64,000 nucleotides of DNA, from contig NZ_AP019777.1 in assembly GCF_019669905.1 (NCBI RefSeq), forward strand, positions 806,001 to 870,000. Direction: 5' to 3'. Of the stretch, positions 1 to 64,000 are shown one piece after another (within the stretch, counting starts at the first letter, position 1; every line of letters starts with the position of its first letter). The notes below the pieces were generated by a model, which worked only from the letters and a program-made list of their open reading frames with translations, searched no databases and was not told the origin of the DNA. Source of the stretch: Methylomonas koyamae. GTDB taxonomy: Bacteria > Pseudomonadota > Gammaproteobacteria > Methylococcales > Methylomonadaceae. Both the position numbers and the translations under genes were made by a program.

Positions 1-1
1 G

Positions 2-319
2 AATTACGGCTGGGATATGTTGGGCGACGTCAAGGCGGCGTTCGACCGGGCCGTCGCTAACGGCAAGCTCAACGAGCAGCAACTGCTGCAGGCGCAAAGC
101 CAATTAGGGGTGTGCGAAGGTTCGGACTGGTTTTGGTGGTTTGGCGACTACAATCCCGGTGAAGCGGTCAGCGACTTCGAAAAGCAGTACCGGCTCAATC
201 TGACCAACCTTTACCGGTTGTTGGGAGAAGAGCCGCCGGCTTACCTGGCCTTGTCGTTCACGCAAGGCAGCGGTAATCCAGCAATGGGCGGCGCAATGCG
301 CCGCGGTAATCAAATATAA
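2..319 (+). CDS. C-terminal end of a GH57-family glycoside hydrolase (5' end outside window)
   Basis: The reading frame is open from base 2, so the gene begins before the window and only about 105 residues are visible. The fragment contains the aromatic stretch EGSDWFWWFGDYN, which I associate with the C-terminal part of GH57 alpha-amylase/alpha-mannosidase-like proteins (DUF3536 type). The end is a Gly/Asn/Met-rich tail. The stop lies 17 bases before malQ on the same strand, so the two are probably co-transcribed and both act on intracellular alpha-glucan. The family call is from motif recall; the catalytic part is not in the window. Confidence 0.72.
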   Translation, partial: NYGWDMLGDVKAAFDRAVANGKLNEQQLLQAQSQLGVCEGSDWFWWFGDYNPGEAVSDFEKQYRLNLTNLYRLLGEEPPAYLALSFTQGSGNPAMGGAMRRGNQI

Positions 320-336
320 GAAAATGGAACTAGTTC

Positions 337-1809
337 ATGGGTGCTCTCTTGGATAAACGCCGCGCGGGCGTTTTGCTACACATTACATCCTTGCCGGGGC
401 GCGGAGAGTGTGGCGATTTGGGAAGGGAAGCGTTTCATTTTGTCAATTTCTTGCACGACACCGGGGTGACGGTTTGGCAGACCTTGCCGCTCGGCATGCC
501 GCACGGCGACGGCTCGCCTTACCAGTGTTTGTCGGCCCATGCCGGCAATCCGGCATTGATCAATCTGGAATGGCTGACTGAGAAGGGGTGGCTGCAGGCT
601 ACCGACCGTTGCGGCGATTGCCATACCAATGCCGAATTTACCAAGAGTTGTCTGGTAACAAAGGCGTTCTACGGCTTCCAGAATCTGGCCGATGCCGAGC
701 AGCAGCTGGATTTTCAGCGGTTTTGCCGGGAAAAGGCCGGCTGGCTCGACGATTTCGCGCTGTTTATTGCATTGCGTAACGTATTCGGCCACAAATGCTG
801 GAACGAATGGCCGGAAGCATTGCGGCAACGCGAACCGAAAGCGTTGAGCGAATCCCGGCAATTATTGAAAGCGGTAATCGATTCGATCAAATTCGAACAA
901 TACGTGTTCTTCAAGCAATGGCATGAATTGAAGGATTATGCCGCCCGCCACGGCGTGCTGATGTTCGGCGACATTCCGATTTTCGTTTCCTACGACAGTG
1001 CCGACGTTTGGGCCAACCGGGACGTGTTCAAGCTGAACGCGGCCGGCGAGATGGAAGTGGTGGCCGGCGTGCCGCCGGATTATTTTTCCGAGTTCGGCCA
1101 GCGCTGGGGTAATCCGCATTACGACTGGGAGTATTTGCGGAAAACCGGTTTCAAGTGGTGGCTGGAGCGGATCGAATCGCAATACGAGATGTTCGATGTG
1201 CTCAGAATCGACCATTTCCGCGGACTCGAGGCGGCATGGGAAATTCCGGCTAACGAAGATACCGCGATCAATGGCCGCTGGGTCGTGGCGCCCGGGGCCG
1301 AGTTATTGGCCGAAATTCAACGCCATTTCGGCTCGCTATCGTTGGTTGCGGAAGATCTGGGCATCATCACTGCGGAAGTCGAAGCCTTGCGCGACGATTT
1401 CAGTTTGCCCGGCATGAAGATTTTGCAATTTGCCTTCGGCGACGACAGCCGCAACCCCTATTTGCCGTGCAATTACCATAAGAATTGCGTGGTGTATACC
1501 GGTACCCACGACAACGATACTACGTTAGGCTGGTTCGACGGGCTCAACGACGGCGAAAAGCAGCGCATTTACGACTACCTGGGCTGGTCCAGCCTGCCGA
1601 TGCCGAGCGCGCTGATCCATGCCGCTATGGGATCGGTAGCCAATCTGGCGGTGATTCCGATGCAGGATATTTTGAAGCTAGGTTCGCCGGATCGGATGAA
1701 TACGCCGGGGACCACCGAGGGTAATTGGCGCTGGCGCTTCGATTGGTCGCAATTGTCCGACGATAAAGCCGGACATTTTGCCCACTTAGTCAGGTTGTTC
1801 GGCCGCTGA
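337..1809 (+). CDS. malQ: 4-alpha-glucanotransferase (amylomaltase)
   Basis: This 490-residue protein has the family's usual length. It transfers alpha-1,4-glucan segments between maltooligosaccharides in the cytoplasm and so recycles short chains from glycogen breakdown. GH77 landmarks are visible: the N-terminal RRAGVLLHITSLPG segment, FGDIPIFV, the nucleophile region RIDHFRG (Asp near residue 292), AEDLGI, GTHDNDTT and the C-terminal NTPGT. It follows the GH57 gene closely, and other glycogen genes lie at 11.6-20 kb. The stop codon lies in the loop of a perfect 9-bp hairpin, likely the terminator shared with the convergent xoxJ. The identification is secure. Confidence 0.96.
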   Translation: MGALLDKRRAGVLLHITSLPGRGECGDLGREAFHFVNFLHDTGVTVWQTLPLGMPHGDGSPYQCLSAHAGNPALINLEWLTEKGWLQATDRCGDCHTNAEFTKSCLVTKAFYGFQNLADAEQQLDFQRFCREKAGWLDDFALFIALRNVFGHKCWNEWPEALRQREPKALSESRQLLKAVIDSIKFEQYVFFKQWHELKDYAARHGVLMFGDIPIFVSYDSADVWANRDVFKLNAAGEMEVVAGVPPDYFSEFGQRWGNPHYDWEYLRKTGFKWWLERIESQYEMFDVLRIDHFRGLEAAWEIPANEDTAINGRWVVAPGAELLAEIQRHFGSLSLVAEDLGIITAEVEALRDDFSLPGMKILQFAFGDDSRNPYLPCNYHKNCVVYTGTHDNDTTLGWFDGLNDGEKQRIYDYLGWSSLPMPSALIHAAMGSVANLAVIPMQDILKLGSPDRMNTPGTTEGNWRWRFDWSQLSDDKAGHFAHLVRLFGR

Positions 1810-1819
1810 CGCGGCCGAA
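1798..1819. terminator. Hairpin between convergent malQ and xoxJ
   Basis: A perfect 9-bp GC-rich stem (1798-1806 with 1811-1819) has a TGAC loop that contains the malQ stop codon. There is no long T run on either side, so it is probably a bidirectional stem-type terminator or mRNA 3' stabiliser for both convergent genes. Confidence 0.5.
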
Positions 1820-1827
1820 TCCCGCAG

Positions 1828-2688
1828 TCAATCGTCGTCGTCTTTCTTCGCCGGTTTTTCCGGAATAGGTAGCGACGGAATTTTGTAGTCGGCAATGATC
1901 GCCTGGATTTTTGCCTGATTCTTGTCGATCAAGTCGTTAAGCTGTTGCTTGCGCTGATTGTCGCCTTGGCGGATTCCCATCGCAATCGAGAAATCGAAGC
2001 GGGTTCCCGCTGAGGATTGCATCGGCATTGCAATATAGCCGTTCTTGGCGCTCTGGTTTTGTACGTAAGCCGCCATCGGGCCCCATAAAATCACCATGTC
2101 GATTTTCCCTGCGCGCAGTTCTTTCTCGATCTGCATCGCGACATTATGCTCGCTGTCGCCGGTCATGCTTTGGTAAGGGACGCCGTAATCCAATAGCCCG
2201 TTCTGTTGCAGCCAGTCGGTACCGGGGCCGCGGTCGAACATGGCGATTTTCAGTTTCTGCTGCCGTTGCTCAGGCAATTGCGCTAGTTGGTTAGGCTCTT
2301 TGATATCGTCCCAGCCGCGGCCTTTTGCAATCAATAAGACGTAGGTCGAATGCAGATAGGGTTTGGTGGTTTCGGTCAATTCGAAGCCGGCCGGTACGCC
2401 CATCACCACGTCGCACTTGAAGCCTTCGCCATTGTCGTTTTCCGCTTTCAAAGTATTGCGGATGAAGCCGATGCGGTCCGGCAACCAGGTATATTCCAGT
2501 TCCTGGCCCAATTGGTCGGCAAACAGTGCGGCGATTTTATTCTCGTAGCCGGTGAGCTCCTTGGTGGAATAGGGCGGATTTACCGGGTCCGCACAGACTT
2601 TGAACTTATCCTGGGCTTGGCTGTTGGCCATGGGGGCGACCAAGGCGAGATATAAGGCCCAGGTAGCGAGGGTCGAATTGGCTTTCAT
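1828..2688 (-). CDS. xoxJ: XoxJ, periplasmic binding-protein-like partner of methanol dehydrogenase
   Basis: A 286-residue secreted protein with a signal peptide (hydrophobic N-terminus, cleavage near NSQAQ-DKF). It belongs to the solute-binding-protein-like family found next to PQQ dehydrogenases (MoxJ/XoxJ type), with an early KVCADPVNPPYS segment and CDVVMGVP in the middle. The C-terminus is charged and ends in several Asp. XoxJ is thought to help activate or mature XoxF in the periplasm. It lies just downstream of xoxF but behind a strong terminator, so it should be made at a lower level or from its own promoter. No cytochrome xoxG is present next to the pair. Confidence 0.88.
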   Translation of the reverse strand: MKANSTLATWALYLALVAPMANSQAQDKFKVCADPVNPPYSTKELTGYENKIAALFADQLGQELEYTWLPDRIGFIRNTLKAENDNGEGFKCDVVMGVPAGFELTETTKPYLHSTYVLLIAKGRGWDDIKEPNQLAQLPEQRQQKLKIAMFDRGPGTDWLQQNGLLDYGVPYQSMTGDSEHNVAMQIEKELRAGKIDMVILWGPMAAYVQNQSAKNGYIAMPMQSSAGTRFDFSIAMGIRQGDNQRKQQLNDLIDKNQAKIQAIIADYKIPSLPIPEKPAKKDDDD

Positions 2689-2717
2689 GAAAATTCCTGT
2701 ACTGGTTTTCTTGGCAT

Positions 2718-2751
2718 AAAAAAGCCTTGGCCGATTGCTCGGCCAAGGCTT
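2718..2751 (-). terminator. Strong rho-independent terminator between xoxF and xoxJ
   Basis: A perfect 13-bp stem (2722-2734 pairing with 2739-2751) with a TTGC loop is followed on the minus strand by a run of six T (A run 2718-2723). It begins 29 bases after the xoxF stop and ends 30 bases before the xoxJ start. It should stop most xoxF transcripts, so xoxJ depends on readthrough or on a promoter within about 30 bases. Confidence 0.9.
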
Positions 2752-2779
2752 GCTTTACTGAGGTCCGAAAAGTCGGATC

Positions 2780-4633
2780 TTAGTTAGGCAGAGCGAACAC
2801 GGTCAGTGTACCACCCAATTTGGTATAAGAACCCAAGCTTCTGTACGCACCAACCGCACCCAGACCTTCCGAGTTGGTTGAGGACGAGCCGTCGTCCAGG
2901 CCGGCAGCGATACCGATACCGGCCCAGCCGCCGATACCTGACAGAACGCCGACGTATTGTTTGCCGTTGAATTCCCAGGTGTTGACGTTGCCGATGATGC
3001 CGGATGGGGTTTTGAATTTGTACAATTCTTTACCGGTTTTGGCATCAACCGCTTTCAGGTAGCCTTCCAGCGTGCCGTAGAATACGACGCCGCCGGCGGT
3101 AGCAACAGAACCTGACCAAACAGAGAATTGTTCTTTGTTTGACCAAACGATTTTGCCGGTTTTTGCGTCAAATGCGGTGAATTGACCCAAGTTGGTGCTA
3201 TCGTCTTTTTTGCCGGTCAGTACGTCAGCGCCTGCTGGCATCATTGACAGGGTAGCGCCTACGTACGGTTGACCCGCAGTGTAGCTAACTTCAAACGGTT
3301 CGTACTCCATGCACAAGTGGTTGCCGGAGATATAGAACAAGCCTGTTTGTGGAGAGTAAGACACAGGAGCCATGTTTTTGGCACCCAACGCCGCAGGGCA
3401 AGTACCTACGGTGTTAACGTCTTCGCCGTTGTGCTCAGTTGAGAACTCAGGCACGACTTGTGGGCGACCGGTTTTCATGTCGACGTGGGTCAGCCAGTTG
3501 ACGGATTTATCGAATTTCTCAGCCACCAACAGTTCGCCGGTTTCGCGATCCAGAGTGTAACCTACACCGTTACGGTCAAAGTGCACGATGGTTTTATGCA
3601 TTTTGCCTTTGACTTCTTGATCAACCAAAACGGTTTCGTTGATACCGTCGTAGTCCCACTCGTCGTGTGGCGTCATTTGGTAAACCCATTTGACTTCACC
3701 GGTGTCGGCGTCACGCGCCCACAAAGACATGGACCATTTGTTGTCGCCCGGACGTTGTACAGGGTTCCAGGTGGATGGGTTGCCTGAACCGTAATAGACC
3801 AGATTCAATTTAGGATCGTAAGAGTACCAGCCCCAAGTGGTGCCGCCGCCGATTTTCCATTGGTCGCCTTTCCAGGTCGCCAAGCCGGAATCAGCTCCCA
3901 GCGGGGTGACTTTGCCATCTTGCCAAGTGGTGGATTTGCCCGGTTTGATCAGAGTGTCCTTGTCCGGACCCATGCTGTAACCTTTCCATGCCAATTGGCC
4001 GGTTTTGATGTCGTAGGCAGCCAGGAAGCCGCGAACGCCGAATTCGCCGCCGGAAATACCGGTGATGACTTTATCTTTAACCACGATAGGTGCGTTGGTG
4101 TTGGTCATACCCAGTTTCGGGTCGCCGTTTTGCACGCTCCATACGCGTTTGCCGGTTTTGGCATCCAGTGCGGTCAGAACGGTGTCCGATTGTTGCAGGA
4201 AGATTTTGCCGTCGCCGTAAGCCAAGCCGCGGTTAACCGTGTCGCAGCACATAACCGGAATGGTTACGTCGGCGTCCATGGTCGGGGTGAATTCCCAGAT
4301 CACCGCTTTGGTGGTTTGGTCGATAGCGTAAACAGTGTTTGGGAACGGAGTGTGAATAAACATTACGCCGTTAACAACCAGAGGACCGCCTTCGTGACCG
4401 CGCAATACACCGGTTGAGAAAGACCAGGCAGGTTGCAGGTTTTTAACGTTCTGAGTGTTGATTTGTGACAATTTGCTGTAACGGGTACCAGCGTAGTCGC
4501 CACCCCAAGTTGCCCAGTTGGCGGGGTTTTGAGTTAATTTCTCAACGTCTTCGTTCGCGGTAGATACGGTTGGTGCAGCAAGAATCGTCGCTACAGCCGA
4601 AGCAAGCAGCCAGTTGTATACAGGCTTCTTCAT
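2780..4633 (-). CDS. xoxF: Lanthanide-dependent PQQ methanol dehydrogenase XoxF
   Basis: This periplasmic quinoprotein oxidises methanol to formaldehyde or formate with PQQ and a lanthanide. I place the start at 4633 (617 residues) because a strong Shine-Dalgarno, AGGAGGAA, lies just upstream and is followed at once by a signal peptide ([10 protein letters not shown], cleavage near STA-NED); the longer open frame to 4771 has no such support. Visible features are the vicinal cysteines C129-C130 that stack on PQQ, tryptophan-docking beta-propeller repeats (DAKTGK, W), and D327-Y328-D329. The second Asp, two residues after the catalytic Asp, marks XoxF; calcium-type MxaF has a small residue there. 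Final electron acceptor genes are not adjacent. Confidence 0.96.
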
Positions 4634-4688
4634 ATGTTTCCTCCTGGTAATCTGCGGATGAGACAGAATACGGTTTTGTGTTGTTAAG

Positions 4689-4756
4689 ACTAATATTAGT
4701 ATTAAAGCTCTGTTTGGATGACTGACCTGTTTAGGTCGTTCGGTAAGCGCCGAACG
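4689..4756 (-). promoter_or_regulatory. Structured leader or operator region upstream of xoxF
   Basis: Three dyads lie 56-123 bases before the xoxF start: a perfect 12-bp palindrome ACTAATATTAGT (4689-4700), a 5-bp stem with a 4-base loop (4724-4737) and a 7-bp stem with a 6-base loop (4737-4756). The last two abut, sharing one base. They sit where a promoter, operator or leader RNA is expected. The function is inferred; I could not pick a convincing -35/-10 pair. Confidence 0.45.
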
Positions 4757-4889
4757 CAGAGGTAGAGCCACACCAGGCGCGTAAATTGAAGGATTTTTTC
4801 CTAAAAGTCAACCGGAAAAACTCTGCTTGGAAGGCCTGGAAACGATAATGCCAAGACTTATAACGCCTTAGCATTCGGCACCGTTTTAT

Positions 4890-5525
4890 TCAGCGCGGGT
4901 AACAAATCCCCAGTCCGCCGAGGCCGCAATAACCGTCCGGGTTTTTCGCCAGATATTGCTGGTGTTCCAGTTCGGCATAGTAAAACGGCGGCGCGTCGCG
5001 GATTTCGGTCGTGATCGGCGGCAGGCCGGCGCCGGCCAATGCCGCCTGGTATGCAGCCAGGCTGGCGTTGGCGGCGGCAAGTTGCGGTTCGCCGTAGCAG
5101 TAAATGGCTGAACGGTACTGGGTGCCGACGTCGTTGCCCTGGCGCATGCCTTGGGTCGGATTGTGCGATTCCCAAAACACGGCCAACAGCGCAGGGTAGC
5201 TGACGGTGTGCGGATCGAATACGACCAGTACTACCTCGGCGTGGCCGGTCAGGCCGCTGCAGACTTCCTGATAAGTCGGATTGGGCGTATAACCGCCGGC
5301 ATAGCCGACTGCGGTGGCATAAACTCCGGCCTGCTGCCAGAACTTGCGTTCCGCTCCCCAAAAGCAGCCCATGCCGAACACGGCTTGCTGTAAATGTTCC
5401 GGAAACGGCGGATGGTAACAATGGCCGCTGACAGCATGTAGCGAGCCGCTGGCGATAGGCGTGGAGCGGCCCGGCAGGGCTTGTTCCGCCGTGGGCATCG
5501 CGGTTTTTTTGAGTAGAAAAGACAT
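4890..5525 (-). CDS. msrA: Peptide methionine sulfoxide reductase A
   Basis: A 211-residue cytoplasmic enzyme that reduces methionine-S-sulfoxide in proteins using thioredoxin. The catalytic motif GCFWGAER holds the active Cys at residue 54, preceded by QQAVFGMG; the central GYAGG, TGHAEVV and QYRSAIY segments are typical of MsrA. The N-terminal extension of about 45 residues matches the long E. coli-type form. It sits alone between xoxF and the divergent hslO. The identification is firm. Confidence 0.95.
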
Positions 5526-5602
5526 AACTGCTTCCCTCGGGTCGAATGATCGGACAGTGGGGGATTATAATCGCCGACCTTTCTTAACCGGTTAACGAAA
5601 TC

Positions 5603-6484
5603 ATGAAACAACAAGATTGCTTACGCCGCTTTATCTTTGAGGAGCATGGCGTGCGCGGCGAATGGGTTAGACTGCGGACCAGCCTGGCCGCAGCCAAACA
5701 GCACCAGCGGATAGTGGACGATGCGGTCGACGCGCAAATGGGCCAGGCGTTGGCGGCCGCGGTATTGCTGGCGGCGACTATTAAATTCAAAGGTGCAATG
5801 ATTATGCAAATCCAGGGCGGCGGCGAGCTTAAGGCTGTGGTTGCCCAAGCCAGCAGCGACCGCAAAATACGCGGCCTGGTACGGAGCGCGGACAGCGTCG
5901 GCGGCACCAATCTGCGCGAAATGATCGGAGAAGGCGGCCGCTTGGTGCTGACCGTCGAATCCGAAAACGCCGAACCTTACCAAGGCATCGTCGGTGTCGA
6001 AGCCGATACGCTGGCCGAAGTGTTGGAAGTGTACTTCAAGCAATCGGAACAACTGAACACCCGTTTGTGGTTGTTCGCCGACCGCGACACCGCAGCCGGG
6101 CTGTTGCTTCAGGAATTGCCGGGCGAGCAAAAAGACCCGGCCGACTGGGAACGCCTGGAAATGTTGGCGGCTACCGTTACTGCCGAGGAAATGTTCGCGT
6201 TGGATTGCGAAGAACTGCTGTACCGCCTGTTTCATCAAGAAAAGGTCAGAATTTTCGAGGCGGAGATCGTGGAATTCAAATGCAATTGCTCGCGGCAAAA
6301 AATCGCCGGCACTTTAGCCGCCTTGGGACGGTCCGAATTGCACGCGATTTTGCAGGAGCGCGACGACATCGAAGTCGATTGCCAGTTCTGCGGCGCCCAG
6401 TACCGTTTTGATAAAATCGACGTAGAAAATTTGCTGGCCAATCCGGCGGCAGAAACCGAGACTAACCCGCCGACCCGGCATTGA
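5603..6484 (+). CDS. hslO: Redox-regulated chaperone Hsp33
   Basis: A 293-residue cytoplasmic holdase that is switched on by oxidation. The C-terminal zinc centre is visible as CNC (C227, C229) and CQFC (C260, C263), the four ligands that form disulfides on activation. The N-terminal domain carries the family's GRLVLTVE and PYQGIV segments. It is divergent from msrA across 77 bases, so two oxidative-damage genes share one control region. The lipoprotein gene follows after 7 bases and is likely co-transcribed. Confidence 0.96.
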   Translation: MKQQDCLRRFIFEEHGVRGEWVRLRTSLAAAKQHQRIVDDAVDAQMGQALAAAVLLAATIKFKGAMIMQIQGGGELKAVVAQASSDRKIRGLVRSADSVGGTNLREMIGEGGRLVLTVESENAEPYQGIVGVEADTLAEVLEVYFKQSEQLNTRLWLFADRDTAAGLLLQELPGEQKDPADWERLEMLAATVTAEEMFALDCEELLYRLFHQEKVRIFEAEIVEFKCNCSRQKIAGTLAALGRSELHAILQERDDIEVDCQFCGAQYRFDKIDVENLLANPAAETETNPPTRH

Positions 6485-6491
6485 GGAGGCT

Positions 6492-7265
6492 ATGAAAACA
6501 TTTACCCGAATTTTGCGCTGGTTGCTGGCTTTTACGCTGCTCAGCACGATGACCGGCTGCCTGCATTGGTTGCACGCCTATCAAACTTATTTACAGATGG
6601 ACGAGTTCGACCGCTATTTCTCGGTGGTGTCGAAAGACGACTTCACCGTGCATTTCAAGAAACCCAAGTTATTCAGCGAAGACTTCGTCTCGCTGGCCAA
6701 ACTGCATGCCAGCAGCGAAGAGCAGACTGCCGACGGCAAACGCTGGCGCTATTGGTTCCGGAAAATCGATAAGGATGGCAAGCAGGTGGCGCCGGAAGTC
6801 AGTTTCTACCTGGATCTGGCTTTCAATAAGGAAGATAAGGTCACCGACTGGACCTTTTCCAATCTGTTCCTGCAAATCGCGCCGCCGGAGTTTCTGGAAG
6901 CGTCGTTCCGTTCTTTGGGCGGTGCCGAAATCAACGAAGAGAAAAAGCAGTTGAAGGCCAAGGCCGACCAATTGGAAAAAATCGCCGCATTGCTGCCGAA
7001 GAAGTCTCAGGTGGTCAAGCAGTTGGGCGAGCCGTTGGAGATTACCCAAGAAGAGAAACAGGAAGTTTACCTGTACCACTTTCGCCTGGAAGCGAAGGAG
7101 ATCGAAGAAGGTTACGAGGACCGGGCGTTGAGCGAGGTCAGGCTGATGTTCGATAAAGACACGGCAGAAATGGTGAAAATGTCCGGCCGTTTCGCCGGCC
7201 TGAAAATTTCGATCAACTACCGCGACTATCAGGAAGATAAGGATAAAGCCGTGGCCGGTTTGTAA
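6492..7265 (+). CDS. Predicted lipoprotein of unknown function
   Basis: A 257-residue protein with a lipoprotein signal: a positive N-terminus, a hydrophobic segment, then a lipobox ending MTGC with the lipidated Cys near residue 23. The mature part is rich in Lys and Glu and has a likely helical stretch (about residues 150-180, EEKKQLKAKADQLEKIAALL). I do not recognise the family. The start is 7 bases after hslO with GGAGG just upstream, so translation is probably linked to hslO. Nothing in the sequence assigns a reaction; an envelope structural or quality-control role is only a guess. Confidence 0.8.
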   Translation: MKTFTRILRWLLAFTLLSTMTGCLHWLHAYQTYLQMDEFDRYFSVVSKDDFTVHFKKPKLFSEDFVSLAKLHASSEEQTADGKRWRYWFRKIDKDGKQVAPEVSFYLDLAFNKEDKVTDWTFSNLFLQIAPPEFLEASFRSLGGAEINEEKKQLKAKADQLEKIAALLPKKSQVVKQLGEPLEITQEEKQEVYLYHFRLEAKEIEEGYEDRALSEVRLMFDKDTAEMVKMSGRFAGLKISINYRDYQEDKDKAVAGL

Positions 7266-7271
7266 GGCCGT

Positions 7272-7299
7272 TGCGGCCGGCTGCCACCAGCCGGCCGCA
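7272..7299. terminator. GC-rich hairpin between the convergent lipoprotein gene and pgk
   Basis: A perfect 12-bp stem (7272-7283 with 7288-7299) with a CCAC loop lies 7 bases after the lipoprotein stop and 15 bases before the pgk stop. There is no T run. It is probably a shared 3' end for the two convergent genes. Confidence 0.5.
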
Positions 7300-7313
7300 T
7301 GCGCGGCTATCGA

Positions 7314-8486
7314 TTAGCTGCGCGCTTTCAATACCGCAACTGCGGGCAGTTCCTTGCCTTCCAGGAATTCCAGGAAGGCGCCGCCGCCGGTAGAGGTGTA
7401 AGACACTTTATCGGCGATGCCGTATTTGTCGATAGCCGCCAGCGTGTCGCCGCCGCCGGCAATCGAGAACGCCGGGCTTTCCGCAATCGCCAGCGACAGG
7501 GATTTGGTGCCTTCGCCGAACTGGTCGATTTCGAACACGCCGACCGGGCCGTTCCAGACGATGGTGCCGGCGGTTTTCAGGATTTCCGCGTATTGTTTGG
7601 CGGTTTCCGGTCCGATGTCCAGGATCAAGTCGTCGGCTTCGACGTCGGCGACGTTTTTCACGGTAGCCGCAGCGCTTTCGGAGAATTCTTTGGCACAGAC
7701 CACATCGACCGGCACCGGGATGTCGGCGCCGCGTTCTTTCGCGGAAGCGATCAAACGTTTGGCTTCCGGAATTAAATCCGCTTCATATAGCGATTTGCCG
7801 ACGTTGTAACCGGCGGCCGCAATGAAGGTGTTGGCGATGCCGCCGCCGACGATCAGTTGGTCGACTTTGGTCGACAAGGATTCCAGCACGGTCAATTTGG
7901 TCGAAACCTTGGAACCGCCGACGATCGCGACCAACGGGCGGGCCGGCGTTTCCAGGGCTTTGCCCAGTGCATCCAGTTCGGCCGCCAACAGCGGGCCGGC
8001 GCAAGCGACGGCAGCATGCTCGGCAACGGCATGGGTTGAGGCTTCGGCGCGGTGAGCGGTGCCGAAGGCGTCCATCACGAAGATGTCGCACAGCGCGGCC
8101 ATTTTTTGGCCGAGCTCGGCGCTGTTTTTCTTTTCGCCTTTATTGAAGCGCACGTTCTCGCACAGCACGACTTCGCCGCGCTTGACGTCGACGCCGTCCA
8201 GCCAATCTTTGACCAGACGCACCGGTTGGCCCAGCAATTGGGAAAAACGTTCGGCAACGGGTTGCAAGCTGGAGGCTTCGTCGTATTCGCCTTCGGTCGG
8301 ACGGCCCAGGTGCGACATCAAAATCACCGCGGCGCCGCCGGCCAAAGCCGCTTCGACGGTCGGAACGCTGGCCTGGATGCGCAAGTCGCTGGTGACTTTA
8401 CCGTCTTTGACCGGTACGTTTAAATCCTGGCGGATCAGGACGCGTTTGCCCGCCAGATCCAGATCGACCATTCGTTTGATAGACAT
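7314..8486 (-). CDS. pgk: Phosphoglycerate kinase
   Basis: A 390-residue cytoplasmic enzyme that interconverts 1,3-bisphosphoglycerate + ADP and 3-phosphoglycerate + ATP. Motifs in order: RQDLNVP near residue 20, [23 protein letters not shown] (about 117-130), [13 protein letters not shown] (about 191), NGPVGVFE and the nucleotide-binding GGGDT near the C-terminus. The length is normal for the bacterial enzyme. It stands alone here, without gapA or fba. The start at 8486 is preceded by AGGAGAAC. eno, the next glycolytic step but one, is at 57 kb. Confidence 0.97.
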
Positions 8487-8618
8487 AAGTTCTCCTATGG
8501 TTGAAATAAAAACATTATAAAGCGTAACACTGGGAGCGGCCTGAATTAAAAATCGTAAATTAGTCAGCCCTTTGGACTATATTTGCTAGCCATTACCTAA
8601 ACTCTTGCGGACGCAGTT

Positions 8619-10454
8619 ATGTTTAGAATGCTGATATTGGCCGTATTGTGCACTTTCGGCCCGGAGGGGTTTTCTGTCCGGGCTCAGCCCGCGGCGCTGG
8701 CGGGTGGGGACGATATCCAGGTGTTGATAGACGTCTCCGGCAGCATGAAACAAAACGATCCGGATAATCTGCGGATCGAAGCCGGCCGCTTGCTGGTCGA
8801 ATTGTTGCCGGAGGGTAGCCGCACCGGTTTGTGGTTGTTTGCCGAAAAGACGGTGCCGCTGATCGCCAGCGATAAAGTCGATGCGGCCTGGAAACAACAA
8901 GCCGGTAAAGCGTTGGCCAACATACATTCCCGCGGGCTCTACACCCACATCGAAGATGCGATCCGCACCGCGCTCAGCCAAGGCTTCAAAGGCTCCGGCC
9001 GCAAACACCTGATCCTATTGACCGACGGCTTCGTCGACATTTCCAAGGACATCATGCAAAGCGCCGATTCGCGCGAGCGCATTCTCAGCGAGTGGATTCC
9101 TAAGCTGCAACAGCAAGACATCCAGGTGCAGACCGTTGCCCTGTCCGACCAGGCCGACAAGGAACTGCTGGAAAAGCTGGCATTCGAGACCGGCGGGTGG
9201 GCCGAAGTGGCGCAGTCGGCCGACAGCTTGCAGCGCTCGTTTTTGAAAATGGCGCAGAAAGCGGCGCCGAAAACCACGCTACCGTTACGCAACAACAAAT
9301 TCGACGTCGATGCCGGCGTCCGGGAGTTTTCGATCCTGGTCTTCAAAACCGCGCATGCGGCGCCGACCCAACTGGTCATGCCGGACGGCAATAAACTGGC
9401 CAAGCAGACCATGGCGGCCAACGTGTCGTGGCTGGAAAGCCGGAATTACGATCTGATTACCGTCAGGCAACCGGCGGTGGGCGAGTGGGGTTTGTTGGCC
9501 GAGGTGGATCCGGACAACCAAGTCATGATAGTCACCGACTTGAAACTGCAACTCAGCGAAATTCCGAATTTCGTCGGCGAACAAGAGGCGGTGGCGATCG
9601 AGGCGCACTTTACCGACCGCGACCGGTTGATCACCCGTGCCGATTTCCTCGGCATGTTGAGCTTGGAAGTCGGTTTGGACCAACAGGCGCCGCTGAAAAT
9701 GGCGCCAGCCGGGAAACCCGGTTTTTTTCAACAAAGCCTGAACGGGTTGGCACTCGGCAAGCACAGCCTGAAAATACTCGCCGACGGCAAAACCTTCAAA
9801 CGCGAAATCATCAGCGAGATTCAGGTGGTGGCCGCGCCGATTAGCGTGGCGCGCGAGATCGATGCCGCGCAGCGCCGGGTGCGGCTGCTGTTGAAGCCGG
9901 ATCTGGCGGTGGTGGATCCGGCCGGAATGGTGGTCAATGCTCAGGTCAGCCGCGACGGCAAGCCGCCGGAAACGCATGTGGCTACTGAAAAAGACGGAAT
10001 TTGGCAATTGGAGTTGGCCGAATTGCCGCCAGCGGCGATCACCAAGGTGGGCTTTAACGTGATGGCCAAGGACCGTAATGGCAAACCGTTGGCACCGGCC
10101 GTCAAACCGCTAACCATAGACGATAGCTGGTTCCAACCCGCCGAGCCGCCGGCCGGCGCCGCTGTGCATGCCGCCGAGCATGGGGAGCATGTGCAGCATG
10201 ATGCGGTCGCGGCGGCTGCAGCCGAGAGCGGCCATGAGCCGGCGGCGGAACACCCATCTGCGGAATCTCCGCCGGCAGCGCATGCGCCGCCGGAGCAACC
10301 GCATACGCCGGCTGAACCGACCAATTGGTGGCTGGTCGGCGGAATTTTGTTGGCAATTAACCTGTTATTTGGGGTGGGCGGCTTTTTTATCCACCGTTAT
10401 CTGAAAAAATCCGAGGCGGAACAGCATCAACGCTTGTTGGAGAGATTGTCATGA
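8619..10454 (+). CDS. Membrane-anchored von Willebrand factor A protein (TIGR03503-like)
   Basis: A 611-residue protein with an N-terminal signal sequence, a VWA domain carrying a full MIDAS motif (DVSGSMKQND near residues 38-47, later LLTDGFVD), a middle beta-rich region, a Pro/Ala/His/Glu-rich linker (about 505-565) and one transmembrane helix near 566-592 with a short positively charged tail inside. The bulk is therefore predicted to be periplasmic. It resembles the TIGR03503 family by memory. Its stop overlaps the next start (ATGA), and two more membrane-anchored proteins follow, so the three probably form a complex. No ligand or reaction can be read from the sequence. Confidence 0.82.
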   Translation: MFRMLILAVLCTFGPEGFSVRAQPAALAGGDDIQVLIDVSGSMKQNDPDNLRIEAGRLLVELLPEGSRTGLWLFAEKTVPLIASDKVDAAWKQQAGKALANIHSRGLYTHIEDAIRTALSQGFKGSGRKHLILLTDGFVDISKDIMQSADSRERILSEWIPKLQQQDIQVQTVALSDQADKELLEKLAFETGGWAEVAQSADSLQRSFLKMAQKAAPKTTLPLRNNKFDVDAGVREFSILVFKTAHAAPTQLVMPDGNKLAKQTMAANVSWLESRNYDLITVRQPAVGEWGLLAEVDPDNQVMIVTDLKLQLSEIPNFVGEQEAVAIEAHFTDRDRLITRADFLGMLSLEVGLDQQAPLKMAPAGKPGFFQQSLNGLALGKHSLKILADGKTFKREIISEIQVVAAPISVAREIDAAQRRVRLLLKPDLAVVDPAGMVVNAQVSRDGKPPETHVATEKDGIWQLELAELPPAAITKVGFNVMAKDRNGKPLAPAVKPLTIDDSWFQPAEPPAGAAVHAAEHGEHVQHDAVAAAAAESGHEPAAEHPSAESPPAAHAPPEQPHTPAEPTNWWLVGGILLAINLLFGVGGFFIHRYLKKSEAEQHQRLLERLS

Positions 10455-11092
10455 ATTCGTTCGATTCGGTAATGGTGATATTGGCGGCGGAAGCCTTGGC
10501 GGTTTTGACGTTGCTGGCAATTGCGCTGTTTTGTTTTTCCCGCAACCGAAAAGGCAAGGAAATAGCCGAAATCGACCGCTTTATCAACGATCTGGAGGAC
10601 CACTCCTTCGAAAAGGGCGAACGCCTGCAGCAATTCATCGGCGAAAATTGCAGTTTGAGCGAAGCGGAAATCGAAAGCGTGTTGCAGCAAGTCAGCGCCT
10701 CGGAGCGGGCTTTGCTGCAGGATATCATCCGGCTGTTTCTGAAGCGGGAAATGGCTTTGTTGCAAGGGATAGAACAGCGCATCGAGCAATTGGCCGAACC
10801 TTACCAAAATCTGGTCACCAATGCCGGCCACGGCCAGCAACCGCCCGTCAGCCATGAAAACGAAGACCTGGCGCAAAAGCAGGCCGGCCTGGAACGGGTC
10901 AACCAGCAACTGGTGCGCCAACTCGATACCGCGATGAAAACCATAGACGAAATGTCGGCCGAATATACCCGCGTGTTCAGCGGCAACCAAACCGCGTTGG
11001 AACTGGAAAACAGCAGTAAAAAGATGATGCAGATATTTGTCGACGCCGAACGGGCGCTACGCGCCGACCTGACGGAAATGGAGCGGCGATGA
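10451..11092 (+). CDS. Membrane-anchored coiled-coil protein, unknown
   Basis: A 213-residue protein not recognised by family. A single N-terminal transmembrane helix (about residues 8-28) is followed by KG and a cytoplasmic, highly charged, helix-rich region. Glu/Gln-rich heptad-like stretches run from about 40 to 110 and again from 135 to 213, suggesting coiled coil. The start overlaps the VWA gene's stop in ATGA, and its own stop overlaps the next gene in ATGA, so translation of the three genes is coupled. It may be a structural partner of the VWA protein. Confidence 0.75.
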   Translation: MNSFDSVMVILAAEALAVLTLLAIALFCFSRNRKGKEIAEIDRFINDLEDHSFEKGERLQQFIGENCSLSEAEIESVLQQVSASERALLQDIIRLFLKREMALLQGIEQRIEQLAEPYQNLVTNAGHGQQPPVSHENEDLAQKQAGLERVNQQLVRQLDTAMKTIDEMSAEYTRVFSGNQTALELENSSKKMMQIFVDAERALRADLTEMERR

Positions 11093-11577
11093 ATTCAACC
11101 TGGATCATCCTGATTTTGGCCAATACGCTGGCTGTCAGCTTGATCGCGTTGGCCGTGCTGCTATTGGCCCGCGGCCGGGAAAAGAAACGGCGGCAGGCCG
11201 AAATCGAGGAATTGCTGGCCGAAATCAAGGATAGGCAGGAGCGGCGCGGCGATAGGCTGCAGTTGGCCCTGATCGAAAAATACCGTTTCGGCGAGGAAGC
11301 AGCACATAGCGTCGCCGACGTGTTGATGCTGGCCGAAAAGCAGTTCCTGTACCAGTTCGTCGAACAATTGCTCGGCCGGCAGCCGCTGGCCGGCTGTTAC
11401 CGGAATCTGTGCGATTTGTTGGACAGCTATCTGAACGGTGCGTTGGCTGCTGCCCATTCGTCGGCAAACGCGGCCGCACCATCGGCCGCCGAGCCGGCGG
11501 CCGGCAACGCCGCAGCGGCTGCGGGCGCCGAAACCGAGCTGCCGCCGCCTCCGGACTGGGGCGACGTGTTCGACTGA
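11089..11577 (+). CDS. Membrane-anchored small protein, unknown; third gene of the VWA operon
   Basis: A 162-residue protein built like the gene before it: an N-terminal transmembrane helix (about 5-25), a basic stop-transfer stretch (RGREKKRRQ), a charged helical region with EIEELLAEIKDRQERRGDR, then an Ala-rich low-complexity tail ending ELPPPPDWGDVFD. It and the preceding gene share the layout TM helix, EI-E-x-L/I, 'RGDRLQ/KGERLQ', so they look like distant paralogues. The stop lies 3 bases from the convergent glgX stop. Function unknown. Confidence 0.72.
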   Translation: MNSTWIILILANTLAVSLIALAVLLLARGREKKRRQAEIEELLAEIKDRQERRGDRLQLALIEKYRFGEEAAHSVADVLMLAEKQFLYQFVEQLLGRQPLAGCYRNLCDLLDSYLNGALAAAHSSANAAAPSAAEPAAGNAAAAAGAETELPPPPDWGDVFD

Positions 11578-11580
11578 ACC

Positions 11581-13758
11581 TCAGACCGCGCTGTCGGCGA
11601 GTTTGAGGCCGGTGAATTTGCTGAAAAAATGCGCGGAAAGTTTGGACAGGCTATCGCCGCCGGCCAGTTCCTGTTTCGCGTTCTCGAATACCACCACCGA
11701 ATGCGGTTCGACCGCGTAACGGTTTTCCGCCACCGGTTTCTGCTCGGCCGGATCGATAATGTCCTGCCCCGGTTTCTGCGCGGTATCGACCGCCAAGCGC
11801 CAGACCCGTTCCGGGATTGGCGGCAATGCCATCGCGTGGCGTTGGTCCGACATGTTCAGAATCACGTGCAGATCGGCCTCTTCCTTGGCCAGCGCAGTCA
11901 ACGTGAAAGCCAGTATCCGCGTCTCCGGATCGTCCCAGCGCGGCGGCTGCTCGACTTGCAAGCCATGCCAGACGATATCCGGCATGTTGCGTTCCTCCAA
12001 GATTTCTCCGGTCAAAAATCGCCGCCGCATCAACGACGTGTGGCGTTTGCGCAAACGGATCATCTGCTGCACGAAGTGCAGCACGTCGGCGTTTTCCTTG
12101 GCTTTTTCCCAATTCAACCAGCTTAGCTCGTTGTCCTGGCAATAACAGTTGTTGTTGCCTTGTTGGGTGTGCAGGATTTCGTCGCCGGCCAGTAACATCG
12201 GCACGCCGTGGCTCAGCAGCAGTATGGCAAAGGCGTTTTTGACGCGTTTGCGGCGCAAGGCCTGGATGGCCGGGTCCCGGGTTGGGCCTTCCATTCCGCA
12301 GTTGCTGCTGAGATTGTTGTTACAGCCGTCGCGATTGTTTTCGCCGTTGGCGGCATTATGCTTTTCGTTGTAGCTGAACAGGTCGTTCAGCGTAAAGCCG
12401 TCGTGGCAGGTGACGAAGTTAATACCGCTGATCGGCAACCGGTGCTGGTGTTGGTACAAGTCGCTACTGCCGCAGATGCGGGTGGCGACCTCGCTGATGA
12501 TGCCGGAGTCGCCGCGCACGAAGCGGCGGATCACGTCGCGGTAGCGGCCGTTCCATTCGCCCCAGCGGTAGCCGGGGAAATTGCCGACCTGGTACAGGCC
12601 GGAGGCGTCCCAGGCTTCGGCGATCAATTTGGTTCTGGCCAATTGCTCCGATAACTCGATACCCCAGACCAGCGGCGGGTCCTGCAACACGCTGCCGTCT
12701 TCGCCGCGGGCCAGCGCGCTGGCCAGATCGAAACGAAACCCGTCGACGTGCATTTCCCTGACCCAATATTCCAGGCAACTGATAATGAAGTTGCTGACCA
12801 GCGGATGGTTGGCGTTGACGGTGTTGCCGCAGCCAGTGTAGTCGTGAAAGATGCGCTTGTCGTGTTTGTCGGTCAGGTAGAAGCTGTTGCCGGTAATGCC
12901 CTTGAAATTGATGACCGGGCCGTCGGCGCCGGCTTCGGAGGTGTGGTTGAACACGACGTCCATGATCACGCCGATGCCGGCCTTATGCAGCGCTTTGACC
13001 AGGTCGCGGAATTCGCGGAGATGGGTACCTTGTTCCGGCGTCACGCAATAACCCGGATGCGGGCTGAAAAAACTGTGGGTGCTGTAACCCCAGTAGTTTT
13101 TCAGGCCCAGATCGGAGGTGTGCGGCGGTACGTCCTGTTCGTCGAACGCCATGACCGGCAGTAACTCGACGTGGGTGATGCCCAGCTTGGACAAGTAAGG
13201 GACTTTTTCGATCAGGCCGGCAAAGGTGCCGGGATGTTTGACCTTGGCCGACGGATGGCGGGTAAAGCCGCCGACGTGCAATTCGTAAATGATGGCTTTT
13301 TCGCTGCGGATCGCCAGCGGCGTATCGCCTTCCCAGTCGTAGCGGTCGTCGACTACCACCGCACGCATCGCATGGGTGCTGTTGTCGCCGGGCAGGCAGG
13401 CGGCGGCGCGTTGCCAGAGCTTGTCGCTGACCGCCCGCGCCCACGGGTCCAGCAGCAGTTTGTCCTTGTCGAAGCGCAAACCGGTTTCGCGGGTATTGCT
13501 CGGGCCGTCGATGCGCCAGGCGTACCAAGTGCCGGTCGGCAAGCCCTCGACGAATACGTGCCAGGAAAAAAAAGTGTGGTGCTTGTCTTTGCGCAGGGCA
13601 ATGACTTGAAACGGTTCCGGACTCTCGTTGCTGGAGAACAACAGTAATTCGACGTGAGTGGCATGCCGGCTAGAGATGGAAAAATTCACGCCGTTTTCGC
13701 TGGCTTTGGCGCCATGCGGATAGGGACTCCCTGACTTTAAACTGTATGGTTTGCGCAT
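11581..13758 (-). CDS. glgX: Glycogen debranching enzyme
   Basis: A 725-residue cytoplasmic GH13 enzyme that cuts alpha-1,6 branches of glycogen limit dextrin. In order: an N-terminal CBM48-type domain (SPYPHGAKASENGVNFSI), IYELHVGGFTRHPS, DVVFNHTSEAG, the nucleophile segment DGFRFDLAS, the acid/base region LIAEAWDASG and CHDGFTLND. The length matches GlgX/TreX (about 650-750). It faces away from the DUF4912/GH57 branching cluster across a 181-base divergent gap and so likely belongs to the same glycogen locus. Confidence 0.94.
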   Translation of the reverse strand: MRKPYSLKSGSPYPHGAKASENGVNFSISSRHATHVELLLFSSNESPEPFQVIALRKDKHHTFFSWHVFVEGLPTGTWYAWRIDGPSNTRETGLRFDKDKLLLDPWARAVSDKLWQRAAACLPGDNSTHAMRAVVVDDRYDWEGDTPLAIRSEKAIIYELHVGGFTRHPSAKVKHPGTFAGLIEKVPYLSKLGITHVELLPVMAFDEQDVPPHTSDLGLKNYWGYSTHSFFSPHPGYCVTPEQGTHLREFRDLVKALHKAGIGVIMDVVFNHTSEAGADGPVINFKGITGNSFYLTDKHDKRIFHDYTGCGNTVNANHPLVSNFIISCLEYWVREMHVDGFRFDLASALARGEDGSVLQDPPLVWGIELSEQLARTKLIAEAWDASGLYQVGNFPGYRWGEWNGRYRDVIRRFVRGDSGIISEVATRICGSSDLYQHQHRLPISGINFVTCHDGFTLNDLFSYNEKHNAANGENNRDGCNNNLSSNCGMEGPTRDPAIQALRRKRVKNAFAILLLSHGVPMLLAGDEILHTQQGNNNCYCQDNELSWLNWEKAKENADVLHFVQQMIRLRKRHTSLMRRRFLTGEILEERNMPDIVWHGLQVEQPPRWDDPETRILAFTLTALAKEEADLHVILNMSDQRHAMALPPIPERVWRLAVDTAQKPGQDIIDPAEQKPVAENRYAVEPHSVVVFENAKQELAGGDSLSKLSAHFFSKFTGLKLADSAV

Positions 13759-13939
13759 GCCCTTTGCCGAAAAACTTGGATGCCTTGATTTTACTGCAAA
13801 TCGTAGGTGCAGGCCTACGCCTTGCGTAAATATTCGACAACGGTTAGAGTCTTATTAGGGCGGCTTTGCGAAGGGCCGCACCAGCGCGCGCCCGCGGTCC
13901 GCGCCCAAATTTCCGCTAAACGTATCTTTAACATCGCCA

Positions 13940-14650
13940 ATGGCTTCTTCCCGGTCAACTTCTGAGTCTCGCCTGCAGCTTTCTGCCGAGGAGATGCGGG
14001 ATATCAGCCTGGAGATCAGCCGCGGTTTCGCCCCGCGCCGGTTCAGGGCCGGCGGCAGAGCGGCCACCTCCGGATTTTCGCCGCAGGAGTTGTTCAACAT
14101 CAGCCAGCAAATCAGCCGAGAATTCGCGCCGCGGGCCGATGCGCGGGCGCCGGGTGCACCCAGTCTGGTGCTGTTGCCGGTCGACCCGCGCCGCTTGCAC
14201 GCCTATTGGCAATTGCCCGAACCGCCGCGGTTGGTGCCGGCCGATGAGCCCACCGAATCGCCCGCGGCGGCCGAGCCGGGCTTGACCCTGCGGATTTACC
14301 GGCAAGCGGAAGCCGCCGACAGCGGAAAGGATCAGGCCGAAACCCGGCCGGCGTGGTTCGACCTGCCGGTCAGCGGCCAGAGCAGCCAGCAGCGAATCGC
14401 GTTACCCGAGCAACTGGCGACTGCCGCCGGTTATTACCAGGCGGCCATCGGCCATCTGGACCAGTATAAGGAGTTTACCGCTTTGGCTTATTCCAATCCG
14501 GCCGCCGTGGCCGAAGTTGCTGACGCGGCCGGCGAGTGGCTACCGCCTGCCATCGCCCAATTTGTGATGCCGGCCGGGGCCGGTTCCTTGCCTTCCCTGG
14601 CCGGTTCGTCCGCCGGTTCGGCTGTTTTGGCCTGCTCCGAGCATGAATAA
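13940..14650 (+). CDS. DUF4912-domain protein with a duplicated N-terminal motif
   Basis: A 236-residue protein. The core VLLPVDPRRLHAYWQL (from about residue 77) is the DUF4912 signature, a beta-sandwich domain often encoded beside GH57 branching enzymes. Before it, a 21-residue motif occurs twice: residues 14-34 (LSAEEM..ISLEISRGFAPR) and 46-66 (FSPQEL..ISQQISREFAPR). The last 8 bases overlap the GH57 start, so the two are co-translated. I infer a carbohydrate- or enzyme-binding accessory role in glycogen synthesis. The repeated motif may be a docking segment. Confidence 0.83.
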   Translation: MASSRSTSESRLQLSAEEMRDISLEISRGFAPRRFRAGGRAATSGFSPQELFNISQQISREFAPRADARAPGAPSLVLLPVDPRRLHAYWQLPEPPRLVPADEPTESPAAAEPGLTLRIYRQAEAADSGKDQAETRPAWFDLPVSGQSSQQRIALPEQLATAAGYYQAAIGHLDQYKEFTALAYSNPAAVAEVADAAGEWLPPAIAQFVMPAGAGSLPSLAGSSAGSAVLACSEHE

Positions 14651-16229
14651 CGGCTATCTTGCCATCGTTTTGCACGCGCACCTGCCGTACGTGCACCATC
14701 CCGAGCACGACAGTTTTTTCGAAGAAAACTGGCTGTTCGAGGCGATCAGCGAATGTTATCTGCCGCTATTGGCCATGTTGGAGCGTCTGCGCTACGACCG
14801 GGTGGCGTACCGGCTAACCTTGTCGCTATCGCCGACGTTGATGGCGATGTTGCGCAATCCGTTGCTGCAAAACCGGTTTTTGCGCTATATGCGCGGCCGG
14901 GTGGAACTGGCCGAGCGCGAGGTCGAACGGACCCGGCGCTTGCCGCAGTTCCACGCCCTGGCGCAGCATTATCTGCAATTGTTTCAAGACAACTTGCACG
15001 ACTACCAGCAACGCTACCAGTGCGATCTGCTCGCGGCGTTTCAGCGCCACCATAGCGGCGGCCGGCTGGAATTGATCACCACGGCGGCGACCCACGGTTA
15101 CTTGCCGCTGCTGAACGTCAACCCCGCCTCCGTGCGCAATCAGATCGGCGTCGGCGTCGACAGCTTTCGGGCCCAATTCGGTTTTGCGCCGCACGGTTTC
15201 TGGCTGCCGGAATGCGGCTACTATCCGGGGCTGGAGCAGACGTTGAAGGCGGAGGGGATCGATTATTTCTTTCTGGAAAGCCACGCGCTGCTCAACGCCG
15301 ACCGTCGGCCGCAATTCGGCGTATACGCGCCGGTCGATTGCGGCGGAATTGCCGCCTTCGGCCGCGATCCGGCCGCGTCGCATCAAGTTTGGAGTGCCGA
15401 ATCCGGCTACCCCGGCGACGGCGATTACCGCGAATATTACCGGGATATCGGTTTCGATTTGCCGCTGGAATACATCGCGCCCTACATCCTCGACGGCGAG
15501 ACCCGGATCAACACCGGCATCAAATATTACCGGATTACCGGCGGCAAGCAGCCCAAACAGGTGTATCAGCCGGAATTGGCCAAGTTGAAATTGCGCCAGC
15601 ACGCCGCGGATTTCATCGCCAGCCGCCAACGGCAGATCGACGCCTTGGCCGCGGAAATGCGGCAGCCGCCTATCGTGGTGGCGCCTTACGATGCCGAGCT
15701 GTTCGGCCATTGGTGGTTCGAAGGGCCGTTGTGGCTGGAGCAAGTGCTGCGTTTGGCGGCCGGCGCCGACAACGGCGTGCAAACCGTCAGTTGCGGCGAT
15801 TACCTGCAATTGCCGTTGCCGCGCCAGCCTGCGCTGCCGGCTGCATCCAGTTGGGGCGAGCACGGCTATTCCGAATTTTGGTTGAACGAAAGCAACGACT
15901 GGATTTATCCGCTGTTGCATAAGGCCGCCGCCGAAATGGAAAAACTGGCGAGCGATTTGCGCGGCTTCCAGGTCAGCGACTTGCAGCGGCGGGCGCTGAA
16001 CCAAGCGGCGCGTTCGTTGCTGCTGGCCCAGGCTTCGGATTGGCCGTTTATCATGAAGGCCGGCACCACGATCGATTATGCGCGCAAACGCATCACCGAC
16101 CATTTGGCGCGCTTCAATTATTTGCACGATGCGATCCGTAAGAACCGGATCGACGAGCGCTATTTGACAGCGCTGGAAATCATGGACGATATTTTTCCGG
16201 ACATCGATTTTCGCGCCTATGCCGCCTAG
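14643..16229 (+). CDS. GH57 1,4-alpha-glucan branching-type enzyme (DUF1957 family)
   Basis: A 528-residue cytoplasmic protein. GH57 landmarks: HAHLPYVHHPEH at residues 11-22, GFWLPECGYYPG with the likely nucleophile E190, and APYDAELFGHWWFEGP with the likely acid/base D350. The C-terminal helical region (WPFIMKAGTTIDYA, YLHDAI) matches GH57 branching enzymes of about 520-530 residues. It would create alpha-1,6 branches in glycogen. It is coupled to the DUF4912 gene (8-base overlap) and followed after 65 bases by the CBM21 protein. Branching rather than amylase activity is inferred from length and architecture. Confidence 0.88.
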   Translation: MNNGYLAIVLHAHLPYVHHPEHDSFFEENWLFEAISECYLPLLAMLERLRYDRVAYRLTLSLSPTLMAMLRNPLLQNRFLRYMRGRVELAEREVERTRRLPQFHALAQHYLQLFQDNLHDYQQRYQCDLLAAFQRHHSGGRLELITTAATHGYLPLLNVNPASVRNQIGVGVDSFRAQFGFAPHGFWLPECGYYPGLEQTLKAEGIDYFFLESHALLNADRRPQFGVYAPVDCGGIAAFGRDPAASHQVWSAESGYPGDGDYREYYRDIGFDLPLEYIAPYILDGETRINTGIKYYRITGGKQPKQVYQPELAKLKLRQHAADFIASRQRQIDALAAEMRQPPIVVAPYDAELFGHWWFEGPLWLEQVLRLAAGADNGVQTVSCGDYLQLPLPRQPALPAASSWGEHGYSEFWLNESNDWIYPLLHKAAAEMEKLASDLRGFQVSDLQRRALNQAARSLLLAQASDWPFIMKAGTTIDYARKRITDHLARFNYLHDAIRKNRIDERYLTALEIMDDIFPDIDFRAYAA

Positions 16230-16294
16230 GCGGCCGGCCGCAAGGCCAAACCGGCGCCGGCTATCGCCGCGCCGGCCAACTCTCGGGAGGGACC

Positions 16295-17794
16295 ATGGAT
16301 AACATCCAGTTACTGTATGTCGCCAATACCGTTAGCGGTAAGGCTGCTGCCAGCACGCAGACTTTGCAGTTCTTGATCCGGGTGGCCAATCTCGGTTACG
16401 GCAAGACCGTAGAGGTGCATTGGGCCGGCGAAGACGGCGTCTGGCGCCGGGTGTTGGCCGATTATTGCGCCAGCGCCGGCGACGGCAGCGAGTATTGGCG
16501 GGCCGAGGTGGCGTTTCCGCGCCAGGCCAGGGCCGAATTGCCCGGCGACATCCATTTCGTTGCTCGGCTGGAACATGAAGGCTGCGAGTATTGGGATAAC
16601 AACGACGGTTGCCTAGACTACTTCTGCGCGGCCGGCAGCGGCGGCCGGATGACCGGAGTCATGCCGGTAGTGCCATTGAATCCGATGCAAGGCTTGGGTC
16701 CGGCGCAGCGTAACGTTCCGCTCAAATTCGCGGTCAATGCCGCACTGGCGGCGGAGAAAGTGACTGTGCATTGGACGCTGGACGATTGGCGCCACGTGCA
16801 CAAGACCAGCTGCCGGCTGCAATCCGGGAAGCGCTCCGCGACCCATGGCGGTTACGCCGGGCTGCATCCGGTGCAGCTTTGGAGCGCCAATCTGAAAGTC
16901 GAAGGTGCGTTCCGCCTGCAATACAGCATCTGCTGCGAGAGCGGGGAGCAAACCCTCTGGGATAACAATGCCGGCCGCAACTATCGGCTGAGCCGGGCGC
17001 CGCTGAAAGTGCTGATCCTGAATCTGCATTGCTACCAGGAAGACGACCAAGACCGCAAATTCTGGCAAATCGCCAAAGCCGTCGACGAACTCCAAGCCGA
17101 TGTGGTCTGTTTGCAGGAAGTGGCGGAACATTGGAACGACGGCCGCGGCGATTGGGCCTCCAATTCCGCCAATATCATCAACCGTCGCCTGAAAAAGCCG
17201 TTCCACCTGTACAGCGATTGGTCCCACCTGGGCTTCGATAAGTACCGGGAAGGGGTGGCGATTTTGAGCCGTTATCCGATCGAACGCCAGGAAGCCCGCT
17301 ACGTCTCCGACAGCAGCGATGCCTACAGTATCCATTCCCGCAAAGTGGTCGCCGCCTGCATCGATGTCCCTTGCATCGGCCCGATCGACGTATTTTCGGC
17401 GCATTTGAGCTGGTGGGACGACGGTTTCCCCGAACAATTCCAACGTTTGTCGGATTGGGCCGACAGCCGGCGCGGCGGCGAGGTTGCGGCGACTTTATTG
17501 TGCGGGGATTTCAATATCGCCGCCGGTTCGCTAGGCTATCGCCTGGTCGTCGATGGTCACCGCTACGAAGACCAGTATCTGGCGGCCAATGCCCCGGCCT
17601 TGTTTCAACAGATTTTCCGGGTCGACGATGCCCATTGGCGCGATCAGTTGGCGGACGACTACCGGATCGATTACGTGTTTATGAACAAAGACAGCGGATT
17701 GCGGGCGACCTCGGCGCGGGTATTATTCACCGAGCAGGATTACGGCCGGGTGTCCGACCATTGCGGCTATCTGCTGGAGTTCGAGCCGCTGTGA
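16295..17794 (+). CDS. Two CBM21 glycan-binding modules fused to an endonuclease/exonuclease/phosphatase domain
   Basis: A 499-residue protein without a signal peptide. Two CBM21-like modules are visible, about residues 20-112 and 140-232; each ends in the family hallmark WDNN.G..Y (W100-D101-N102-N103 and W222-D223-N224-N225). From about 236 to 499 lies an EEP-fold hydrolase: ILNLHCYQ, VVCLQEV (E275), SAHLSWW (H370), GDFN (404-407), DYVF and the terminal SDH (487-489). All expected metal and catalytic residues of that superfamily seem present. The glycan-binding part points to glycogen as an anchor; the hydrolase would act on a phosphoester. Strong GGGAGG precedes the start. It sits between the branching enzyme and the PLD-fold gene. 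Confidence 0.85.
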   Translation: MDNIQLLYVANTVSGKAAASTQTLQFLIRVANLGYGKTVEVHWAGEDGVWRRVLADYCASAGDGSEYWRAEVAFPRQARAELPGDIHFVARLEHEGCEYWDNNDGCLDYFCAAGSGGRMTGVMPVVPLNPMQGLGPAQRNVPLKFAVNAALAAEKVTVHWTLDDWRHVHKTSCRLQSGKRSATHGGYAGLHPVQLWSANLKVEGAFRLQYSICCESGEQTLWDNNAGRNYRLSRAPLKVLILNLHCYQEDDQDRKFWQIAKAVDELQADVVCLQEVAEHWNDGRGDWASNSANIINRRLKKPFHLYSDWSHLGFDKYREGVAILSRYPIERQEARYVSDSSDAYSIHSRKVVAACIDVPCIGPIDVFSAHLSWWDDGFPEQFQRLSDWADSRRGGEVAATLLCGDFNIAAGSLGYRLVVDGHRYEDQYLAANAPALFQQIFRVDDAHWRDQLADDYRIDYVFMNKDSGLRATSARVLFTEQDYGRVSDHCGYLLEFEPL

Positions 17795-17846
17795 CCGGCT
17801 CGAAGGTTAACCATGGATTTCAACGTGTGCGATTAGGCGAGCGAAC

Positions 17847-19439
17847 ATGCAAGTAGCAGAACATTACGCCAGGCCGGTATTCGGCAAATTGGGCGGCTGT
17901 TTCCAACGCAGCAACGATTTCAGGGAGAGTTTCGACATCCGCTGGGGCAAGATCGATTTCGAATTGCACCACGGCGTCGCGGCCAATTTGAAGGTGGTAC
18001 TAAAGGTATTCCGCGATTCGATCTGCGAAACCTACATCGTCGATACCGACGCCTACGATGTCGAATGGGATCGGCACAAACGTTCGACCCGGGATTTCTA
18101 CGTTCTGCCGTATTCGGCCCAGTTCGGCCGTATCCATTGCATCAAGTTCGGGTTTATCGTCCATATCGGCGAGCATTCGATTGCCTCGCGCCACGAATAC
18201 ATTTTCATGGATGCGCCGCAATTGCAGGATAACCAGCCGACGCAACGCCAAATTAGCGAGCAATGGGCCACGCCCAACCATTACCGTACCCACGAGATCG
18301 ATGCCGGCAAATTGCAGGCCGACGTGGATTGGTATAACCGCCATTTCGAGTCGCTGCATCTGACGCCGAAATTCACCAAGGGCCAGCAGCACCATCCTTA
18401 CCACCCGAAGCGCTTCATCCACGACCATATCGACAAAACTATCGCCGCCAAGCGGACGCAACCCGACCGGCTGTGTACGATCAAGGTCAGCGTCGATTGC
18501 ATCGACGACAACGACTTTATCAACCATTTGATCCATGCCAGCCACCAGGGCGTGCTGGTGCAATGCATCGTCGATTGGCGCAAGATGACGCTGACCAACA
18601 GCCAGAACTACGCCCGGCTGAAACGCTCCGGCATCGAGTTGGTCGGCGTGTTTTGCACGCCGAAGCACCATTTGATCGAAGTCGAGCCGGATATGCACAC
18701 CAAATTCGTCATCTTCAACGACGAGGACGCTATCATCGGTTCGTTCAACATTACTTTCGACCGCTGGTGGGCCAACTGGGAGTCGGGCATGAGCTTTCAT
18801 TCCCAGGGCGTGTGCCGGCTGCTGGACAACATCTTCCAAAGCCAGCGCGGCGGCGTGATCCAGAAATACGGCATCGACCCGCTCAGCCCGTTCAATTTGC
18901 TGTACACCTTCGGTCGCCAGACCATGGCCAACGGCAAGCTGTACCGGCCGCACCATGCAATTTTGGCCGAGATCCACCGCGCCCGCCGTTCGTTGAAGCT
19001 TTGCCTGTTTTTGATCGGCGATCTGCTCGGCGACCATAACGACAGCGTCGTTACCGCCTTGATCCAGGCCCGCGACCGCGGCGTGGACGTACAGTTGTTG
19101 TTCAACGGCCATTTGGCGCGGCAGGGCAAGATCGGCGTCGAACGGCCGATGTCCGAAGAACTGGCGCGGCCGTTGCTGCCTGCCATTCAACGCTTGAAAG
19201 ACGCCGGCATTCGCGTCGGCCTGGTCTACGGCCAGGACGACTTGCCGGTGCCGTATTCGCCGATCCATTGCAAATATTGCGTGATCGACGAATACATCGT
19301 CATCGAAGGCAGTTTCAACTGGTACAACACCTCGGTGTTTTCCCACGACTTGGTCGTCGTCGCCGCCAACCGCGACGTGGCCCGGCCGTATCTGTACGAA
19401 TTCGAGCAGATACAGCGTTTGTTCAGAGTGTTTTATTAA
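17847..19439 (+). CDS. Phospholipase-D-fold protein with two HKD motifs
   Basis: A 530-residue protein with no signal peptide. Residues 1-125 form an N-terminal domain rich in beta-type pattern (FDIRWGKIDFELHHG...) that I do not recognise. After it come two PLD half-sites: HTKFVIFNDED with H284 and K286, and HCKYCVIDEY with H474 and K476, each followed by GSFN. Both catalytic halves look intact, so it should be an active phosphodiesterase, transphosphatidylase or nuclease. It lies 52 bases after the CBM21-EEP gene on the same strand and 41 bases before the formylglycine-type gene. Substrate unknown; context suggests a glycogen-linked phosphoester or membrane lipid. Confidence 0.82.
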   Translation: MQVAEHYARPVFGKLGGCFQRSNDFRESFDIRWGKIDFELHHGVAANLKVVLKVFRDSICETYIVDTDAYDVEWDRHKRSTRDFYVLPYSAQFGRIHCIKFGFIVHIGEHSIASRHEYIFMDAPQLQDNQPTQRQISEQWATPNHYRTHEIDAGKLQADVDWYNRHFESLHLTPKFTKGQQHHPYHPKRFIHDHIDKTIAAKRTQPDRLCTIKVSVDCIDDNDFINHLIHASHQGVLVQCIVDWRKMTLTNSQNYARLKRSGIELVGVFCTPKHHLIEVEPDMHTKFVIFNDEDAIIGSFNITFDRWWANWESGMSFHSQGVCRLLDNIFQSQRGGVIQKYGIDPLSPFNLLYTFGRQTMANGKLYRPHHAILAEIHRARRSLKLCLFLIGDLLGDHNDSVVTALIQARDRGVDVQLLFNGHLARQGKIGVERPMSEELARPLLPAIQRLKDAGIRVGLVYGQDDLPVPYSPIHCKYCVIDEYIVIEGSFNWYNTSVFSHDLVVVAANRDVARPYLYEFEQIQRLFRVFY

Positions 19440-19480
19440 CCGTATCGGTTACAGGATATTTTTATTTTGGAGTATCGAGC

Positions 19481-20437
19481 ATGAATTTGCGCCAGGGCTG
19501 GTTGCTGCTTTTTTCTGTGCTGTTTATCAATTCCGGACATAGCGAAACGTTGCCCGGCAAAACGGGGCAGGCGGCTTCGTCGAAATCGAAACCCGCGCCG
19601 GTGCGAAAGGCGCGAAACCGGGCGGCAAAGCATTTTCGCGATTGTGCCGATTGTCCGGAAATGGTGGCAATTCCCGGCGGCGTGTATCTGATGGGTTCGC
19701 CGGTGACCGATCAGGAAGGGCAGGATTATGAAAAGCCGCGCCACGAGGTCAAAGTTAGCGGTTTTGCCATCGGTAAATACGAAATCAGCAAATCGCAGTT
19801 TGCCGCGTTTGTCGAGGCGGCCAACTACAATCCGGGTAACGAATGTTGGACGATGGAAGCCGGCAAGGGCGAAATGCGCAGCAACCGGAATTGGTCGGCC
19901 CCTGGCTACCCGCAAGATAGCGATCATCCGGCCACTTGCGTCAGCGTCGACGACGCCGAGGCTTATATCAAATGGCTGAATCAAAAAACCGGCAAACACT
20001 ATCGCCTGCCTACCGAGGCGGAGTGGGAATACGCCGCTCGGGGCGGTAGTGCTGCTGCCCGGTTTTGGGGCGATAACCCGGATGGCGCCTGCAAATATGC
20101 CAACGTTGCGGATCTAAGCCTGCAAAAAGCGGATTCGAAAGTCATCCCGCACAACTGCGAGGACGGGTACGTGTTTACCGCGCCGGTCGGCAGTTACTCG
20201 CCTAACGCGTTTGGGCTTTACGACATGTTGGGAAATGTCTGGGAATGGACCTGCAGTGCGGATAGCGGATACGGTTCCAGCGAAGAGGAAAAATGTACCG
20301 GCCTGTTATCGCGGCGCATCTACCGCGGCGGTTCGTGGATCAATACCGCGGACTATGTCCGTTCCGCCTCTCGCTACGGCTATATTCCGTCATTTCGGTT
20401 CAATAACGTGGGATTTCGCTTGGCGCGCGATAATTGA
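19481..20437 (+). CDS. Secreted formylglycine-generating-enzyme (SUMF1)-like protein
   Basis: A 318-residue protein, taking the ATG at 19481 that opens a signal peptide (NLRQGWLLLFSVLFINSG) rather than the longer open frame. The SUMF1/FGE-sulfatase fold is clear: MVAIPGGVYLMGS, a KYEISKSQFAAFVEA segment, YRLPTEAEWEYAARGG, GNVWEWT and RGGSWINTAD...GFRLAR at the end. Family members include true formylglycine oxidases, hydroxylases and enzymatically dead scaffolds; I cannot tell which. No sulfatase gene is nearby. It follows the PLD-fold gene by 41 bases and may be the last gene of that operon. Confidence 0.85.
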   Translation: MNLRQGWLLLFSVLFINSGHSETLPGKTGQAASSKSKPAPVRKARNRAAKHFRDCADCPEMVAIPGGVYLMGSPVTDQEGQDYEKPRHEVKVSGFAIGKYEISKSQFAAFVEAANYNPGNECWTMEAGKGEMRSNRNWSAPGYPQDSDHPATCVSVDDAEAYIKWLNQKTGKHYRLPTEAEWEYAARGGSAAARFWGDNPDGACKYANVADLSLQKADSKVIPHNCEDGYVFTAPVGSYSPNAFGLYDMLGNVWEWTCSADSGYGSSEEEKCTGLLSRRIYRGGSWINTADYVRSASRYGYIPSFRFNNVGFRLARDN

Positions 20438-20708
20438 GTTATATCCGGGGTGGCCCGGCATATAGCATCGCCTGGAACGCGCCCGCATTCGTTAGTTGCT
20501 GCCGGATCAAGTTGAACGCGGTTTGGCCGATTTGGCGGCCGGCCGGAATCGCGGCGCCGGCGAGACCTTGAATGCGCTGCGGCGCAATAGAACCTAGCGT
20601 AACGTCCCGAACAAAACGTTAGTTTTGGAAACGCCCGGAAATATCGCACTACCCAGGCTTTACCCCGATTGACGCCCCCTACCTTTAACGTTACGACCGG
20701 CAATTGCA

Positions 20709-22076
20709 ATGGCTAAAAAAACCAAATCCGCTTTCGTCTGCACCGAGTGCGGCGCCGATTTTGCCGGCTGGGCCGGCCAGTGCAACCAGTGCGGAGCCTG
20801 GAATACGATCAAGGAAGTCAAACTCGGCGGCGGCAAATCGGAGCGCGAGCGTTCGGGTTATGCCGGCAGCCGCAGTGCGGTGCAATTGTTGTCCGAAGTC
20901 AATCTGGCTCAGGCCGAACGGATTTCCACCGGTCTGGCCGAGTTCGACCGGGTGTTGGGCGGCGGCATCGTCAAGGGCAGCGTGGTGTTGATCGGCGGCG
21001 CGCCCGGCGCCGGCAAGAGTACGATTTTGTTGCAAGCCGTCGCCCATATCGCCCGGCAACTGCCGGTGCTGTACGTGTCGGGCGAGGAGTCGTTGCAACA
21101 GATCGCCGAACGCGCCCATCGGTTGCAGCTCAATAGCGCCGGCATCAAGATGTTGGCCGAAACCTCGGTGCAGCAGATTTGCCAGGTGTTGGACGAAGAG
21201 CAGCCGCAGGTTGTCATCATCGATTCGATTCAGGTCATGTACACGGCGGACTCCGACTCGGCGCCGGGCTCGGTGTCGCAGGTGCGGGAGTCGGCCAGTT
21301 ATTTGACCCAATACGCCAAGCGCACTGGCGTATCGTTCTTTATGGTCGGCCACGTCACCAAGGACCAGTCGTTGGCCGGGCCGATGACCTTGAGCCATAT
21401 CGTCGACGCCCAGGTGGTGCTGTCTTCGACCGACGATGCGCGGTTTCGGGTGCTGCGGGCCGACAAGAACCGTTTCGGCAGCGTCGGCGAGCTGGGTTTT
21501 TTTGCGATGGAAAGCAGCGGCTTGAAGGAAGTGAAAAACCCGTCGGCAATGTTTTTGTCGCGGGCGGAAAAACCGGCGCCGGGCAGCGTGGTGACGGTGT
21601 TATGGGAAGGCACCCGACCGCTATTGGTGGAAATCCAGGCGTTGGTCACGGAAAGCCAGTACGGCAATCCGCGCCGGCTGGCGGTGGGTCTGGACCAAAA
21701 CCGTTTGGCGATGTTGCTGGCGGTGTTGTCGCGCCACGGCGGCATTTTCACCGGCAACGACGAGATTTACGCCAATGTGGTCGGCGGCATCAAGGTCAGC
21801 GAGACCAGCACCGATTTGGCGATCTTGGTTGGCGTGGTGTCCAGTTTGCGCGACCGCATCGTGCCTTACGATGCGGTGTTTTTCGGCGAAGTGGGTTTGA
21901 ACGGCGAAATCCGCCCGGTCGCCAATGGCCATGCCCGCCTCAACGAAGCCGCCAAACACGGCTTTAAAAAAGCCATCATTCCGAAAAGCAACAAACCCAA
22001 GGACGGCGTCAAAAATCTGGAAATTCACGCGGTGGGTAATATTCAGGAAGCGTTGGCGGTGGTCAACGAACTGTAG
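20709..22076 (+). CDS. radA: DNA repair protein RadA
   Basis: A 455-residue cytoplasmic RecA-like ATPase that promotes branch migration and recombinational repair. An N-terminal C4 zinc finger (CTECGADFAGWAGQCNQCG), Walker A GGAPGAGKST near residue 95, the RadA-specific KNRFG motif near 256 and a Lon-protease-like C-terminal domain (FFGEVGLNGEIRPV) are all present. The length is normal. It stands alone, convergent with the spermidine-synthase-like gene. Confidence 0.97.
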   Translation: MAKKTKSAFVCTECGADFAGWAGQCNQCGAWNTIKEVKLGGGKSERERSGYAGSRSAVQLLSEVNLAQAERISTGLAEFDRVLGGGIVKGSVVLIGGAPGAGKSTILLQAVAHIARQLPVLYVSGEESLQQIAERAHRLQLNSAGIKMLAETSVQQICQVLDEEQPQVVIIDSIQVMYTADSDSAPGSVSQVRESASYLTQYAKRTGVSFFMVGHVTKDQSLAGPMTLSHIVDAQVVLSSTDDARFRVLRADKNRFGSVGELGFFAMESSGLKEVKNPSAMFLSRAEKPAPGSVVTVLWEGTRPLLVEIQALVTESQYGNPRRLAVGLDQNRLAMLLAVLSRHGGIFTGNDEIYANVVGGIKVSETSTDLAILVGVVSSLRDRIVPYDAVFFGEVGLNGEIRPVANGHARLNEAAKHGFKKAIIPKSNKPKDGVKNLEIHAVGNIQEALAVVNEL

Positions 22077-22145
22077 GCGGGGCGGCCATCGGCCTTGGCA
22101 AAACTGTCGCCGGTTCGGGCTCGGCCGGAGGCCGGCGTTGAAGCG

Positions 22146-23690
22146 TCAACGCACCATCAGTTCCGGGCCGAATGCATCGATCACGACCCGGCGGTAATTC
22201 TCGGCTTTGGCAATTTGCAGATGTTCCAGCGGATTATAGTTGTCGGTAATGATCGTGCCGCCCGCGTTGTCCAGGGGCAGTCTGCGTTGCGCCAACCAAG
22301 TTTGTTGCGCTTCCGGCAAGCCCTGGGCAGCGATATCGATAGGGTGGTTAGTCGCCAGAAAAATAAAATCGTTGAAGTTTTCGCCCGGTTCGGACACGAA
22401 AAACAACTGGTGCGGAAAGACTTGTTCAAGCGTACGCGAAACGCTGGCTAGAGAAGGATTACGGCCGCCGTCGTAGAACGCGACGAAATTGAGCGCCATG
22501 ATGCCGTGGTCCGACAACAAGCCGCGCAGTTGGGTCAGCGTTTCGACGGTCAACAGGTGCGAGGGCTCGGAGCCCCCGGTAAAACAATCGTGAATGATCA
22601 GATCGTAGGGCCCGGTCAAGTGGCGAATTTCGTAACGGGCGTCGCCGATGATGTTTTTGCCTCGCGGTTTAAAACCGAAATAATCGGCGGCCGCGTCGGC
22701 CACCGCCGGGTCGATTTCGAGAGTATCGGTGGCAATGCCGTAGCGCTCGTGCAGCGTGTTCGCCATCTTGCCGGCACCGAGGCCGACCACCAGGGCGCGG
22801 CGGATGCCCGGCGCCAGCGAGGGTAGGGCGTCGACGATGTTTTGGTAGGTCAAACGGTTCTCGCCGTTGGAAATGGTTTCCGCGCCTATCGCCGAGGCAT
22901 CCGAGGTCATGACGCGCAGGTCGTTGGCCGGATGGTCGATCACTCTGACCCAGCCATACAGGCTTTCGCGTTCGGATTGAATGTGAAATTGGTCGTTGCC
23001 GCTGCTACGGCCGACAACGATGGCCGGCAATAAACCGGCGGCCAGCGCCGCCAAAAATAGGCAGGGCAGCAAGCGGCTGTTGCCGAGATACTTTTTTTCG
23101 ACAACCGCGATCGCCAGACCCAGCATCAGCAGTAATACGCCCAGTCCGACCAGAATTTCCCGCGAGCCGACAAATGGAAATAAGAAGAAGCCCAAGACCA
23201 AAGTACCGACAACGCTGCCTACCGTGCTGACGGCATAGATCGAACCGGCGCTGGAACCGACGCCGTCGATACGCGCGGTATAAAGTTTGATGGCAAATGG
23301 GCTCACCATGCCCAGCATGGTCAGGCTGGGCAGGAACAAGGCGAGTGCGCTGGCAAAAGCCCCGGCGCGTAACCCTAGCGGATCGGTCGCCAACAATACC
23401 GGGCGCGTCAGCCAGGGGATGGTCAAGGTTAACAGCCCGGCCAGCGCAATGACCAACGACAAGCCGGTCCGCTCGGCCCGGTCCGCCCAGCGGCCGCCGA
23501 CGAAATAACCCAGTGCCAGCGCAATCATGGTGATCGAAATCAACGACGACCAGACATAAAGGCTGGCGCCGTAAAACGGCGCGATCATGCGCGTGCCGAG
23601 CAATTCGATGACCATGACGGCTGCGCCCGTGACGAAAACGGTTAGGAACAGTCCGGCGCGGCCGCCGCCGGCAAGTGGTGGGTGGTTCAT
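22146..23690 (-). CDS. Integral membrane protein fused to a spermidine-synthase-like domain
   Basis: A 514-residue protein from the ATG at 23690; the open frame runs further upstream but lacks membrane-protein character there. The N-terminal half has about 7-8 hydrophobic segments (FLTVFVTGAAVMVIELLGTRM onward). The C-terminal half (about 270-514) is a spermidine-synthase/methyltransferase-like Rossmann domain with ALVVGLGAGKMANTLHERYGI, the acidic TLEIDPAVADAA and DARYEIRHL. Such fused membrane proteins are common and mostly uncharacterised; a polyamine-synthase activity is not proved. It is convergent with radA. Confidence 0.82.
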   Translation of the reverse strand: MNHPPLAGGGRAGLFLTVFVTGAAVMVIELLGTRMIAPFYGASLYVWSSLISITMIALALGYFVGGRWADRAERTGLSLVIALAGLLTLTIPWLTRPVLLATDPLGLRAGAFASALALFLPSLTMLGMVSPFAIKLYTARIDGVGSSAGSIYAVSTVGSVVGTLVLGFFLFPFVGSREILVGLGVLLLMLGLAIAVVEKKYLGNSRLLPCLFLAALAAGLLPAIVVGRSSGNDQFHIQSERESLYGWVRVIDHPANDLRVMTSDASAIGAETISNGENRLTYQNIVDALPSLAPGIRRALVVGLGAGKMANTLHERYGIATDTLEIDPAVADAAADYFGFKPRGKNIIGDARYEIRHLTGPYDLIIHDCFTGGSEPSHLLTVETLTQLRGLLSDHGIMALNFVAFYDGGRNPSLASVSRTLEQVFPHQLFFVSEPGENFNDFIFLATNHPIDIAAQGLPEAQQTWLAQRRLPLDNAGGTIITDNYNPLEHLQIAKAENYRRVVIDAFGPELMVR

Positions 23691-24095
23691 GTTATTGGTT
23701 CCGCAAGGTAGTAAAAATTCTTTGTGGCCGAGGGTTGCAGGATAAGACCGTTCGCAGCGAATTCGCCGATACACGAGCATTAGAGCTGCGTTTAAGCGCA
23801 TTTCGCTGTTTGCCGGAGCAGGGCCTTCGCGACACCTTCCAAAAAGCCGGCAGTGGCGGCATTGCTCAGCCGATCCCACCGCTTAGGCCATCTATGCGTT
23901 TTTCAGTAGGCGGCGCCCCGGCATATCCGCGGGGCAGCGGATGATTGCCGGGGCCCTGAAGCCATTTATGGCGAGGGTTTCTTAGGTCCTTGCGGCTTGG
24001 TTCCCGGCTTAGACGTGGTTTCAACTACTAATACGAACAACGTCATTTCTGGAAGGGAAACGCAACGCTATCGGTTACACCGCAGCCGAACCCTA
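23691..24095. other. 405-base intergenic stretch with no gene seen
   Basis: This lies between the start of the spermidine-synthase-like gene and the stop of the DUF3570 gene, both on the minus strand. Short open frames here lack recognisable protein character. A small GC stem occurs near 23913-23934. It should hold the promoter for the gene at 22146-23690; I cannot define it. Confidence 0.5.
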
Positions 24096-26753
24096 CTAAA
24101 ACGCGTAAGTCCAGGTCGCCGCCAAAGCCGCGTCCCGCTCTAATTGGTAGCCGTTTTGCTTGGTCGCCACCGGTTCCAGCCATTCGAAACTCAGGCTATT
24201 TCCGGCCAAATCGCCGCTCAGTACGCGGGCGTTGACGCCAAAGCCGACATCCCAATATTGGCCGCCGTAGTTTTTCGGAAAATCGGACGGTGCCATGGTT
24301 TGGATCAAGCCATTGAATTGGCCTCTGACTGCACCCTGAGCGGTATAGACGCCGCGCACCGAGGTAGACAGCCAGTCCAGCCACTGGTAACTGCCCCAGG
24401 CGGTGGATTGGATGATATCGCCCAGTGCGTAACCGGACGCGTTTTTGTTGTCCAGACGCTTGGTACCGTTGACCTGTGCCCCCCAAGACCATTCGCCGTT
24501 TTGTCCGGTATAACTCAGCGCGGGTTTGAAATCCCAGGTGCCGCTGCCCAATTGCATGCCGTAGTCGTTAAAACCGCCGTCCACCTGGTGGTTGCGGCGC
24601 AGCCGGTTGGAAACGTCGCCGGTCGGCGCGGTGACACCCAAGGTCAGATTGACGTGGTGGTCGGGCGTGCCGAACAATTTGAACAAGGCGTACATGCCGG
24701 TATCGCCGACGCCGCCGGTGCTATGGCCGGCGCTGATGTGGTGGGTGATGTGGTCCAGTTTGTTAGGGGGCGGCGGTAATCCGGCATAAGCCGCGGGATC
24801 GGCTATTTGCCGCATATCCATGTCCATGTCGACGAATTGCGGCATCAACATCAAGTTCAACCAATCGGTCGGTGCGTACATCAGATCCAGCATGTGCATG
24901 TGCATGCTCATGCGCTCCGGCGCGATGAAGCATTTGTCGATATTGGCGCTGCCGCAGCCGAAATTGACGATGGCCGGGTCGTTGGCGACCGACGAGCCGC
25001 GTAACATGTCTCCGGCCTGGGCGCTGTACATGTACCGGTAACCGACCATCACGGCGTCGGCCTGATCCATCATGTGGGCGAACATGACGCCGGCCGGTAT
25101 TTCGGCGCCATGGTGGTGGTGCGCGTGATGGTGGTGTTCGCCGCCGGCTTTACCGGCACCGACGGCCGAGAAATTGACTTTCAAGCCGGCATTGGCTACG
25201 AAATAGTTAAAGTTGGAATAGTTGCCTTCGCCGTTGCCGCCGATCTTGAGCGAGCCGGAATGGGTGTAGTATTCGAACCCGGTTTCCAGGGTAATGCCTT
25301 TGGCGAATTGTTTGCTGACCGAGATGCCGCCGCTCAGCGTGCCGTAGCCGGATAAGCGCTGGTCGCTGGAGTAATAGTCGGGCAGTTTTCGGTAGTCGTT
25401 GCTAGTCGTAAAATTTGAAGAAACTGCCTGGTTGACTAGCAGGTAGGGTTTATAGAAATCGGCCGCGTCCTGCGAGTAATAACGGACTCGGGGAGTTACG
25501 GTCCAGCCCGAACCCAACGGTTGCACCCAATCGGCTTCGAAGGTGTGGGAGTTGATGCCCCAGTCGTCGTGCGAGAAGCGGTAATCGAAATGCAGGGCGG
25601 CATCGAAGGTATGGAAGTATTGGACGTAACGGCCACCCAGGTTCCATTGGTTGCGCAGGGTGGGCCGCTTTTCCAGAAATGCCCTTAGATCGCCTTTCAG
25701 AACATCGGCTGGTCGGCCGTCGCTAAAATAATCCTTGCCGTCGCCGAATGGGTCTATTAAGTCAGGAACCTGATTCGGATCGACGAACAATGCTTCCATC
25801 ACCTTATACGGGTTGGCCATGTAGCCGCTGCTATGGGTAAAACTCAAGTCGGCCTGAATCAGTGAGTCTTTGCTCAAAATTTGAGTCAGGCCCAGGCTGG
25901 CGGCGATGTCTTCCTTGGTGCCGGTCAGGCGGGTTCCGGTGGTCGTGCTGCGAATTTGTCCTGATTCCCTGTAAGCTCGAACATTGATGTAAGGTGTTGC
26001 ATCATGGTCGAGCAAGGCGTTGGTGTCGCTGTTGGTATAGCTCAAGCCCAGATTCAGGCTGGTCAGTTTTTGGTTGAAATCGATACGCCCGCCCAGATTG
26101 ACGAAGCGCGATTCGTAATCCCGCTCGGACGATACGCCGCCGCCCAGATTGGCTTCGGCTTCGTCCCATTCGTAGCCCAATCTGAAATCGCCTTGTCTGC
26201 GGGTTTCCGGCGAGGCCGTCGACAGGGTATGGACTAACTGCCGGTTTTGGCTAAACAAACCTATCCCTGTGTTCGGGTCGTCCCCGTGATATTGCATCGG
26301 GTTGAAATTCCGGTCGACATACATCGTGTTTGGCGGGGATATAAACGGCGAGGCACCGGTCGCCGTGCCGCTGGTATAACGGTTATTGCCGCCGAAAACC
26401 AACGGGGCAGTGGCAATGGGCGTGGCGCCGGACCAGGTGTCCTGAATATAGTTGAAGCCGAGTTTGATCCGGTCGGTCAGCATGGCGTTGGCGCGGCCGT
26501 GTATGCTGTCGACTTCGATCGGGTTACGGCTGTCGGGTCGGCTGCCGTACAAATTGCGCTTGCCTTCCTGATAATGGCTGTACTGAAAATCCGCGCTGTC
26601 GTCTTCGGCGGCAACCCCGGTATTCGGTACCTGCACGCCAAGCAGTATCTGCGCCGCTACCGTAAACGCCTGCAGGGTCGGTGTAGCGAACGCCGGCGAT
26701 TTGGCCGGCGCATGGTTTGTTGGCTGATCGGTGTGCTCGTCAGTAACAGCCAC
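24096..26753 (-). CDS. DUF3570 outer-membrane protein fused to a Met-rich barrel-like domain through a His-rich linker
   Basis: An 885-residue protein from a GTG start at 26753, chosen because AGGAGG lies 8 bases upstream and a signal-like segment follows; it overlaps the DUF4266 stop by 14 bases. Residues about 60-530 match DUF3570 (DFQYSHYQEGKRN, alternating strands, typical of an outer-membrane barrel). A linker near 538-547 reads HHHHAHHHH. After it come Met-rich runs (MSMHMHM and MDMDM, about 612-645) and a second strand-rich segment ending in aromatic F, as outer-membrane proteins do. The total length is about twice that of DUF3570 alone. His/Met clusters suggest copper or another soft metal; that role is inferred. 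Confidence 0.78.
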   Translation of the reverse strand: MAVTDEHTDQPTNHAPAKSPAFATPTLQAFTVAAQILLGVQVPNTGVAAEDDSADFQYSHYQEGKRNLYGSRPDSRNPIEVDSIHGRANAMLTDRIKLGFNYIQDTWSGATPIATAPLVFGGNNRYTSGTATGASPFISPPNTMYVDRNFNPMQYHGDDPNTGIGLFSQNRQLVHTLSTASPETRRQGDFRLGYEWDEAEANLGGGVSSERDYESRFVNLGGRIDFNQKLTSLNLGLSYTNSDTNALLDHDATPYINVRAYRESGQIRSTTTGTRLTGTKEDIAASLGLTQILSKDSLIQADLSFTHSSGYMANPYKVMEALFVDPNQVPDLIDPFGDGKDYFSDGRPADVLKGDLRAFLEKRPTLRNQWNLGGRYVQYFHTFDAALHFDYRFSHDDWGINSHTFEADWVQPLGSGWTVTPRVRYYSQDAADFYKPYLLVNQAVSSNFTTSNDYRKLPDYYSSDQRLSGYGTLSGGISVSKQFAKGITLETGFEYYTHSGSLKIGGNGEGNYSNFNYFVANAGLKVNFSAVGAGKAGGEHHHHAHHHHGAEIPAGVMFAHMMDQADAVMVGYRYMYSAQAGDMLRGSSVANDPAIVNFGCGSANIDKCFIAPERMSMHMHMLDLMYAPTDWLNLMLMPQFVDMDMDMRQIADPAAYAGLPPPPNKLDHITHHISAGHSTGGVGDTGMYALFKLFGTPDHHVNLTLGVTAPTGDVSNRLRRNHQVDGGFNDYGMQLGSGTWDFKPALSYTGQNGEWSWGAQVNGTKRLDNKNASGYALGDIIQSTAWGSYQWLDWLSTSVRGVYTAQGAVRGQFNGLIQTMAPSDFPKNYGGQYWDVGFGVNARVLSGDLAGNSLSFEWLEPVATKQNGYQLERDAALAATWTYAF

Positions 26754-27057
26754 AGCCGCCGCCTCCTTTCGCCGTGTTGCTGCCGGCGCCGGCTTCGCGG
26801 CTGCCGTAGATATGGCCGCGCATTTCATCGGACATCGGATTTGCCGAGATCGCCATTTGCGGTTTGGCGAGAATGCCGCGCTCCCAGGGTTGTATTGGCG
26901 CACAGCCGGACGCGCCGCTGCAAACTGCCAGGCCTATCAAGGCGATAAACCCGGCCCGATTCAATGCCGTTATACCTTTAGGACGGAGCCCTTCGACGGG
27001 GGCAGGGCAAACGGCATTCGACGGCCGGGCTAATAATTCAAAAGACTTTCTATGCAT
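26740..27057 (-). CDS. DUF4266 small lipoprotein
   Basis: Typical DUF4266 end: PWERGILAKPQM, then a SREA motif and a Gly/Cys-rich terminus GGGGCGCY. A lipobox ASGC precedes the mature part. The start is uncertain. ATG 27057 gives 105 residues but then translates a REP-like repeat (26988-27014); a TTG near 26963, just after AAAGG, would give a normal-sized lipoprotein precursor. The final Gly codons contain the AGGAGG that serves the next gene. DUF4266 and DUF3570 genes are commonly paired, so the two should act together at the cell envelope. Confidence 0.75.
   Translation of the reverse strand: MHRKSFELLARPSNAVCPAPVEGLRPKGITALNRAGFIALIGLAVCSGASGCAPIQPWERGILAKPQMAISANPMSDEMRGHIYGSREAGAGSNTAKGGGGCGCY
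26988..27014. repeat. REP-like repeat unit
   Basis: GCCCTTCGACGGGGGCAGGG followed by CAAACGG resembles the widespread bacterial REP-type sequence built on CCTTCGAC...CAGGGC(G/A)AACGG. It lies within the upstream open frame of the DUF4266 gene. Single, degenerate copy. Confidence 0.45.
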
Positions 27058-27360
27058 CGGAGAGACTTGTCGCCGGTATTTTAACGTGCGGAGGTTTTTT
27101 CGCAGGCAAGGGTTGGCGCGAGATTTTAGTCGACTTTCACCGGCTCTCATCAGAACCCAATTTTTTTAATAGATGGAAAAACTCTGCCGCATTATCGCCG
27201 TGGCTTCGAAGATAGGGCGGATGCCTTGGCTTTCGGAAAAAGCGAGAATTCGGGAATATCTCATTTGCGAATCAGGGTACGGCCCAGCCGGGCGCGGGTT
27301 CGTTAAACCGGACATTGGCCACCTGCCGCGCGACCAATGTCCGGATGCAATTAAGTTTGC
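27058..27360. other. 303-base region between two minus-strand genes
   Basis: Apart from the terminator hairpin at 27305-27344 I see no gene. The part near 27058-27170 is the expected promoter region of the DUF4266-DUF3570 pair. Confidence 0.45.
27305..27344 (-). terminator. Terminator downstream of the secreted His-N-terminus protein gene
   Basis: A perfect 11-bp stem (27308-27318 with 27334-27344) around a 15-base loop, followed on the minus strand by TTTAA. It lies just after the stop at 27361. Confidence 0.6.
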
Positions 27361-27876
27361 TTACTGGTTTTGTAATTGCAGCGAGTCGGTGCCGGTGTGG
27401 TTGTTGCCTGCATCCTCGCAGTGGGCGGTCAGCACATAATTGTCTGTCGCTGCGGCGGTATGGTGTACCACAACCGTAAAGGTCACGTCCTGGGCGGGCA
27501 CCGGCGCTTTTAATGTCTTAACCGCACTAGCCGAGTTATCTCCACCCACCAAATCGGTCGCTGTCACGGCCGTGCGCAGATTGTTCGTGACTTGGTTGGC
27601 GATGATCGCGTTGTTTATTGCCGTCGCACTGATTTGCCCGCCGGCCGAGCTGGCGTCGCGAACTTGAAAATATAGATGGTCGGTCGGATTCGATGACAAT
27701 GTCGGGTCGTTGTAACAGCTGACTGTGTAAACGTCGGTAGCGCCGGCACCGGTTTGGCTTAGAACACCGTTGCTCAACGAACCGATGATTTCGTGGGCGG
27801 AAGCGGTGGTTGCCAGTCCGGCAGACGCTAGCAGCAAACCGGCGATCGGAAGGTGTTTGGATGATGAATTTCGCAT
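27361..27876 (-). CDS. Secreted protein of unknown family, predicted mature N-terminus His
   Basis: A 171-residue protein with a clear signal peptide (KHLPIAGLLLASAGLATTASA) and predicted cleavage after ASA, leaving His as residue 1 of the mature chain (HEIIGSL). Two Cys lie far apart (SCYND and AHCED) and could form a disulfide. The rest is beta-type and rich in Ala, Thr and Asn. I do not recognise the family. A free N-terminal His is a known copper ligand in periplasmic copper proteins, and the protein encoded at 30198 has the same feature. It sits first from the left in a minus-strand group of secreted proteins. Confidence 0.72.
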   Translation of the reverse strand: MRNSSSKHLPIAGLLLASAGLATTASAHEIIGSLSNGVLSQTGAGATDVYTVSCYNDPTLSSNPTDHLYFQVRDASSAGGQISATAINNAIIANQVTNNLRTAVTATDLVGGDNSASAVKTLKAPVPAQDVTFTVVVHHTAAATDNYVLTAHCEDAGNNHTGTDSLQLQNQ

Positions 27877-27903
27877 AGTGTTACTTGTGTAATTTTTGTT
27901 TAG

Positions 27904-28668
27904 TTAATTGGATTGGTTCAGTGCGGCCAATTTGGCGGCGGCATATTCGCGGATAGTACGGTCGCTGTCCGTGAGGGCCTGCTGTAATAGCAAGGCGTTG
28001 TCGCCTACGCTTTCCGTCGCCAATAGGCGGACATCGGCATTGCTGTCGTGCATGGCTTGGGCGATTTGGTTAACCGCGTCCCCGTCCTGGGTTTGGCGCA
28101 ATGCCAACACCGCTTGCGCCCGCACTCCCGGATCTTTGTCTTTCAACGCGTCTTTGATTGCTGCCTTGACTTGCATATCGTCGAACCGCCCGGCCATGGC
28201 CAAATTGGCGATGGCCTGCATCCGTTGTTGCGGATCTTTGGCTTGCTCCAGAAAGGTTGGCGTATTGTCGGTTACGGTTGGTGCCGGCTCTGTGGCCAAG
28301 GCCCGGCCGGTTTCGCTGTCGCTTTCGGCAGGCTGCGGCAGTATCCAGGCTTCCGTTAGTTGCCTGTTCCCGCTCGGAGCCGACGAATAGCGAAATGCCA
28401 GGTTCGCTTGCGGGCCGAGCAGGCACGGCAACAAACTCTCCAGTTTGCCGGCACAATCCGCGCTGGCCGATTCCTTCGGTAACGCGGAATAGTGCAGCCT
28501 GATTGCCGATTTTTCGGCAATCTGCGCTAGCACTTGCTCCAGGCCGGCTTTGCCTGGAGCCACTCTAAATTCGCCCGGCCCGGTGCGCTCGAGCATTACC
28601 TGCCGTTCCGCTACGGCCGGCAAAGGCAGCAGCAGTAAGCTGTAGGCGAGCAGGCGAATCGAGCGCAT
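27904..28668 (-). CDS. Secreted HEAT-repeat protein
   Basis: A 254-residue protein with a signal peptide (RSIRLLAYSLLLLPLPAVA). The N-terminal part of the mature chain (FRVAPGKAGLEQVLAQIAEKSAIRLHYSALP) resembles a small secretin/TonB short N-terminal-like domain (STN). The C-terminal half (from about 145) has three or four HEAT-like helical repeats: DPQQRMQAIANLA, DKDPGVRAQAVLALR, DSNADVRLLATESV and DSDRTIREYAAAKL. HEAT repeats bind other proteins. It lies 27 bases upstream of the gene at 27361, so both are probably in one transcript. Confidence 0.75.
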   Translation of the reverse strand: MRSIRLLAYSLLLLPLPAVAERQVMLERTGPGEFRVAPGKAGLEQVLAQIAEKSAIRLHYSALPKESASADCAGKLESLLPCLLGPQANLAFRYSSAPSGNRQLTEAWILPQPAESDSETGRALATEPAPTVTDNTPTFLEQAKDPQQRMQAIANLAMAGRFDDMQVKAAIKDALKDKDPGVRAQAVLALRQTQDGDAVNQIAQAMHDSNADVRLLATESVGDNALLLQQALTDSDRTIREYAAAKLAALNQSN

Positions 28669-28705
28669 CCGGCGGCTAAGGCGGCGACGGGTTCAGGCGA
28701 CCTGG

Positions 28706-29419
28706 TTAAGCGGACTTTCTGCGGCCGAACAGGCCAAATCCACCCAGAACCGAGCCGAACAACCAGACGGCGGCTGGCACCGGCACTGCGGCTGGCGGTG
28801 CGGATACTTGGCTGACGTCGCCGGTAATGGTCAAAGTGTAGTTATTCAATTGCACGCCCTCAGTAGGTGCGCCCCAGGCATCGTAGGTTCCCCATAATGC
28901 GGCTTGAAATGGAGAACCCACGGCAATGGTTTGACCTAAGCTGCCGACCAAATTCTGTTCATTCGATAGAGACGTTGGGCCGTTGTTGGTGTCGGATTGC
29001 AAAATCAAATAGGTTGAGCCGGCGGTCAAGTTTAAGGTTAGACCCGGGTCGGAGATGCCTCCAAAAGGATCGGCTGCGGCCCACTGATGAACGTTAACGC
29101 CATAAATGTTCTTTGAGTTGGAAGCGTCTCTGGGGGCTTCATCGTTGGCGCCAACCAAAACCCAGTTGCTGCCCGACAGTTGCCAGACGCTGAGCAGGCC
29201 GTTCATTGCCAGCGAAAGCGGCTCGCCTCCGACGTCGACGTTCGTATCGATGGAGCTCAGAAAAATGTTGGAGCTGCCGGAAGTATTGGCTTGGATGTAA
29301 TAAGCTTCGATCTTATTCGGGGTGGCGGTATCGTGTACGCTGTTAATGGTTAACGAAGCTTGCGCGGCACCGGTCGACAGTGCGAGGGCTAGGGATGAGG
29401 CCAGAATTGTCTTGTTCAT
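28706..29419 (-). CDS. VPLPA/PEP-CTERM-type surface protein
   Basis: From ATG 29419 (six codons inside the open frame, where a signal peptide begins: NKTILASSLALALSTGAAQA) the protein has 237 residues. The C-terminus is a sorting signal: PVPAAVWLFGS, a hydrophobic helix, then GRRKSA. Such tails are cut by exosortase-type enzymes and are found on exported, often exopolysaccharide-linked proteins. The body is beta-rich, with no motif I recognise. No exosortase gene is in the window. Confidence 0.8.
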   Translation of the reverse strand: MNKTILASSLALALSTGAAQASLTINSVHDTATPNKIEAYYIQANTSGSSNIFLSSIDTNVDVGGEPLSLAMNGLLSVWQLSGSNWVLVGANDEAPRDASNSKNIYGVNVHQWAAADPFGGISDPGLTLNLTAGSTYLILQSDTNNGPTSLSNEQNLVGSLGQTIAVGSPFQAALWGTYDAWGAPTEGVQLNNYTLTITGDVSQVSAPPAAVPVPAAVWLFGSVLGGFGLFGRRKSA

Positions 29420-29444
29420 CGGGTTACCTATTTCCATTTGGGAT

Positions 29445-29502
29445 TAAAAAACTATTAATGCCAAACGAGGCGTTCACGAGTTTGGTGAATGCGCCGCTTG
29501 GC
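29445..29502 (-). terminator. Terminator after the second CTERM gene
   Basis: A long, slightly imperfect stem (29460-29477 with 29485-29502) is followed on the minus strand, after eight bases, by a run of six T. It lies just downstream of the stop at 29524. Confidence 0.65.
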
Positions 29503-29523
29503 GTTAACGGGGCAAGCTGCTGA

Positions 29524-30093
29524 TTATCGGCTTTTGCGCTTGGAGATACCCAATACGCCCATCAAACCGGACATCAGCATCCAGGCCGTTGCCGGTAGCG
29601 GAACTGCTGCGGGCGGATTGGCGCTTTCCAAGGCCGACACGACCGAGCTGTCGATGTTCAGCGAATAAAGGAACGTACTGGAAAAGCTGCCGCCGCCGGA
29701 GAACCCGCTAGACAAGGTGTTGCCCAGAGTATTGTTGCCGAATCCGGTGATGGTTGCCAAATAGTTTCCGATCCCCAGGTTCAGAACCAGTTGCGAGTCC
29801 TTGCTGTTGGTGGTCTCGAAGAAATTAGCGGTGGTGCGGTCGTCGTTGAAAGCCAGTTTGGTCCAGTCGGCGGCGGTCGGATTGGCCGCGGTTGTGGTCC
29901 ACAGCGTCAACAATGGGTTGAACGGGGCATTGGAGGCGGTGTAAATATTGACTTCGCCGGCCGCATCGACCTGAAAGCTGAAATAGTCGACTTGGTTGGC
30001 GTCGTATTGGGTGGCGTCGACCCAGGCGAGGTCGGCTTGAGCGGTGGTCGAAAGTAAGGTTAATACAGCCAACAAGGCATGGATTTTTTTCAT
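29524..30093 (-). CDS. VPLPA-CTERM surface protein (DVUA0089-like)
   Basis: A 189-residue protein with a signal peptide (KKIHALLAVLTLLSTTAQA) and a C-terminal sorting signal VPLPATAWMLMSGLMGVLG followed by SKRKSR. The body has a DYFSFQVDAAGEVNIYT segment like pre-peptidase/DVUA0089-type beta domains. It is separated from its neighbour by a terminator, so the two CTERM proteins are independently transcribed. A cell-surface or biofilm role is inferred from the sorting tail. Confidence 0.8.
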   Translation of the reverse strand: MKKIHALLAVLTLLSTTAQADLAWVDATQYDANQVDYFSFQVDAAGEVNIYTASNAPFNPLLTLWTTTAANPTAADWTKLAFNDDRTTANFFETTNSKDSQLVLNLGIGNYLATITGFGNNTLGNTLSSGFSGGGSFSSTFLYSLNIDSSVVSALESANPPAAVPLPATAWMLMSGLMGVLGISKRKSR

Positions 30094-30197
30094 TTAGATT
30101 CTCCGAAAAAAGGGGCTGAGTGGAATCCGGAAAGGCGCAGCGCCGGATTGGCCGGGCAAATTCGACCGCGCTGCGCCTGGTATCGGCTTAACTAACC

Positions 30198-31061
30198 TTA
30201 TTGGAAGGTGTTGCCGCTAGCCGGAGTACCCCAGCCTGGGAATGCCAGTTGGTCGATATCGTCCGCCGATGGTTTGACCGTGATTTCGATGGTCGGATCG
30301 CTACCGCCGGCCGCCGCGCAGTTGGCTGGGTAAGGGTTGATGGCGGTATCGCGGTTGATGGTCAAGTTGGTGGTGCCGGCACCGTTTTCAATCGCGCTGG
30401 CCGGGAATTGCGTGGTGTCCAGGTCTGCGATGGTCTTGTCGATCCACAGGTTGACGCCGTTATTGCCGCTACCGATCGCCGGCAAACTGCCCGGTTTTTG
30501 GTTGATGTTGCAAATGTCGGCCACGGCGAATTGCACGGTCAGTTTGCTGACGCAGGAATTGGCATTACCTGCGGCAAATCTGAAATGCGGCGCCGCAAAG
30601 CGGAATGGTACTTCGCCGTGCAGATTCACAGCCAAGCTGCCTTTGGTGGAAACCCAACCGATGACGCTGTTGCTCGCGTTGCGTTGTTCGATTTGATTGG
30701 AAAACACGTCTTTGCTTTGGATCAACTGCCCCAGGTTTTGCAGTGAGTTCAAAGGGGTGGTGCCGGCCAAGTTGGTTGAGAAGTAAGGACTTAAGCCGCC
30801 GCCGCTAACATCGGTCGTGGTGCCGGAAACGGTTTCTTTTTTCAGAATGGTCGGGTTAATGGTCGGGATGACTACGCTTTGGGCCACAATCGGAGTCGGC
30901 GGGGTGGTGCCGTTGCAAGCATGGTTCAAACCGACGCGAGGAAAGCCGGTCGCGCCGCTGGTAATCGCGCCAACGATAGAGGCGTGAGCAAATGCCGCAT
31001 CGCCTGCAGCCATCATCGCCATGCCGCCAAAACCCATTGCAATGAATTTCAATTTCTTCAT
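30198..31061 (-). CDS. Secreted protein of unknown family, predicted mature N-terminus His
   Basis: A 287-residue protein. The signal peptide ends AAFA and the predicted mature chain begins HASIVGAI. Further His residues occur at LNHACNG and in NLHGEV and APHF, and there are four or more Cys (HACNG, NSCVSK, DICN, NCAAA). The pattern HACNG...VVIPT recalls periplasmic copper-binding YcnI/DUF1775 proteins, which also use the N-terminal His, but the overall length and rest differ, so I leave it unnamed. AAGGAG precedes the start. It is preceded by a 600-base upstream region, suggesting its own regulated promoter. Confidence 0.72.
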   Translation of the reverse strand: MKKLKFIAMGFGGMAMMAAGDAAFAHASIVGAITSGATGFPRVGLNHACNGTTPPTPIVAQSVVIPTINPTILKKETVSGTTTDVSGGGLSPYFSTNLAGTTPLNSLQNLGQLIQSKDVFSNQIEQRNASNSVIGWVSTKGSLAVNLHGEVPFRFAAPHFRFAAGNANSCVSKLTVQFAVADICNINQKPGSLPAIGSGNNGVNLWIDKTIADLDTTQFPASAIENGAGTTNLTINRDTAINPYPANCAAAGGSDPTIEITVKPSADDIDQLAFPGWGTPASGNTFQ

Positions 31062-31668
31062 GTGGTTCTCCTTAAAAGATAGTTTCTCTGCTGTTATTAG
31101 TGTTGTTCCCCATTTTTGCCCCGCGTTGCGTGTCCAGGCGAAACTAAGTAACGTGAACAGGTACGCATAATTGATGCCATAAATGGGTGCTTGCTCGCAT
31201 TGTATTTATCTGATTGATTTGTAAAGGCCTGGCCGGGTTTTGCCGGACGCGGAGCGGAGGAGGATTTGTTCCGGAGAAATTAAACTATGCTATATAACTT
31301 GGTTATAGGTGAAATGACACAGTTAAACGCTTGGTTTATCCGTATAAGATTGGCATAGGCCGGCATTGCGCCGTACTCGAAGCATGTTCTGGCGGGCCGG
31401 CGCAGCTGCGGCGGGCGGAATTCGCAAAAAAGGCCGGGCTGCGCTTGCTGTTGCGGTGCGATCTTTGTGCGTATGCGGGCTTTGGGCTTCAGCCCATCCG
31501 TAGCGGAATGTGCAGGAGGGCTGCAGTCTGGCGAGCGCCGCTTAGCTGTCGCCGGTGGACGTGGGCACTGTCTGTCCTGGAAGGCGTTGCATTTTGCCGA
31601 GTCTTTGGCGGTGCCGCCGGCTTTACCGGTCCAATACAACCGACGCTCGGCTAATGGCGGGCTCGAGA
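31062..31668. other. 607-base region without a convincing gene
   Basis: An AT-rich part (31070-31330) lies upstream of the secreted-protein gene at 30198 and should hold its promoter. The rest, up to the thioredoxin gene, is GC-rich with short open frames on both strands that lack family resemblance. A sequence AAATTAAACTATGCTATA at 31277-31294 is closely repeated at 32440-32457. Confidence 0.5.
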
Positions 31669-32163
31669 TTATTCGGCGAGCAATTTGGCGACTTGATCGC
31701 GGATCTCGGACTGGTCGGTTTCGCGGAATCCCAGGTGGATTTTGCGGACTTTTCCGGTTTTATCGACGAAGAACGACGAGGGCATGGCTTGTACTCCAAA
31801 CGCGCTGGGGCATTTGCCTTGCGGGTCGAACAGTATCGGATAGTCGACTGAGCGGGTTTGCAGAAAACGGCGGGCTTCGTCGCTATTTTCATCGACATTG
31901 ATGGCAATGATTTCAAATCCGTCCGCTTGCAGCTCGTTACGCAATTGGTTCAGAAACGGCATTGACTTTTGGCAGGGGCCGCACCAGGTCGCCCAGAAAT
32001 CGACCAGCAAGACTTTGCCCTTGTAGCGGCTAAAATCCAGAGTAGTTTCAGATTCGGCTAATTGGGCGGGGCATTGCGGTACGGGTTCGCCCAGTTCGGC
32101 CGCTTGGCTGGTGATTGTCGCCGCGAATGAGAGTCCTAGAAAAAAAATATGCTTTAGCGTCAT
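31669..32163 (-). CDS. Periplasmic TlpA-like thioredoxin
   Basis: A 164-residue protein from ATG 32163, where a signal peptide starts (LKHIFFLGLSFAATITSQA); the open frame extends upstream without protein character. The thioredoxin fold carries the catalytic motif WCGPC, preceded by VLLVDFWAT, and the cis-proline loop AMPSSFFVDKTG. It is a TlpA/ResA-type protein, which usually reduces disulfides of apocytochrome c or copper proteins in the periplasm. It could serve the secreted Cys-containing proteins encoded next door. Confidence 0.88.
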   Translation of the reverse strand: MTLKHIFFLGLSFAATITSQAAELGEPVPQCPAQLAESETTLDFSRYKGKVLLVDFWATWCGPCQKSMPFLNQLRNELQADGFEIIAINVDENSDEARRFLQTRSVDYPILFDPQGKCPSAFGVQAMPSSFFVDKTGKVRKIHLGFRETDQSEIRDQVAKLLAE

Positions 32164-32701
32164 GGCAGGTAAGGCTGTTGATTGAGGAAGGAAAACACTC
32201 GCCGGATAGGCAAGCCTCCGAGCGTATTGGCTGCTGAAGCCGGCATCGCTAACCGGTTTATGGTAGCAGCACCTTAATAGCAAGCAAAGCTTCGGCCAGC
32301 TAAGCCGGCATCCGCAGGAGTTTGCCGCGGATGTGTTGGGACTCGGAGTCGGCATCGGGTACCGTACATTTCAAGGGGGGATAAGGCCCGGTTTTCCAAG
32401 TTGCTTTTAGGGTTGTTCCGATGTTTCAGGCGGATGCGATAAATTAAACTGTGTTATACCCCGCGCTTATTGCGGTATTTGCCGGTTCTTGGGGCGGGTT
32501 TGGAAATATTCCCGGACCGGAAATATGCCGGAACGGATGCTTTTGTCTCTTCCTGCGGTTGTTTTATGTTCTAATCACCCTGTGTTGCTGGGGTTTTTGC
32601 ATCCCGCAGGCGTTATCGAAAGAAATGGCCTTTATTTTGCAATACTTTGCTGCTATTTTGAGGCGCCTTGATTCCGGGCCGACTGCCAGTTGGAGATATT
32701 T
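32164..32701. other. 538-base intergenic stretch
   Basis: This lies between the divergent thioredoxin gene and the small membrane protein gene. I see no supported gene. The motif at 32440-32457 (AAATTAAACTGTGTTATA) is a near repeat of that at 31277-31294 and may be promoter-related. Confidence 0.45.
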
Positions 32702-32977
32702 ATGCAAAAAACACCAAATACCCCGTTGTGGGTATTTCTTGCGCTATCCAGTATAGAGACGCGCCGGGGGGCGCTATGGCTGGTGTGGAGCAGCCTGTTG
32801 TTCACACTGTATTGCGTGCCGTGGGGGCATTATTTTCAGGGTAGCGCCTGGGTTGCCACGATGTTTCTGATAGAAGATTGGGAATGGTTTGCCATGATGG
32901 TGCCCATGACGCTTTGGTATTGGATGAGTATGCGCTGGGTTGACAAAAACGGCGGTTGGAACACGGTGAGCGTTTAA
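32702..32977 (+). CDS. Small membrane protein, unknown
   Basis: A 91-residue protein from ATG 32702, with GGAG six bases upstream; an in-frame TTG 12 bases earlier is less likely. Two hydrophobic segments (about residues 24-44 and 55-78) are rich in Trp, Phe and Met. No family recognised. It is 128 bases before regB on the same strand. Confidence 0.6.
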   Translation: MQKTPNTPLWVFLALSSIETRRGALWLVWSSLLFTLYCVPWGHYFQGSAWVATMFLIEDWEWFAMMVPMTLWYWMSMRWVDKNGGWNTVSV

Positions 32978-33105
32978 ATTCAACCCGGTTTCCAGGTTGT
33001 GGTGCGGATGGTTTTTGAGCCTATTTTCAAAGCTTCTTTACCAAATTTAAATTAGCTGTTTAGATGGCCTTTTTATCCGGCCCATTCAAGTCTGGCAGGT
33101 TTTCC

Positions 33106-34479
33106 ATGCTTTCCCACATCCTACCCAAAGCCGAAATCTCGATCCGGGAAAACCTCAGGTGGTTGTACATCCTGAGAAATCTGATGCTGTTCGCGGTGAC
33201 CTTTGCCGTGTTCATTGCCGTCAACGGGCTGGGCATCGAGCTGCCGCAAAACCAGTTGTGGTTAGCGATTTTTGCGATCTCGATACTCAATTTATACACC
33301 TGGCTGCGGCTGCGCACGCCGGAAGAAGTCACCGAGCACGAGATTTTTTCGCAGATCTGCATGGACGTGCTGGCGTTGGCTTATCTGCTGTACCTGACCG
33401 GAGGCGCTTCGAATCCGATCATTTGGGTGTTTCTATTGCCGTTGATCGTAACGGCGATCATGTTGCCCCAGGCTTACGCGTGGAACATGGTGATCATAAC
33501 TTCGTGTGTCTACACCGTGTTGATCGCCTATAACGTGCCGCTTCCGGCCATCGAGCCGCATTTGGCGCATCCGGCCATGGCCGAGTTGACGCCGGAAATG
33601 AGTCTGCAGATGCATCTGATGAACGATAGGCGCTATTTCAATCTGCACGTGTTCGGCATGTGGTTCGGTTTTGTGTTCAGCGCCGGCTTGGTCGCGTTCT
33701 TTGTCGTGGAATTGTCGAAAACGTTAAAAGAGCGCGAGCGCAATCTGGCCGATGCCCGCGAGAGTGCCTTGCGGGATGAGCGCGTGGTTTCGCTGGGTAC
33801 GTTGGCGGCCAGCGCGGCTCACGATATGGGCACGCCGCTGGGTACGATCGCGATCCTCACGCACGAAATGGTCGAGGATTTCCCCGAGCACCGGTACCCT
33901 GAGCTCTACCACAAGCTGATGATCGTGCAGCAGCAAATCGACCGCTGCAAGCAGGCGTTGTCGGTGATGTCGGCGTCGGCCGGCGAGATGCGGGCCGAAT
34001 CGGGCAAGGTCATGCTGGTCAGCGAGTATATCGACGAAGTTTTGCACCAATGGCGGGCGCACAAATCGGCTACCCGGCTGAAATTATTCGTATCCCCGAA
34101 CGTGGACATGGCGGCGAAAATCATCGCCGAGCGCACGGTGACCCATTCCATTATCAACATACTGAACAACGCGGCCGAGGCTTCTCCGGACGACGCCGGT
34201 ATCGAGTTTCATGCCGAGTGGAGCGATGACAATTTGTTTTTGCGGATACGGGATTTCGGTCCGGGTCTGCCAGCCGAGTTTATCGATTTCGCCGGGCATC
34301 AGCCGGTGAAAAGCAACAAGCAGGGCATGGGGGTGGGTTTGTTTTTGACCTATACCACGATAAAACGCTTGGGCGGTACAATACAGTTCAGTAATCTCGA
34401 CAGCGGCGGAGCTTGCGTGGAGATCAGTTTGCCGTTGTTAGCTAAGGAGAGTATCCATGACCAATTTGCCTACGGATAA
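33106..34479 (+). CDS. regB: RegB/PrrB-type redox sensor histidine kinase
   Basis: A 457-residue protein from the ATG at 33106, which has AGG six bases upstream and gives the usual RegB N-terminus (an earlier ATG at 33064 lacks a site). It has six hydrophobic segments, then cytoplasmic kinase domains. The quinone-sensing loop GGASNP (about residue 99), the H-box AASAAHDMGTPLGTI with the phospho-acceptor near H239, a Cys in DRCKQAL that may match the RegB redox cysteine, and the ATP-binding N and G boxes (NILNNAAEAS, GMGVGLFLTYT) are visible. It would sense the ubiquinone pool and phosphorylate RegA, whose start overlaps its end by 23 bases. Confidence 0.92.
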   Translation: MLSHILPKAEISIRENLRWLYILRNLMLFAVTFAVFIAVNGLGIELPQNQLWLAIFAISILNLYTWLRLRTPEEVTEHEIFSQICMDVLALAYLLYLTGGASNPIIWVFLLPLIVTAIMLPQAYAWNMVIITSCVYTVLIAYNVPLPAIEPHLAHPAMAELTPEMSLQMHLMNDRRYFNLHVFGMWFGFVFSAGLVAFFVVELSKTLKERERNLADARESALRDERVVSLGTLAASAAHDMGTPLGTIAILTHEMVEDFPEHRYPELYHKLMIVQQQIDRCKQALSVMSASAGEMRAESGKVMLVSEYIDEVLHQWRAHKSATRLKLFVSPNVDMAAKIIAERTVTHSIINILNNAAEASPDDAGIEFHAEWSDDNLFLRIRDFGPGLPAEFIDFAGHQPVKSNKQGMGVGLFLTYTTIKRLGGTIQFSNLDSGGACVEISLPLLAKESIHDQFAYG

Positions 34480-35005
34480 GCCGAATTTATTGTTGGTTGA
34501 CGATGACGTAACCTATTGTTCGGTGTTGAAGCCGGCGTTGGAAAAGCGCAATTTTCAGGTAACGGTAGCCAACGATGTGGCGACGGCGATGAAATTGGCC
34601 GAGCAGACCGAGCCGGAGTACGCGGTAATCGATTTGCGGATCGGTTTCGATTCCGGGCTGGAGATGGTCAAGAAGCTGATTTCGCTCGACGACAATACCC
34701 AAATCGTCATGTTGACCGGTTTCGCCAGCATTGCGACCGCGGTGGAGGCGATCAAGTTAGGTGCAATCCATTATCTGACCAAGCCGGCGAATGCCGACGA
34801 AATTGTCAGCGCGCTATACAAAAACGAGGGCGACGCCTCGGTGGCTATCAGCGATAGCCCGTTATCGGTAAAGCGTCTGGAATGGGAACATTTGCAAAAA
34901 GTACTGATGCAACACGACGGCAACATTTCCGCCGCCGCGCGCGCCCTGAATATGCATCGAAGGACTTTGCAACGGAAGCTGGAGAAAAAACCGGTCAAGG
35001 AATGA
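34457..35005 (+). CDS. regA: RegA/PrrA-type response regulator
   Basis: A 182-residue protein. The receiver domain has the acidic pair in LLVDDD, the phosphorylation site D59 in YAVIDLRIG, and the switch residues LTG and TKPAN. The C-terminus is a Fis-type helix-turn-helix (NISAAARALNMHRRTLQRKL, about 155-176). This small two-part layout is the RegA family, global regulators of respiration and carbon or nitrogen metabolism in response to redox. It overlaps regB by 23 bases, so the two are translationally coupled. Mobile elements begin about 50 bases downstream. Confidence 0.94.
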   Translation: MTNLPTDKPNLLLVDDDVTYCSVLKPALEKRNFQVTVANDVATAMKLAEQTEPEYAVIDLRIGFDSGLEMVKKLISLDDNTQIVMLTGFASIATAVEAIKLGAIHYLTKPANADEIVSALYKNEGDASVAISDSPLSVKRLEWEHLQKVLMQHDGNISAAARALNMHRRTLQRKLEKKPVKE

Positions 35006-35056
35006 CGGGTAATCAGAGGGGGAGCTTGAAAAACGGGTTTCAGTTCGACCAAGGAA

Positions 35057-35090
35057 GAGGGTGTCCTGAATTTTGTGTAAACGGGTCGGT
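35057..35090. mobile_element. Solo IS256-like element end
   Basis: GAGGGTGTCCTGAATTTTGT continuing into GTAAACGG resembles the terminal inverted repeat of IS256-family elements. No transposase or partner repeat of that family is seen, so it is a fragment. The call is from memory of such ends. Confidence 0.4.
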
Positions 35091-35185
35091 TAAAGGCTTG
35101 GCATCCGTTCTTTAAATTGAATGCTAAACCGATTCAAAGCGGCTTTTCAGTCTCGTAATGGCATGGTCCATTAGGGCAATCGCAC

Positions 35186-35468
35186 TTAAATACCTCGGAT
35201 CAAGCGTAGTAAATAGTCATTATCCCAACCGGCACGCTTGCGTTTGACTTTAATCCCAACCTTTCGGGAGGTTTCGTTCTTGAATAGATTCAAGGCGATA
35301 TGCCGAATCACCGCGAGGTTGGCTGCACTATGGTTCTGACGAGTGCGGTTGCGGTCTTCGTCGAAAGCCACATCCAGCACCCAATGCAGATTAGACCAGT
35401 GAACACGGACGGCGATTGCCAGGCGCCGGTGATCGTCGGCTTTCAGGTTGGAAAGGATTTGTTGCATA
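35186..35468 (-). pseudogene. ISAs1-family transposase remnant (C-terminal part)
   Basis: The minus-strand frame encodes an ISAs1-type C-terminus: LHWVLDVAFDEDRNRTRQ, NLAVIRHIALNLFKNE and AGWDNDYLLRLI. The region just before has HWSNLHW where the family usually has a slightly longer HWxIExxLHW, so a few residues may be missing. The N-terminal two-thirds is gone, cut off at 35468 by the IS5-family insertion. Not functional. Confidence 0.85.
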
Positions 35469-36683
35469 TGGGAACCTCTAAAAATTGCGCCCGGCGAGTA
35501 AAATGAGTCGGAGCTAAAGACCTGGAGAGCAGAGATGACGGTGGCACAAGACGACCTTTTCGGTTCCCTGTTTGAACATCGAGATCGTCGGATCGATCGT
35601 TTGGGCAATCCGTTGTTGGAATTGGACGCGCAAGTGGATTGGGAGGCGTTCCGTCCGTTGCTGGATCAAGTGCGTCACAAAGTCCGTAAATCGTCTGCCG
35701 GGCGAAAGCCTTGGGATGGGGTGTTGATGTTCAAAGCGTTGGTCATCGCCAGCCTCTACAATCTGAGCGACGAGCAACTGGAGTTCCAAATCGAAGACCG
35801 GCGCAGCTTCCAGCGATTTATTGGTTTGTCGGATGCCAAGCACGCGCCGGATCGCAACAGTTTCTGGCTGTTTCGTGAGTCACTCAAAGCACTGAAACTC
35901 ACCGAGACGTTATTCAACGAATTCAACCGACAATTGGACCGTGCCGGCTTGATCGCCCGCAAGGGTCAACTGATTGACGCCAGCTTCGTCAAGGCGCCGG
36001 TGCAGCGTAATACCCCGGACGAGAACGCCCGGATTAAAGCCGGCGAAACCGTCGAGGACTGGTCAGTCGCCAAACGCAGTCAGAAGGATACCGATGCGCG
36101 CTGGACCAAGAAAGGTGACAAGAGTTATTACGGGTACAAGAATCACGTCAACGTTGATAATGCCCACAAGCTGGTACGCAAATACACGGTCACCGATGCC
36201 AGCGTCCACGACTCTCAAACCCTGAACGGCTTGCTCGATAGCGGCAATACCAGCCGGGATTTGTGGGCCGACAGTGCCTATCGTTCCGAAGCGGTGGAAG
36301 AACAGTTAAAAGTCCAAGGCTACCGCAGCCGGATTCACCGCAAAGGGGTGCGCGGCAAACCGCTGACCGACCGGGAAAAACAAGGCAACAGCACCCGCTC
36401 CAAAACCCGTTGCCGGGTCGAGCACGTGTTTGCCTGGATGGCGCAATGGGGCGGTAAGGCGATCCGTTGCATTGGCCTAGCCCGCGCCGAAGTACGTATC
36501 GGCTTCATGAATCTGGTGTACAACATGCGACGTTTTTGCGCCATTCGCAGGGTAGCTGCGTCTTGATGCCGCCCATCGGAGCTGAAAAGGCTTCGAGTTG
36601 AAGGTAGTCCGCTTGGAAATGTCAGCTTTCGAGCGCGTTTTACGCCCCGAATCTGATTAATCGTGGATTTTTAGAGGCTCCCA
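35468..36683 (+). mobile_element. IS5-family insertion sequence, apparently complete
   Basis: The element is bounded by inverted repeats: left TGGGAACCTCTAAAAAT from 35468, and right end at 36683 reading TGGGAGCCTCTAAAAAT on the minus strand, one mismatch in 17. A TA dinucleotide flanks both ends, consistent with a 2-bp target duplication. It carries one intact transposase gene and is inserted in an ISAs1 remnant. Confidence 0.88.
35535..36566 (+). CDS. IS5-family transposase
   Basis: A 343-residue DDE transposase, full length and uninterrupted. The N-terminal segment (LFGSLFEHRDRRIDRLGNPL) and the later LIDASFVKAPVQRN (first Asp), LWADSAYRS (second Asp) and RCRVEHVFAWMAQWGGK (final Glu region) are typical of the IS5 family. 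It should be active unless silenced. It is the only coding gene of the element, and the ends are 67 and 117 bases away. Confidence 0.93.
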   Translation: MTVAQDDLFGSLFEHRDRRIDRLGNPLLELDAQVDWEAFRPLLDQVRHKVRKSSAGRKPWDGVLMFKALVIASLYNLSDEQLEFQIEDRRSFQRFIGLSDAKHAPDRNSFWLFRESLKALKLTETLFNEFNRQLDRAGLIARKGQLIDASFVKAPVQRNTPDENARIKAGETVEDWSVAKRSQKDTDARWTKKGDKSYYGYKNHVNVDNAHKLVRKYTVTDASVHDSQTLNGLLDSGNTSRDLWADSAYRSEAVEEQLKVQGYRSRIHRKGVRGKPLTDREKQGNSTRSKTRCRVEHVFAWMAQWGGKAIRCIGLARAEVRIGFMNLVYNMRRFCAIRRVAAS

Positions 36684-36734
36684 TAAATCGAGGCCAGGGT
36701 AAATTTCCCCACCCCGAATCGTCAGACGGATTTA

Positions 36735-36905
36735 GGGCATGACCACGGTGATCGGCGTTCCCAGTTGGGTAAACCGGTTCTATAGCGCAGTTCGAATCTG
36801 CAACTTGGCGACTTGGCTATCAAAGACCCTCGCCTTGACCCGTTCGCCCAGCAGCTTGAAGCAACGCATTTTGGTTTCCACCAGACTGCGGCGATGGTAA
36901 CCGTG
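36735..36905 (-). pseudogene. Remnant of another IS5-type transposase (C-terminal)
   Basis: The minus strand reads GYHRRSLVETKMRCFKLLGE, then a stretch to ALLNRFTQLG-like sequence in which one codon is now a stop (TAG near 36778-36780), ending ITVVMP. This matches the C-terminal end of a different IS5-family transposase. It is cut on its 5' side at 36909 by the IS3 element. Too short for the usual gene callers. Confidence 0.72.
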
Positions 36906-36967
36906 AAATGGTCTAATAATCCCGGACACCTCTAAAGGCAGAATTTATACTGCTAACAGAGGTGACC

Positions 36968-37282
36968 ATGAGTAACGACAAAAAACACAATCGACCCAAA
37001 TACAGCCTGGAATTCAGACAAGATGCCGCCAGACTGGTTCTTGAAAAAGGCTACAGCCAGCAGCAAGCGGCCGAACATCTGGGCATATCGCAAAGTGCCC
37101 TGGGACGCTGGGTACGAGCGGAACGCAAGCCTTCGGCCAACGAATCGGCGACAAAAAAGTCTTGCCAGAATCTGTCGGATCATGACGAATTGATCCGATT
37201 ACGCAAGGAAAACGAACAACTGCGAATGGAGCGCGAAATCTTAAAAAAGGCCGCCGTCTTATTTGCGAAAGAAGCCGAGTAA
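36968..37282 (+). CDS. IS3-family orfA
   Basis: A 104-residue protein with a helix-turn-helix (SLEFRQDAARLVLEKGYSQQQAAEHLGIS) and a C-terminal leucine-zipper-like stretch (LIRLRKENEQLRMEREILKKA). ATG 36968 is chosen over a GTG six bases upstream. A slippery AAAAAAG (37243-37249) in frame gives the usual programmed -1 shift into orfB, whose frame then reads RRLICERSRVKYGFIQ. Intact itself, but the partner orfB is broken. Confidence 0.88.
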   Translation: MSNDKKHNRPKYSLEFRQDAARLVLEKGYSQQQAAEHLGISQSALGRWVRAERKPSANESATKKSCQNLSDHDELIRLRKENEQLRMEREILKKAAVLFAKEAE

Positions 37283-37540
37283 AGTACGGATTTATTCAGG
37301 CGCAACAGAAGACGTACCCCGTAACCGTACTGTGTCGAGTGATGCAGGTGAGCACCAGTGCTTATTATGCGTGGTGTAACAGCCCACCAGACAAGGGCAA
37401 AGCACATCAAGATCAACAGCGTACCGATAGTGTGCGGCAGATTTTTACCGACAACAAGCAGTGCTTCGGTTCGCGTCGTTTGGCGGATCGATTGCAGAAA
37501 CAGGGCTTTGCCGTCGGCCGCTATAAAACGCGGCGGATCA

Positions 37541-37557
37541 TACCCAAAGGGCACAAA
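37541..37557 (+). repeat. 17-bp insertion, copy 1
   Basis: TACCCAAAGGGCACAAA, inserted between ATCA and TGCGGG of orfB. It matches copy 2 at 15 of 17 positions. It contains a CCC-AAA-GGG dyad. Confidence 0.85.
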
Positions 37558-37835
37558 TGCGGGAGTTGAAATTAAAGGTTCGCTACCCCAAACGATTTAA
37601 AGCGACCACGGGCAGCAATCACAGTGAGGCTATTTCGCCCAACCGATTGGATCGGCAATTTCAAGTCGCTGAGCTCAATCAAGTGTGGACGACCGATATT
37701 ACCTATGTCTGGACGCTACAGGGCTGGCTGTATGTCGCGGTCGTGATCGATCTATTTTCCCGCCAAGTGGTGGGTTGGGCGATTGACGGCCATATGCGGA
37801 CGTCGCTCTGTGTCAAGGCATTACAAATGGCCTTC

Positions 37836-37852
37836 TACCCACAGGGCACAAT
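37836..37852 (+). repeat. 17-bp insertion, copy 2
   Basis: TACCCACAGGGCACAAT, inserted between CCTTC and TGGCGC of orfB, in the same orientation as copy 1. Differences lie at positions 7 and 17 only. Both insertions lie just before a TG dinucleotide. Confidence 0.85.
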
Positions 37853-38207
37853 TGGCGCCGTAAACCACCGCCTGGACTGCTGCATCATTCCGACCGTGGC
37901 AGACAGTATGCCGGCCGGGAATATCGGCAACATCTGGCGGTGATGCGCATGGAGCAAAGCATGAGCCGGAAAGGCAATTGCTGGGATAATTCGCCGACGG
38001 AGAGATTTTTCCGTAGCTTGAAGCATGAACAGCTCAGCTACGAAAAATTCAAAACCCACGAGGCGGCAAAACTGAGCGTGATCGATTATTTGACTTTTTA
38101 CAATGGCCGTCGATCGCACTCAACATTGGGTTATCAATCCCCGGTCGAATTCGAGCGGGAATTTACGAGAAACGCTGCCTAAATAGGTGTCCGGTTTTTG
38201 TTGACCA

Positions 38208-38637
38208 TTACAGTGCTGGATTCATCCCGACCAGGCCAAAGCGAAAAAAGGCGATTGGTATTCCGTTAAACGCGGATGCCATCGCGGTGATCCGCCAGCA
38301 ACTCGGCCAACATGACCGCTACGTGTTCACGTTCAAAGGTAAACCCGTGCTAAAAGCCGGCGGTAACGCTTGGAAGAAAGCATTGAATCGCGCCAGCATT
38401 AGCGAATTCAGGTGGCACGATTTGCGCCATACCTGGGCAAGCTGGCATGTGCAGGCAGGGACGCCCCTGAATGTGTTACAGGAATTAGGCGGCTGGAGTG
38501 ATTATTCGATGGTGTTGCGTTACGCGCACTTGGCGCCGGAACATCTGGCCGAATATGCCAACCGAATCGCCGATTCAGCACATTTTGCGCACACAAAACA
38601 GGAGGGCATAAAAAAACCAGTTGCCCTTGGAAGCTAA
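38208..38637 (+). pseudogene. Tyrosine-type integrase remnant (C-terminal catalytic part)
   Basis: The first codons read WIHPDQAKAKK, then the frame shifts by one base in an A run (near 38243-38249) to AIGIPLNADAIAVIRQQ and continues to the stop. Catalytic HDLRHTWAS and the tyrosine in RYAHLAPEHL are present, but the N-terminal half and the first Arg region are missing, cut by the IS3 element. The end of the frame runs into the terminator of tRNA-Lys, the classical place for an integrase beside its att site, so a genomic island probably once sat here. Confidence 0.82.
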
Positions 38638-38643
38638 CTGGTT
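38608..38643 (-). terminator. tRNA-Lys terminator
   Basis: An 8-bp stem (38615-38622 with 38636-38643) is followed on the minus strand by a run of T (A run 38610-38616). It lies 18 bases after the tRNA 3' end and overlaps the last codons of the integrase remnant. Confidence 0.78.
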
Positions 38644-38661
38644 GTTTTATCTGGTCATTCG

Positions 38662-38737
38662 TGGTGGGTCGTGTGCGATTCGAACGCACGACCATCGCAT
38701 TAAAAGTGCGGTGCTCTACCGGCTGAGCTAACGACCC
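38662..38737 (-). tRNA. tRNA-Lys (anticodon UUU)
   Basis: A complete 76-nt cloverleaf. The 7-bp acceptor stem GGGTCGT/ACGACCC is followed by A and an encoded CCA (38662-38664 on the minus strand). The anticodon loop CTTTTAA gives UUU, and the T arm is GTGCG-TTCGAAT-CGCAC. The D arm contains AGCTC...GAGC with GG. It is single, with its own promoter and terminator. Its 3' end faces the integrase remnant, so it is the likely former attachment site. Confidence 0.97.
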
Positions 38738-38753
38738 CCTGAATGAATTTCCC

Positions 38754-38781
38754 ATTATACCTACGTTTTATTATTTTGCAA
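38754..38781 (-). promoter_or_regulatory. Sigma-70 promoter of tRNA-Lys
   Basis: On the minus strand, TTGCAA (38776-38781), 16 bases, then a perfect TATAAT (38754-38759), ending 16 bases before the tRNA 5' end. An AT-rich stretch lies upstream. Confidence 0.72.
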
Positions 38782-38886
38782 CAATAAAAACCAAAATTTT
38801 AGGAAAACCTATCTTTAGCTCCCTGTTTAGTAGATCGCTTCGGCGATTTGCGCAGAAGGATCACGGTTTCCATTGACGGGCGAAGT

Positions 38887-40017
38887 TCAAGCTTGTGCCA
38901 GGGATGGTTTCAACATCGAGGTCTTGCCGACCATGATGTCCACTGCCTTTAACAAGCGCTTAAATACCGAGTCTTGGCAATAGGGAATGCCGTGGCGTGC
39001 ACACAAGGCTTTTACCTGAGGTTGCAGCTTTTGGTATTGGCTCAACGGCAAATCCGGCCACAGGTGGTGCTCGATCTGGTAATTCAGCCAGCCGTATAAA
39101 AAGTCGTTGGCGTTGGAACCGGTCGGGTAGTTGACCGAACCCAGGATCTGGCGCAGATAGAACTCGCCCTTGCTGTGCGCTTTTTCGTCGAAACCCATCA
39201 CGTCGTCGCCGGCGTGGTTGGGGATCATCACTAGAAAGGTATGCATGTTGGTGAAAATTTCCGCCAGGATGGAATTCAGCAACACGTAGCTGGCGGCAAC
39301 GCTGCCTAGCGGTAGAAACAGCGCCGGCAGCAGCGCAAAGCGGAACGCTGCATAGGGCAGTATGCTTTGCAGCCAAAGGCCGCGGCCTTGCGGGGTGAAA
39401 GGACTCCAGGCACCGAGACGGGTCATTTTCGGTGTCGGTTGATGCAGGTGGCGAGCCTGTTCCAGGCGTAATTCCTTATGCGTGCGCGGCGTGTAGTAAC
39501 TCAGTTTCCAAACCCCGGAAAACAAGGCGACGATCACGTAGCGCAACCACATCGGTAAACCGGATTGGCGTAGCCATTCCATATTGTGCTGAGCGTTATT
39601 GGGGTCGGCGGTCTCGCCCAAGCGATAATGGTGCAGCACGTCGTGTTCGTGGTGCCAGCCGGCCGGCGTCATCCAGTCCGGCCAATCCAAAAATCGGCGC
39701 CAACCCTTGGCAAAGCCTTTGCTTTTATAGCGCGGTTCGGCCTGTTTGATTTTGTCGTAACCGCGGTGCTGGATCGGATGCGCCACCTGGGTCCAGCGGG
39801 CAAAACTGCCCTGGCTGATCAGAAGCGCCGATAGCGGGTTCGGCGCGATCCAGGCCGTGGCGTAGCCGAGCAGCGAACAAGCCTGGCCCCAGCGTTCCAT
39901 CCGCTTCATGTGGCGGAAATCTTCTGCGCCCAGATCTGCCTGGGCTTGCCGGTAAAGTTGTTTAATATCTTGCGCAAGCTGTTCGCGGTTGACGTTGCGG
40001 TAACTGGATAAACTCAA
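38887..40017 (-). CDS. Membrane fatty acid desaturase
   Basis: A 376-residue membrane di-iron enzyme that introduces a double bond in a fatty acyl chain. The three His clusters are present: HPIQHRG (about residue 80), WHHEHDVLHH (about 121) and QIEHHLWPDLP near the C-terminus. Hydrophobic segments lie between them. The start is TTG at 40017, five bases after AGAGG; no ATG fits as well. Position of the double bond is not deducible. It stands alone after the tRNA. Confidence 0.88.
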   Translation of the reverse strand: MSLSSYRNVNREQLAQDIKQLYRQAQADLGAEDFRHMKRMERWGQACSLLGYATAWIAPNPLSALLISQGSFARWTQVAHPIQHRGYDKIKQAEPRYKSKGFAKGWRRFLDWPDWMTPAGWHHEHDVLHHYRLGETADPNNAQHNMEWLRQSGLPMWLRYVIVALFSGVWKLSYYTPRTHKELRLEQARHLHQPTPKMTRLGAWSPFTPQGRGLWLQSILPYAAFRFALLPALFLPLGSVAASYVLLNSILAEIFTNMHTFLVMIPNHAGDDVMGFDEKAHSKGEFYLRQILGSVNYPTGSNANDFLYGWLNYQIEHHLWPDLPLSQYQKLQPQVKALCARHGIPYCQDSVFKRLLKAVDIMVGKTSMLKPSLAQA

Positions 40018-40433
40018 AAGAACCTCTTAGGTACGGTGGCAGCGGAAAAGCCCGGTAATCAGAATCGCCGTCGATACTGTCCCTGCGCCGGTGCCAAAAC
40101 GTAATCGGGTTCGAACGCCCTGAACGCGCTGGAAGCGTTAATGCGGAGTGGTGGATAACTTACGAAACAAAGCTGAGCCGAGCGCCTGGCCGGGTTTGGA
40201 AACATAACAACCGTGGTTCGTTATGTTTGGTTTTAATCGGATCGGCTTGACCCGATTCTCCGCCCTTGCCAAGTAGCCGGTAATTTTACTTCAAACGTCC
40301 GGAAAATATTCGAATTTGCTATACCCGAGGGCCAATCCGGTTCTAATTCGGCTGGAGAAATAAATCGGCAAAGGGATTGATGTCACTTCAAGGTGGCATG
40401 CGCCGGCTTGAAATGCCTCTTCGGTGTTTGCGC
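40018..40433. other. 416-base intergenic stretch with a hairpin
   Basis: No gene is seen. It lies between the desaturase start and the stop of the GT41 gene (both minus strand), so it includes the desaturase promoter region. A clear stem-loop lies at 40200-40228. Confidence 0.5.
40200..40228. other. Stem-loop upstream of the desaturase gene
   Basis: A perfect 9-bp outer stem AAACATAAC (40200-40208) pairs with GTTATGTTT (40220-40228), with AACC/GGTT pairing inside it. It lies about 180 bases before the desaturase start. It could be an operator, a leader structure, or a terminator for the upstream gene. Confidence 0.45.
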
Positions 40434-41798
40434 TCAACAGGTCTGGCCGATCGCCGCCGGTGATTCGCCGGCCAAGTGCCTATCCCACATGGTTTGATAT
40501 AACCCTTCCAGATGTAGCGTGTATGCCGCGCTGTCGAACAAGGCTAGCGATAAGCGGTTTTGCTGTAGCCGATGCCTGATTTCGGCCAAGCGTTGCGGGT
40601 GGTTGCTGAGCTCCAGGGCCAACGCATAGTAGGCGGCAGTGTCTTCGGCAATCAATTCTTCGAGATCCACCGCTCGCAGCAAACTTCCCGCCACGCGCGA
40701 GGCGAAGGTGTCGCCGGTGCAGGTAATCAGCGGCACGCCTACCCACAACGCGTCGCTGGCCGTGGTATGTGCGTTGTAAGGTGCGGTATCCAATACCAGA
40801 TCGGCCAGGCTCAAGCGCGCCAAATGCCTGGATTGCGGCACTTCGCCGGCAAAAACCAAGCGCTCCGGCGATATGCCGCGCTGATAGGCTTCGTTGCGCA
40901 GCCGGCCTTTGGCCTTGGCGTTATCCAGTAACCAAAGCACGCTACCGGGCGTGTTATGCAGCAAGCGGCACCAGAGATCGAATGTCTCAGGCATGATTTT
41001 GTAAGCTTGGTTAAAGCAGCAAAACACGAAGCCCTCGGCGGGTAAGCCCTGTTCGGCCCGGTTACTCGATCGACCGATCGCCACGTCGCTGCCGTGCGGT
41101 TGGTAGCTGCCGGGCATGCAGGCGAACGCTTCGCTGTAATCGCCGGCGCTGGCCGGCGGAGTCACATAATTATCCGTAATGATGTAATCGCAGAAGTCGC
41201 CGCCGACGGTGCCCGGATACCCCAAATAATTCACCTGAACCGGCGCCGGACGGTAGGTCAGAATCTCGGTTCGGGTGCCGCGGGTGTAACCTTTGAGGTC
41301 GATCAAAATATCGATCCGGTCCGCGTAAATCGTTTTGGCGCAATCGGCGATCGACAATTGGCTGAGATCGATAAAGCGGTCGAAACAGCGTTCCAGGCGC
41401 TGACGCATCGTTCCACCGTCGTCGGCGCCGTAGGAATAGGCGTAAAGTTCGAAACGGTCGCGATCGTGCGCTTCCAGCGTTTCGGCCAGCAGGTACGCGG
41501 TGGCGTGTTCCTGGAAGTCGGCGGATAAATAACCCAGGCGGATTTTGGTTTGCGGCGGCCGGGCGAAATCGAAGTCGAGCTCCAAGCGTTCCTCGGCGCT
41601 GGCCGCCAAACGGCCGGCCATCCAGGCATCTGCGCATTGGCGCTGCTCGGCGGCGCTGAATCCGGCCAGCGACAACAAATGGAACGGCGAAATTCGGCTG
41701 GTTTCGCCGCCGGCCAGACTGGCGCGGATTTTATCCCGCCATTCGTCCAGCCGCTCCCATTCGCAGATACTCCGGCTGCGGTCGTAATACTTCATCAT
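40434..41798 (-). CDS. GT41 (O-GlcNAc-transferase/SPINDLY-like) glycosyltransferase without TPR repeats
   Basis: A 454-residue protein matching the catalytic part of GT41: RLGYLSADFQEHATAYL, DILIDLKGYT, QVNYLGYPGTVG, FVFCCFNQAYKIMPETFDLWCRLL, ERLVFAG and the donor-site region LDTAPYNAHTTASDALW. It would transfer a sugar from a nucleotide donor to protein Ser/Thr. Bacterial homologues usually carry many TPR repeats first; here the chain starts at the DYD/ICEW segment that normally follows them. Upstream 600 bases hold no TPR-coding frame, so this is a short form or an old truncation. Confidence 0.85.
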   Translation of the reverse strand: MMKYYDRSRSICEWERLDEWRDKIRASLAGGETSRISPFHLLSLAGFSAAEQRQCADAWMAGRLAASAEERLELDFDFARPPQTKIRLGYLSADFQEHATAYLLAETLEAHDRDRFELYAYSYGADDGGTMRQRLERCFDRFIDLSQLSIADCAKTIYADRIDILIDLKGYTRGTRTEILTYRPAPVQVNYLGYPGTVGGDFCDYIITDNYVTPPASAGDYSEAFACMPGSYQPHGSDVAIGRSSNRAEQGLPAEGFVFCCFNQAYKIMPETFDLWCRLLHNTPGSVLWLLDNAKAKGRLRNEAYQRGISPERLVFAGEVPQSRHLARLSLADLVLDTAPYNAHTTASDALWVGVPLITCTGDTFASRVAGSLLRAVDLEELIAEDTAAYYALALELSNHPQRLAEIRHRLQQNRLSLALFDSAAYTLHLEGLYQTMWDRHLAGESPAAIGQTC

Positions 41799-42401
41799 CG
41801 GGATCCACTCCGTTGTTGGCCTGTTAAGCCGGGAAGGGCCCGACGTGCGGTCCGGGGCTGTCTGGCATCGTACTCCGATTCTTAGAAAACACCGAGCAAT
41901 TCCGCGGCCGCGGCGCGTAAATCCGGCAAACCCAAGCGCAGTTATTAGCAGTTGCAGACTTTTGTCGCATCGGTTTTCGGCGCTTGCCGCCGCGGTAAGC
42001 CTTAGTAAGCGTTCGACCGGCTAGGCCGCGCGGTTGGCGAGGCCGGTTTCGGCGAAAATGCGGGCATGCAAATGGCGGCCTTGTACTGTCACGGTTGCGG
42101 GCCGCTCGGTTCCAATACGCCGCGCAGCTTTACGCCGCCAACGTTCGAAACCGGTCGTTACGTCCGTGGCGATTGTGCCGGTCCAGCGGCGTTTCAGGTG
42201 GAGTTTGGATACGCTATCCCGATAGGGGGGTATCCACAATCTAATCCCGGTAATAGCTCGGGCCGAGACAATCGATTCGACGTCGAGAAAACCATACTGT
42301 AGCGGCCTTTATTCTAACGTGTTGTCAACGGGTGCTGGGGCTGGCAAAGGCTGTTCACACCCATTGAGCCGGGGCCGGCAAGCTCTGCCGGCAGTAGGGG
42401 A
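41799..42401. other. 603-base region without a supported gene
   Basis: It lies between the minus-strand GT41 gene and the stop of the minus-strand CNNM gene. Several short open frames exist, none with recognisable sequence. It would hold the GT41 promoter. No trace of TPR repeats was found here. Confidence 0.5.
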
Positions 42402-43712
42402 TTACGGTTTCGGATACACTTCCACCCACTCGATGCGCGGGCCTTGCATTTCCTTAACGACGATTTCGAAATCGTTGAAAGCGATGCGTTCGCCGACGTC
42501 GGGGATGTCGCGCAATTGCGCCAGAATCATGCCGCCGACTGAATCGACGTCGTCCAAGTCCAATTCTTCGTTTTCGATGTCGACGCCGAGAATGCGCTCC
42601 AACGAAAAGATCGGCAGGCTGCCTTTACCTAACAGGCTGCCGTCATCTTGCCGGGTCCAATCGCTTTCCGATTGGCGGAATTCGTCGCGGATTTCACCGA
42701 CCATGGCTGATAACAGGTTATCCAGCGTAATAAAGCCCAGAGGTTTTTGGCCTCTCTGGCCAATCACGGCGAAATGCGGCGACCCTTGGGTAAAGCGGCG
42801 GAATAATTCCAGCGCCGGCATGTGGGCGGAGATGTGTTGAATCGGCCGCAAGTAGGCTTCCAGGTCGGTTAACGGATCGCCTTTCTGCTGGGCCAGAAAC
42901 AAATCCTTCAGATGGATGATGCCCAGTGCGTCCATGCCGTTGCTGTCGAAGTACGGAAAGCGGCTGTAGCAACTGTTGGAGACCGTTTCCAACATGTCCT
43001 GCGGCGACTGGCCGCGCTGCAGCGCAGTAATTTCGTGAATCGGCCGCATCAGATCGGAGACTTCCAGTTTGCCGAAATCCAGAGTTTTCGCTAACACCTT
43101 ACATTCTTCGCCAGTGAAATTCTCGGCCGAGCGGGTGGAGCGCAAGATCAGTTTCAGTTCGTCGGTAGAATAATGGCTGTCGTGGTGGTGGCCCTCGCAT
43201 AGCCCGGACAGGCGTAATACCAGGGTGGCGCTGCCGTTCAGTAGCCAGATAGCCGGATACATCAACCAGTACAGCGCATACAGCGGCCCCGCGCTCCACA
43301 GGCCGATGCCTTCCGGGTTGCGAATCGCCAGCGATTTAGGCGCCTGCTCGCCGACCACGATATGCAAAAACGAGATGGTGCAGAAGGCGAAGGCGAACGA
43401 AATGTTGTGGATTAGTTCGGGCGAGGTGATTTGCAACTGGTCGAACAAAGGTATCAATAAGTCGGCGAAGGCTGGTTCGCCGATCCAGCCCAGGCCCAGA
43501 GAGGCCAAGGTGATGCCGAGCTGACAGGCCGATAAATAGGCGTCGAGTTGTTTGTGAACCTTGGCCAGAATCCGGCCGCGCCAACCTTCGTTTTGTTCGA
43601 TGGCTTTGATTCGGGTCTGCCGCAACTTTACCAGACTGAATTCCACGGCCACGAAAAAGCCGTTCAACAATACCAGCAGCAAGGCGCAGGCGACCAGAAT
43701 AACGTTACTCAT
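42402..43712 (-). CDS. CNNM/CorC-type transporter-associated protein (hemolysin-like)
   Basis: A 436-residue protein. The N-terminal DUF21 domain has three to four membrane segments (LVACALLLVLLNGFFVAVEFSLV; QLGITLASLGLGWIGEPAF). Then come two CBS domains (RPIHEITALQRGQSPQDML; LRPIQHISAHMPALELFRRF) and a C-terminal CorC/HlyC domain (ILGVDIENEELDLDDVDSVGGMI...). Proteins of this layout take part in Mg/Co efflux. Old 'hemolysin' naming is misleading. It is a single gene divergent from the Tae4 gene. Confidence 0.92.
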   Translation of the reverse strand: MSNVILVACALLLVLLNGFFVAVEFSLVKLRQTRIKAIEQNEGWRGRILAKVHKQLDAYLSACQLGITLASLGLGWIGEPAFADLLIPLFDQLQITSPELIHNISFAFAFCTISFLHIVVGEQAPKSLAIRNPEGIGLWSAGPLYALYWLMYPAIWLLNGSATLVLRLSGLCEGHHHDSHYSTDELKLILRSTRSAENFTGEECKVLAKTLDFGKLEVSDLMRPIHEITALQRGQSPQDMLETVSNSCYSRFPYFDSNGMDALGIIHLKDLFLAQQKGDPLTDLEAYLRPIQHISAHMPALELFRRFTQGSPHFAVIGQRGQKPLGFITLDNLLSAMVGEIRDEFRQSESDWTRQDDGSLLGKGSLPIFSLERILGVDIENEELDLDDVDSVGGMILAQLRDIPDVGERIAFNDFEIVVKEMQGPRIEWVEVYPKP

Positions 43713-43915
43713 ATACAGCTAAAGGATTACCACGGATGCAGCATTATACCGGTAATTGTGGGGTTTGCTCGGCAGGCGTGGCAGTGGCCGCCAAATGCCG
43801 GCTGCGTTTAGCGGATGACGCGGCGGAGCAGACGTGCTGTAATCCGGGCGCAGGCCGGTGACCGATTCGCCGCCTAAGCCCAGGAAATACTTTTAGTCGT
43901 TTGGAGAAAGCCGCC

Positions 43916-44569
43916 ATGCCGGGACAACGCCCAGGACCGATCTGTAACAGCAGAGGAAACGAAACCGTAGACCAAGGCACCAGTTGCCGGGCGGCATCGC
44001 CGCGGCCGGGACCGGTCGGCGCCTTTTCGGGAGCGGTCGGCATGGTACGCAAACCGGTCAGTTTTGCCCGGTTGTGGGCAGGCTATCCGGGCGAGGCGCC
44101 TTATCGCGACGGCGAAGGCAATGTGCCCGCCGGTTACGAAAACCAATGCGCGATCAAGGTCAGCGCGGCACTCTACGCGGCCGGTGCCAAGCTGGACGGG
44201 TTCGGCGGAGCCACGGTCAGCGTCGGCGGCAACCGGTTGGCGATTCGAGCGCAGGAAATGGCGGAATGGTTGAAAACCGCTTCGGTCAAGGTGTTGCAAA
44301 GTCGGGTCACCGATGTCACCGGTCAGGATTGGCAGGCCAAGTTGAAGGGTAAGACCGGTATCGTCTATTTTCAGAATTACTGGTTGCGGCCGGGCGAAAA
44401 AACGCCTTCCGGCGACCATATCGATCTGTGGAACGGTAGCCGGTTGACGGCGTCCGGGTTTCAAGGGGCGGTGGTGACAGTTCTGCGCTTCGGTTTGGGT
44501 GTGGCGTCCGGACCGGGTTTTTCCGATCTGAGCAAATCGCAAAAGATTCTGTTTTGGGAGGTGCCGTGA
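43916..44569 (+). CDS. Tae4-type type VI secretion amidase effector
   Basis: A 217-residue protein from ATG 43916 with GGAG nine bases upstream. Residues about 46-217 match Tae4 peptidoglycan amidases: SFARLWAGYPG, the catalytic Cys in ENQCAIKVSAAL (C78), and the catalytic His in SGDHIDLWNG (H168). It would cleave the peptide stem of peptidoglycan in a rival's periplasm. A 40-residue N-terminal extension (MPGQRPGPICNSRG...) has no signal peptide, as expected for T6SS cargo. No T6SS structural gene or typical Tai4 immunity gene lies in the window. Its stop overlaps the next start. Confidence 0.86.
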   Translation: MPGQRPGPICNSRGNETVDQGTSCRAASPRPGPVGAFSGAVGMVRKPVSFARLWAGYPGEAPYRDGEGNVPAGYENQCAIKVSAALYAAGAKLDGFGGATVSVGGNRLAIRAQEMAEWLKTASVKVLQSRVTDVTGQDWQAKLKGKTGIVYFQNYWLRPGEKTPSGDHIDLWNGSRLTASGFQGAVVTVLRFGLGVASGPGFSDLSKSQKILFWEVP

Positions 44570-44841
44570 ATTTGCGCTTTCTGTTGCGCTTGGCCGGCGC
44601 CGGTTTGGCGGTCGGTTTGGGCGTTGGTTTGTGGCGCTATTGGTCCGGAATCTGCAATGAGGCCTGCGCTGCGGAACGGGCGCTGGCGATGATTTTGTTG
44701 AGTTTCCTATTGCCGGCTGCGGCCTATTGGACGCTGCTGGTGTGGACATCCGCCTGCCCACGGCCGCGCGCGCGGATCGTCGCCGCGCTGTTGACCGGAG
44801 TATGCTCGGTGGTTTCTATCTGGTTGAGCGTCACCGGCTGA
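44566..44841 (+). CDS. Small membrane protein coupled to Tae4 (possible immunity protein)
   Basis: A 91-residue protein with a GTG start overlapping the effector stop (GTGA), preceded by GGGAGG. Two to three hydrophobic segments (about 5-25, 40-60 and 72-88) and a short loop with ICNEACAAE. Tae4 immunity proteins (Tai4) are normally soluble periplasmic proteins with a signal peptide; this is not one by sequence. Tight coupling suggests it protects from, or helps export of, the effector. Inference only. Confidence 0.65.
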   Translation: MNLRFLLRLAGAGLAVGLGVGLWRYWSGICNEACAAERALAMILLSFLLPAAAYWTLLVWTSACPRPRARIVAALLTGVCSVVSIWLSVTG

Positions 44842-44861
44842 TGCCGGTGGTTGGTGGGCGC

Positions 44862-46076
44862 TTACTCGCGGTCGCCGATTTTCGGCAGCCGGTTGGCTAA
44901 ACCCATCGCGTGGCGCGCCAGCATTTGCTTGGCGAAAGGCAGGTGGTCCAGCAAGGTGAGCCCGGCGTTGCGAACCGCGGCCAGCGGCAGGTTGCCGTTG
45001 GAGAAGATTTTGACCAAGTTGTCGGTAAAACCGATGGTCCTGCCGTGGTCTTGCTCGCGCTGCCGGCTGTAGTTTTTCAGCATGCGGGCATCGCCGATAT
45101 CGCCGTCATGCTGGCGTTGCTCGATCAGCATTTCCGCCAGTAACGCCACGTCGCGGATGCCCAGGTTAAAACCTTGCCCGGCCACCGGATGCAGTTGGTG
45201 CACGGCGTTGCCGATGATGACGGTACGGCCCGAAACCATGCTTTCGGCGCGGATCAGGCTGAGCGGAAACGCCCGGCGCGGCGCCGCCAGTTTCAGCTCG
45301 CCCAAGCGGTAACCGAAGCAATCCTGCAATTCGGCGAGAAATTCGCGGTCGTTGGCGTTGAGTAGGGTTTCGGCTTGTTCGTGGCTGCGGGTCCAGACCA
45401 CGGCCGATTGCTTGCCAGCGACCGGCAACAAGGCCAGCGGGCCGAATTCGGTAAAGCGTTCGAAGGCGGTGTTGCGGTGCGGTAGTGCCGAATGCACCGT
45501 GGTGACCAGCGCGGTCTGGCCGTATTCGGTAACTTGCTGCGGAATTTCCAACAGTTTGCGTACCGTGGAATTGCCGCCGTCGGCGCCGACCAGCAATTGC
45601 GCGCTGACGTTCAACGAACTGCCGTCGTGCTGTTTCAGACTGGCATTGACGGCGTCGCGGCCCGACATCAATCCCGCGACTCGGGTTTGGTACAGGCAGA
45701 CGGCGTCGGTTTTCTCGGCCAAGTCGGCCATATGCTGTTCGATGTCGCGGGCGACGATCACATAGCCCAGGGCGGCGACGCCCTCGGTTTCGGCCGATAG
45801 CCGGGTTTTGCCGAAATGGCCGCGGTCGGAAACGTGAATGTGTTTGATCGGAGTGGCTTTGTCGGCCACGCCGCGCCAGGCGCCCAGTGAGTTCAGCAAT
45901 TCCACGGTGCCGGCCGCGAGCGCGAGCGCGCGGTCGCCGGCCGGGGAATTGCGCATTTGTTCGCGGCTGGCGGCTTCGACCAAGGCGATCTTCAATCCGC
46001 TGCGCTTCAGAGCCAAAGCCAGACAGTTGCCGGCCAGACCGGCGCCGACGATGATCAGGTCGAAGTCGTGTTGCAT
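44862..46076 (-). CDS. ubiH: 2-octaprenyl-6-methoxyphenol hydroxylase-type ubiquinone synthesis enzyme
   Basis: A 404-residue FAD monooxygenase for ring hydroxylation in ubiquinone synthesis. The dinucleotide-binding VGAGLAGN near the start, GADGGNSTVRK and the flavin motif GNAVHQLHPVAGQGFNLG are in place. HVSDRGHFGKTRL is the UbiH-type signature (rather than UbiF/UbiI). It follows pepP by 3 bases, the same order as in E. coli (ygfB-pepP-ubiH). Confidence 0.92.
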   Translation of the reverse strand: MQHDFDLIIVGAGLAGNCLALALKRSGLKIALVEAASREQMRNSPAGDRALALAAGTVELLNSLGAWRGVADKATPIKHIHVSDRGHFGKTRLSAETEGVAALGYVIVARDIEQHMADLAEKTDAVCLYQTRVAGLMSGRDAVNASLKQHDGSSLNVSAQLLVGADGGNSTVRKLLEIPQQVTEYGQTALVTTVHSALPHRNTAFERFTEFGPLALLPVAGKQSAVVWTRSHEQAETLLNANDREFLAELQDCFGYRLGELKLAAPRRAFPLSLIRAESMVSGRTVIIGNAVHQLHPVAGQGFNLGIRDVALLAEMLIEQRQHDGDIGDARMLKNYSRQREQDHGRTIGFTDNLVKIFSNGNLPLAAVRNAGLTLLDHLPFAKQMLARHAMGLANRLPKIGDRE

Positions 46077-46079
46077 CGT

Positions 46080-47387
46080 TTAGCCCGTCATTAACGCTTC
46101 GATGGCGTCTATCGACTTTGGTACGCCGCCGGTCAGAATCTCGTGGCCGTCTTTGGTGACCAGTACGTCGTCCTCGATCCGGATGCCGATGCCGCGCCAT
46201 TGCTTATCGACGCTGTCGCAATCGGCCGGCACGTAAAGGCCAGGCTCCACTGTCAACACCATGCCCGGTTCCAGCAAGCGCCATTCGTCCTTGATTTTGT
46301 AATCGCCGACGTCGTGTACGTCCATGCCCAGCCAGTGGCCGATGCGGTGCATGTAGAACTGTTTATATTTCTCGTCCTTGATCAGTTTTTTCACCCGGCC
46401 TTTCAACAGGCCCAGCTCCACCAAGCCCCTGGTCAAGGTTTCCACCGAGGCGTCGTGGGCCTTGTTCCACGGGTTACCGGGTTTGATCTCGGCCAAAGCG
46501 GCAGCTTGGGCATCTAGCACCAATTGGTACAACAAACGTTGCGGCTCGCTGAATTTGCCGGATACCGGGAAGGTGCGGGTGATGTCGGCGGCGTAATGGT
46601 CGCATTCGACGCCGGCGTCGATCAGCAACAGGTCGCCTTTGTTCAGTTTGTCTTTGTTTTCGGTGTAATGCAGCACGCAGGCGTTTTTGCCGCCGGCGAC
46701 GATGGACGGGTAGGCCACCGCGCGCAGGCCGTCTTGTACGAACTCGTGTACCAGTTCGGCTTCGACTTGGTATTCGTATAAGCCCGGTCTGCAGGCTTTC
46801 ATGGCACGGACGTGGGCTTTGGCCGAGACTTCGGCGGCGCGGCGCATCAGTTTCAATTCCTCGGCGCTTTTGAACAGCCGCATCTCGTGCAGGATGTGCT
46901 CCAACGATACCAATTCGCCCGGTGCCGTAATGCCGGAACGCGATTGCTTACGGATGTTGTTGATCCACTCCATCAGCTTGTGGTCGAGATCGCTGTCCTT
47001 GCCCATCGGATAGAACACCTTGCTCTTGTTTTCCAGCATGCCGGGCAGGATGTCGTCCAGATCGTCGATCGGAAACGAATCGTCGGCTTCGTAATGTTTG
47101 GTGGCGCCTTCCAGGCCCGCATGCGCGCCTTCCCATAGGGCTTTTTTTTCGTCGAATTCGCGGCAAAACAGGATGTATTCGCCTTGTTCGCGGCCGGGAA
47201 TGAATACGGCCATCGATTCGGCTTCGTTGAAGCCGGTCAGATAGTAAAAGTCGCTGTCTTGGCGAAACGGGTAATGTACGTCGCGGTTGCGGGTACGGTG
47301 CGGGGCGCTGGCAATAATGGCGATATTGCCTTTGCCGATTTGCTTCATCAGGCTGGCGCGGCGTTTTTTGAATTCGCTTTGTTTCAT
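46080..47387 (-). CDS. pepP: Xaa-Pro aminopeptidase
   Basis: A 435-residue cytoplasmic metallopeptidase that removes an N-terminal residue preceding Pro. I use ATG 47387, giving the usual N-terminus MKQSEFKKRRASLMKQIG; the open frame continues upstream only through the ygfB region. Metal-binding segments are DAGVECDHYAADITR, HRIGHWLGMDVHD, LEPGMVLTVEPGLY and IRIEDDVLV. The stop is 3 bases before ubiH. Confidence 0.95.
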   Translation of the reverse strand: MKQSEFKKRRASLMKQIGKGNIAIIASAPHRTRNRDVHYPFRQDSDFYYLTGFNEAESMAVFIPGREQGEYILFCREFDEKKALWEGAHAGLEGATKHYEADDSFPIDDLDDILPGMLENKSKVFYPMGKDSDLDHKLMEWINNIRKQSRSGITAPGELVSLEHILHEMRLFKSAEELKLMRRAAEVSAKAHVRAMKACRPGLYEYQVEAELVHEFVQDGLRAVAYPSIVAGGKNACVLHYTENKDKLNKGDLLLIDAGVECDHYAADITRTFPVSGKFSEPQRLLYQLVLDAQAAALAEIKPGNPWNKAHDASVETLTRGLVELGLLKGRVKKLIKDEKYKQFYMHRIGHWLGMDVHDVGDYKIKDEWRLLEPGMVLTVEPGLYVPADCDSVDKQWRGIGIRIEDDVLVTKDGHEILTGGVPKSIDAIEALMTG

Positions 47388-47398
47388 CGGCTGGCGGC

Positions 47399-47926
47399 TT
47401 AATGGGGTTGTAGCGGATTTTGTTCGGCAAACTGGTCGCGCACGGTGAATACGGCGGCGCGTACATATTCGCGGATTTCGATCAGTGCGTTCTCGTCGTC
47501 CCCTTCGCCCAGTTCGCTGTCGATTTTGGTCAGTTCGATCATGTCTCGCATCACCTCGGCCGTGTCGCCGGGCCAGTCGGCGTCGGTCTGAGCGTAGCCG
47601 ACGCCGAACAGAAAGCCCTGGCACCAACAACGCAAGGCCTCCACTTGCTCGGCCAATGCTTCGTCCTCGTCCGGCAGCAATAAGTCGAATGCGAATTCGT
47701 CGTTCTGGTTTTCCAATAAAGTCCGGGTTTGTTCGAAGATGCCGCACAGCAGATTTTTGTCGTCGTCGGCCAGGTGCTGGCCGTCGGCAAACAATTCCCG
47801 CAGCCAGTTCTCGACGTCGGCCTTGATTTCGACGCAGAGCATACCGGTAGCGACCCCGTGCGCCTCGGCGGCGCCGAAGTCCGCGTCGTGTTGTTCCAGA
47901 ATTTCGCTGATCGCGCGGTAGGTCAT
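47399..47926 (-). CDS. ygfB: YgfB/UPF0149 family protein
   Basis: A 175-residue protein from ATG 47926 (MTYRAISEIL); an alternative ATG at 47965 would add 13 residues. The helical UPF0149 pattern is clear: EAHGVATGMLC, FDLLLPDEDEALAEQVEALRCWCQGFLFGVG and the acidic ELGEGDDENALIEIREYVR. Its molecular function is poorly known. It lies at the head of the ygfB-pepP-ubiH operon and is divergent from zapB-like/zapA, as in other gammaproteobacteria. Confidence 0.92.
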   Translation of the reverse strand: MTYRAISEILEQHDADFGAAEAHGVATGMLCVEIKADVENWLRELFADGQHLADDDKNLLCGIFEQTRTLLENQNDEFAFDLLLPDEDEALAEQVEALRCWCQGFLFGVGYAQTDADWPGDTAEVMRDMIELTKIDSELGEGDDENALIEIREYVRAAVFTVRDQFAEQNPLQPH

Positions 47927-48031
47927 CGGATACGGGTTTCCTATCAAGGAGCTGTTCAAATACATGGCTTATGCTAACATTCCTAGCCGAACGTGAGGAT
48001 TATAACGTCATATCAGCCCATACTTCTGACT

Positions 48032-48259
48032 ATGTCTCAACCAGAAAAAGATCCGTCAACCGAACTCGAAGCGCTGGAAAAAAAACTGGATTTGCTGATC
48101 GCTCAGTTCAATCAAGTCAAAAATGAGAACAAGTCGTTGAAAGTCAAACAGGATGCCTTGGTTAAGGAGAAAGCCAAATTGCTGGAAAAAACCACGCTGG
48201 CCAAAGCCCGAGTCGAAGCCATGATCGCCCGCCTGAAAGCGATGGAACACGACTCATGA
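48032..48259 (+). CDS. ZapB-like coiled-coil protein (TIGR02449 family)
   Basis: A 75-residue protein from ATG 48032. It is almost wholly coiled coil (ELEALEKKLDLLIAQFNQVK..., LVKEKAKLLEKTTLAKARVE). Genes of this family stand directly before zapA and resemble the cell-division protein ZapB. It overlaps zapA by four bases (ATGA), so the two are co-translated and probably act together at the Z ring. Confidence 0.87.
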   Translation: MSQPEKDPSTELEALEKKLDLLIAQFNQVKNENKSLKVKQDALVKEKAKLLEKTTLAKARVEAMIARLKAMEHDS

Positions 48260-48552
48260 GCAAAGCCGTTCACCCCGTCTCGTTGAATATTCTGGACAAG
48301 GAATACAAGATCGCCTGCGCGCCGGACGAAAGAGAGACTTTGATCAGTTCCGCCCGCGAGCTGGACAAGCAAATGCGCAAAATACGCGATACCGGTAAAG
48401 TCAGCGGTGCCGATCGGATCGCCGTGTTGGCGGCGTTGAATCTGGCCCACGATTGGGCCGCGGAAGCTCACAAGTCTGCCGGCGCCGGCGATATCGCCAG
48501 CCGCTTGGCAGATTTGCGCGTCAAAATAGAAAACGTTTTGGAAAACCCGTAA
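48256..48552 (+). CDS. zapA: Cell division protein ZapA
   Basis: A 98-residue cytoplasmic protein that bundles FtsZ filaments. The N-terminal VSLNILDKEYKIAC domain and the C-terminal helix with ARELDKQMRKIRDTG...ADRIAVLAALNLAHD are typical. It starts in the ATGA overlap with the preceding gene. The 6S RNA gene follows within about 20 bases, as in most gammaproteobacteria. Confidence 0.95.
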   Translation: MSKAVHPVSLNILDKEYKIACAPDERETLISSARELDKQMRKIRDTGKVSGADRIAVLAALNLAHDWAAEAHKSAGAGDIASRLADLRVKIENVLENP

Positions 48553-48571
48553 ATCCGGTAAACTACAGGTC

Positions 48572-48757
48572 CAATCTCCTGCAGCGTTCGAGCAGTACTG
48601 GGTGTTTCCTGAACCTGCATTTGCCCCGGAAGCTTTTTACCCGTCATGGTGTGCATGCCTGTTCGATCAGGAAGCCTGATTGGCGGGAATCGGTTTCCAC
48701 TTGAACCTCCGGTTCAAGGACGAAAGTATCAGACGGCGCAGGCGGGAGATCTCTTCA
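48572..48757 (+). ncRNA. ssrS: 6S RNA
   Basis: About 186 nt, directly downstream of zapA, the usual place for ssrS. The ends pair (ATCTCCTGC near the 5' end with GCAGGCGGGAGAT near the 3' end). The 3' half contains CCACTTGAACCTCCGGTTCA, the same hairpin as E. coli 6S (TTGAACC...GGTTCAAGG). It folds as a long hairpin that mimics an open promoter and sequesters sigma-70 RNA polymerase in stationary phase. End points are approximate. Confidence 0.88.
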
Positions 48758-49325
48758 ATTTTCTTTCCTTTAGTCCGATCCGCGTTCCCCACTAATAGCC
48801 CTACCTTATACGGTCAGTTTTAGTGCCGCGGCCAACGGGCCTTGGCCAACCTCAAAATCGTCCCACCTTTGCCGGTTCCGGCATACAGACGCGATTCGTC
48901 GAGTTTGCTTCCAAATTGTTTTTTGAATGAAGTTACGGTTGCAAACGGCGTCCGCCACTCCGGTTTTTCGGTCGATCTTTGCAGCGAGCGTTCGATAACA
49001 AGATGTGCTTGGTTCGCGACAGGTAAAACTAGCGCTTGAACCAGATATTGCGCGCTGCGATGTATATCGCATAGGCAAACGCCAATAAGAACAGAGGTTT
49101 TATGCGAGAGCGTGGAATCCGGAAAATTGCGGTTTTTGTCGGTAAGCCTGTGGTTTTATATCCGAAATATGCGACATGTATTAAATAACGGTAAATCCGG
49201 TCTGGCAATAAATGGCGTTTTGGATTTTACTTACTGCGCGCCGTTGCTTGAGGTGGCGGGAATGGATTTTTAAAACGCAGTGGGTTGGATGCGCTTTTGA
49301 TTTAATTTACCGTAGGGTGGTCGCA
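48758..49325. other. 568-base region without a supported gene
   Basis: It lies between 6S RNA and a tiny membrane protein. It is AT-rich in the last 250 bases. Short open frames on both strands lack family resemblance. E. coli has ygfA after ssrS; no such gene is seen. Confidence 0.45.
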
Positions 49326-49487
49326 ATGAATGATTTTAAAAAAGACGTGTTTGTTGGCTTGGTTTCGTTTTCCGGCATACTGAGTTTTATTTTCGGGCAA
49401 TTCATAATTTCAACGATGCTGTTCGGTATAGCGGCGCTATCCAGCACTATGTTGGCGGACAATCGCGCTAAGCTCGAAAGGTTCTAA
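49326..49487 (+). CDS. Tiny membrane protein, unknown
   Basis: A 53-residue protein, one long hydrophobic segment (VGLVSFSGILSFIFGQFIISTMLFGIAALSS in shortened view: about residues 9-42) flanked by charges. It is followed by a strong terminator at 49547. A small stretch of AT-rich sequence surrounds it. Too short for confident assignment, but the terminator supports real transcription. Confidence 0.48.
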   Translation: MNDFKKDVFVGLVSFSGILSFIFGQFIISTMLFGIAALSSTMLADNRAKLERF

Positions 49488-49546
49488 AGGTTTCTCCATT
49501 TGGCGGAGATTCGCAGGTAGATATTTTCGATATTTGCTTGCTTTCG

Positions 49547-49581
49547 CTCCCGTATTGGCCCTCCGGTACGGGAGTTTTTTT
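49547..49581 (+). terminator. Rho-independent terminator
   Basis: A perfect 8-bp stem CTCCCGTA/TACGGGAG (49547-49554 with 49567-49574) is followed by seven T. It is a plus-strand terminator for the tiny membrane protein gene at 49326, 68 bases before the stop of the convergent rarA. Confidence 0.88.
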
Positions 49582-49649
49582 ATGCGCGCTATTACAGTAA
49601 ATGCCATCTTCAAACGCCTTAACTAAATAACGAAATCCGCGACCGATTT

Positions 49650-50957
49650 TTATTGTTTTCGCAAAAACTGCAGTTTCTCTTTTATTTTTATTTCCAGCCC
49701 GCGTTCGACCGGAAAATAATAGCGTTTTCCAATTAAAGGCTCCGGAAAATAGTTTTCGCCGGCGGCATAGGCGTTTTTCTCGTCGTGAGCGTAACGGTAT
49801 TCTGCACCGTGTCCCAGCTCCTTCATCAATTTAGTCGGGGCATTGCGCAAATGCATCGGTACTTCCAGCGAACCGCTGGTTCGAGCATCGGTCATTGCCG
49901 CTTTGTAGGCCACGTAAACCGCATTGCTTTTCGGCGCGCAGGCCAGATAAACGATGGCTTGCGCCAACGATAATTCGCCTTCAGGGCTGCCCAGGCGTTC
50001 GTAGGCGTGGGCGGCGTTCAACGCCAGTTCCAGGCCGCGCGGGTCGGCGTTACCGATGTCTTCCGACGCCATCCGTACCACGCGGCGGGCGATGTACAAC
50101 GGGTCGCAACCGCCGTCTATCATCCGGCAGAACCAATACAGTGCCGCGTCCGGGTCGGTGCCGCGCACCGATTTGTGCAGCGCGGAAATCTGGTCGTAGA
50201 AAATGTCGCCGCCCTTGTCGAAGCGCGCGGCGTGGCCTTGCAACACTTCGTCCAGCACCTCGCGATTGACCACGTCCTTGCCGTCGACGTTTTCCGCCAG
50301 ATCGGCGGCAATCTGCAAAATGTTCAAACAGCGGCGGGCGTCGCCGTCGGCGGCCTTGGCAATCATCAGCAACACCTCGTCGTCGATGATCAGATTACGG
50401 CTGCCCAAGCCGCGAAGCGGATCGGTCAACGCGTTATGGAGCAGATTCAGCAAGTCGTCGGCGTCGATACTGCGCATTACGTAGACGCGCAGCCGCGACA
50501 GCAAAGCGTTGTTCAGTTCGAACGACGGATTCTCGGTGGTGGCGCCGAATAAAATGATCGCGCCGCTTTCGATCGGCGCCAGCAGGGAATCCTGCTGGCT
50601 TTTCGAGAAGCGGTGAATCTCGTCGATGAATACCACGGTGTTGAGATTGCGGCTCAGCTTGACGTCCTCGGCCTCGGCGACGGCGGCGCGAATTTCCTTG
50701 ACGCCGGCCATCACCGCCGACAATTCGATGAAATGACAATGTGCGCTGGCGGCGATAATTTTCGCCAGCGTGGTCTTGCCGACGCCGGGTGGCCCCCAAA
50801 ACACCAGGGAGTGCGGCGCGCCCTGATCTATCGCTGCGCGCAACGACTTGCCCTTGGCCAGCAAATGCTGTTGGCCTATGTATTGGTCCAGATTGGTGGG
50901 TCGCATCCGGGCTGCCAGCGGCGCGTGCGGGTTGATGTCGAAGGCGTCTTTGTTCAT
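49650..50957 (-). CDS. rarA: Replication-associated recombination protein A (MgsA)
   Basis: A 435-residue AAA+ ATPase related to clamp loaders, acting at stalled replication forks. The N-terminal PLAARMRPTNLDQYIGQQHLL, Walker A GPPGVGKTT (about residue 57), Walker B VFIDEIHRF and sensor 1 GATTENPSF are present, with the tetramerisation domain at the C-terminus (DALYWFCRMIDGGCDPLYIARR). Length typical. Divergent from accA. Confidence 0.96.
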   Translation of the reverse strand: MNKDAFDINPHAPLAARMRPTNLDQYIGQQHLLAKGKSLRAAIDQGAPHSLVFWGPPGVGKTTLAKIIAASAHCHFIELSAVMAGVKEIRAAVAEAEDVKLSRNLNTVVFIDEIHRFSKSQQDSLLAPIESGAIILFGATTENPSFELNNALLSRLRVYVMRSIDADDLLNLLHNALTDPLRGLGSRNLIIDDEVLLMIAKAADGDARRCLNILQIAADLAENVDGKDVVNREVLDEVLQGHAARFDKGGDIFYDQISALHKSVRGTDPDAALYWFCRMIDGGCDPLYIARRVVRMASEDIGNADPRGLELALNAAHAYERLGSPEGELSLAQAIVYLACAPKSNAVYVAYKAAMTDARTSGSLEVPMHLRNAPTKLMKELGHGAEYRYAHDEKNAYAAGENYFPEPLIGKRYYFPVERGLEIKIKEKLQFLRKQ

Positions 50958-51038
50958 GGTCAGGTAAAACTGATAGGCAATGGCGGCATTTTTCTTTAAA
51001 ATCGCCGGCCATTTTATTGATTCTCTGGCCGGATTGAC

Positions 51039-52016
51039 ATGGATTTAAAATTCTTAGATTTCGAACAGCCCATCGCCGAATTGCAAGCCAAAATTGAAGA
51101 GCTGCGCAAGGTGGAGCTGGACAACAATTTCGACATTTCCGAGACGCTGAAGCAGCTCGAGCAAAAATGCGAAATGCTGACCGAGAGTATTTTCAGCAAT
51201 CTGACCGACTGGCAGATTTCGCAATTGTCGCGCCATCCGGGCCGTCCCTATACGCTGGACTATGTCAATCTGATGTTTACCGATTTCCACGAGTTGCACG
51301 GCGACCGGGCTTACGCCGACGATCCGGCCATCGTCTGCGGCTTGGCGCGGCTGGAAGGCCAGCCGGTGGTGGTGATCGGTCACCAAAAAGGTCGCGACAC
51401 CAGGGAAAAGATTTACCGCAACTTCGGTATGCCGCGTCCGGAGGGCTACCGCAAGGCCTTGCGGGTCATGAAGTTGGCCGAGCGTTTTAAACTGCCGATT
51501 ATTTGTCTGATCGATACTCCGGGCGCCTATCCCGGTATCGGCGCCGAAGAGCGAGGCCAGAGCGAGGCCATCGCCCGCAATCTGTTCGAGATGTCCAAGC
51601 TCAGAACGCCGGTGATCTGCGTGGTGATCGGCGAGGGCGGTTCCGGCGGTGCGTTGGCCATCGGTGTCGGCGATCGTCTGTTGATGTTGGAATACAGCAC
51701 CTATGCGGTAATTTCCCCGGAAGGTTGCGCGTCGATCTTGTGGAAAAGCGCGGATAAAGCCCAGTTGGCGGCCGAAGCGATGGGGATCACGTCCGACCGG
51801 GTGCGCGAGCAAGGCTTTTTGGACGAGGTGGTACGCGAACCGGTCGGCGGCGGCCACCGTAATTTTCAAAAAATCGCCGAGAATTTGCAGGAGGCGCTGT
51901 TGCGGCATTTGGCGGAATTGAATCAAGAGGCGGCTGCCAACATGGATCAAATGTTGGAAAAACGCTACCAGCGGATCATGCGTTTCGGTTCTTACATCGA
52001 AGAGCCCGTCAAATAA
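51039..52016 (+). CDS. accA: Acetyl-CoA carboxylase carboxyltransferase subunit alpha
   Basis: A 325-residue subunit (usual about 319) that, with AccD, transfers the carboxyl from biotin to acetyl-CoA. Motifs include [17 protein letters not shown] at the N-terminus, [38 protein letters not shown] and [17 protein letters not shown]. It is followed by a strong terminator. The E. coli order accA-tilS is retained. Confidence 0.97.
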
Positions 52017-52041
52017 TTCGGCCCGATTCGTCCGTTAAGCA

Positions 52042-52068
52042 AAAGGCCGGCTGCGTTCGGCCTTTTTT
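52042..52068 (+). terminator. accA terminator
   Basis: An 8-bp stem AAAGGCCG/CGGCCTTT (52042-52049 with 52058-52065) with a T run to 52068. It abuts the first ATG of tilS, so tilS needs a promoter other than one upstream of accA, or readthrough. Confidence 0.85.
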
Positions 52069-53427
52069 ATGAGCCGGAAAATGTCCAGTCTCGATCCGCG
52101 TCTGATCACGAAACTATTGCCGCCGGGGTGCCGAACGGTTTACTTGGCCTATAGCGGCGGCTTGGACTCGCATGCGCTATTACATCTAGCCACAGCCATC
52201 GGCGATTTGCGCGGCAGGTTGGTTGCCGTCTACGTTAATCATGGCTTGCAAGCCGCCGCCGCCGATTGGGGCGAACATTGCCGCCGCCAATGCTTGGAAT
52301 TGGGGGTGGCGTTCCGAATCGTCGAAGTCGATGCGGCGGCGCGAAGCGGCGAAGGTCCGGAAGCAGCCGCGCGCGAAGCCAGGTACCGGGCTCTGCGCCA
52401 ATTGTTGCAGGTGGACGATGTACTGTTACTGGCGCAGCACCGCGACGACCAAATGGAGACGTTGTTGCTGCAGTTGTTCAGAGGTGCCGGTTTGGCCGGT
52501 TTGGCCGGCATGCCCGCCAGCGCGGCGTTTGGTTGCGGCCTTATGTTGCGGCCTTTTTTGGATATTTCCAGAAAAGATATCCTCGATTACGCGCTGGCGA
52601 ACAACTTGCGGTGGGTAGAAGATCCCAGCAACCAAAGTAACGATTTCGACCGTAACTTTCTGCGCAATCAAATTGTGCCGTTGTTGAAGCAACGCTGGCC
52701 GGGATTGGATAAGACGGTGGCGCGTTCGGCCGCGCATTGCGGCGAAGCCTCGCGCCTGTTAGACGATTGGGCGGATCGAGTTCTGGAAGAGTTAGCCGAT
52801 GCCGAACAAGCCGGCATTTGCCTAGCAGGCTTAAGCGAACTAACCGAGGAGCAGCGTAGCGTCTTACTGCGAAGGTGGTTGGTCGGTTTCGGCTTGAAGC
52901 CGCCTAGTGCGGCCATTATCAAGGCGTTGGCGGCACAGGTGTCGGCTGGTCCGGGTAAAGCTTCGCCGCCGCAAATCCACATTCAGGGATGCCGCATCCT
53001 TGGCTATCGGCAAAAGTTGTTTTGCATTCCGGCGGCGGCGTTGAGTAAATTCACAGGCGATTTATTATGGCCGAAACCGGATGCGCGGTTAGACTTGGCG
53101 AACGGCTATTGCTTGCGCAGGATTGAGGCGCTCTCCGGAATCGGCAAAGATTATTGGGATAGGGCCGAGGTGTCGGTTAAGGCCCGCGCTGGCGGCGAAA
53201 AACTCAAGTTGCCGGGGCGGGAAGGGCATCATTGCCTGAAGAAGCTGTACCAGGAAGCCGGTATTCCGCCGTGGGAACGCGAGCAACGGCCGTTGGTCTA
53301 TCTCGACGGACGCTTAGCGGCGATCGCAGGTTTATGGGTTGCCGAATGGGCTTGGGCGGCCGAGGCGGCTTGTTATCGGGTGGTTTGGCAGGCCGAGGCC
53401 GGGCTTGGCGATACTCACCACAAATGA
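52069..53427 (+). CDS. tilS: tRNA(Ile)-lysidine synthase
   Basis: A 452-residue enzyme that converts C34 of tRNA-Ile to lysidine, changing both codon and charging identity; essential. The PP-loop SGGLDS (residues 29-34) sits in LAYSGGLDSHALLHLA; NHGLQ, LLLAQHRDDQMET and RWVEDPSNQ...RNFLRN follow, and the TilS C-terminal domain is last. The ATG at 52069 directly follows a terminator T run; ATG 52081 is an equally good start. Confidence 0.94.
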   Translation: MSRKMSSLDPRLITKLLPPGCRTVYLAYSGGLDSHALLHLATAIGDLRGRLVAVYVNHGLQAAAADWGEHCRRQCLELGVAFRIVEVDAAARSGEGPEAAAREARYRALRQLLQVDDVLLLAQHRDDQMETLLLQLFRGAGLAGLAGMPASAAFGCGLMLRPFLDISRKDILDYALANNLRWVEDPSNQSNDFDRNFLRNQIVPLLKQRWPGLDKTVARSAAHCGEASRLLDDWADRVLEELADAEQAGICLAGLSELTEEQRSVLLRRWLVGFGLKPPSAAIIKALAAQVSAGPGKASPPQIHIQGCRILGYRQKLFCIPAAALSKFTGDLLWPKPDARLDLANGYCLRRIEALSGIGKDYWDRAEVSVKARAGGEKLKLPGREGHHCLKKLYQEAGIPPWEREQRPLVYLDGRLAAIAGLWVAEWAWAAEAACYRVVWQAEAGLGDTHHK

Positions 53428-53436
53428 GGAGGGGTT

Positions 53437-53625
53437 ATGTTTCCGGATATTTTGCAGAGCGCGATTGTCGGCATGATGGTCGCGATACCGACCATCGTAG
53501 TTTATAAAAAAGCCGGCTTACATCCGGCGTGGGCGGCATTGGTGTTCCTGCCGGTGTTCGGCTTGCTGTTGGTGTTCCTGCAGTTGGCTTTTCAAGGCTG
53601 GCCTAACTTGAGACAGGAGCGTTAA
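53437..53625 (+). CDS. Tiny membrane protein 1 of a tandem pair
   Basis: A 62-residue protein with two hydrophobic segments and a short loop KKAGLHPAW. GAGGAGGGG precedes the ATG. The part KKAG...W.AL...P......V....F..WPNL is shared with the gene at 53628, so the two are tandem paralogues. No known function. It follows tilS by 9 bases. Confidence 0.68.
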   Translation: MFPDILQSAIVGMMVAIPTIVVYKKAGLHPAWAALVFLPVFGLLLVFLQLAFQGWPNLRQER

Positions 53626-53627
53626 CC

Positions 53628-53822
53628 ATGGAATTATTTTTTATTATTCTGCCGGCCTACATCCTGTTTTGCCTCTGGCTGGCTTACCGTATTTTGCAAA
53701 AAGCCGGATTCGACGGCCGTTGGGCATTGGTGTTAATGGTGCCGGTGGTGAACATCATCATGATTTGGGTGTTCGCCTTCAGTTCGTGGCCGAATTTGCG
53801 GCCGGGCGTGAAGCTGGAATGA
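53628..53822 (+). CDS. Tiny membrane protein 2 of a tandem pair
   Basis: A 64-residue protein starting 2 bases after its paralogue. Two hydrophobic segments around QKAGFDGRW and an end in WPNLRPG. CAGGAG lies upstream inside the previous gene. The short loop and WPNL tail are kept between the two copies. They might act as a heterodimer in the membrane. Function unknown. Confidence 0.68.
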   Translation: MELFFIILPAYILFCLWLAYRILQKAGFDGRWALVLMVPVVNIIMIWVFAFSSWPNLRPGVKLE

Positions 53823-53959
53823 CGGTATTCGCCGGCCGTTTCAATAAAGCCGGCGTTGCCGCGATGCTGCCTCTGGGTCGGTTGCTCCGTCTAATTTAGC
53901 GGCAAGCTACCGCCAAAGCTGCTAAAATCGGCGTTTGTTTTGATCCTGCTATTCGCTAA

Positions 53960-55618
<1,659 letters not shown>

Positions 55619-55630
55619 CCAAGGTCAAGC

Positions 55631-56464
55631 ATGCAACTTTGCAATTTCGAAGCCGGACTCGACAAACCGTTATTTCTGATCGCCGGCACTTGCGTGATCG
55701 AAAGCGAACAAATGACGCTGGATACTGCCGGCAAATTGAAGGAAATCGCTAGCGAGCTGGGCATTCCCTTCATCTATAAATCTTCGTTCGACAAAGCCAA
55801 TCGTTCGTCGATGAGCAGTTTTCGCGGTCTGGGGCTGGAAACCGGCTTGCAGATTCTGGAAAAGGTCAAACAACAATTGAATGTGCCGGTACTGACCGAC
55901 GTCCACGAAGACACGCCGCTGGCCGAGGTCGCCTCTGTGGTCGACGTGATGCAAACTCCGGCTTTCCTGTGCCGACAAACCAATTTCATTCAGAGCGTCG
56001 CCGCTCAAGGCAAGCCGGTCAATATTAAGAAAGGCCAATTCATGGCGCCGTGGGATATGGGTAACGTCGTCGCCAAGGCCAAGGCCACCGGCAACGACAA
56101 AATCATGGTCTGCGAGCGCGGCGTGTCGTTCGGTTATAACAATCTGGTTTCCGACATGCGTTCGCTGGCGGTGATGCGCGACACCCAATGCCCGGTGGTT
56201 TTCGACGCCACTCACTCGGTGCAACTGCCGGGCGGGCAGGGTAGTTGCTCGGGAGGTCAGCGCGAGCATGTGCCGGTGTTGGCGCGGGCGGCGGTGGCGG
56301 CTGGTGTTGCCGGCTTGTTCATGGAAACCCATCCGAAGCCGGAAGAAGCCTTGAGCGACGGCCCCAACTCCTGGCCGTTGCACCGTATGAAAGAATTGCT
56401 GGAAACCTTAATGACGATAGACCGCGCGGTCAAGTCCGGTCCGTTCATCGAAACCACCCTTTAG
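55631..56464 (+). CDS. kdsA: 3-deoxy-8-phosphooctulonate synthase
   Basis: A 277-residue enzyme that condenses arabinose-5-phosphate with phosphoenolpyruvate to make KDO-8-phosphate for lipopolysaccharide. [50 protein letters not shown] and [11 protein letters not shown] are typical. It starts 12 bases after pyrG. Confidence 0.97.
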
Positions 56465-56475
56465 TTTCTATTGCC

Positions 56476-58406
<1,931 letters not shown>

Positions 58407-58412
58407 AATAGC

Positions 58413-58506
58413 GTAGGTTGGGTTAGCTCGATAGAGCGTAACCCGACACGTCGGCTTTTAAGTTGGGTTACACCCTTCGCTAGCGCTTAGGGCTAACCCA
58501 ACCTAC
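58413..58506. repeat. 94-bp MITE/REP-like element with 14-bp perfect inverted ends
   Basis: GTAGGTTGGGTTAG (58413-58426) is repeated inverted as CTAACCCAACCTAC (58493-58506). Inner GGGTTA/TAACCC units repeat the theme (for example at 58437-58443 and 58465-58470). It codes for nothing. It fills the space between eno and ftsB and ends 17 bases before the first possible ftsB codon. Confidence 0.78.
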
Positions 58507-58523
58507 ATTTTCGAGATACCGCC

Positions 58524-58793
58524 ATCAAAACCCTGATCCTAGTCATCATCGCGTTGACGCTACACTTCCAGTATCGGTTGTGGTTCGGCGATGCCAGCTT
58601 GTCGCAGATTCGCGAGTACCGCGCGCGGCTGGAAGAATTGACCAAGGAAGCCCAGGAAAAAAAGGAACGCAACGACGCCTTGTACGCCGAGGTCAAGGAT
58701 TTGCGCAAGGGTCTGGAAACCATCGAAGAGCGCGCCCGCTATGAGCTGGGCATGATCAAGGAAAACGAAACTTTCTTTCAAGTGCTTGAGTAA
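58524..58793 (+). CDS. ftsB: Cell division protein FtsB, no standard start codon
   Basis: An 89-residue frame: one N-terminal transmembrane segment (KTLILVIIALTLHFQYRLWFG), then a periplasmic coiled coil (YRARLEELTKEAQEKKERND) and a C-terminal part EERARYELGMIKENETFF, all typical of FtsB, part of the FtsQBL complex. No ATG, GTG or TTG gives the full membrane helix: the first in-frame TTG (58554) would delete half of it. Codon ATC at 58524 (IKTLIL) or CTG at 58533 would be needed. The element at 58413-58506 ends close upstream and may have replaced the original start region. ispD follows after 3 bases. Confidence 0.83.
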   Translation: MKTLILVIIALTLHFQYRLWFGDASLSQIREYRARLEELTKEAQEKKERNDALYAEVKDLRKGLETIEERARYELGMIKENETFFQVLE

Positions 58794-58796
58794 AGC

Positions 58797-59492
58797 ATGA
58801 ACCAAATTCCCAAATGTTGGGCCGTGGTGCCCGCAGCCGGCGTCGGCAAACGCATGCAGGCCGACCGCCCCAAACAATATCTGCCGCTGGCCGGCAAGAC
58901 CGTCATCGAACACACCTTGAGCCGCTTGCTGGCTTCCGGCGCTTTTCAAAAAGTTGCGGTAGCGATTTCGGTCGAAGACCCTTACTGGCCGGAACTGGAC
59001 ATTTCCAAGCATCCCGATGTGATCACCGCGCCCGGCGGCAAGGAGCGCGCCGATTCGGTACTGTCGGCATTAAAATCCCTGCAAGGCTTGGCCGGCGAAG
59101 ACGACTGGGTGCTGGTGCACGACGCCGCCCGTCCCTGTTTGACCGCCGGCGACATACATCTCCAGATCGACACCTTAAAAGATGACGCGGTTGGCGGCAT
59201 CCTGGCCTTGAGTTCGCACGACACCTTGAAACACGTCGACGGCGATACGATTACCGCCACGATAGACCGCAAACACGTCTGGCGCGCGCTGACTCCGCAA
59301 ATGTTCAAATACGGCATGCTGCGCGACGCGCTGCAGCAAACCGAAGGCAATCCGGCCGTCACCGACGAAGCCAGCGCGCTGGAAATTCTCGGCTTCAAAC
59401 CGAAGATCGTCGAAGGCCGTCCCGACAACATCAAAATTACCCGGCCCGAAGATCTGGCGCTGGCGCAATTCTATATGGAGCAACAAGCATGA
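58797..59492 (+). CDS. ispD: 2-C-methyl-D-erythritol 4-phosphate cytidylyltransferase
   Basis: A 231-residue enzyme of the MEP isoprenoid pathway that couples CTP with MEP. The nucleotide-binding [21 protein letters not shown] starts at residue 12; [10 protein letters not shown] and [11 protein letters not shown] follow. It uses the CTP made by PyrG a few genes upstream. The stop overlaps the ispF start by four bases. Confidence 0.97.
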
Positions 59493-59962
59493 TTCGAGTC
59501 GGCATGGGCTACGACGTCCACCGCTTCAACGACGGCGACCACATCATTCTGGGCGGCGTCACCATCCCCTACGAAAAAGGCCTGGAAGCCCACTCCGACG
59601 GCGACGTGGTGTTACACGCGTTGGCCGACGCCATTCTGGGTGCAGCGGCATTGGGCGACATCGGCAAACATTTCCCGGATACCGATCCCAACTTCAAGGG
59701 TGCCGACAGCCGGGTGCTGCTGCGCCACGTCTACAATATCGTCAAAGAAAAAGGCTATAAGCTGGTCAACGCCGACGTCACCATCATCGCCCAGGCACCG
59801 AAAATGCTGCCGCACGTGCCGGAGATGCGCGCCAACATCGCCGCCGACCTGGAAACCGACATCGACTGCATCAACGTCAAAGCCACCACCACCGAGAAAC
59901 TCGGCTTCGAAGGCCGCAAGGAAGGTATCGCGGTGCAGGCGGTGGTGTTGATCGAGAAATAA
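59489..59962 (+). CDS. ispF: 2-C-methyl-D-erythritol 2,4-cyclodiphosphate synthase
   Basis: A 157-residue MEP-pathway enzyme. Zinc-binding [40 protein letters not shown] (in parts) and the C-terminal [20 protein letters not shown] are typical. Translationally coupled to ispD by ATGA overlap (59489-59492). Confidence 0.98.
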
Positions 59963-59977
59963 ACTTGGCCGAATTTG

Positions 59978-60457
59978 ATGTGTAACCGAATTTATCTCCA
60001 TGATTTGAAATTAGTTTTTGTTGGATTGACTGCAATCTGTCTGTCATTTTCAGCGTTGGCAGAGGAAAAATTTGCCAAAGCTTTATGTGGCGGAACCTCT
60101 GTCGAAGTAAAAGCAGAACGATTTCCGGATACCAAGCTAGCTTTATCTAAAATAGTCCTCTCTGCTAGCTCTGGGAAAGAATCAATTCGTTTGGTTTTTG
60201 ATAATACGGTCGATGATCCAAAAGCGGCTGAGTACTTTTTTGCCGCTTGTCTAAAAGGAAAAGATCAAAGGCCGTATATCGTTTTCCAAAATTATTGCGG
60301 TGGCTCTGGTTGCCATGATTTGGACAACTTTGGCATTATCGACGCGGCGTCACTGCGCGTCTTGTTGGCGCCCTCCGATAACAATCATTCCGTTGCCGAC
60401 CAAATTATTGGTTATTCGGTCCAACCTCTTTTTGATTACAAGGAACGTTTTTTCTGA
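59978..60457 (+). CDS. Secreted protein of unknown function (AT-rich insert)
   Basis: A 159-residue protein from ATG 59978. A hydrophobic signal (LKLVFVGLTAICLSFSALA) is followed by a mature chain with Cys pairs (ALCGG, AACLKG, NYCGGSGCHD). The gene is clearly richer in A and T than ispF and truD on either side, including many AAA, TTT and ATT codons, suggesting recent acquisition. It interrupts the common ispF-truD order. No family recognised. Confidence 0.68.
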   Translation: MCNRIYLHDLKLVFVGLTAICLSFSALAEEKFAKALCGGTSVEVKAERFPDTKLALSKIVLSASSGKESIRLVFDNTVDDPKAAEYFFAACLKGKDQRPYIVFQNYCGGSGCHDLDNFGIIDAASLRVLLAPSDNNHSVADQIIGYSVQPLFDYKERFF

Positions 60458-60462
60458 GTCGT

Positions 60463-61515
60463 TTGACGCCAAATCCGGAATTTGTTGGTTTTGATTTAAC
60501 TGGCTGGCCCCACGCCTACGGCGGCCCATCCGCCACCGCCGACTTCAAAACCCTCCCCGACGACTTCGTCGTAGAGGAAATCCTCGGCTTCGAGCCGGAA
60601 GGCAGTGGCGAGCACGTGTTTTTGTTCGTCGAAAAAATCGGCGAAAACACCGAATACGTCGCCCGCTTGCTGGCCCGCCACGCCGGCGTCAGGCAGCGCG
60701 ACATCGGCTACGCCGGCCTGAAAGACCGCCACGGCCGCACTCGGCAATGGTTCAGCGTTTGGCTGCCCGGCAAAGACGCTCCCGATTGGTCGGTTCTCGA
60801 ATCGGAATCGCTAAAAATCCTGCAAGCGGTGCGCCATCCGCGCAAACTCAAGCGCGGCGTGCTGGCCGGCAACCGTTTCGAAATTCTGCTTCGCAACTGG
60901 CAAGGCGACCGCGCGCAAGCCGAAAGCCAACTCCGGCAAATCCAAACTCGAGGCTTTCCCAATTACTTCGGCCCGCAACGCTTCGGCCACCAAGGCCGAA
61001 ATATCGACAAAGCCTTGGCACTGTTCGGCGGCGCTAAACTCAAGCGCGAACAGGCATCGATTTACCTGTCTGCCGCCCGCTCCTATTTGTTCAATCTGAT
61101 CTTGGCCGGGCGCGTCAGCCAAGGCAATTGGGATCAAGCTTTGGCCGGCGATATTTTCAAACTGGCGGCGAGCAACAGCCTGTTTGCCGGCGCAGCGGCC
61201 GATGCCGGCCTGGCAGCGCGGGTGGCAGCCGGCGAGATTCATCCGACCGGCGTGCTGTATGGTAAAGCCGGCCTGTTTGCCGAGGCCGACGCCGGACAGA
61301 TCGAGCAAGCGGTATTAAACGCGAATCCGTTATTGGTCGAGGGCTTGCGAGTCCATGCCGATGCCGCCGACCGCCGTGCGCTAAGGGCGATACCGGGCGA
61401 ACTGGGTTGGGAGTGGGAACACGCAGGCCTGCGATTAGGTTTTTCGTTGCCGGCCGGCAGTTACGCGACAGCCTTGCTGAGGGAGTTGATCGGCGACGAA
61501 TCGGCCGCTGCGTAG
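60463..61515 (+). CDS. truD: tRNA pseudouridine(13) synthase
   Basis: A 350-residue enzyme that makes pseudouridine at position 13 of tRNA-Glu. The catalytic Asp lies in GYAGLKDRHGRTRQ (D88), and FPNYFGPQRFGHQGRN is the family hallmark. The open frame starts with TTG at 60463 and passes through a short stretch before the conserved WPHAYGGPSATADFK, so a TTG start is likely. Only 5 bases separate it from the AT-rich gene before it. Confidence 0.94.
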   Translation: MTPNPEFVGFDLTGWPHAYGGPSATADFKTLPDDFVVEEILGFEPEGSGEHVFLFVEKIGENTEYVARLLARHAGVRQRDIGYAGLKDRHGRTRQWFSVWLPGKDAPDWSVLESESLKILQAVRHPRKLKRGVLAGNRFEILLRNWQGDRAQAESQLRQIQTRGFPNYFGPQRFGHQGRNIDKALALFGGAKLKREQASIYLSAARSYLFNLILAGRVSQGNWDQALAGDIFKLAASNSLFAGAAADAGLAARVAAGEIHPTGVLYGKAGLFAEADAGQIEQAVLNANPLLVEGLRVHADAADRRALRAIPGELGWEWEHAGLRLGFSLPAGSYATALLRELIGDESAAA

Positions 61516-61643
61516 CGGTTTATTGTGTAAATTGGACTTGGGTACAACTGTTGGTAGGATTGTGATCTTAATCAATTTATAATCTTGGGCAGAAACCGGA
61601 CCGGTTCCACAATAAAAATAATCACTAGCAACCCCAAAAACCG

Positions 61644-63794
61644 ATGCCCGACAGCCTGCTGAGCCTAGGACCCGCCAATCCCAAGTTTGACGATCCGCTA
61701 TTGCTGGCTTTGTTATCGGTCTGCAAAATCCTGCATATTACGCAAACTGCGACGGCACTGGTGGCCGGCCTGCCGTTGCTCGACCATAAACTAACCCCCG
61801 ATTTGTTTCCGCGTGCCGCCGAGCGCGCCGGTTTGCGTGCCAGCTTGTTGCGCCGGCCGTTGGAACGAATCTCCACGCTGGTGTTGCCGGTCGTGCTGTT
61901 ACTGAAAGACGGCACCACCTGCGTGTTGGTCGGCCGGGACGGCGAGGGCTGCACCGTCATCGTCCCGGAAACCGAAAGCGGCGAAAAAACCGTCGCAGCC
62001 GCCGAGTTGAATGCGCTATACAGCGGTTTGGCGTTCTTCGTGCAAGTCAGCCACCATTTCGATGCTCGCAGCGGCGATGCGGGGCTGCCCAAAGCCAAGC
62101 ATTGGTTTTGGGACGTCATCGCCAAATCCTGGCCGATTTATGCCGAAGTGCTGGCGGCGTCGCTGTTGATCAACATTTTTGCGTTGGCCGCGCCGCTGTT
62201 CTTCATGAACGTTTACGACCGGGTGGTACCGAACCGCGCCTTGGAAACCCTTTGGGTGTTTGCGCTAGGCATCGTGATCGTATTCGGCTTCGAATTGGCG
62301 ATGAAACTGTTGCGTAGCTATTTCATCGACGCCGCCGGCAAGCGCGCCGATATCGTGCTGTCGGCGACGATTTTCGAAAAACTGATGAATATCCGGATGG
62401 AGGCCAAACCGGTTTCGGTCGGCGGTTTTGCCAACAACCTGAGCGAATTCGAATCGTTCCGCGAATTTCTGACCTCCGCCAGCTTGGCCACGCTGATCGA
62501 CCTGCCGTTTCTGATCCTGTTCATCTTGATTATTTCCAGTATCGGCGGCCATTTAGCCTGGATTCCGCTGGTCATATTGCCGTTGGCGGTATTGGTCGGC
62601 ATCGTGTTGCAGGCCCCGCTCAGGGCTACGATCCAGGCCTTGTTCAAAGCCGGCGCCGAGAAAAATGCCACCCTGGTCGAAGCCCTGTCCAACCTGGAAA
62701 CGCTGAAGGCCGCCGGCGCCGAAGGCCAACTGCAGGCGCGTTGGGAAAAAGGCATCGGCGAGATGGCCCGGCTTGGTTTGAAGTCGCGGTTTTATTCCGG
62801 CTTGACCGTCAATTTGACGGCGTTTTTCCAGCAATTGGCCTCGGTGTTTGTCGTCGTCGCCGGCGTTTACCGCATTGCCGACGGCGACTTGACCACAGGC
62901 GGTTTGGTGGCCTGCACCATGCTGACCTCGCGGGCGCTGGCGCCGGTCGGCCAAGTGGCGGCGTTGTTGACCCGCTACCACCACGCCCGCGCCGCGTTGG
63001 ATTCCTTGAACCGGATGATGGCTTTGCCGGTCGAGCGCGAACCGGGGCGGGACTACTTGCACCGGCCGCGCTTCAACGGCGATATCGAATTCAAACAGGT
63101 CGCCTTCCATTATCCGCAGCAACCGGTCAAAGCGCTGGAGGGGATCTCGTTCAAAATCAAAGCCGGCGAACGGGTAGGCGTGATCGGCCGGATCGGTTCA
63201 GGCAAAAGCACGTTGGAGCGTTTGATCCTGGGCTTGTACCAGGCCCAACAGGGCTCGATTTTGATCGACGGCGCAGATATCCGCCAAATCGATCCCGCCG
63301 ACTTGCGCCGCCAGATAGGCTACGTGCCGCAAGACATTTCGCTGATGTACGGCAGCGTCAAGGACAATATCACGCTCGGCTCCGGCTTCGCCGACGACAG
63401 CCAAGTGTTGCGGGCGGCGCGGATCGCCGGCGTCGACCAGTTTGTGAATAGGCATCCGGACGGATTCGAACTGCAGGTCGGCGAGGGCGGCGCCAATTTA
63501 TCCGGCGGCCAACGCCAGAGCATCGCCCTAGCGCGGGCCTTGTTGCTGGCGCCGCCGATTTTGGTGTTGGACGAGCCGACCAACGCGATGGATAACAGCA
63601 GCGAAGAAGGTTTTAAGCAGCGGTTCGCCGCCGAACTGGACGGTCAGACCTTGATTCTGGTGACGCACCGCATGTCGTTGCTGAGTCTGGTCGAGCGTTT
63701 GATCGTCATGGACGGCGGCCATATCGTCGCCGACGGCCCGAAACAGCATGTGCTGGAAGCCTTGCGCCAAGGCCAGATCAAGGTTGCGGCGTGA
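61644..63794 (+). CDS. Type I secretion ABC transporter (LapB/HlyB-type)
   Basis: A 716-residue inner-membrane protein. An N-terminal C39-like domain (about 1-140) lacks the catalytic Cys, as in RTX/LapB-type systems that do not cut a leader. Transmembrane segments run from about 160 to 420, then the ATPase with Walker A GRIGSGKST, signature LSGGQRQ, Walker B ILVLDEPT and the switch His in LVTHR. It exports a large substrate with a C-terminal signal together with the HlyD-type adaptor that follows and a TolC-type channel. The substrate gene is not in view. Confidence 0.94.
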   Translation: MPDSLLSLGPANPKFDDPLLLALLSVCKILHITQTATALVAGLPLLDHKLTPDLFPRAAERAGLRASLLRRPLERISTLVLPVVLLLKDGTTCVLVGRDGEGCTVIVPETESGEKTVAAAELNALYSGLAFFVQVSHHFDARSGDAGLPKAKHWFWDVIAKSWPIYAEVLAASLLINIFALAAPLFFMNVYDRVVPNRALETLWVFALGIVIVFGFELAMKLLRSYFIDAAGKRADIVLSATIFEKLMNIRMEAKPVSVGGFANNLSEFESFREFLTSASLATLIDLPFLILFILIISSIGGHLAWIPLVILPLAVLVGIVLQAPLRATIQALFKAGAEKNATLVEALSNLETLKAAGAEGQLQARWEKGIGEMARLGLKSRFYSGLTVNLTAFFQQLASVFVVVAGVYRIADGDLTTGGLVACTMLTSRALAPVGQVAALLTRYHHARAALDSLNRMMALPVEREPGRDYLHRPRFNGDIEFKQVAFHYPQQPVKALEGISFKIKAGERVGVIGRIGSGKSTLERLILGLYQAQQGSILIDGADIRQIDPADLRRQIGYVPQDISLMYGSVKDNITLGSGFADDSQVLRAARIAGVDQFVNRHPDGFELQVGEGGANLSGGQRQSIALARALLLAPPILVLDEPTNAMDNSSEEGFKQRFAAELDGQTLILVTHRMSLLSLVERLIVMDGGHIVADGPKQHVLEALRQGQIKVAA

Positions 63795-63796
63795 CG

Positions 63797-64000
63797 ATGT
63801 TTAAAAAATTCGCCGAATGGCGCGCCGCGCAACGGTATCGGACCGAAGACCAGGCTTTTCTGAACGACGTCAACGCCGCCAATTTGTACGAAGTGCCGCT
63901 GCAAGGCCATTTGATCTTGTGGTCCAGCTTTGCCTTTGTCGTCGTCGCCCTGGTTTGGGCCGGGTTCGCCAGCGTCGACGAAGTCACCCGCGGCCAGGGC
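63797..64000 (+). CDS. HlyD-family membrane fusion protein, 5' part (runs off the window)
   Basis: The first 68 residues are visible. A cytoplasmic N-terminus (FKKFAEWRAAQRY) and one transmembrane helix (HLILWSSFAFVVVALVWAGF) lead to ASVDEVTRGQG, the usual start of the periplasmic part in LapC/HlyD proteins. ATG 63797 is used; an in-frame GTG at 63791 overlaps the ABC gene's stop. It is co-transcribed with the ABC transporter and links it to the outer-membrane channel. Confidence 0.9.
   Translation, partial: MFKKFAEWRAAQRYRTEDQAFLNDVNAANLYEVPLQGHLILWSSFAFVVVALVWAGFASVDEVTRGQG

Follow-up and report, generated by a model that had tools for sequence, protein, structure and literature searches.

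The window, a stretch of 64,000 nucleotides of the Methylomonas koyamae genome (contig NZ_AP019777.1, positions 806,001 to 870,000), carries two neighbouring genes on the plus strand, whose open reading frames (16295–17794 and 17847–19439) had been placed correctly by the first-pass annotation. The first encodes a CBM21-CBM21-EEP protein of 499 residues, a candidate glucan phosphatase, and the second a PLD-fold partner protein of 530 residues. Pfam matches the first protein to CBM_21 with 62 bits in two stretches (cut-off 28.9) and to Exo_endo_phos with 68.2 bits; the second matches PLDc_2 with 118.8 bits, also in two stretches. Comparison with three relatives gives dN/dS values of 0.067–0.131 for the CBM21-EEP gene and 0.031–0.055 for the PLD-fold gene, indicating purifying selection on both. 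A scan for promoters and terminators returned matches that are no commoner than in shuffled sequences. Named database entries for the CBM21-EEP protein often read endonuclease or maltose 6'-phosphate phosphatase, and among the matches listed for bacterial and methanotroph CBM21 literature we found no published description of it.

Genomic context and distribution of the gene pair

The gene of a GH57 branching-type enzyme (14643–16229, plus strand; GH57 116 bits, BE_C 120.8 bits) ends 65 bases upstream of the CBM21-EEP gene, as had been proposed. It is overlapped by the gene of a DUF4912 protein (13940–14650, plus strand), and 19 of the 26 examined loci with GH57 have a DUF4912 gene next to it. 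The glycogen debranching enzyme GlgX is encoded divergently on the minus strand (11581–13758; TIGR02100 699.7 bits, above cut-off) and the 4-alpha-glucanotransferase MalQ at 337–1809 (plus strand); the genome also has glgC, glgB and glgA a short way ahead of the window. The presumed linkage to glycogen metabolism holds within the Methylococcales, where glycogen genes lie at most 9 kb from the pair in 33 of 37 carriers, but not throughout: 8 of the 19 loci from the genome scan (L013–L015 and L017–L021, mostly outside the Methylococcales), whose flanks are uneven in length, showed no glycogen gene in the neighbourhood. GlgA is present in 45 of 46 carriers, G072 being the one in which none was seen. 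The pair itself is conserved in methane-eating and some other glycogen-storing bacteria.

Among 121 Methylococcales genomes, 37 carry the CBM21-EEP gene; the PLD-fold gene is found in all 37, and the two genes are adjacent in 33. One search of the order had returned 39 genomes, from which the weak matches G005 and G022 were dropped, and the other also 39, from which G098, a partial match at the start of a contig, and the weak G093 were dropped. In a second family, represented by 150 genomes centred on the known carrier G519, the same three genomes carry both genes, after G531, G644 (CBM21 part only) and G607 had been dropped from six matches and five weak ones from eight. A draw of 398 genomes across the phylum gave a full-length match in the own genome only. 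Co-occurrence, which the first-pass annotation had put forward as a check, is strict in both the order and the second family, and the CBM21-EEP and PLD-fold genes form a real unit.

CBM21 modules and EEP domain

The Pfam-matched part of the first CBM21 module (16349–16609, plus strand) scores 27 bits when taken singly, just below the cut-off of 28.9, and the second module (16754–16990, plus strand) scores 40.7 bits singly, above it. The modules match each other in a profile comparison (hhalign probability 96.9), both are entirely beta-strand in the predicted structure (mean pLDDT 89.3), and two of them are present in all 32 aligned full-length relatives. The parts of PMC9582199 used here place the alpha-glucan ligand residues of PTG in sites I and II. 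By alignment and section 6 of that source, W165, W222, N224 and N229 of module 2 correspond to the site-I residues W193, W246, N248 and N253 of PTG, and are conserved in 32, 31, 26 and 27 of the 32 relatives, respectively. Module 2 has no equivalents of PTG Tyr196 and the site-II Phe, position 152 being mostly His, Ala or Asp. Module 1 has site-II-type residues instead, namely K37 (32/32), N32 (26/32) and Tyr or Phe at position 35 (28/32); equating N32, Y35 and K37 with N177, F180 and K182 of PTG is our own reading against the same section. From these conserved ligand residues we infer that the two modules would hold the protein on glycogen.

The EEP domain (17003–17788, plus strand) had been recognised by the signature E275, GDFN and SDH, which was confirmed by E275, D405, N407, S487, D488 and H489 being invariant in 32 of 32 relatives. 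What we take to be the EEP metal and catalytic set (N243, E275, H370, D405, N407, D459, D488 and H489) is complete, each residue again occurring in all 32. Pfam matches, profile comparison, predicted structure and conserved residues thus agree with the earlier description of two CBM21 modules joined to a complete EEP domain.

MapP, reportedly described by Mokhtari and colleagues in 2013, is the maltose 6'-phosphate phosphatase of Enterococcus faecalis. In a tree of 38 rows, CBM21-linked and stand-alone EEPs form a branch of 25 rows (100/97) apart from 13 other EEPs; the program warned of long branches meeting, the EEPs of L. lactis and Rhizobium are absent, and the proteins of L054, L064 and L069 (more than 420 residues) were dropped from both the tree and the residue comparison. 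The CBM21 forms in the tree are closest to their own stand-alone paralogues (91/84) and sit beside, not inside, the PTS-linked EEP group (100/98). The domain is assigned to a MapP-like clade by comparison with E. faecium and L. garvieae proteins from loci of the same type as that of E. faecalis MapP. Its H311 and E319 are common to MapP-locus proteins, and its identity with the plasmid EEPs is only about 25–30%. W373 was considered as a further mark of the branch, but two rows outside it have this residue and it is missing from the chromosomal L052 and L053, which lie inside; therefore, only H311 and E319 were used.

The PTS-type EEPs are stand-alone proteins of 261–274 residues. A PTS IIBC permease adjoins the stand-alone EEP in 8 of 10 readable loci (eight plasmid and two chromosomal), which is the layout of MapP loci; the 57 plasmid EEP records are largely near-copies within Enterococcus, Leclercia and Lactococcus. 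The plasmid loci of E. faecium, L. garvieae and L. lactis encode PTS IIBC, a GH65 protein and beta-phosphoglucomutase. The two loci without a PTS gene are those of Niallia, labelled 'pts' in the residue comparison though no PTS gene was found adjoining, and Rhizobium, with alpha-glucosidase-type genes in its place. Five of the plasmid regions were annotated, and those of L. lactis, Niallia and Rhizobium were read by tblastn. Across nine loci of the stand-alone EEP paralogue, the sole recurring neighbour is an ORF of a 179-residue type (in five), and the one scanned has no Pfam match.

No PTS EIIC (PF02378) scores above cut-off in any of the 121 Methylococcales genomes, whereas the control was positive in 7 of 14, and imported maltose-6'-phosphate is therefore an unlikely substrate there; EIIC is present in four of the seven carriers reached via L013–L021. 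These data bear on the alternative that the enzyme is a soluble-sugar phosphatase merely sited on glycogen, clearing maltodextrin-6-phosphates or other sugar phosphates from side reactions, with the polymer not its substrate. The MapP substrate is a disaccharide phosphate, as given in the part of PMC3737437 used here, and the catalytic residues, H311 and E319 are common to MapP-locus proteins. Nevertheless, the paired CBM21 modules of the 32 relatives point to a polymer and maltose-6'-phosphate import is unlikely in the Methylococcales, so that we regard this alternative as unlikely, if credible.

The PLD-fold partner

Two intact HKD sites had been claimed for the partner, but only one of them is canonical. 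The second motif, HxKxxxxD(x)6GSxN (19266–19319, plus strand; H474-x-K476-x4-D481), is canonical in all 30 relatives, whereas the first (18696–18749, plus strand) reads HxKxxxxN(x)6GSxN with Asn in place of Asp; the last position of H284-x-K286-x4-N291 is Asn in 28 relatives and Gly in two. The predicted structure also has a beta-rich N-terminal domain (residues 8–122; 17868–18212, plus strand) without a Pfam match. It was considered as a third CBM21 and rejected, as profile comparison did not match it to the CBM21 modules (probability under 1). PLD and PLD3 rank above PPK1 among the fold neighbours of the partner, the nearest of which include the nucleases PLD3/4 and lipases, and TDP2 is among those of the EEP domain; these lists barely probe residues 1–154 of the PLD-fold model and 1–204 of the CBM21-EEP model.

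Since nucleases occur among both EEP-fold and PLD-fold proteins, with TDP2 and PLD3 among the neighbours, both proteins could be plain nucleases or phosphodiesterases acting on nucleic acid or lipid, CBM21 serving storage or localisation. This is very improbable, as the EEP domain branches with PTS-linked EEPs, apart from the 13 others, and scores 15.5 with the NCBIfam exonuclease III model TIGR00633, far under the cut-off of 99.05. Judged by sequence, the domain falls outside the nuclease type.

Enzymes of the EEP family cleave phosphate monoesters or diesters, and PLD-fold proteins have phosphodiesters as their substrates. Together with the strict co-occurrence of the pair, this would fit serial action on a glycogen phosphodiester, the partner opening the diester and the EEP domain removing the monoester left on glucose C6. 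However, we know of no phosphodiester described on bacterial glycogen, the first HKD motif is altered, and the closest PLD folds comprise nucleases (PLD3/4) besides lipases, which makes the serial scheme improbable. A plant-type glucan dikinase as the source of phosphate was considered and rejected: none was seen in the own genome, whose two PPDK_N genes encode pyruvate phosphate dikinase and PEP synthase, and consequently there is no known writer of glycogen phosphate. The partner might itself be a writer that transfers phosphate (e.g., from polyphosphate) via histidine onto glycogen, like the polyphosphate kinase that shares its fold, with the CBM21-EEP protein as eraser; given its canonical PLD second motif and the higher rank of PLD and PLD3 over PPK1, we consider this the least probable explanation.

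Proposed function and known systems

The earlier view of a bacterial analogue of glycogen-targeted phosphatases remains the best-supported reading, in view of the clade shared with maltose-type PTS EEPs, the strict pairing and no PTS EIIC above cut-off in the order, although its two intact HKD sites did not stand. We propose, with an even chance of being right, that the CBM21-EEP gene encodes a glycogen-tethered glucan-6-phosphatase that works with the PLD-fold partner and corresponds in function to laforin while having an unrelated fold. Kept on glycogen by its CBM21 modules, the metal-dependent EEP domain, kin of MapP-type phosphatases, would hydrolyse phosphate monoesters at C6 of alpha-1,4-glucosyl units, either in glycogen itself or in dextrins freed from it, and exo-acting breakdown and branching enzymes would thereby stay unblocked. 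Several findings speak against this proposal: no plant-type glucan dikinase was seen in the own genome, 8 scan loci showed no glycogen gene close to the pair, no GlgA was seen in G072, the CBM21 forms branch beside the PTS-linked EEPs, two stand-alone loci lack a PTS gene, and identity with the plasmid EEPs is low. A full glycogen phosphate cycle in some bacteria, in which the PLD-fold protein writes or opens phosphate (di)esters and the CBM21-tethered MapP-type enzyme erases them, is distinctly doubtful. If it did exist, the logic of laforin and SEX4 would have been invented independently on unrelated folds, in methanotrophs and Accumulibacter. Whether bacterial glycogen carries phosphate is treated as an open question, with perhaps none present, in the part of PMC13011383 used here.

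Our results suggest that some bacteria may strip phosphate from their own glycogen, as animals do via laforin. The fusion lets regulated phosphate on bacterial glycogen be tested directly, and offers a simple model in which to study the role of glycogen phosphate that underlies Lafora disease. If the enzyme is a glucan-6-phosphatase, the database names endonuclease and maltose 6'-phosphate phosphatase are both misleading.

PTG and GL (PPP1R3C and PPP1R3B) are the closest solved CBM21 kin by sequence and share the WDNN-G-NY motif, but they recruit a separate protein phosphatase (PP1), whereas the Methylomonas protein carries its own catalytic domain, which has a different fold. The mannosyl-6-phosphatase BT3783 (named by the title of PDB entry 4C1R) shares this EEP fold and has a sugar-6-phosphate as its named substrate; the identity is 18% over 227 aligned residues of the EEP part only, and several other EEPs are equally near. 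MapP is of the EEP family, and the plasmid relatives from E. faecium, L. garvieae and L. lactis occupy loci like its own; the first two share the branch, H311 and E319 with the Methylomonas domain. Unlike the stand-alone PTS-type EEPs, the Methylomonas protein is fused to two CBM21 modules and followed by a PLD-fold partner, in an order without PTS EIIC above cut-off.

Described glucan phosphatases come from animals, from plants and from certain protists. Laforin consists of a CBM20 and a dual-specificity phosphatase, and SEX4 of a dual-specificity phosphatase and a CBM. The portion of a 2009 survey used here (PMC2714694) stated that phosphatase and carbohydrate-binding domains occur together in no bacterial protein, and held a bacterial glucan phosphatase unlikely. 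Whereas the Methylomonas protein has a catalytic domain of the metal-type EEP fold and no cysteine (dual-specificity) phosphatase domain, it resembles laforin and SEX4 in the joining of an alpha-glucan-binding module to a putative phosphatase and in the proposed class of substrate.

Gene order around the pair

The CBM21-CBM21-EEP gene (16295–17794) and the gene for a PLD-fold protein (17847–19439) follow DUF4912 and a GH57 branching-type enzyme in a four-gene run on the forward strand (13940–19439). Gaps of 65 and 52 bases flank the CBM21-EEP gene, and a ribosome-type site, GGGAGGG, lies ahead of its start ATG at 16295. GlgX (11581–13758) is divergent from the run, MalQ lies at the start of the window, and glgC, glgB and glgA are found directly ahead of the window on the same contig of this 5.1-Mb genome. 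A second, distinct GH57 protein (563 aa, without an NCBIfam name) adjoins glgC in this genome and in relatives (fetched loci L009, 594–2285, and L134, 8629–10320).

An FGE-sulfatase-type protein (19463–20437) separates the pair from RadA; no match to it was found in the 19 genome-scan loci. Phosphoglycerate kinase is encoded near the pair in the window (7314–8486) and immediately after it in loci L013 (8001–9374; triosephosphate isomerase is also present) and L018 (12773–14221). On the opposite strand, the pair is followed directly by an RtcB RNA-ligase gene, assigned by scan, and two small ORFs in L011 (14005–15435), and by an RtcB-like ORF and two small ORFs in L012 (14150–15580).

Co-occurrence and linkage to glycogen genes

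Each of the 19 genome-scan loci (a contig end truncates one) has the PLD gene downstream of the CBM21-EEP gene in the same orientation. Of 121 Methylococcales genomes, 37 carry the CBM21-EEP gene at full length, and each of them also has the PLD gene; one additional genome, G098, has a partial PLD gene only, at a contig start. The two genes are adjacent in 33 carriers, split across two contig ends in one and apart in three (by 17 kb, 1.48 Mb and 1.59 Mb), with both retained. The Fisher test gives p = 2e-30 for this co-occurrence, an overstatement because relatedness makes the genomes non-independent. In a second family, sampled as 150 genomes around a known carrier, both genes occur in the same three genomes. 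Across 398 genomes of the phylum, the present genome alone has either gene at full length, and the system is therefore rare and patchy. Two genomes of the Accumulibacter family (G531 and G644) each have three open frames of 263–339 aa that match the CBM21 part only (residues 2–231, 29–33% identity), without an EEP match; two of the three adjoin each other (G531, C2:1207838–1209444 and C1:32390–33001; G644, C44:167340–168973 and C28:669–1274).

Counting GH57, GlgX or glgA/B/C/malQ as glycogen genes, we found them ≤9 kb from the pair in 32 of 36 fetched Methylococcales loci, some on contigs that end sooner, as well as in the window. Where the pair is separated, the CBM21-EEP gene still adjoins GH57 and DUF4912 (3/3), and the other query genes gave no match near the PLD gene. 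The genome scan places glycogen genes in 11 of 19 loci, with glgA immediately ahead of the CBM21-EEP gene in four of these; none was found in the other eight (L013–L015, L017–L021), whose flanks are of uneven length and whose records are titled as an unplaced Pseudomonadota, a Methylococcaceae, Accumulibacter, UASB270, Rhodocyclaceae and Verrucomicrobia. GlgA exceeds the cut-off in 36 of the 37 Methylococcales carriers versus 60 of 84 non-carriers, and in all nine carriers outside those 37. From these GlgA and locus counts, the pair therefore tracks glycogen makers, and it is mainly methanotrophs that hold it inside a glycogen locus.

EEP relatives and likely chemistry

We compared 38 EEP domains: eight CBM21 forms, nine stand-alone paralogues, six plasmid and two chromosomal relatives, and 13 other EEPs. 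The tree, for which the program gives a long-branch warning, unites the first 25 in one branch (support 100/97) apart from the 13. Inside it, the CBM21 forms lie closest to the stand-alone paralogues (91/84), with the plasmid and chromosomal relatives grouped separately (100/98); this indicates kinship rather than nesting. His311 and Glu319 are present in 25/25 members of this MapP-like branch and in 0/13 other EEPs. The paralogue itself occurs in 18 of the 37 carriers and is 35–38% identical across nine compared loci (L112, at C1:1709195–1710022 of genome G000, to L120); a small ORF recurs in five of the nine, with no other recurring neighbour.

Stand-alone relatives (25–30% identity) were found in 57 plasmid records, and we inspected eight plasmid regions and two chromosomal ones (genomes G131 and G230 of the phylum draw). 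Annotation of five plasmid regions (Cetobacterium, Priestia, Leclercia, E. faecium and L. garvieae) places a PTS IIBC gene immediately before the EEP gene, with alpha-glucosidase, beta-phosphoglucomutase or GH65 genes alongside; an L. lactis plasmid region has the same gene set. Both chromosomal relatives are flanked by phosphorylase/4-alpha-glucanotransferase and PTS IIBC. The Rhizobium locus has alpha-glucosidase-type genes without a PTS gene, and no PTS gene was found at the Niallia locus. Six of six permeases scored, from eight PTS-linked loci, exceed the TIGR02003 cut-off. E. faecalis MapP belongs to the EEP family, according to a passage of PMC3737437, and its gene lies downstream of malT, the maltose PTS gene.

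The CBM21-EEP protein is likely to take phosphate off C6 of alpha-1,4-linked glucose. Such a C6 phosphate is the ester type of phosphoglucans. Imported maltose phosphate is an unlikely substrate in Methylococcales: PTS EIIC (PF02378) reaches the cut-off in none of the 121 Methylococcales genomes, with a control positive in 7 of 14 known genomes. EIIC is present in four of seven carriers reached via other loci, and the argument against imported maltose phosphate is therefore confined to Methylococcales.

Partner protein and proposed function

The structural model of the PLD-fold protein combines a beta-rich domain at the N terminus with two PLD repeats; confidence is moderate, since the best model has a mean pLDDT of 82.6 and the other four 60–73. 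The predicted fold matches PLD3/4, bacterial PLD and vaccinia F13, with PPK1 lower. The Asp of the first HKD motif is replaced by Asn or Gly in 30/30 relatives. Across the 19 genome-scan loci, the PLD gene is better conserved than the CBM21-EEP gene (60–96% versus 46–93% identity).

We consider a glycogen-tethered glucan-6-phosphatase the most likely identity of the CBM21-EEP protein, with chances that we put at about even. Database names, where given, are carbohydrate-binding protein, endonuclease/exonuclease/phosphatase or maltose 6'-phosphate phosphatase, and we found no published description in open-licence literature, a scope that leaves out most subscription journals. As for a writer of glycogen phosphate, this genome yielded no plant-type glucan dikinase: of its two PPDK_N proteins, one is pyruvate phosphate dikinase and the other PEP synthase. 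In plants, a section of PMC4919380 states, phosphate stops exo-acting beta-amylases until SEX4 or LSF2 takes it off, and covalent phosphate is reported in part of PMC13011383 to reduce branching-enzyme affinity, including that of a bacterial branching enzyme. A need for phosphate removal of this kind would be consistent with a locus that encodes both branching and debranching enzymes. The CBM21-EEP protein is not homologous to laforin or SEX4 and, if it is a glucan phosphatase, would represent a new solution distinct from both.
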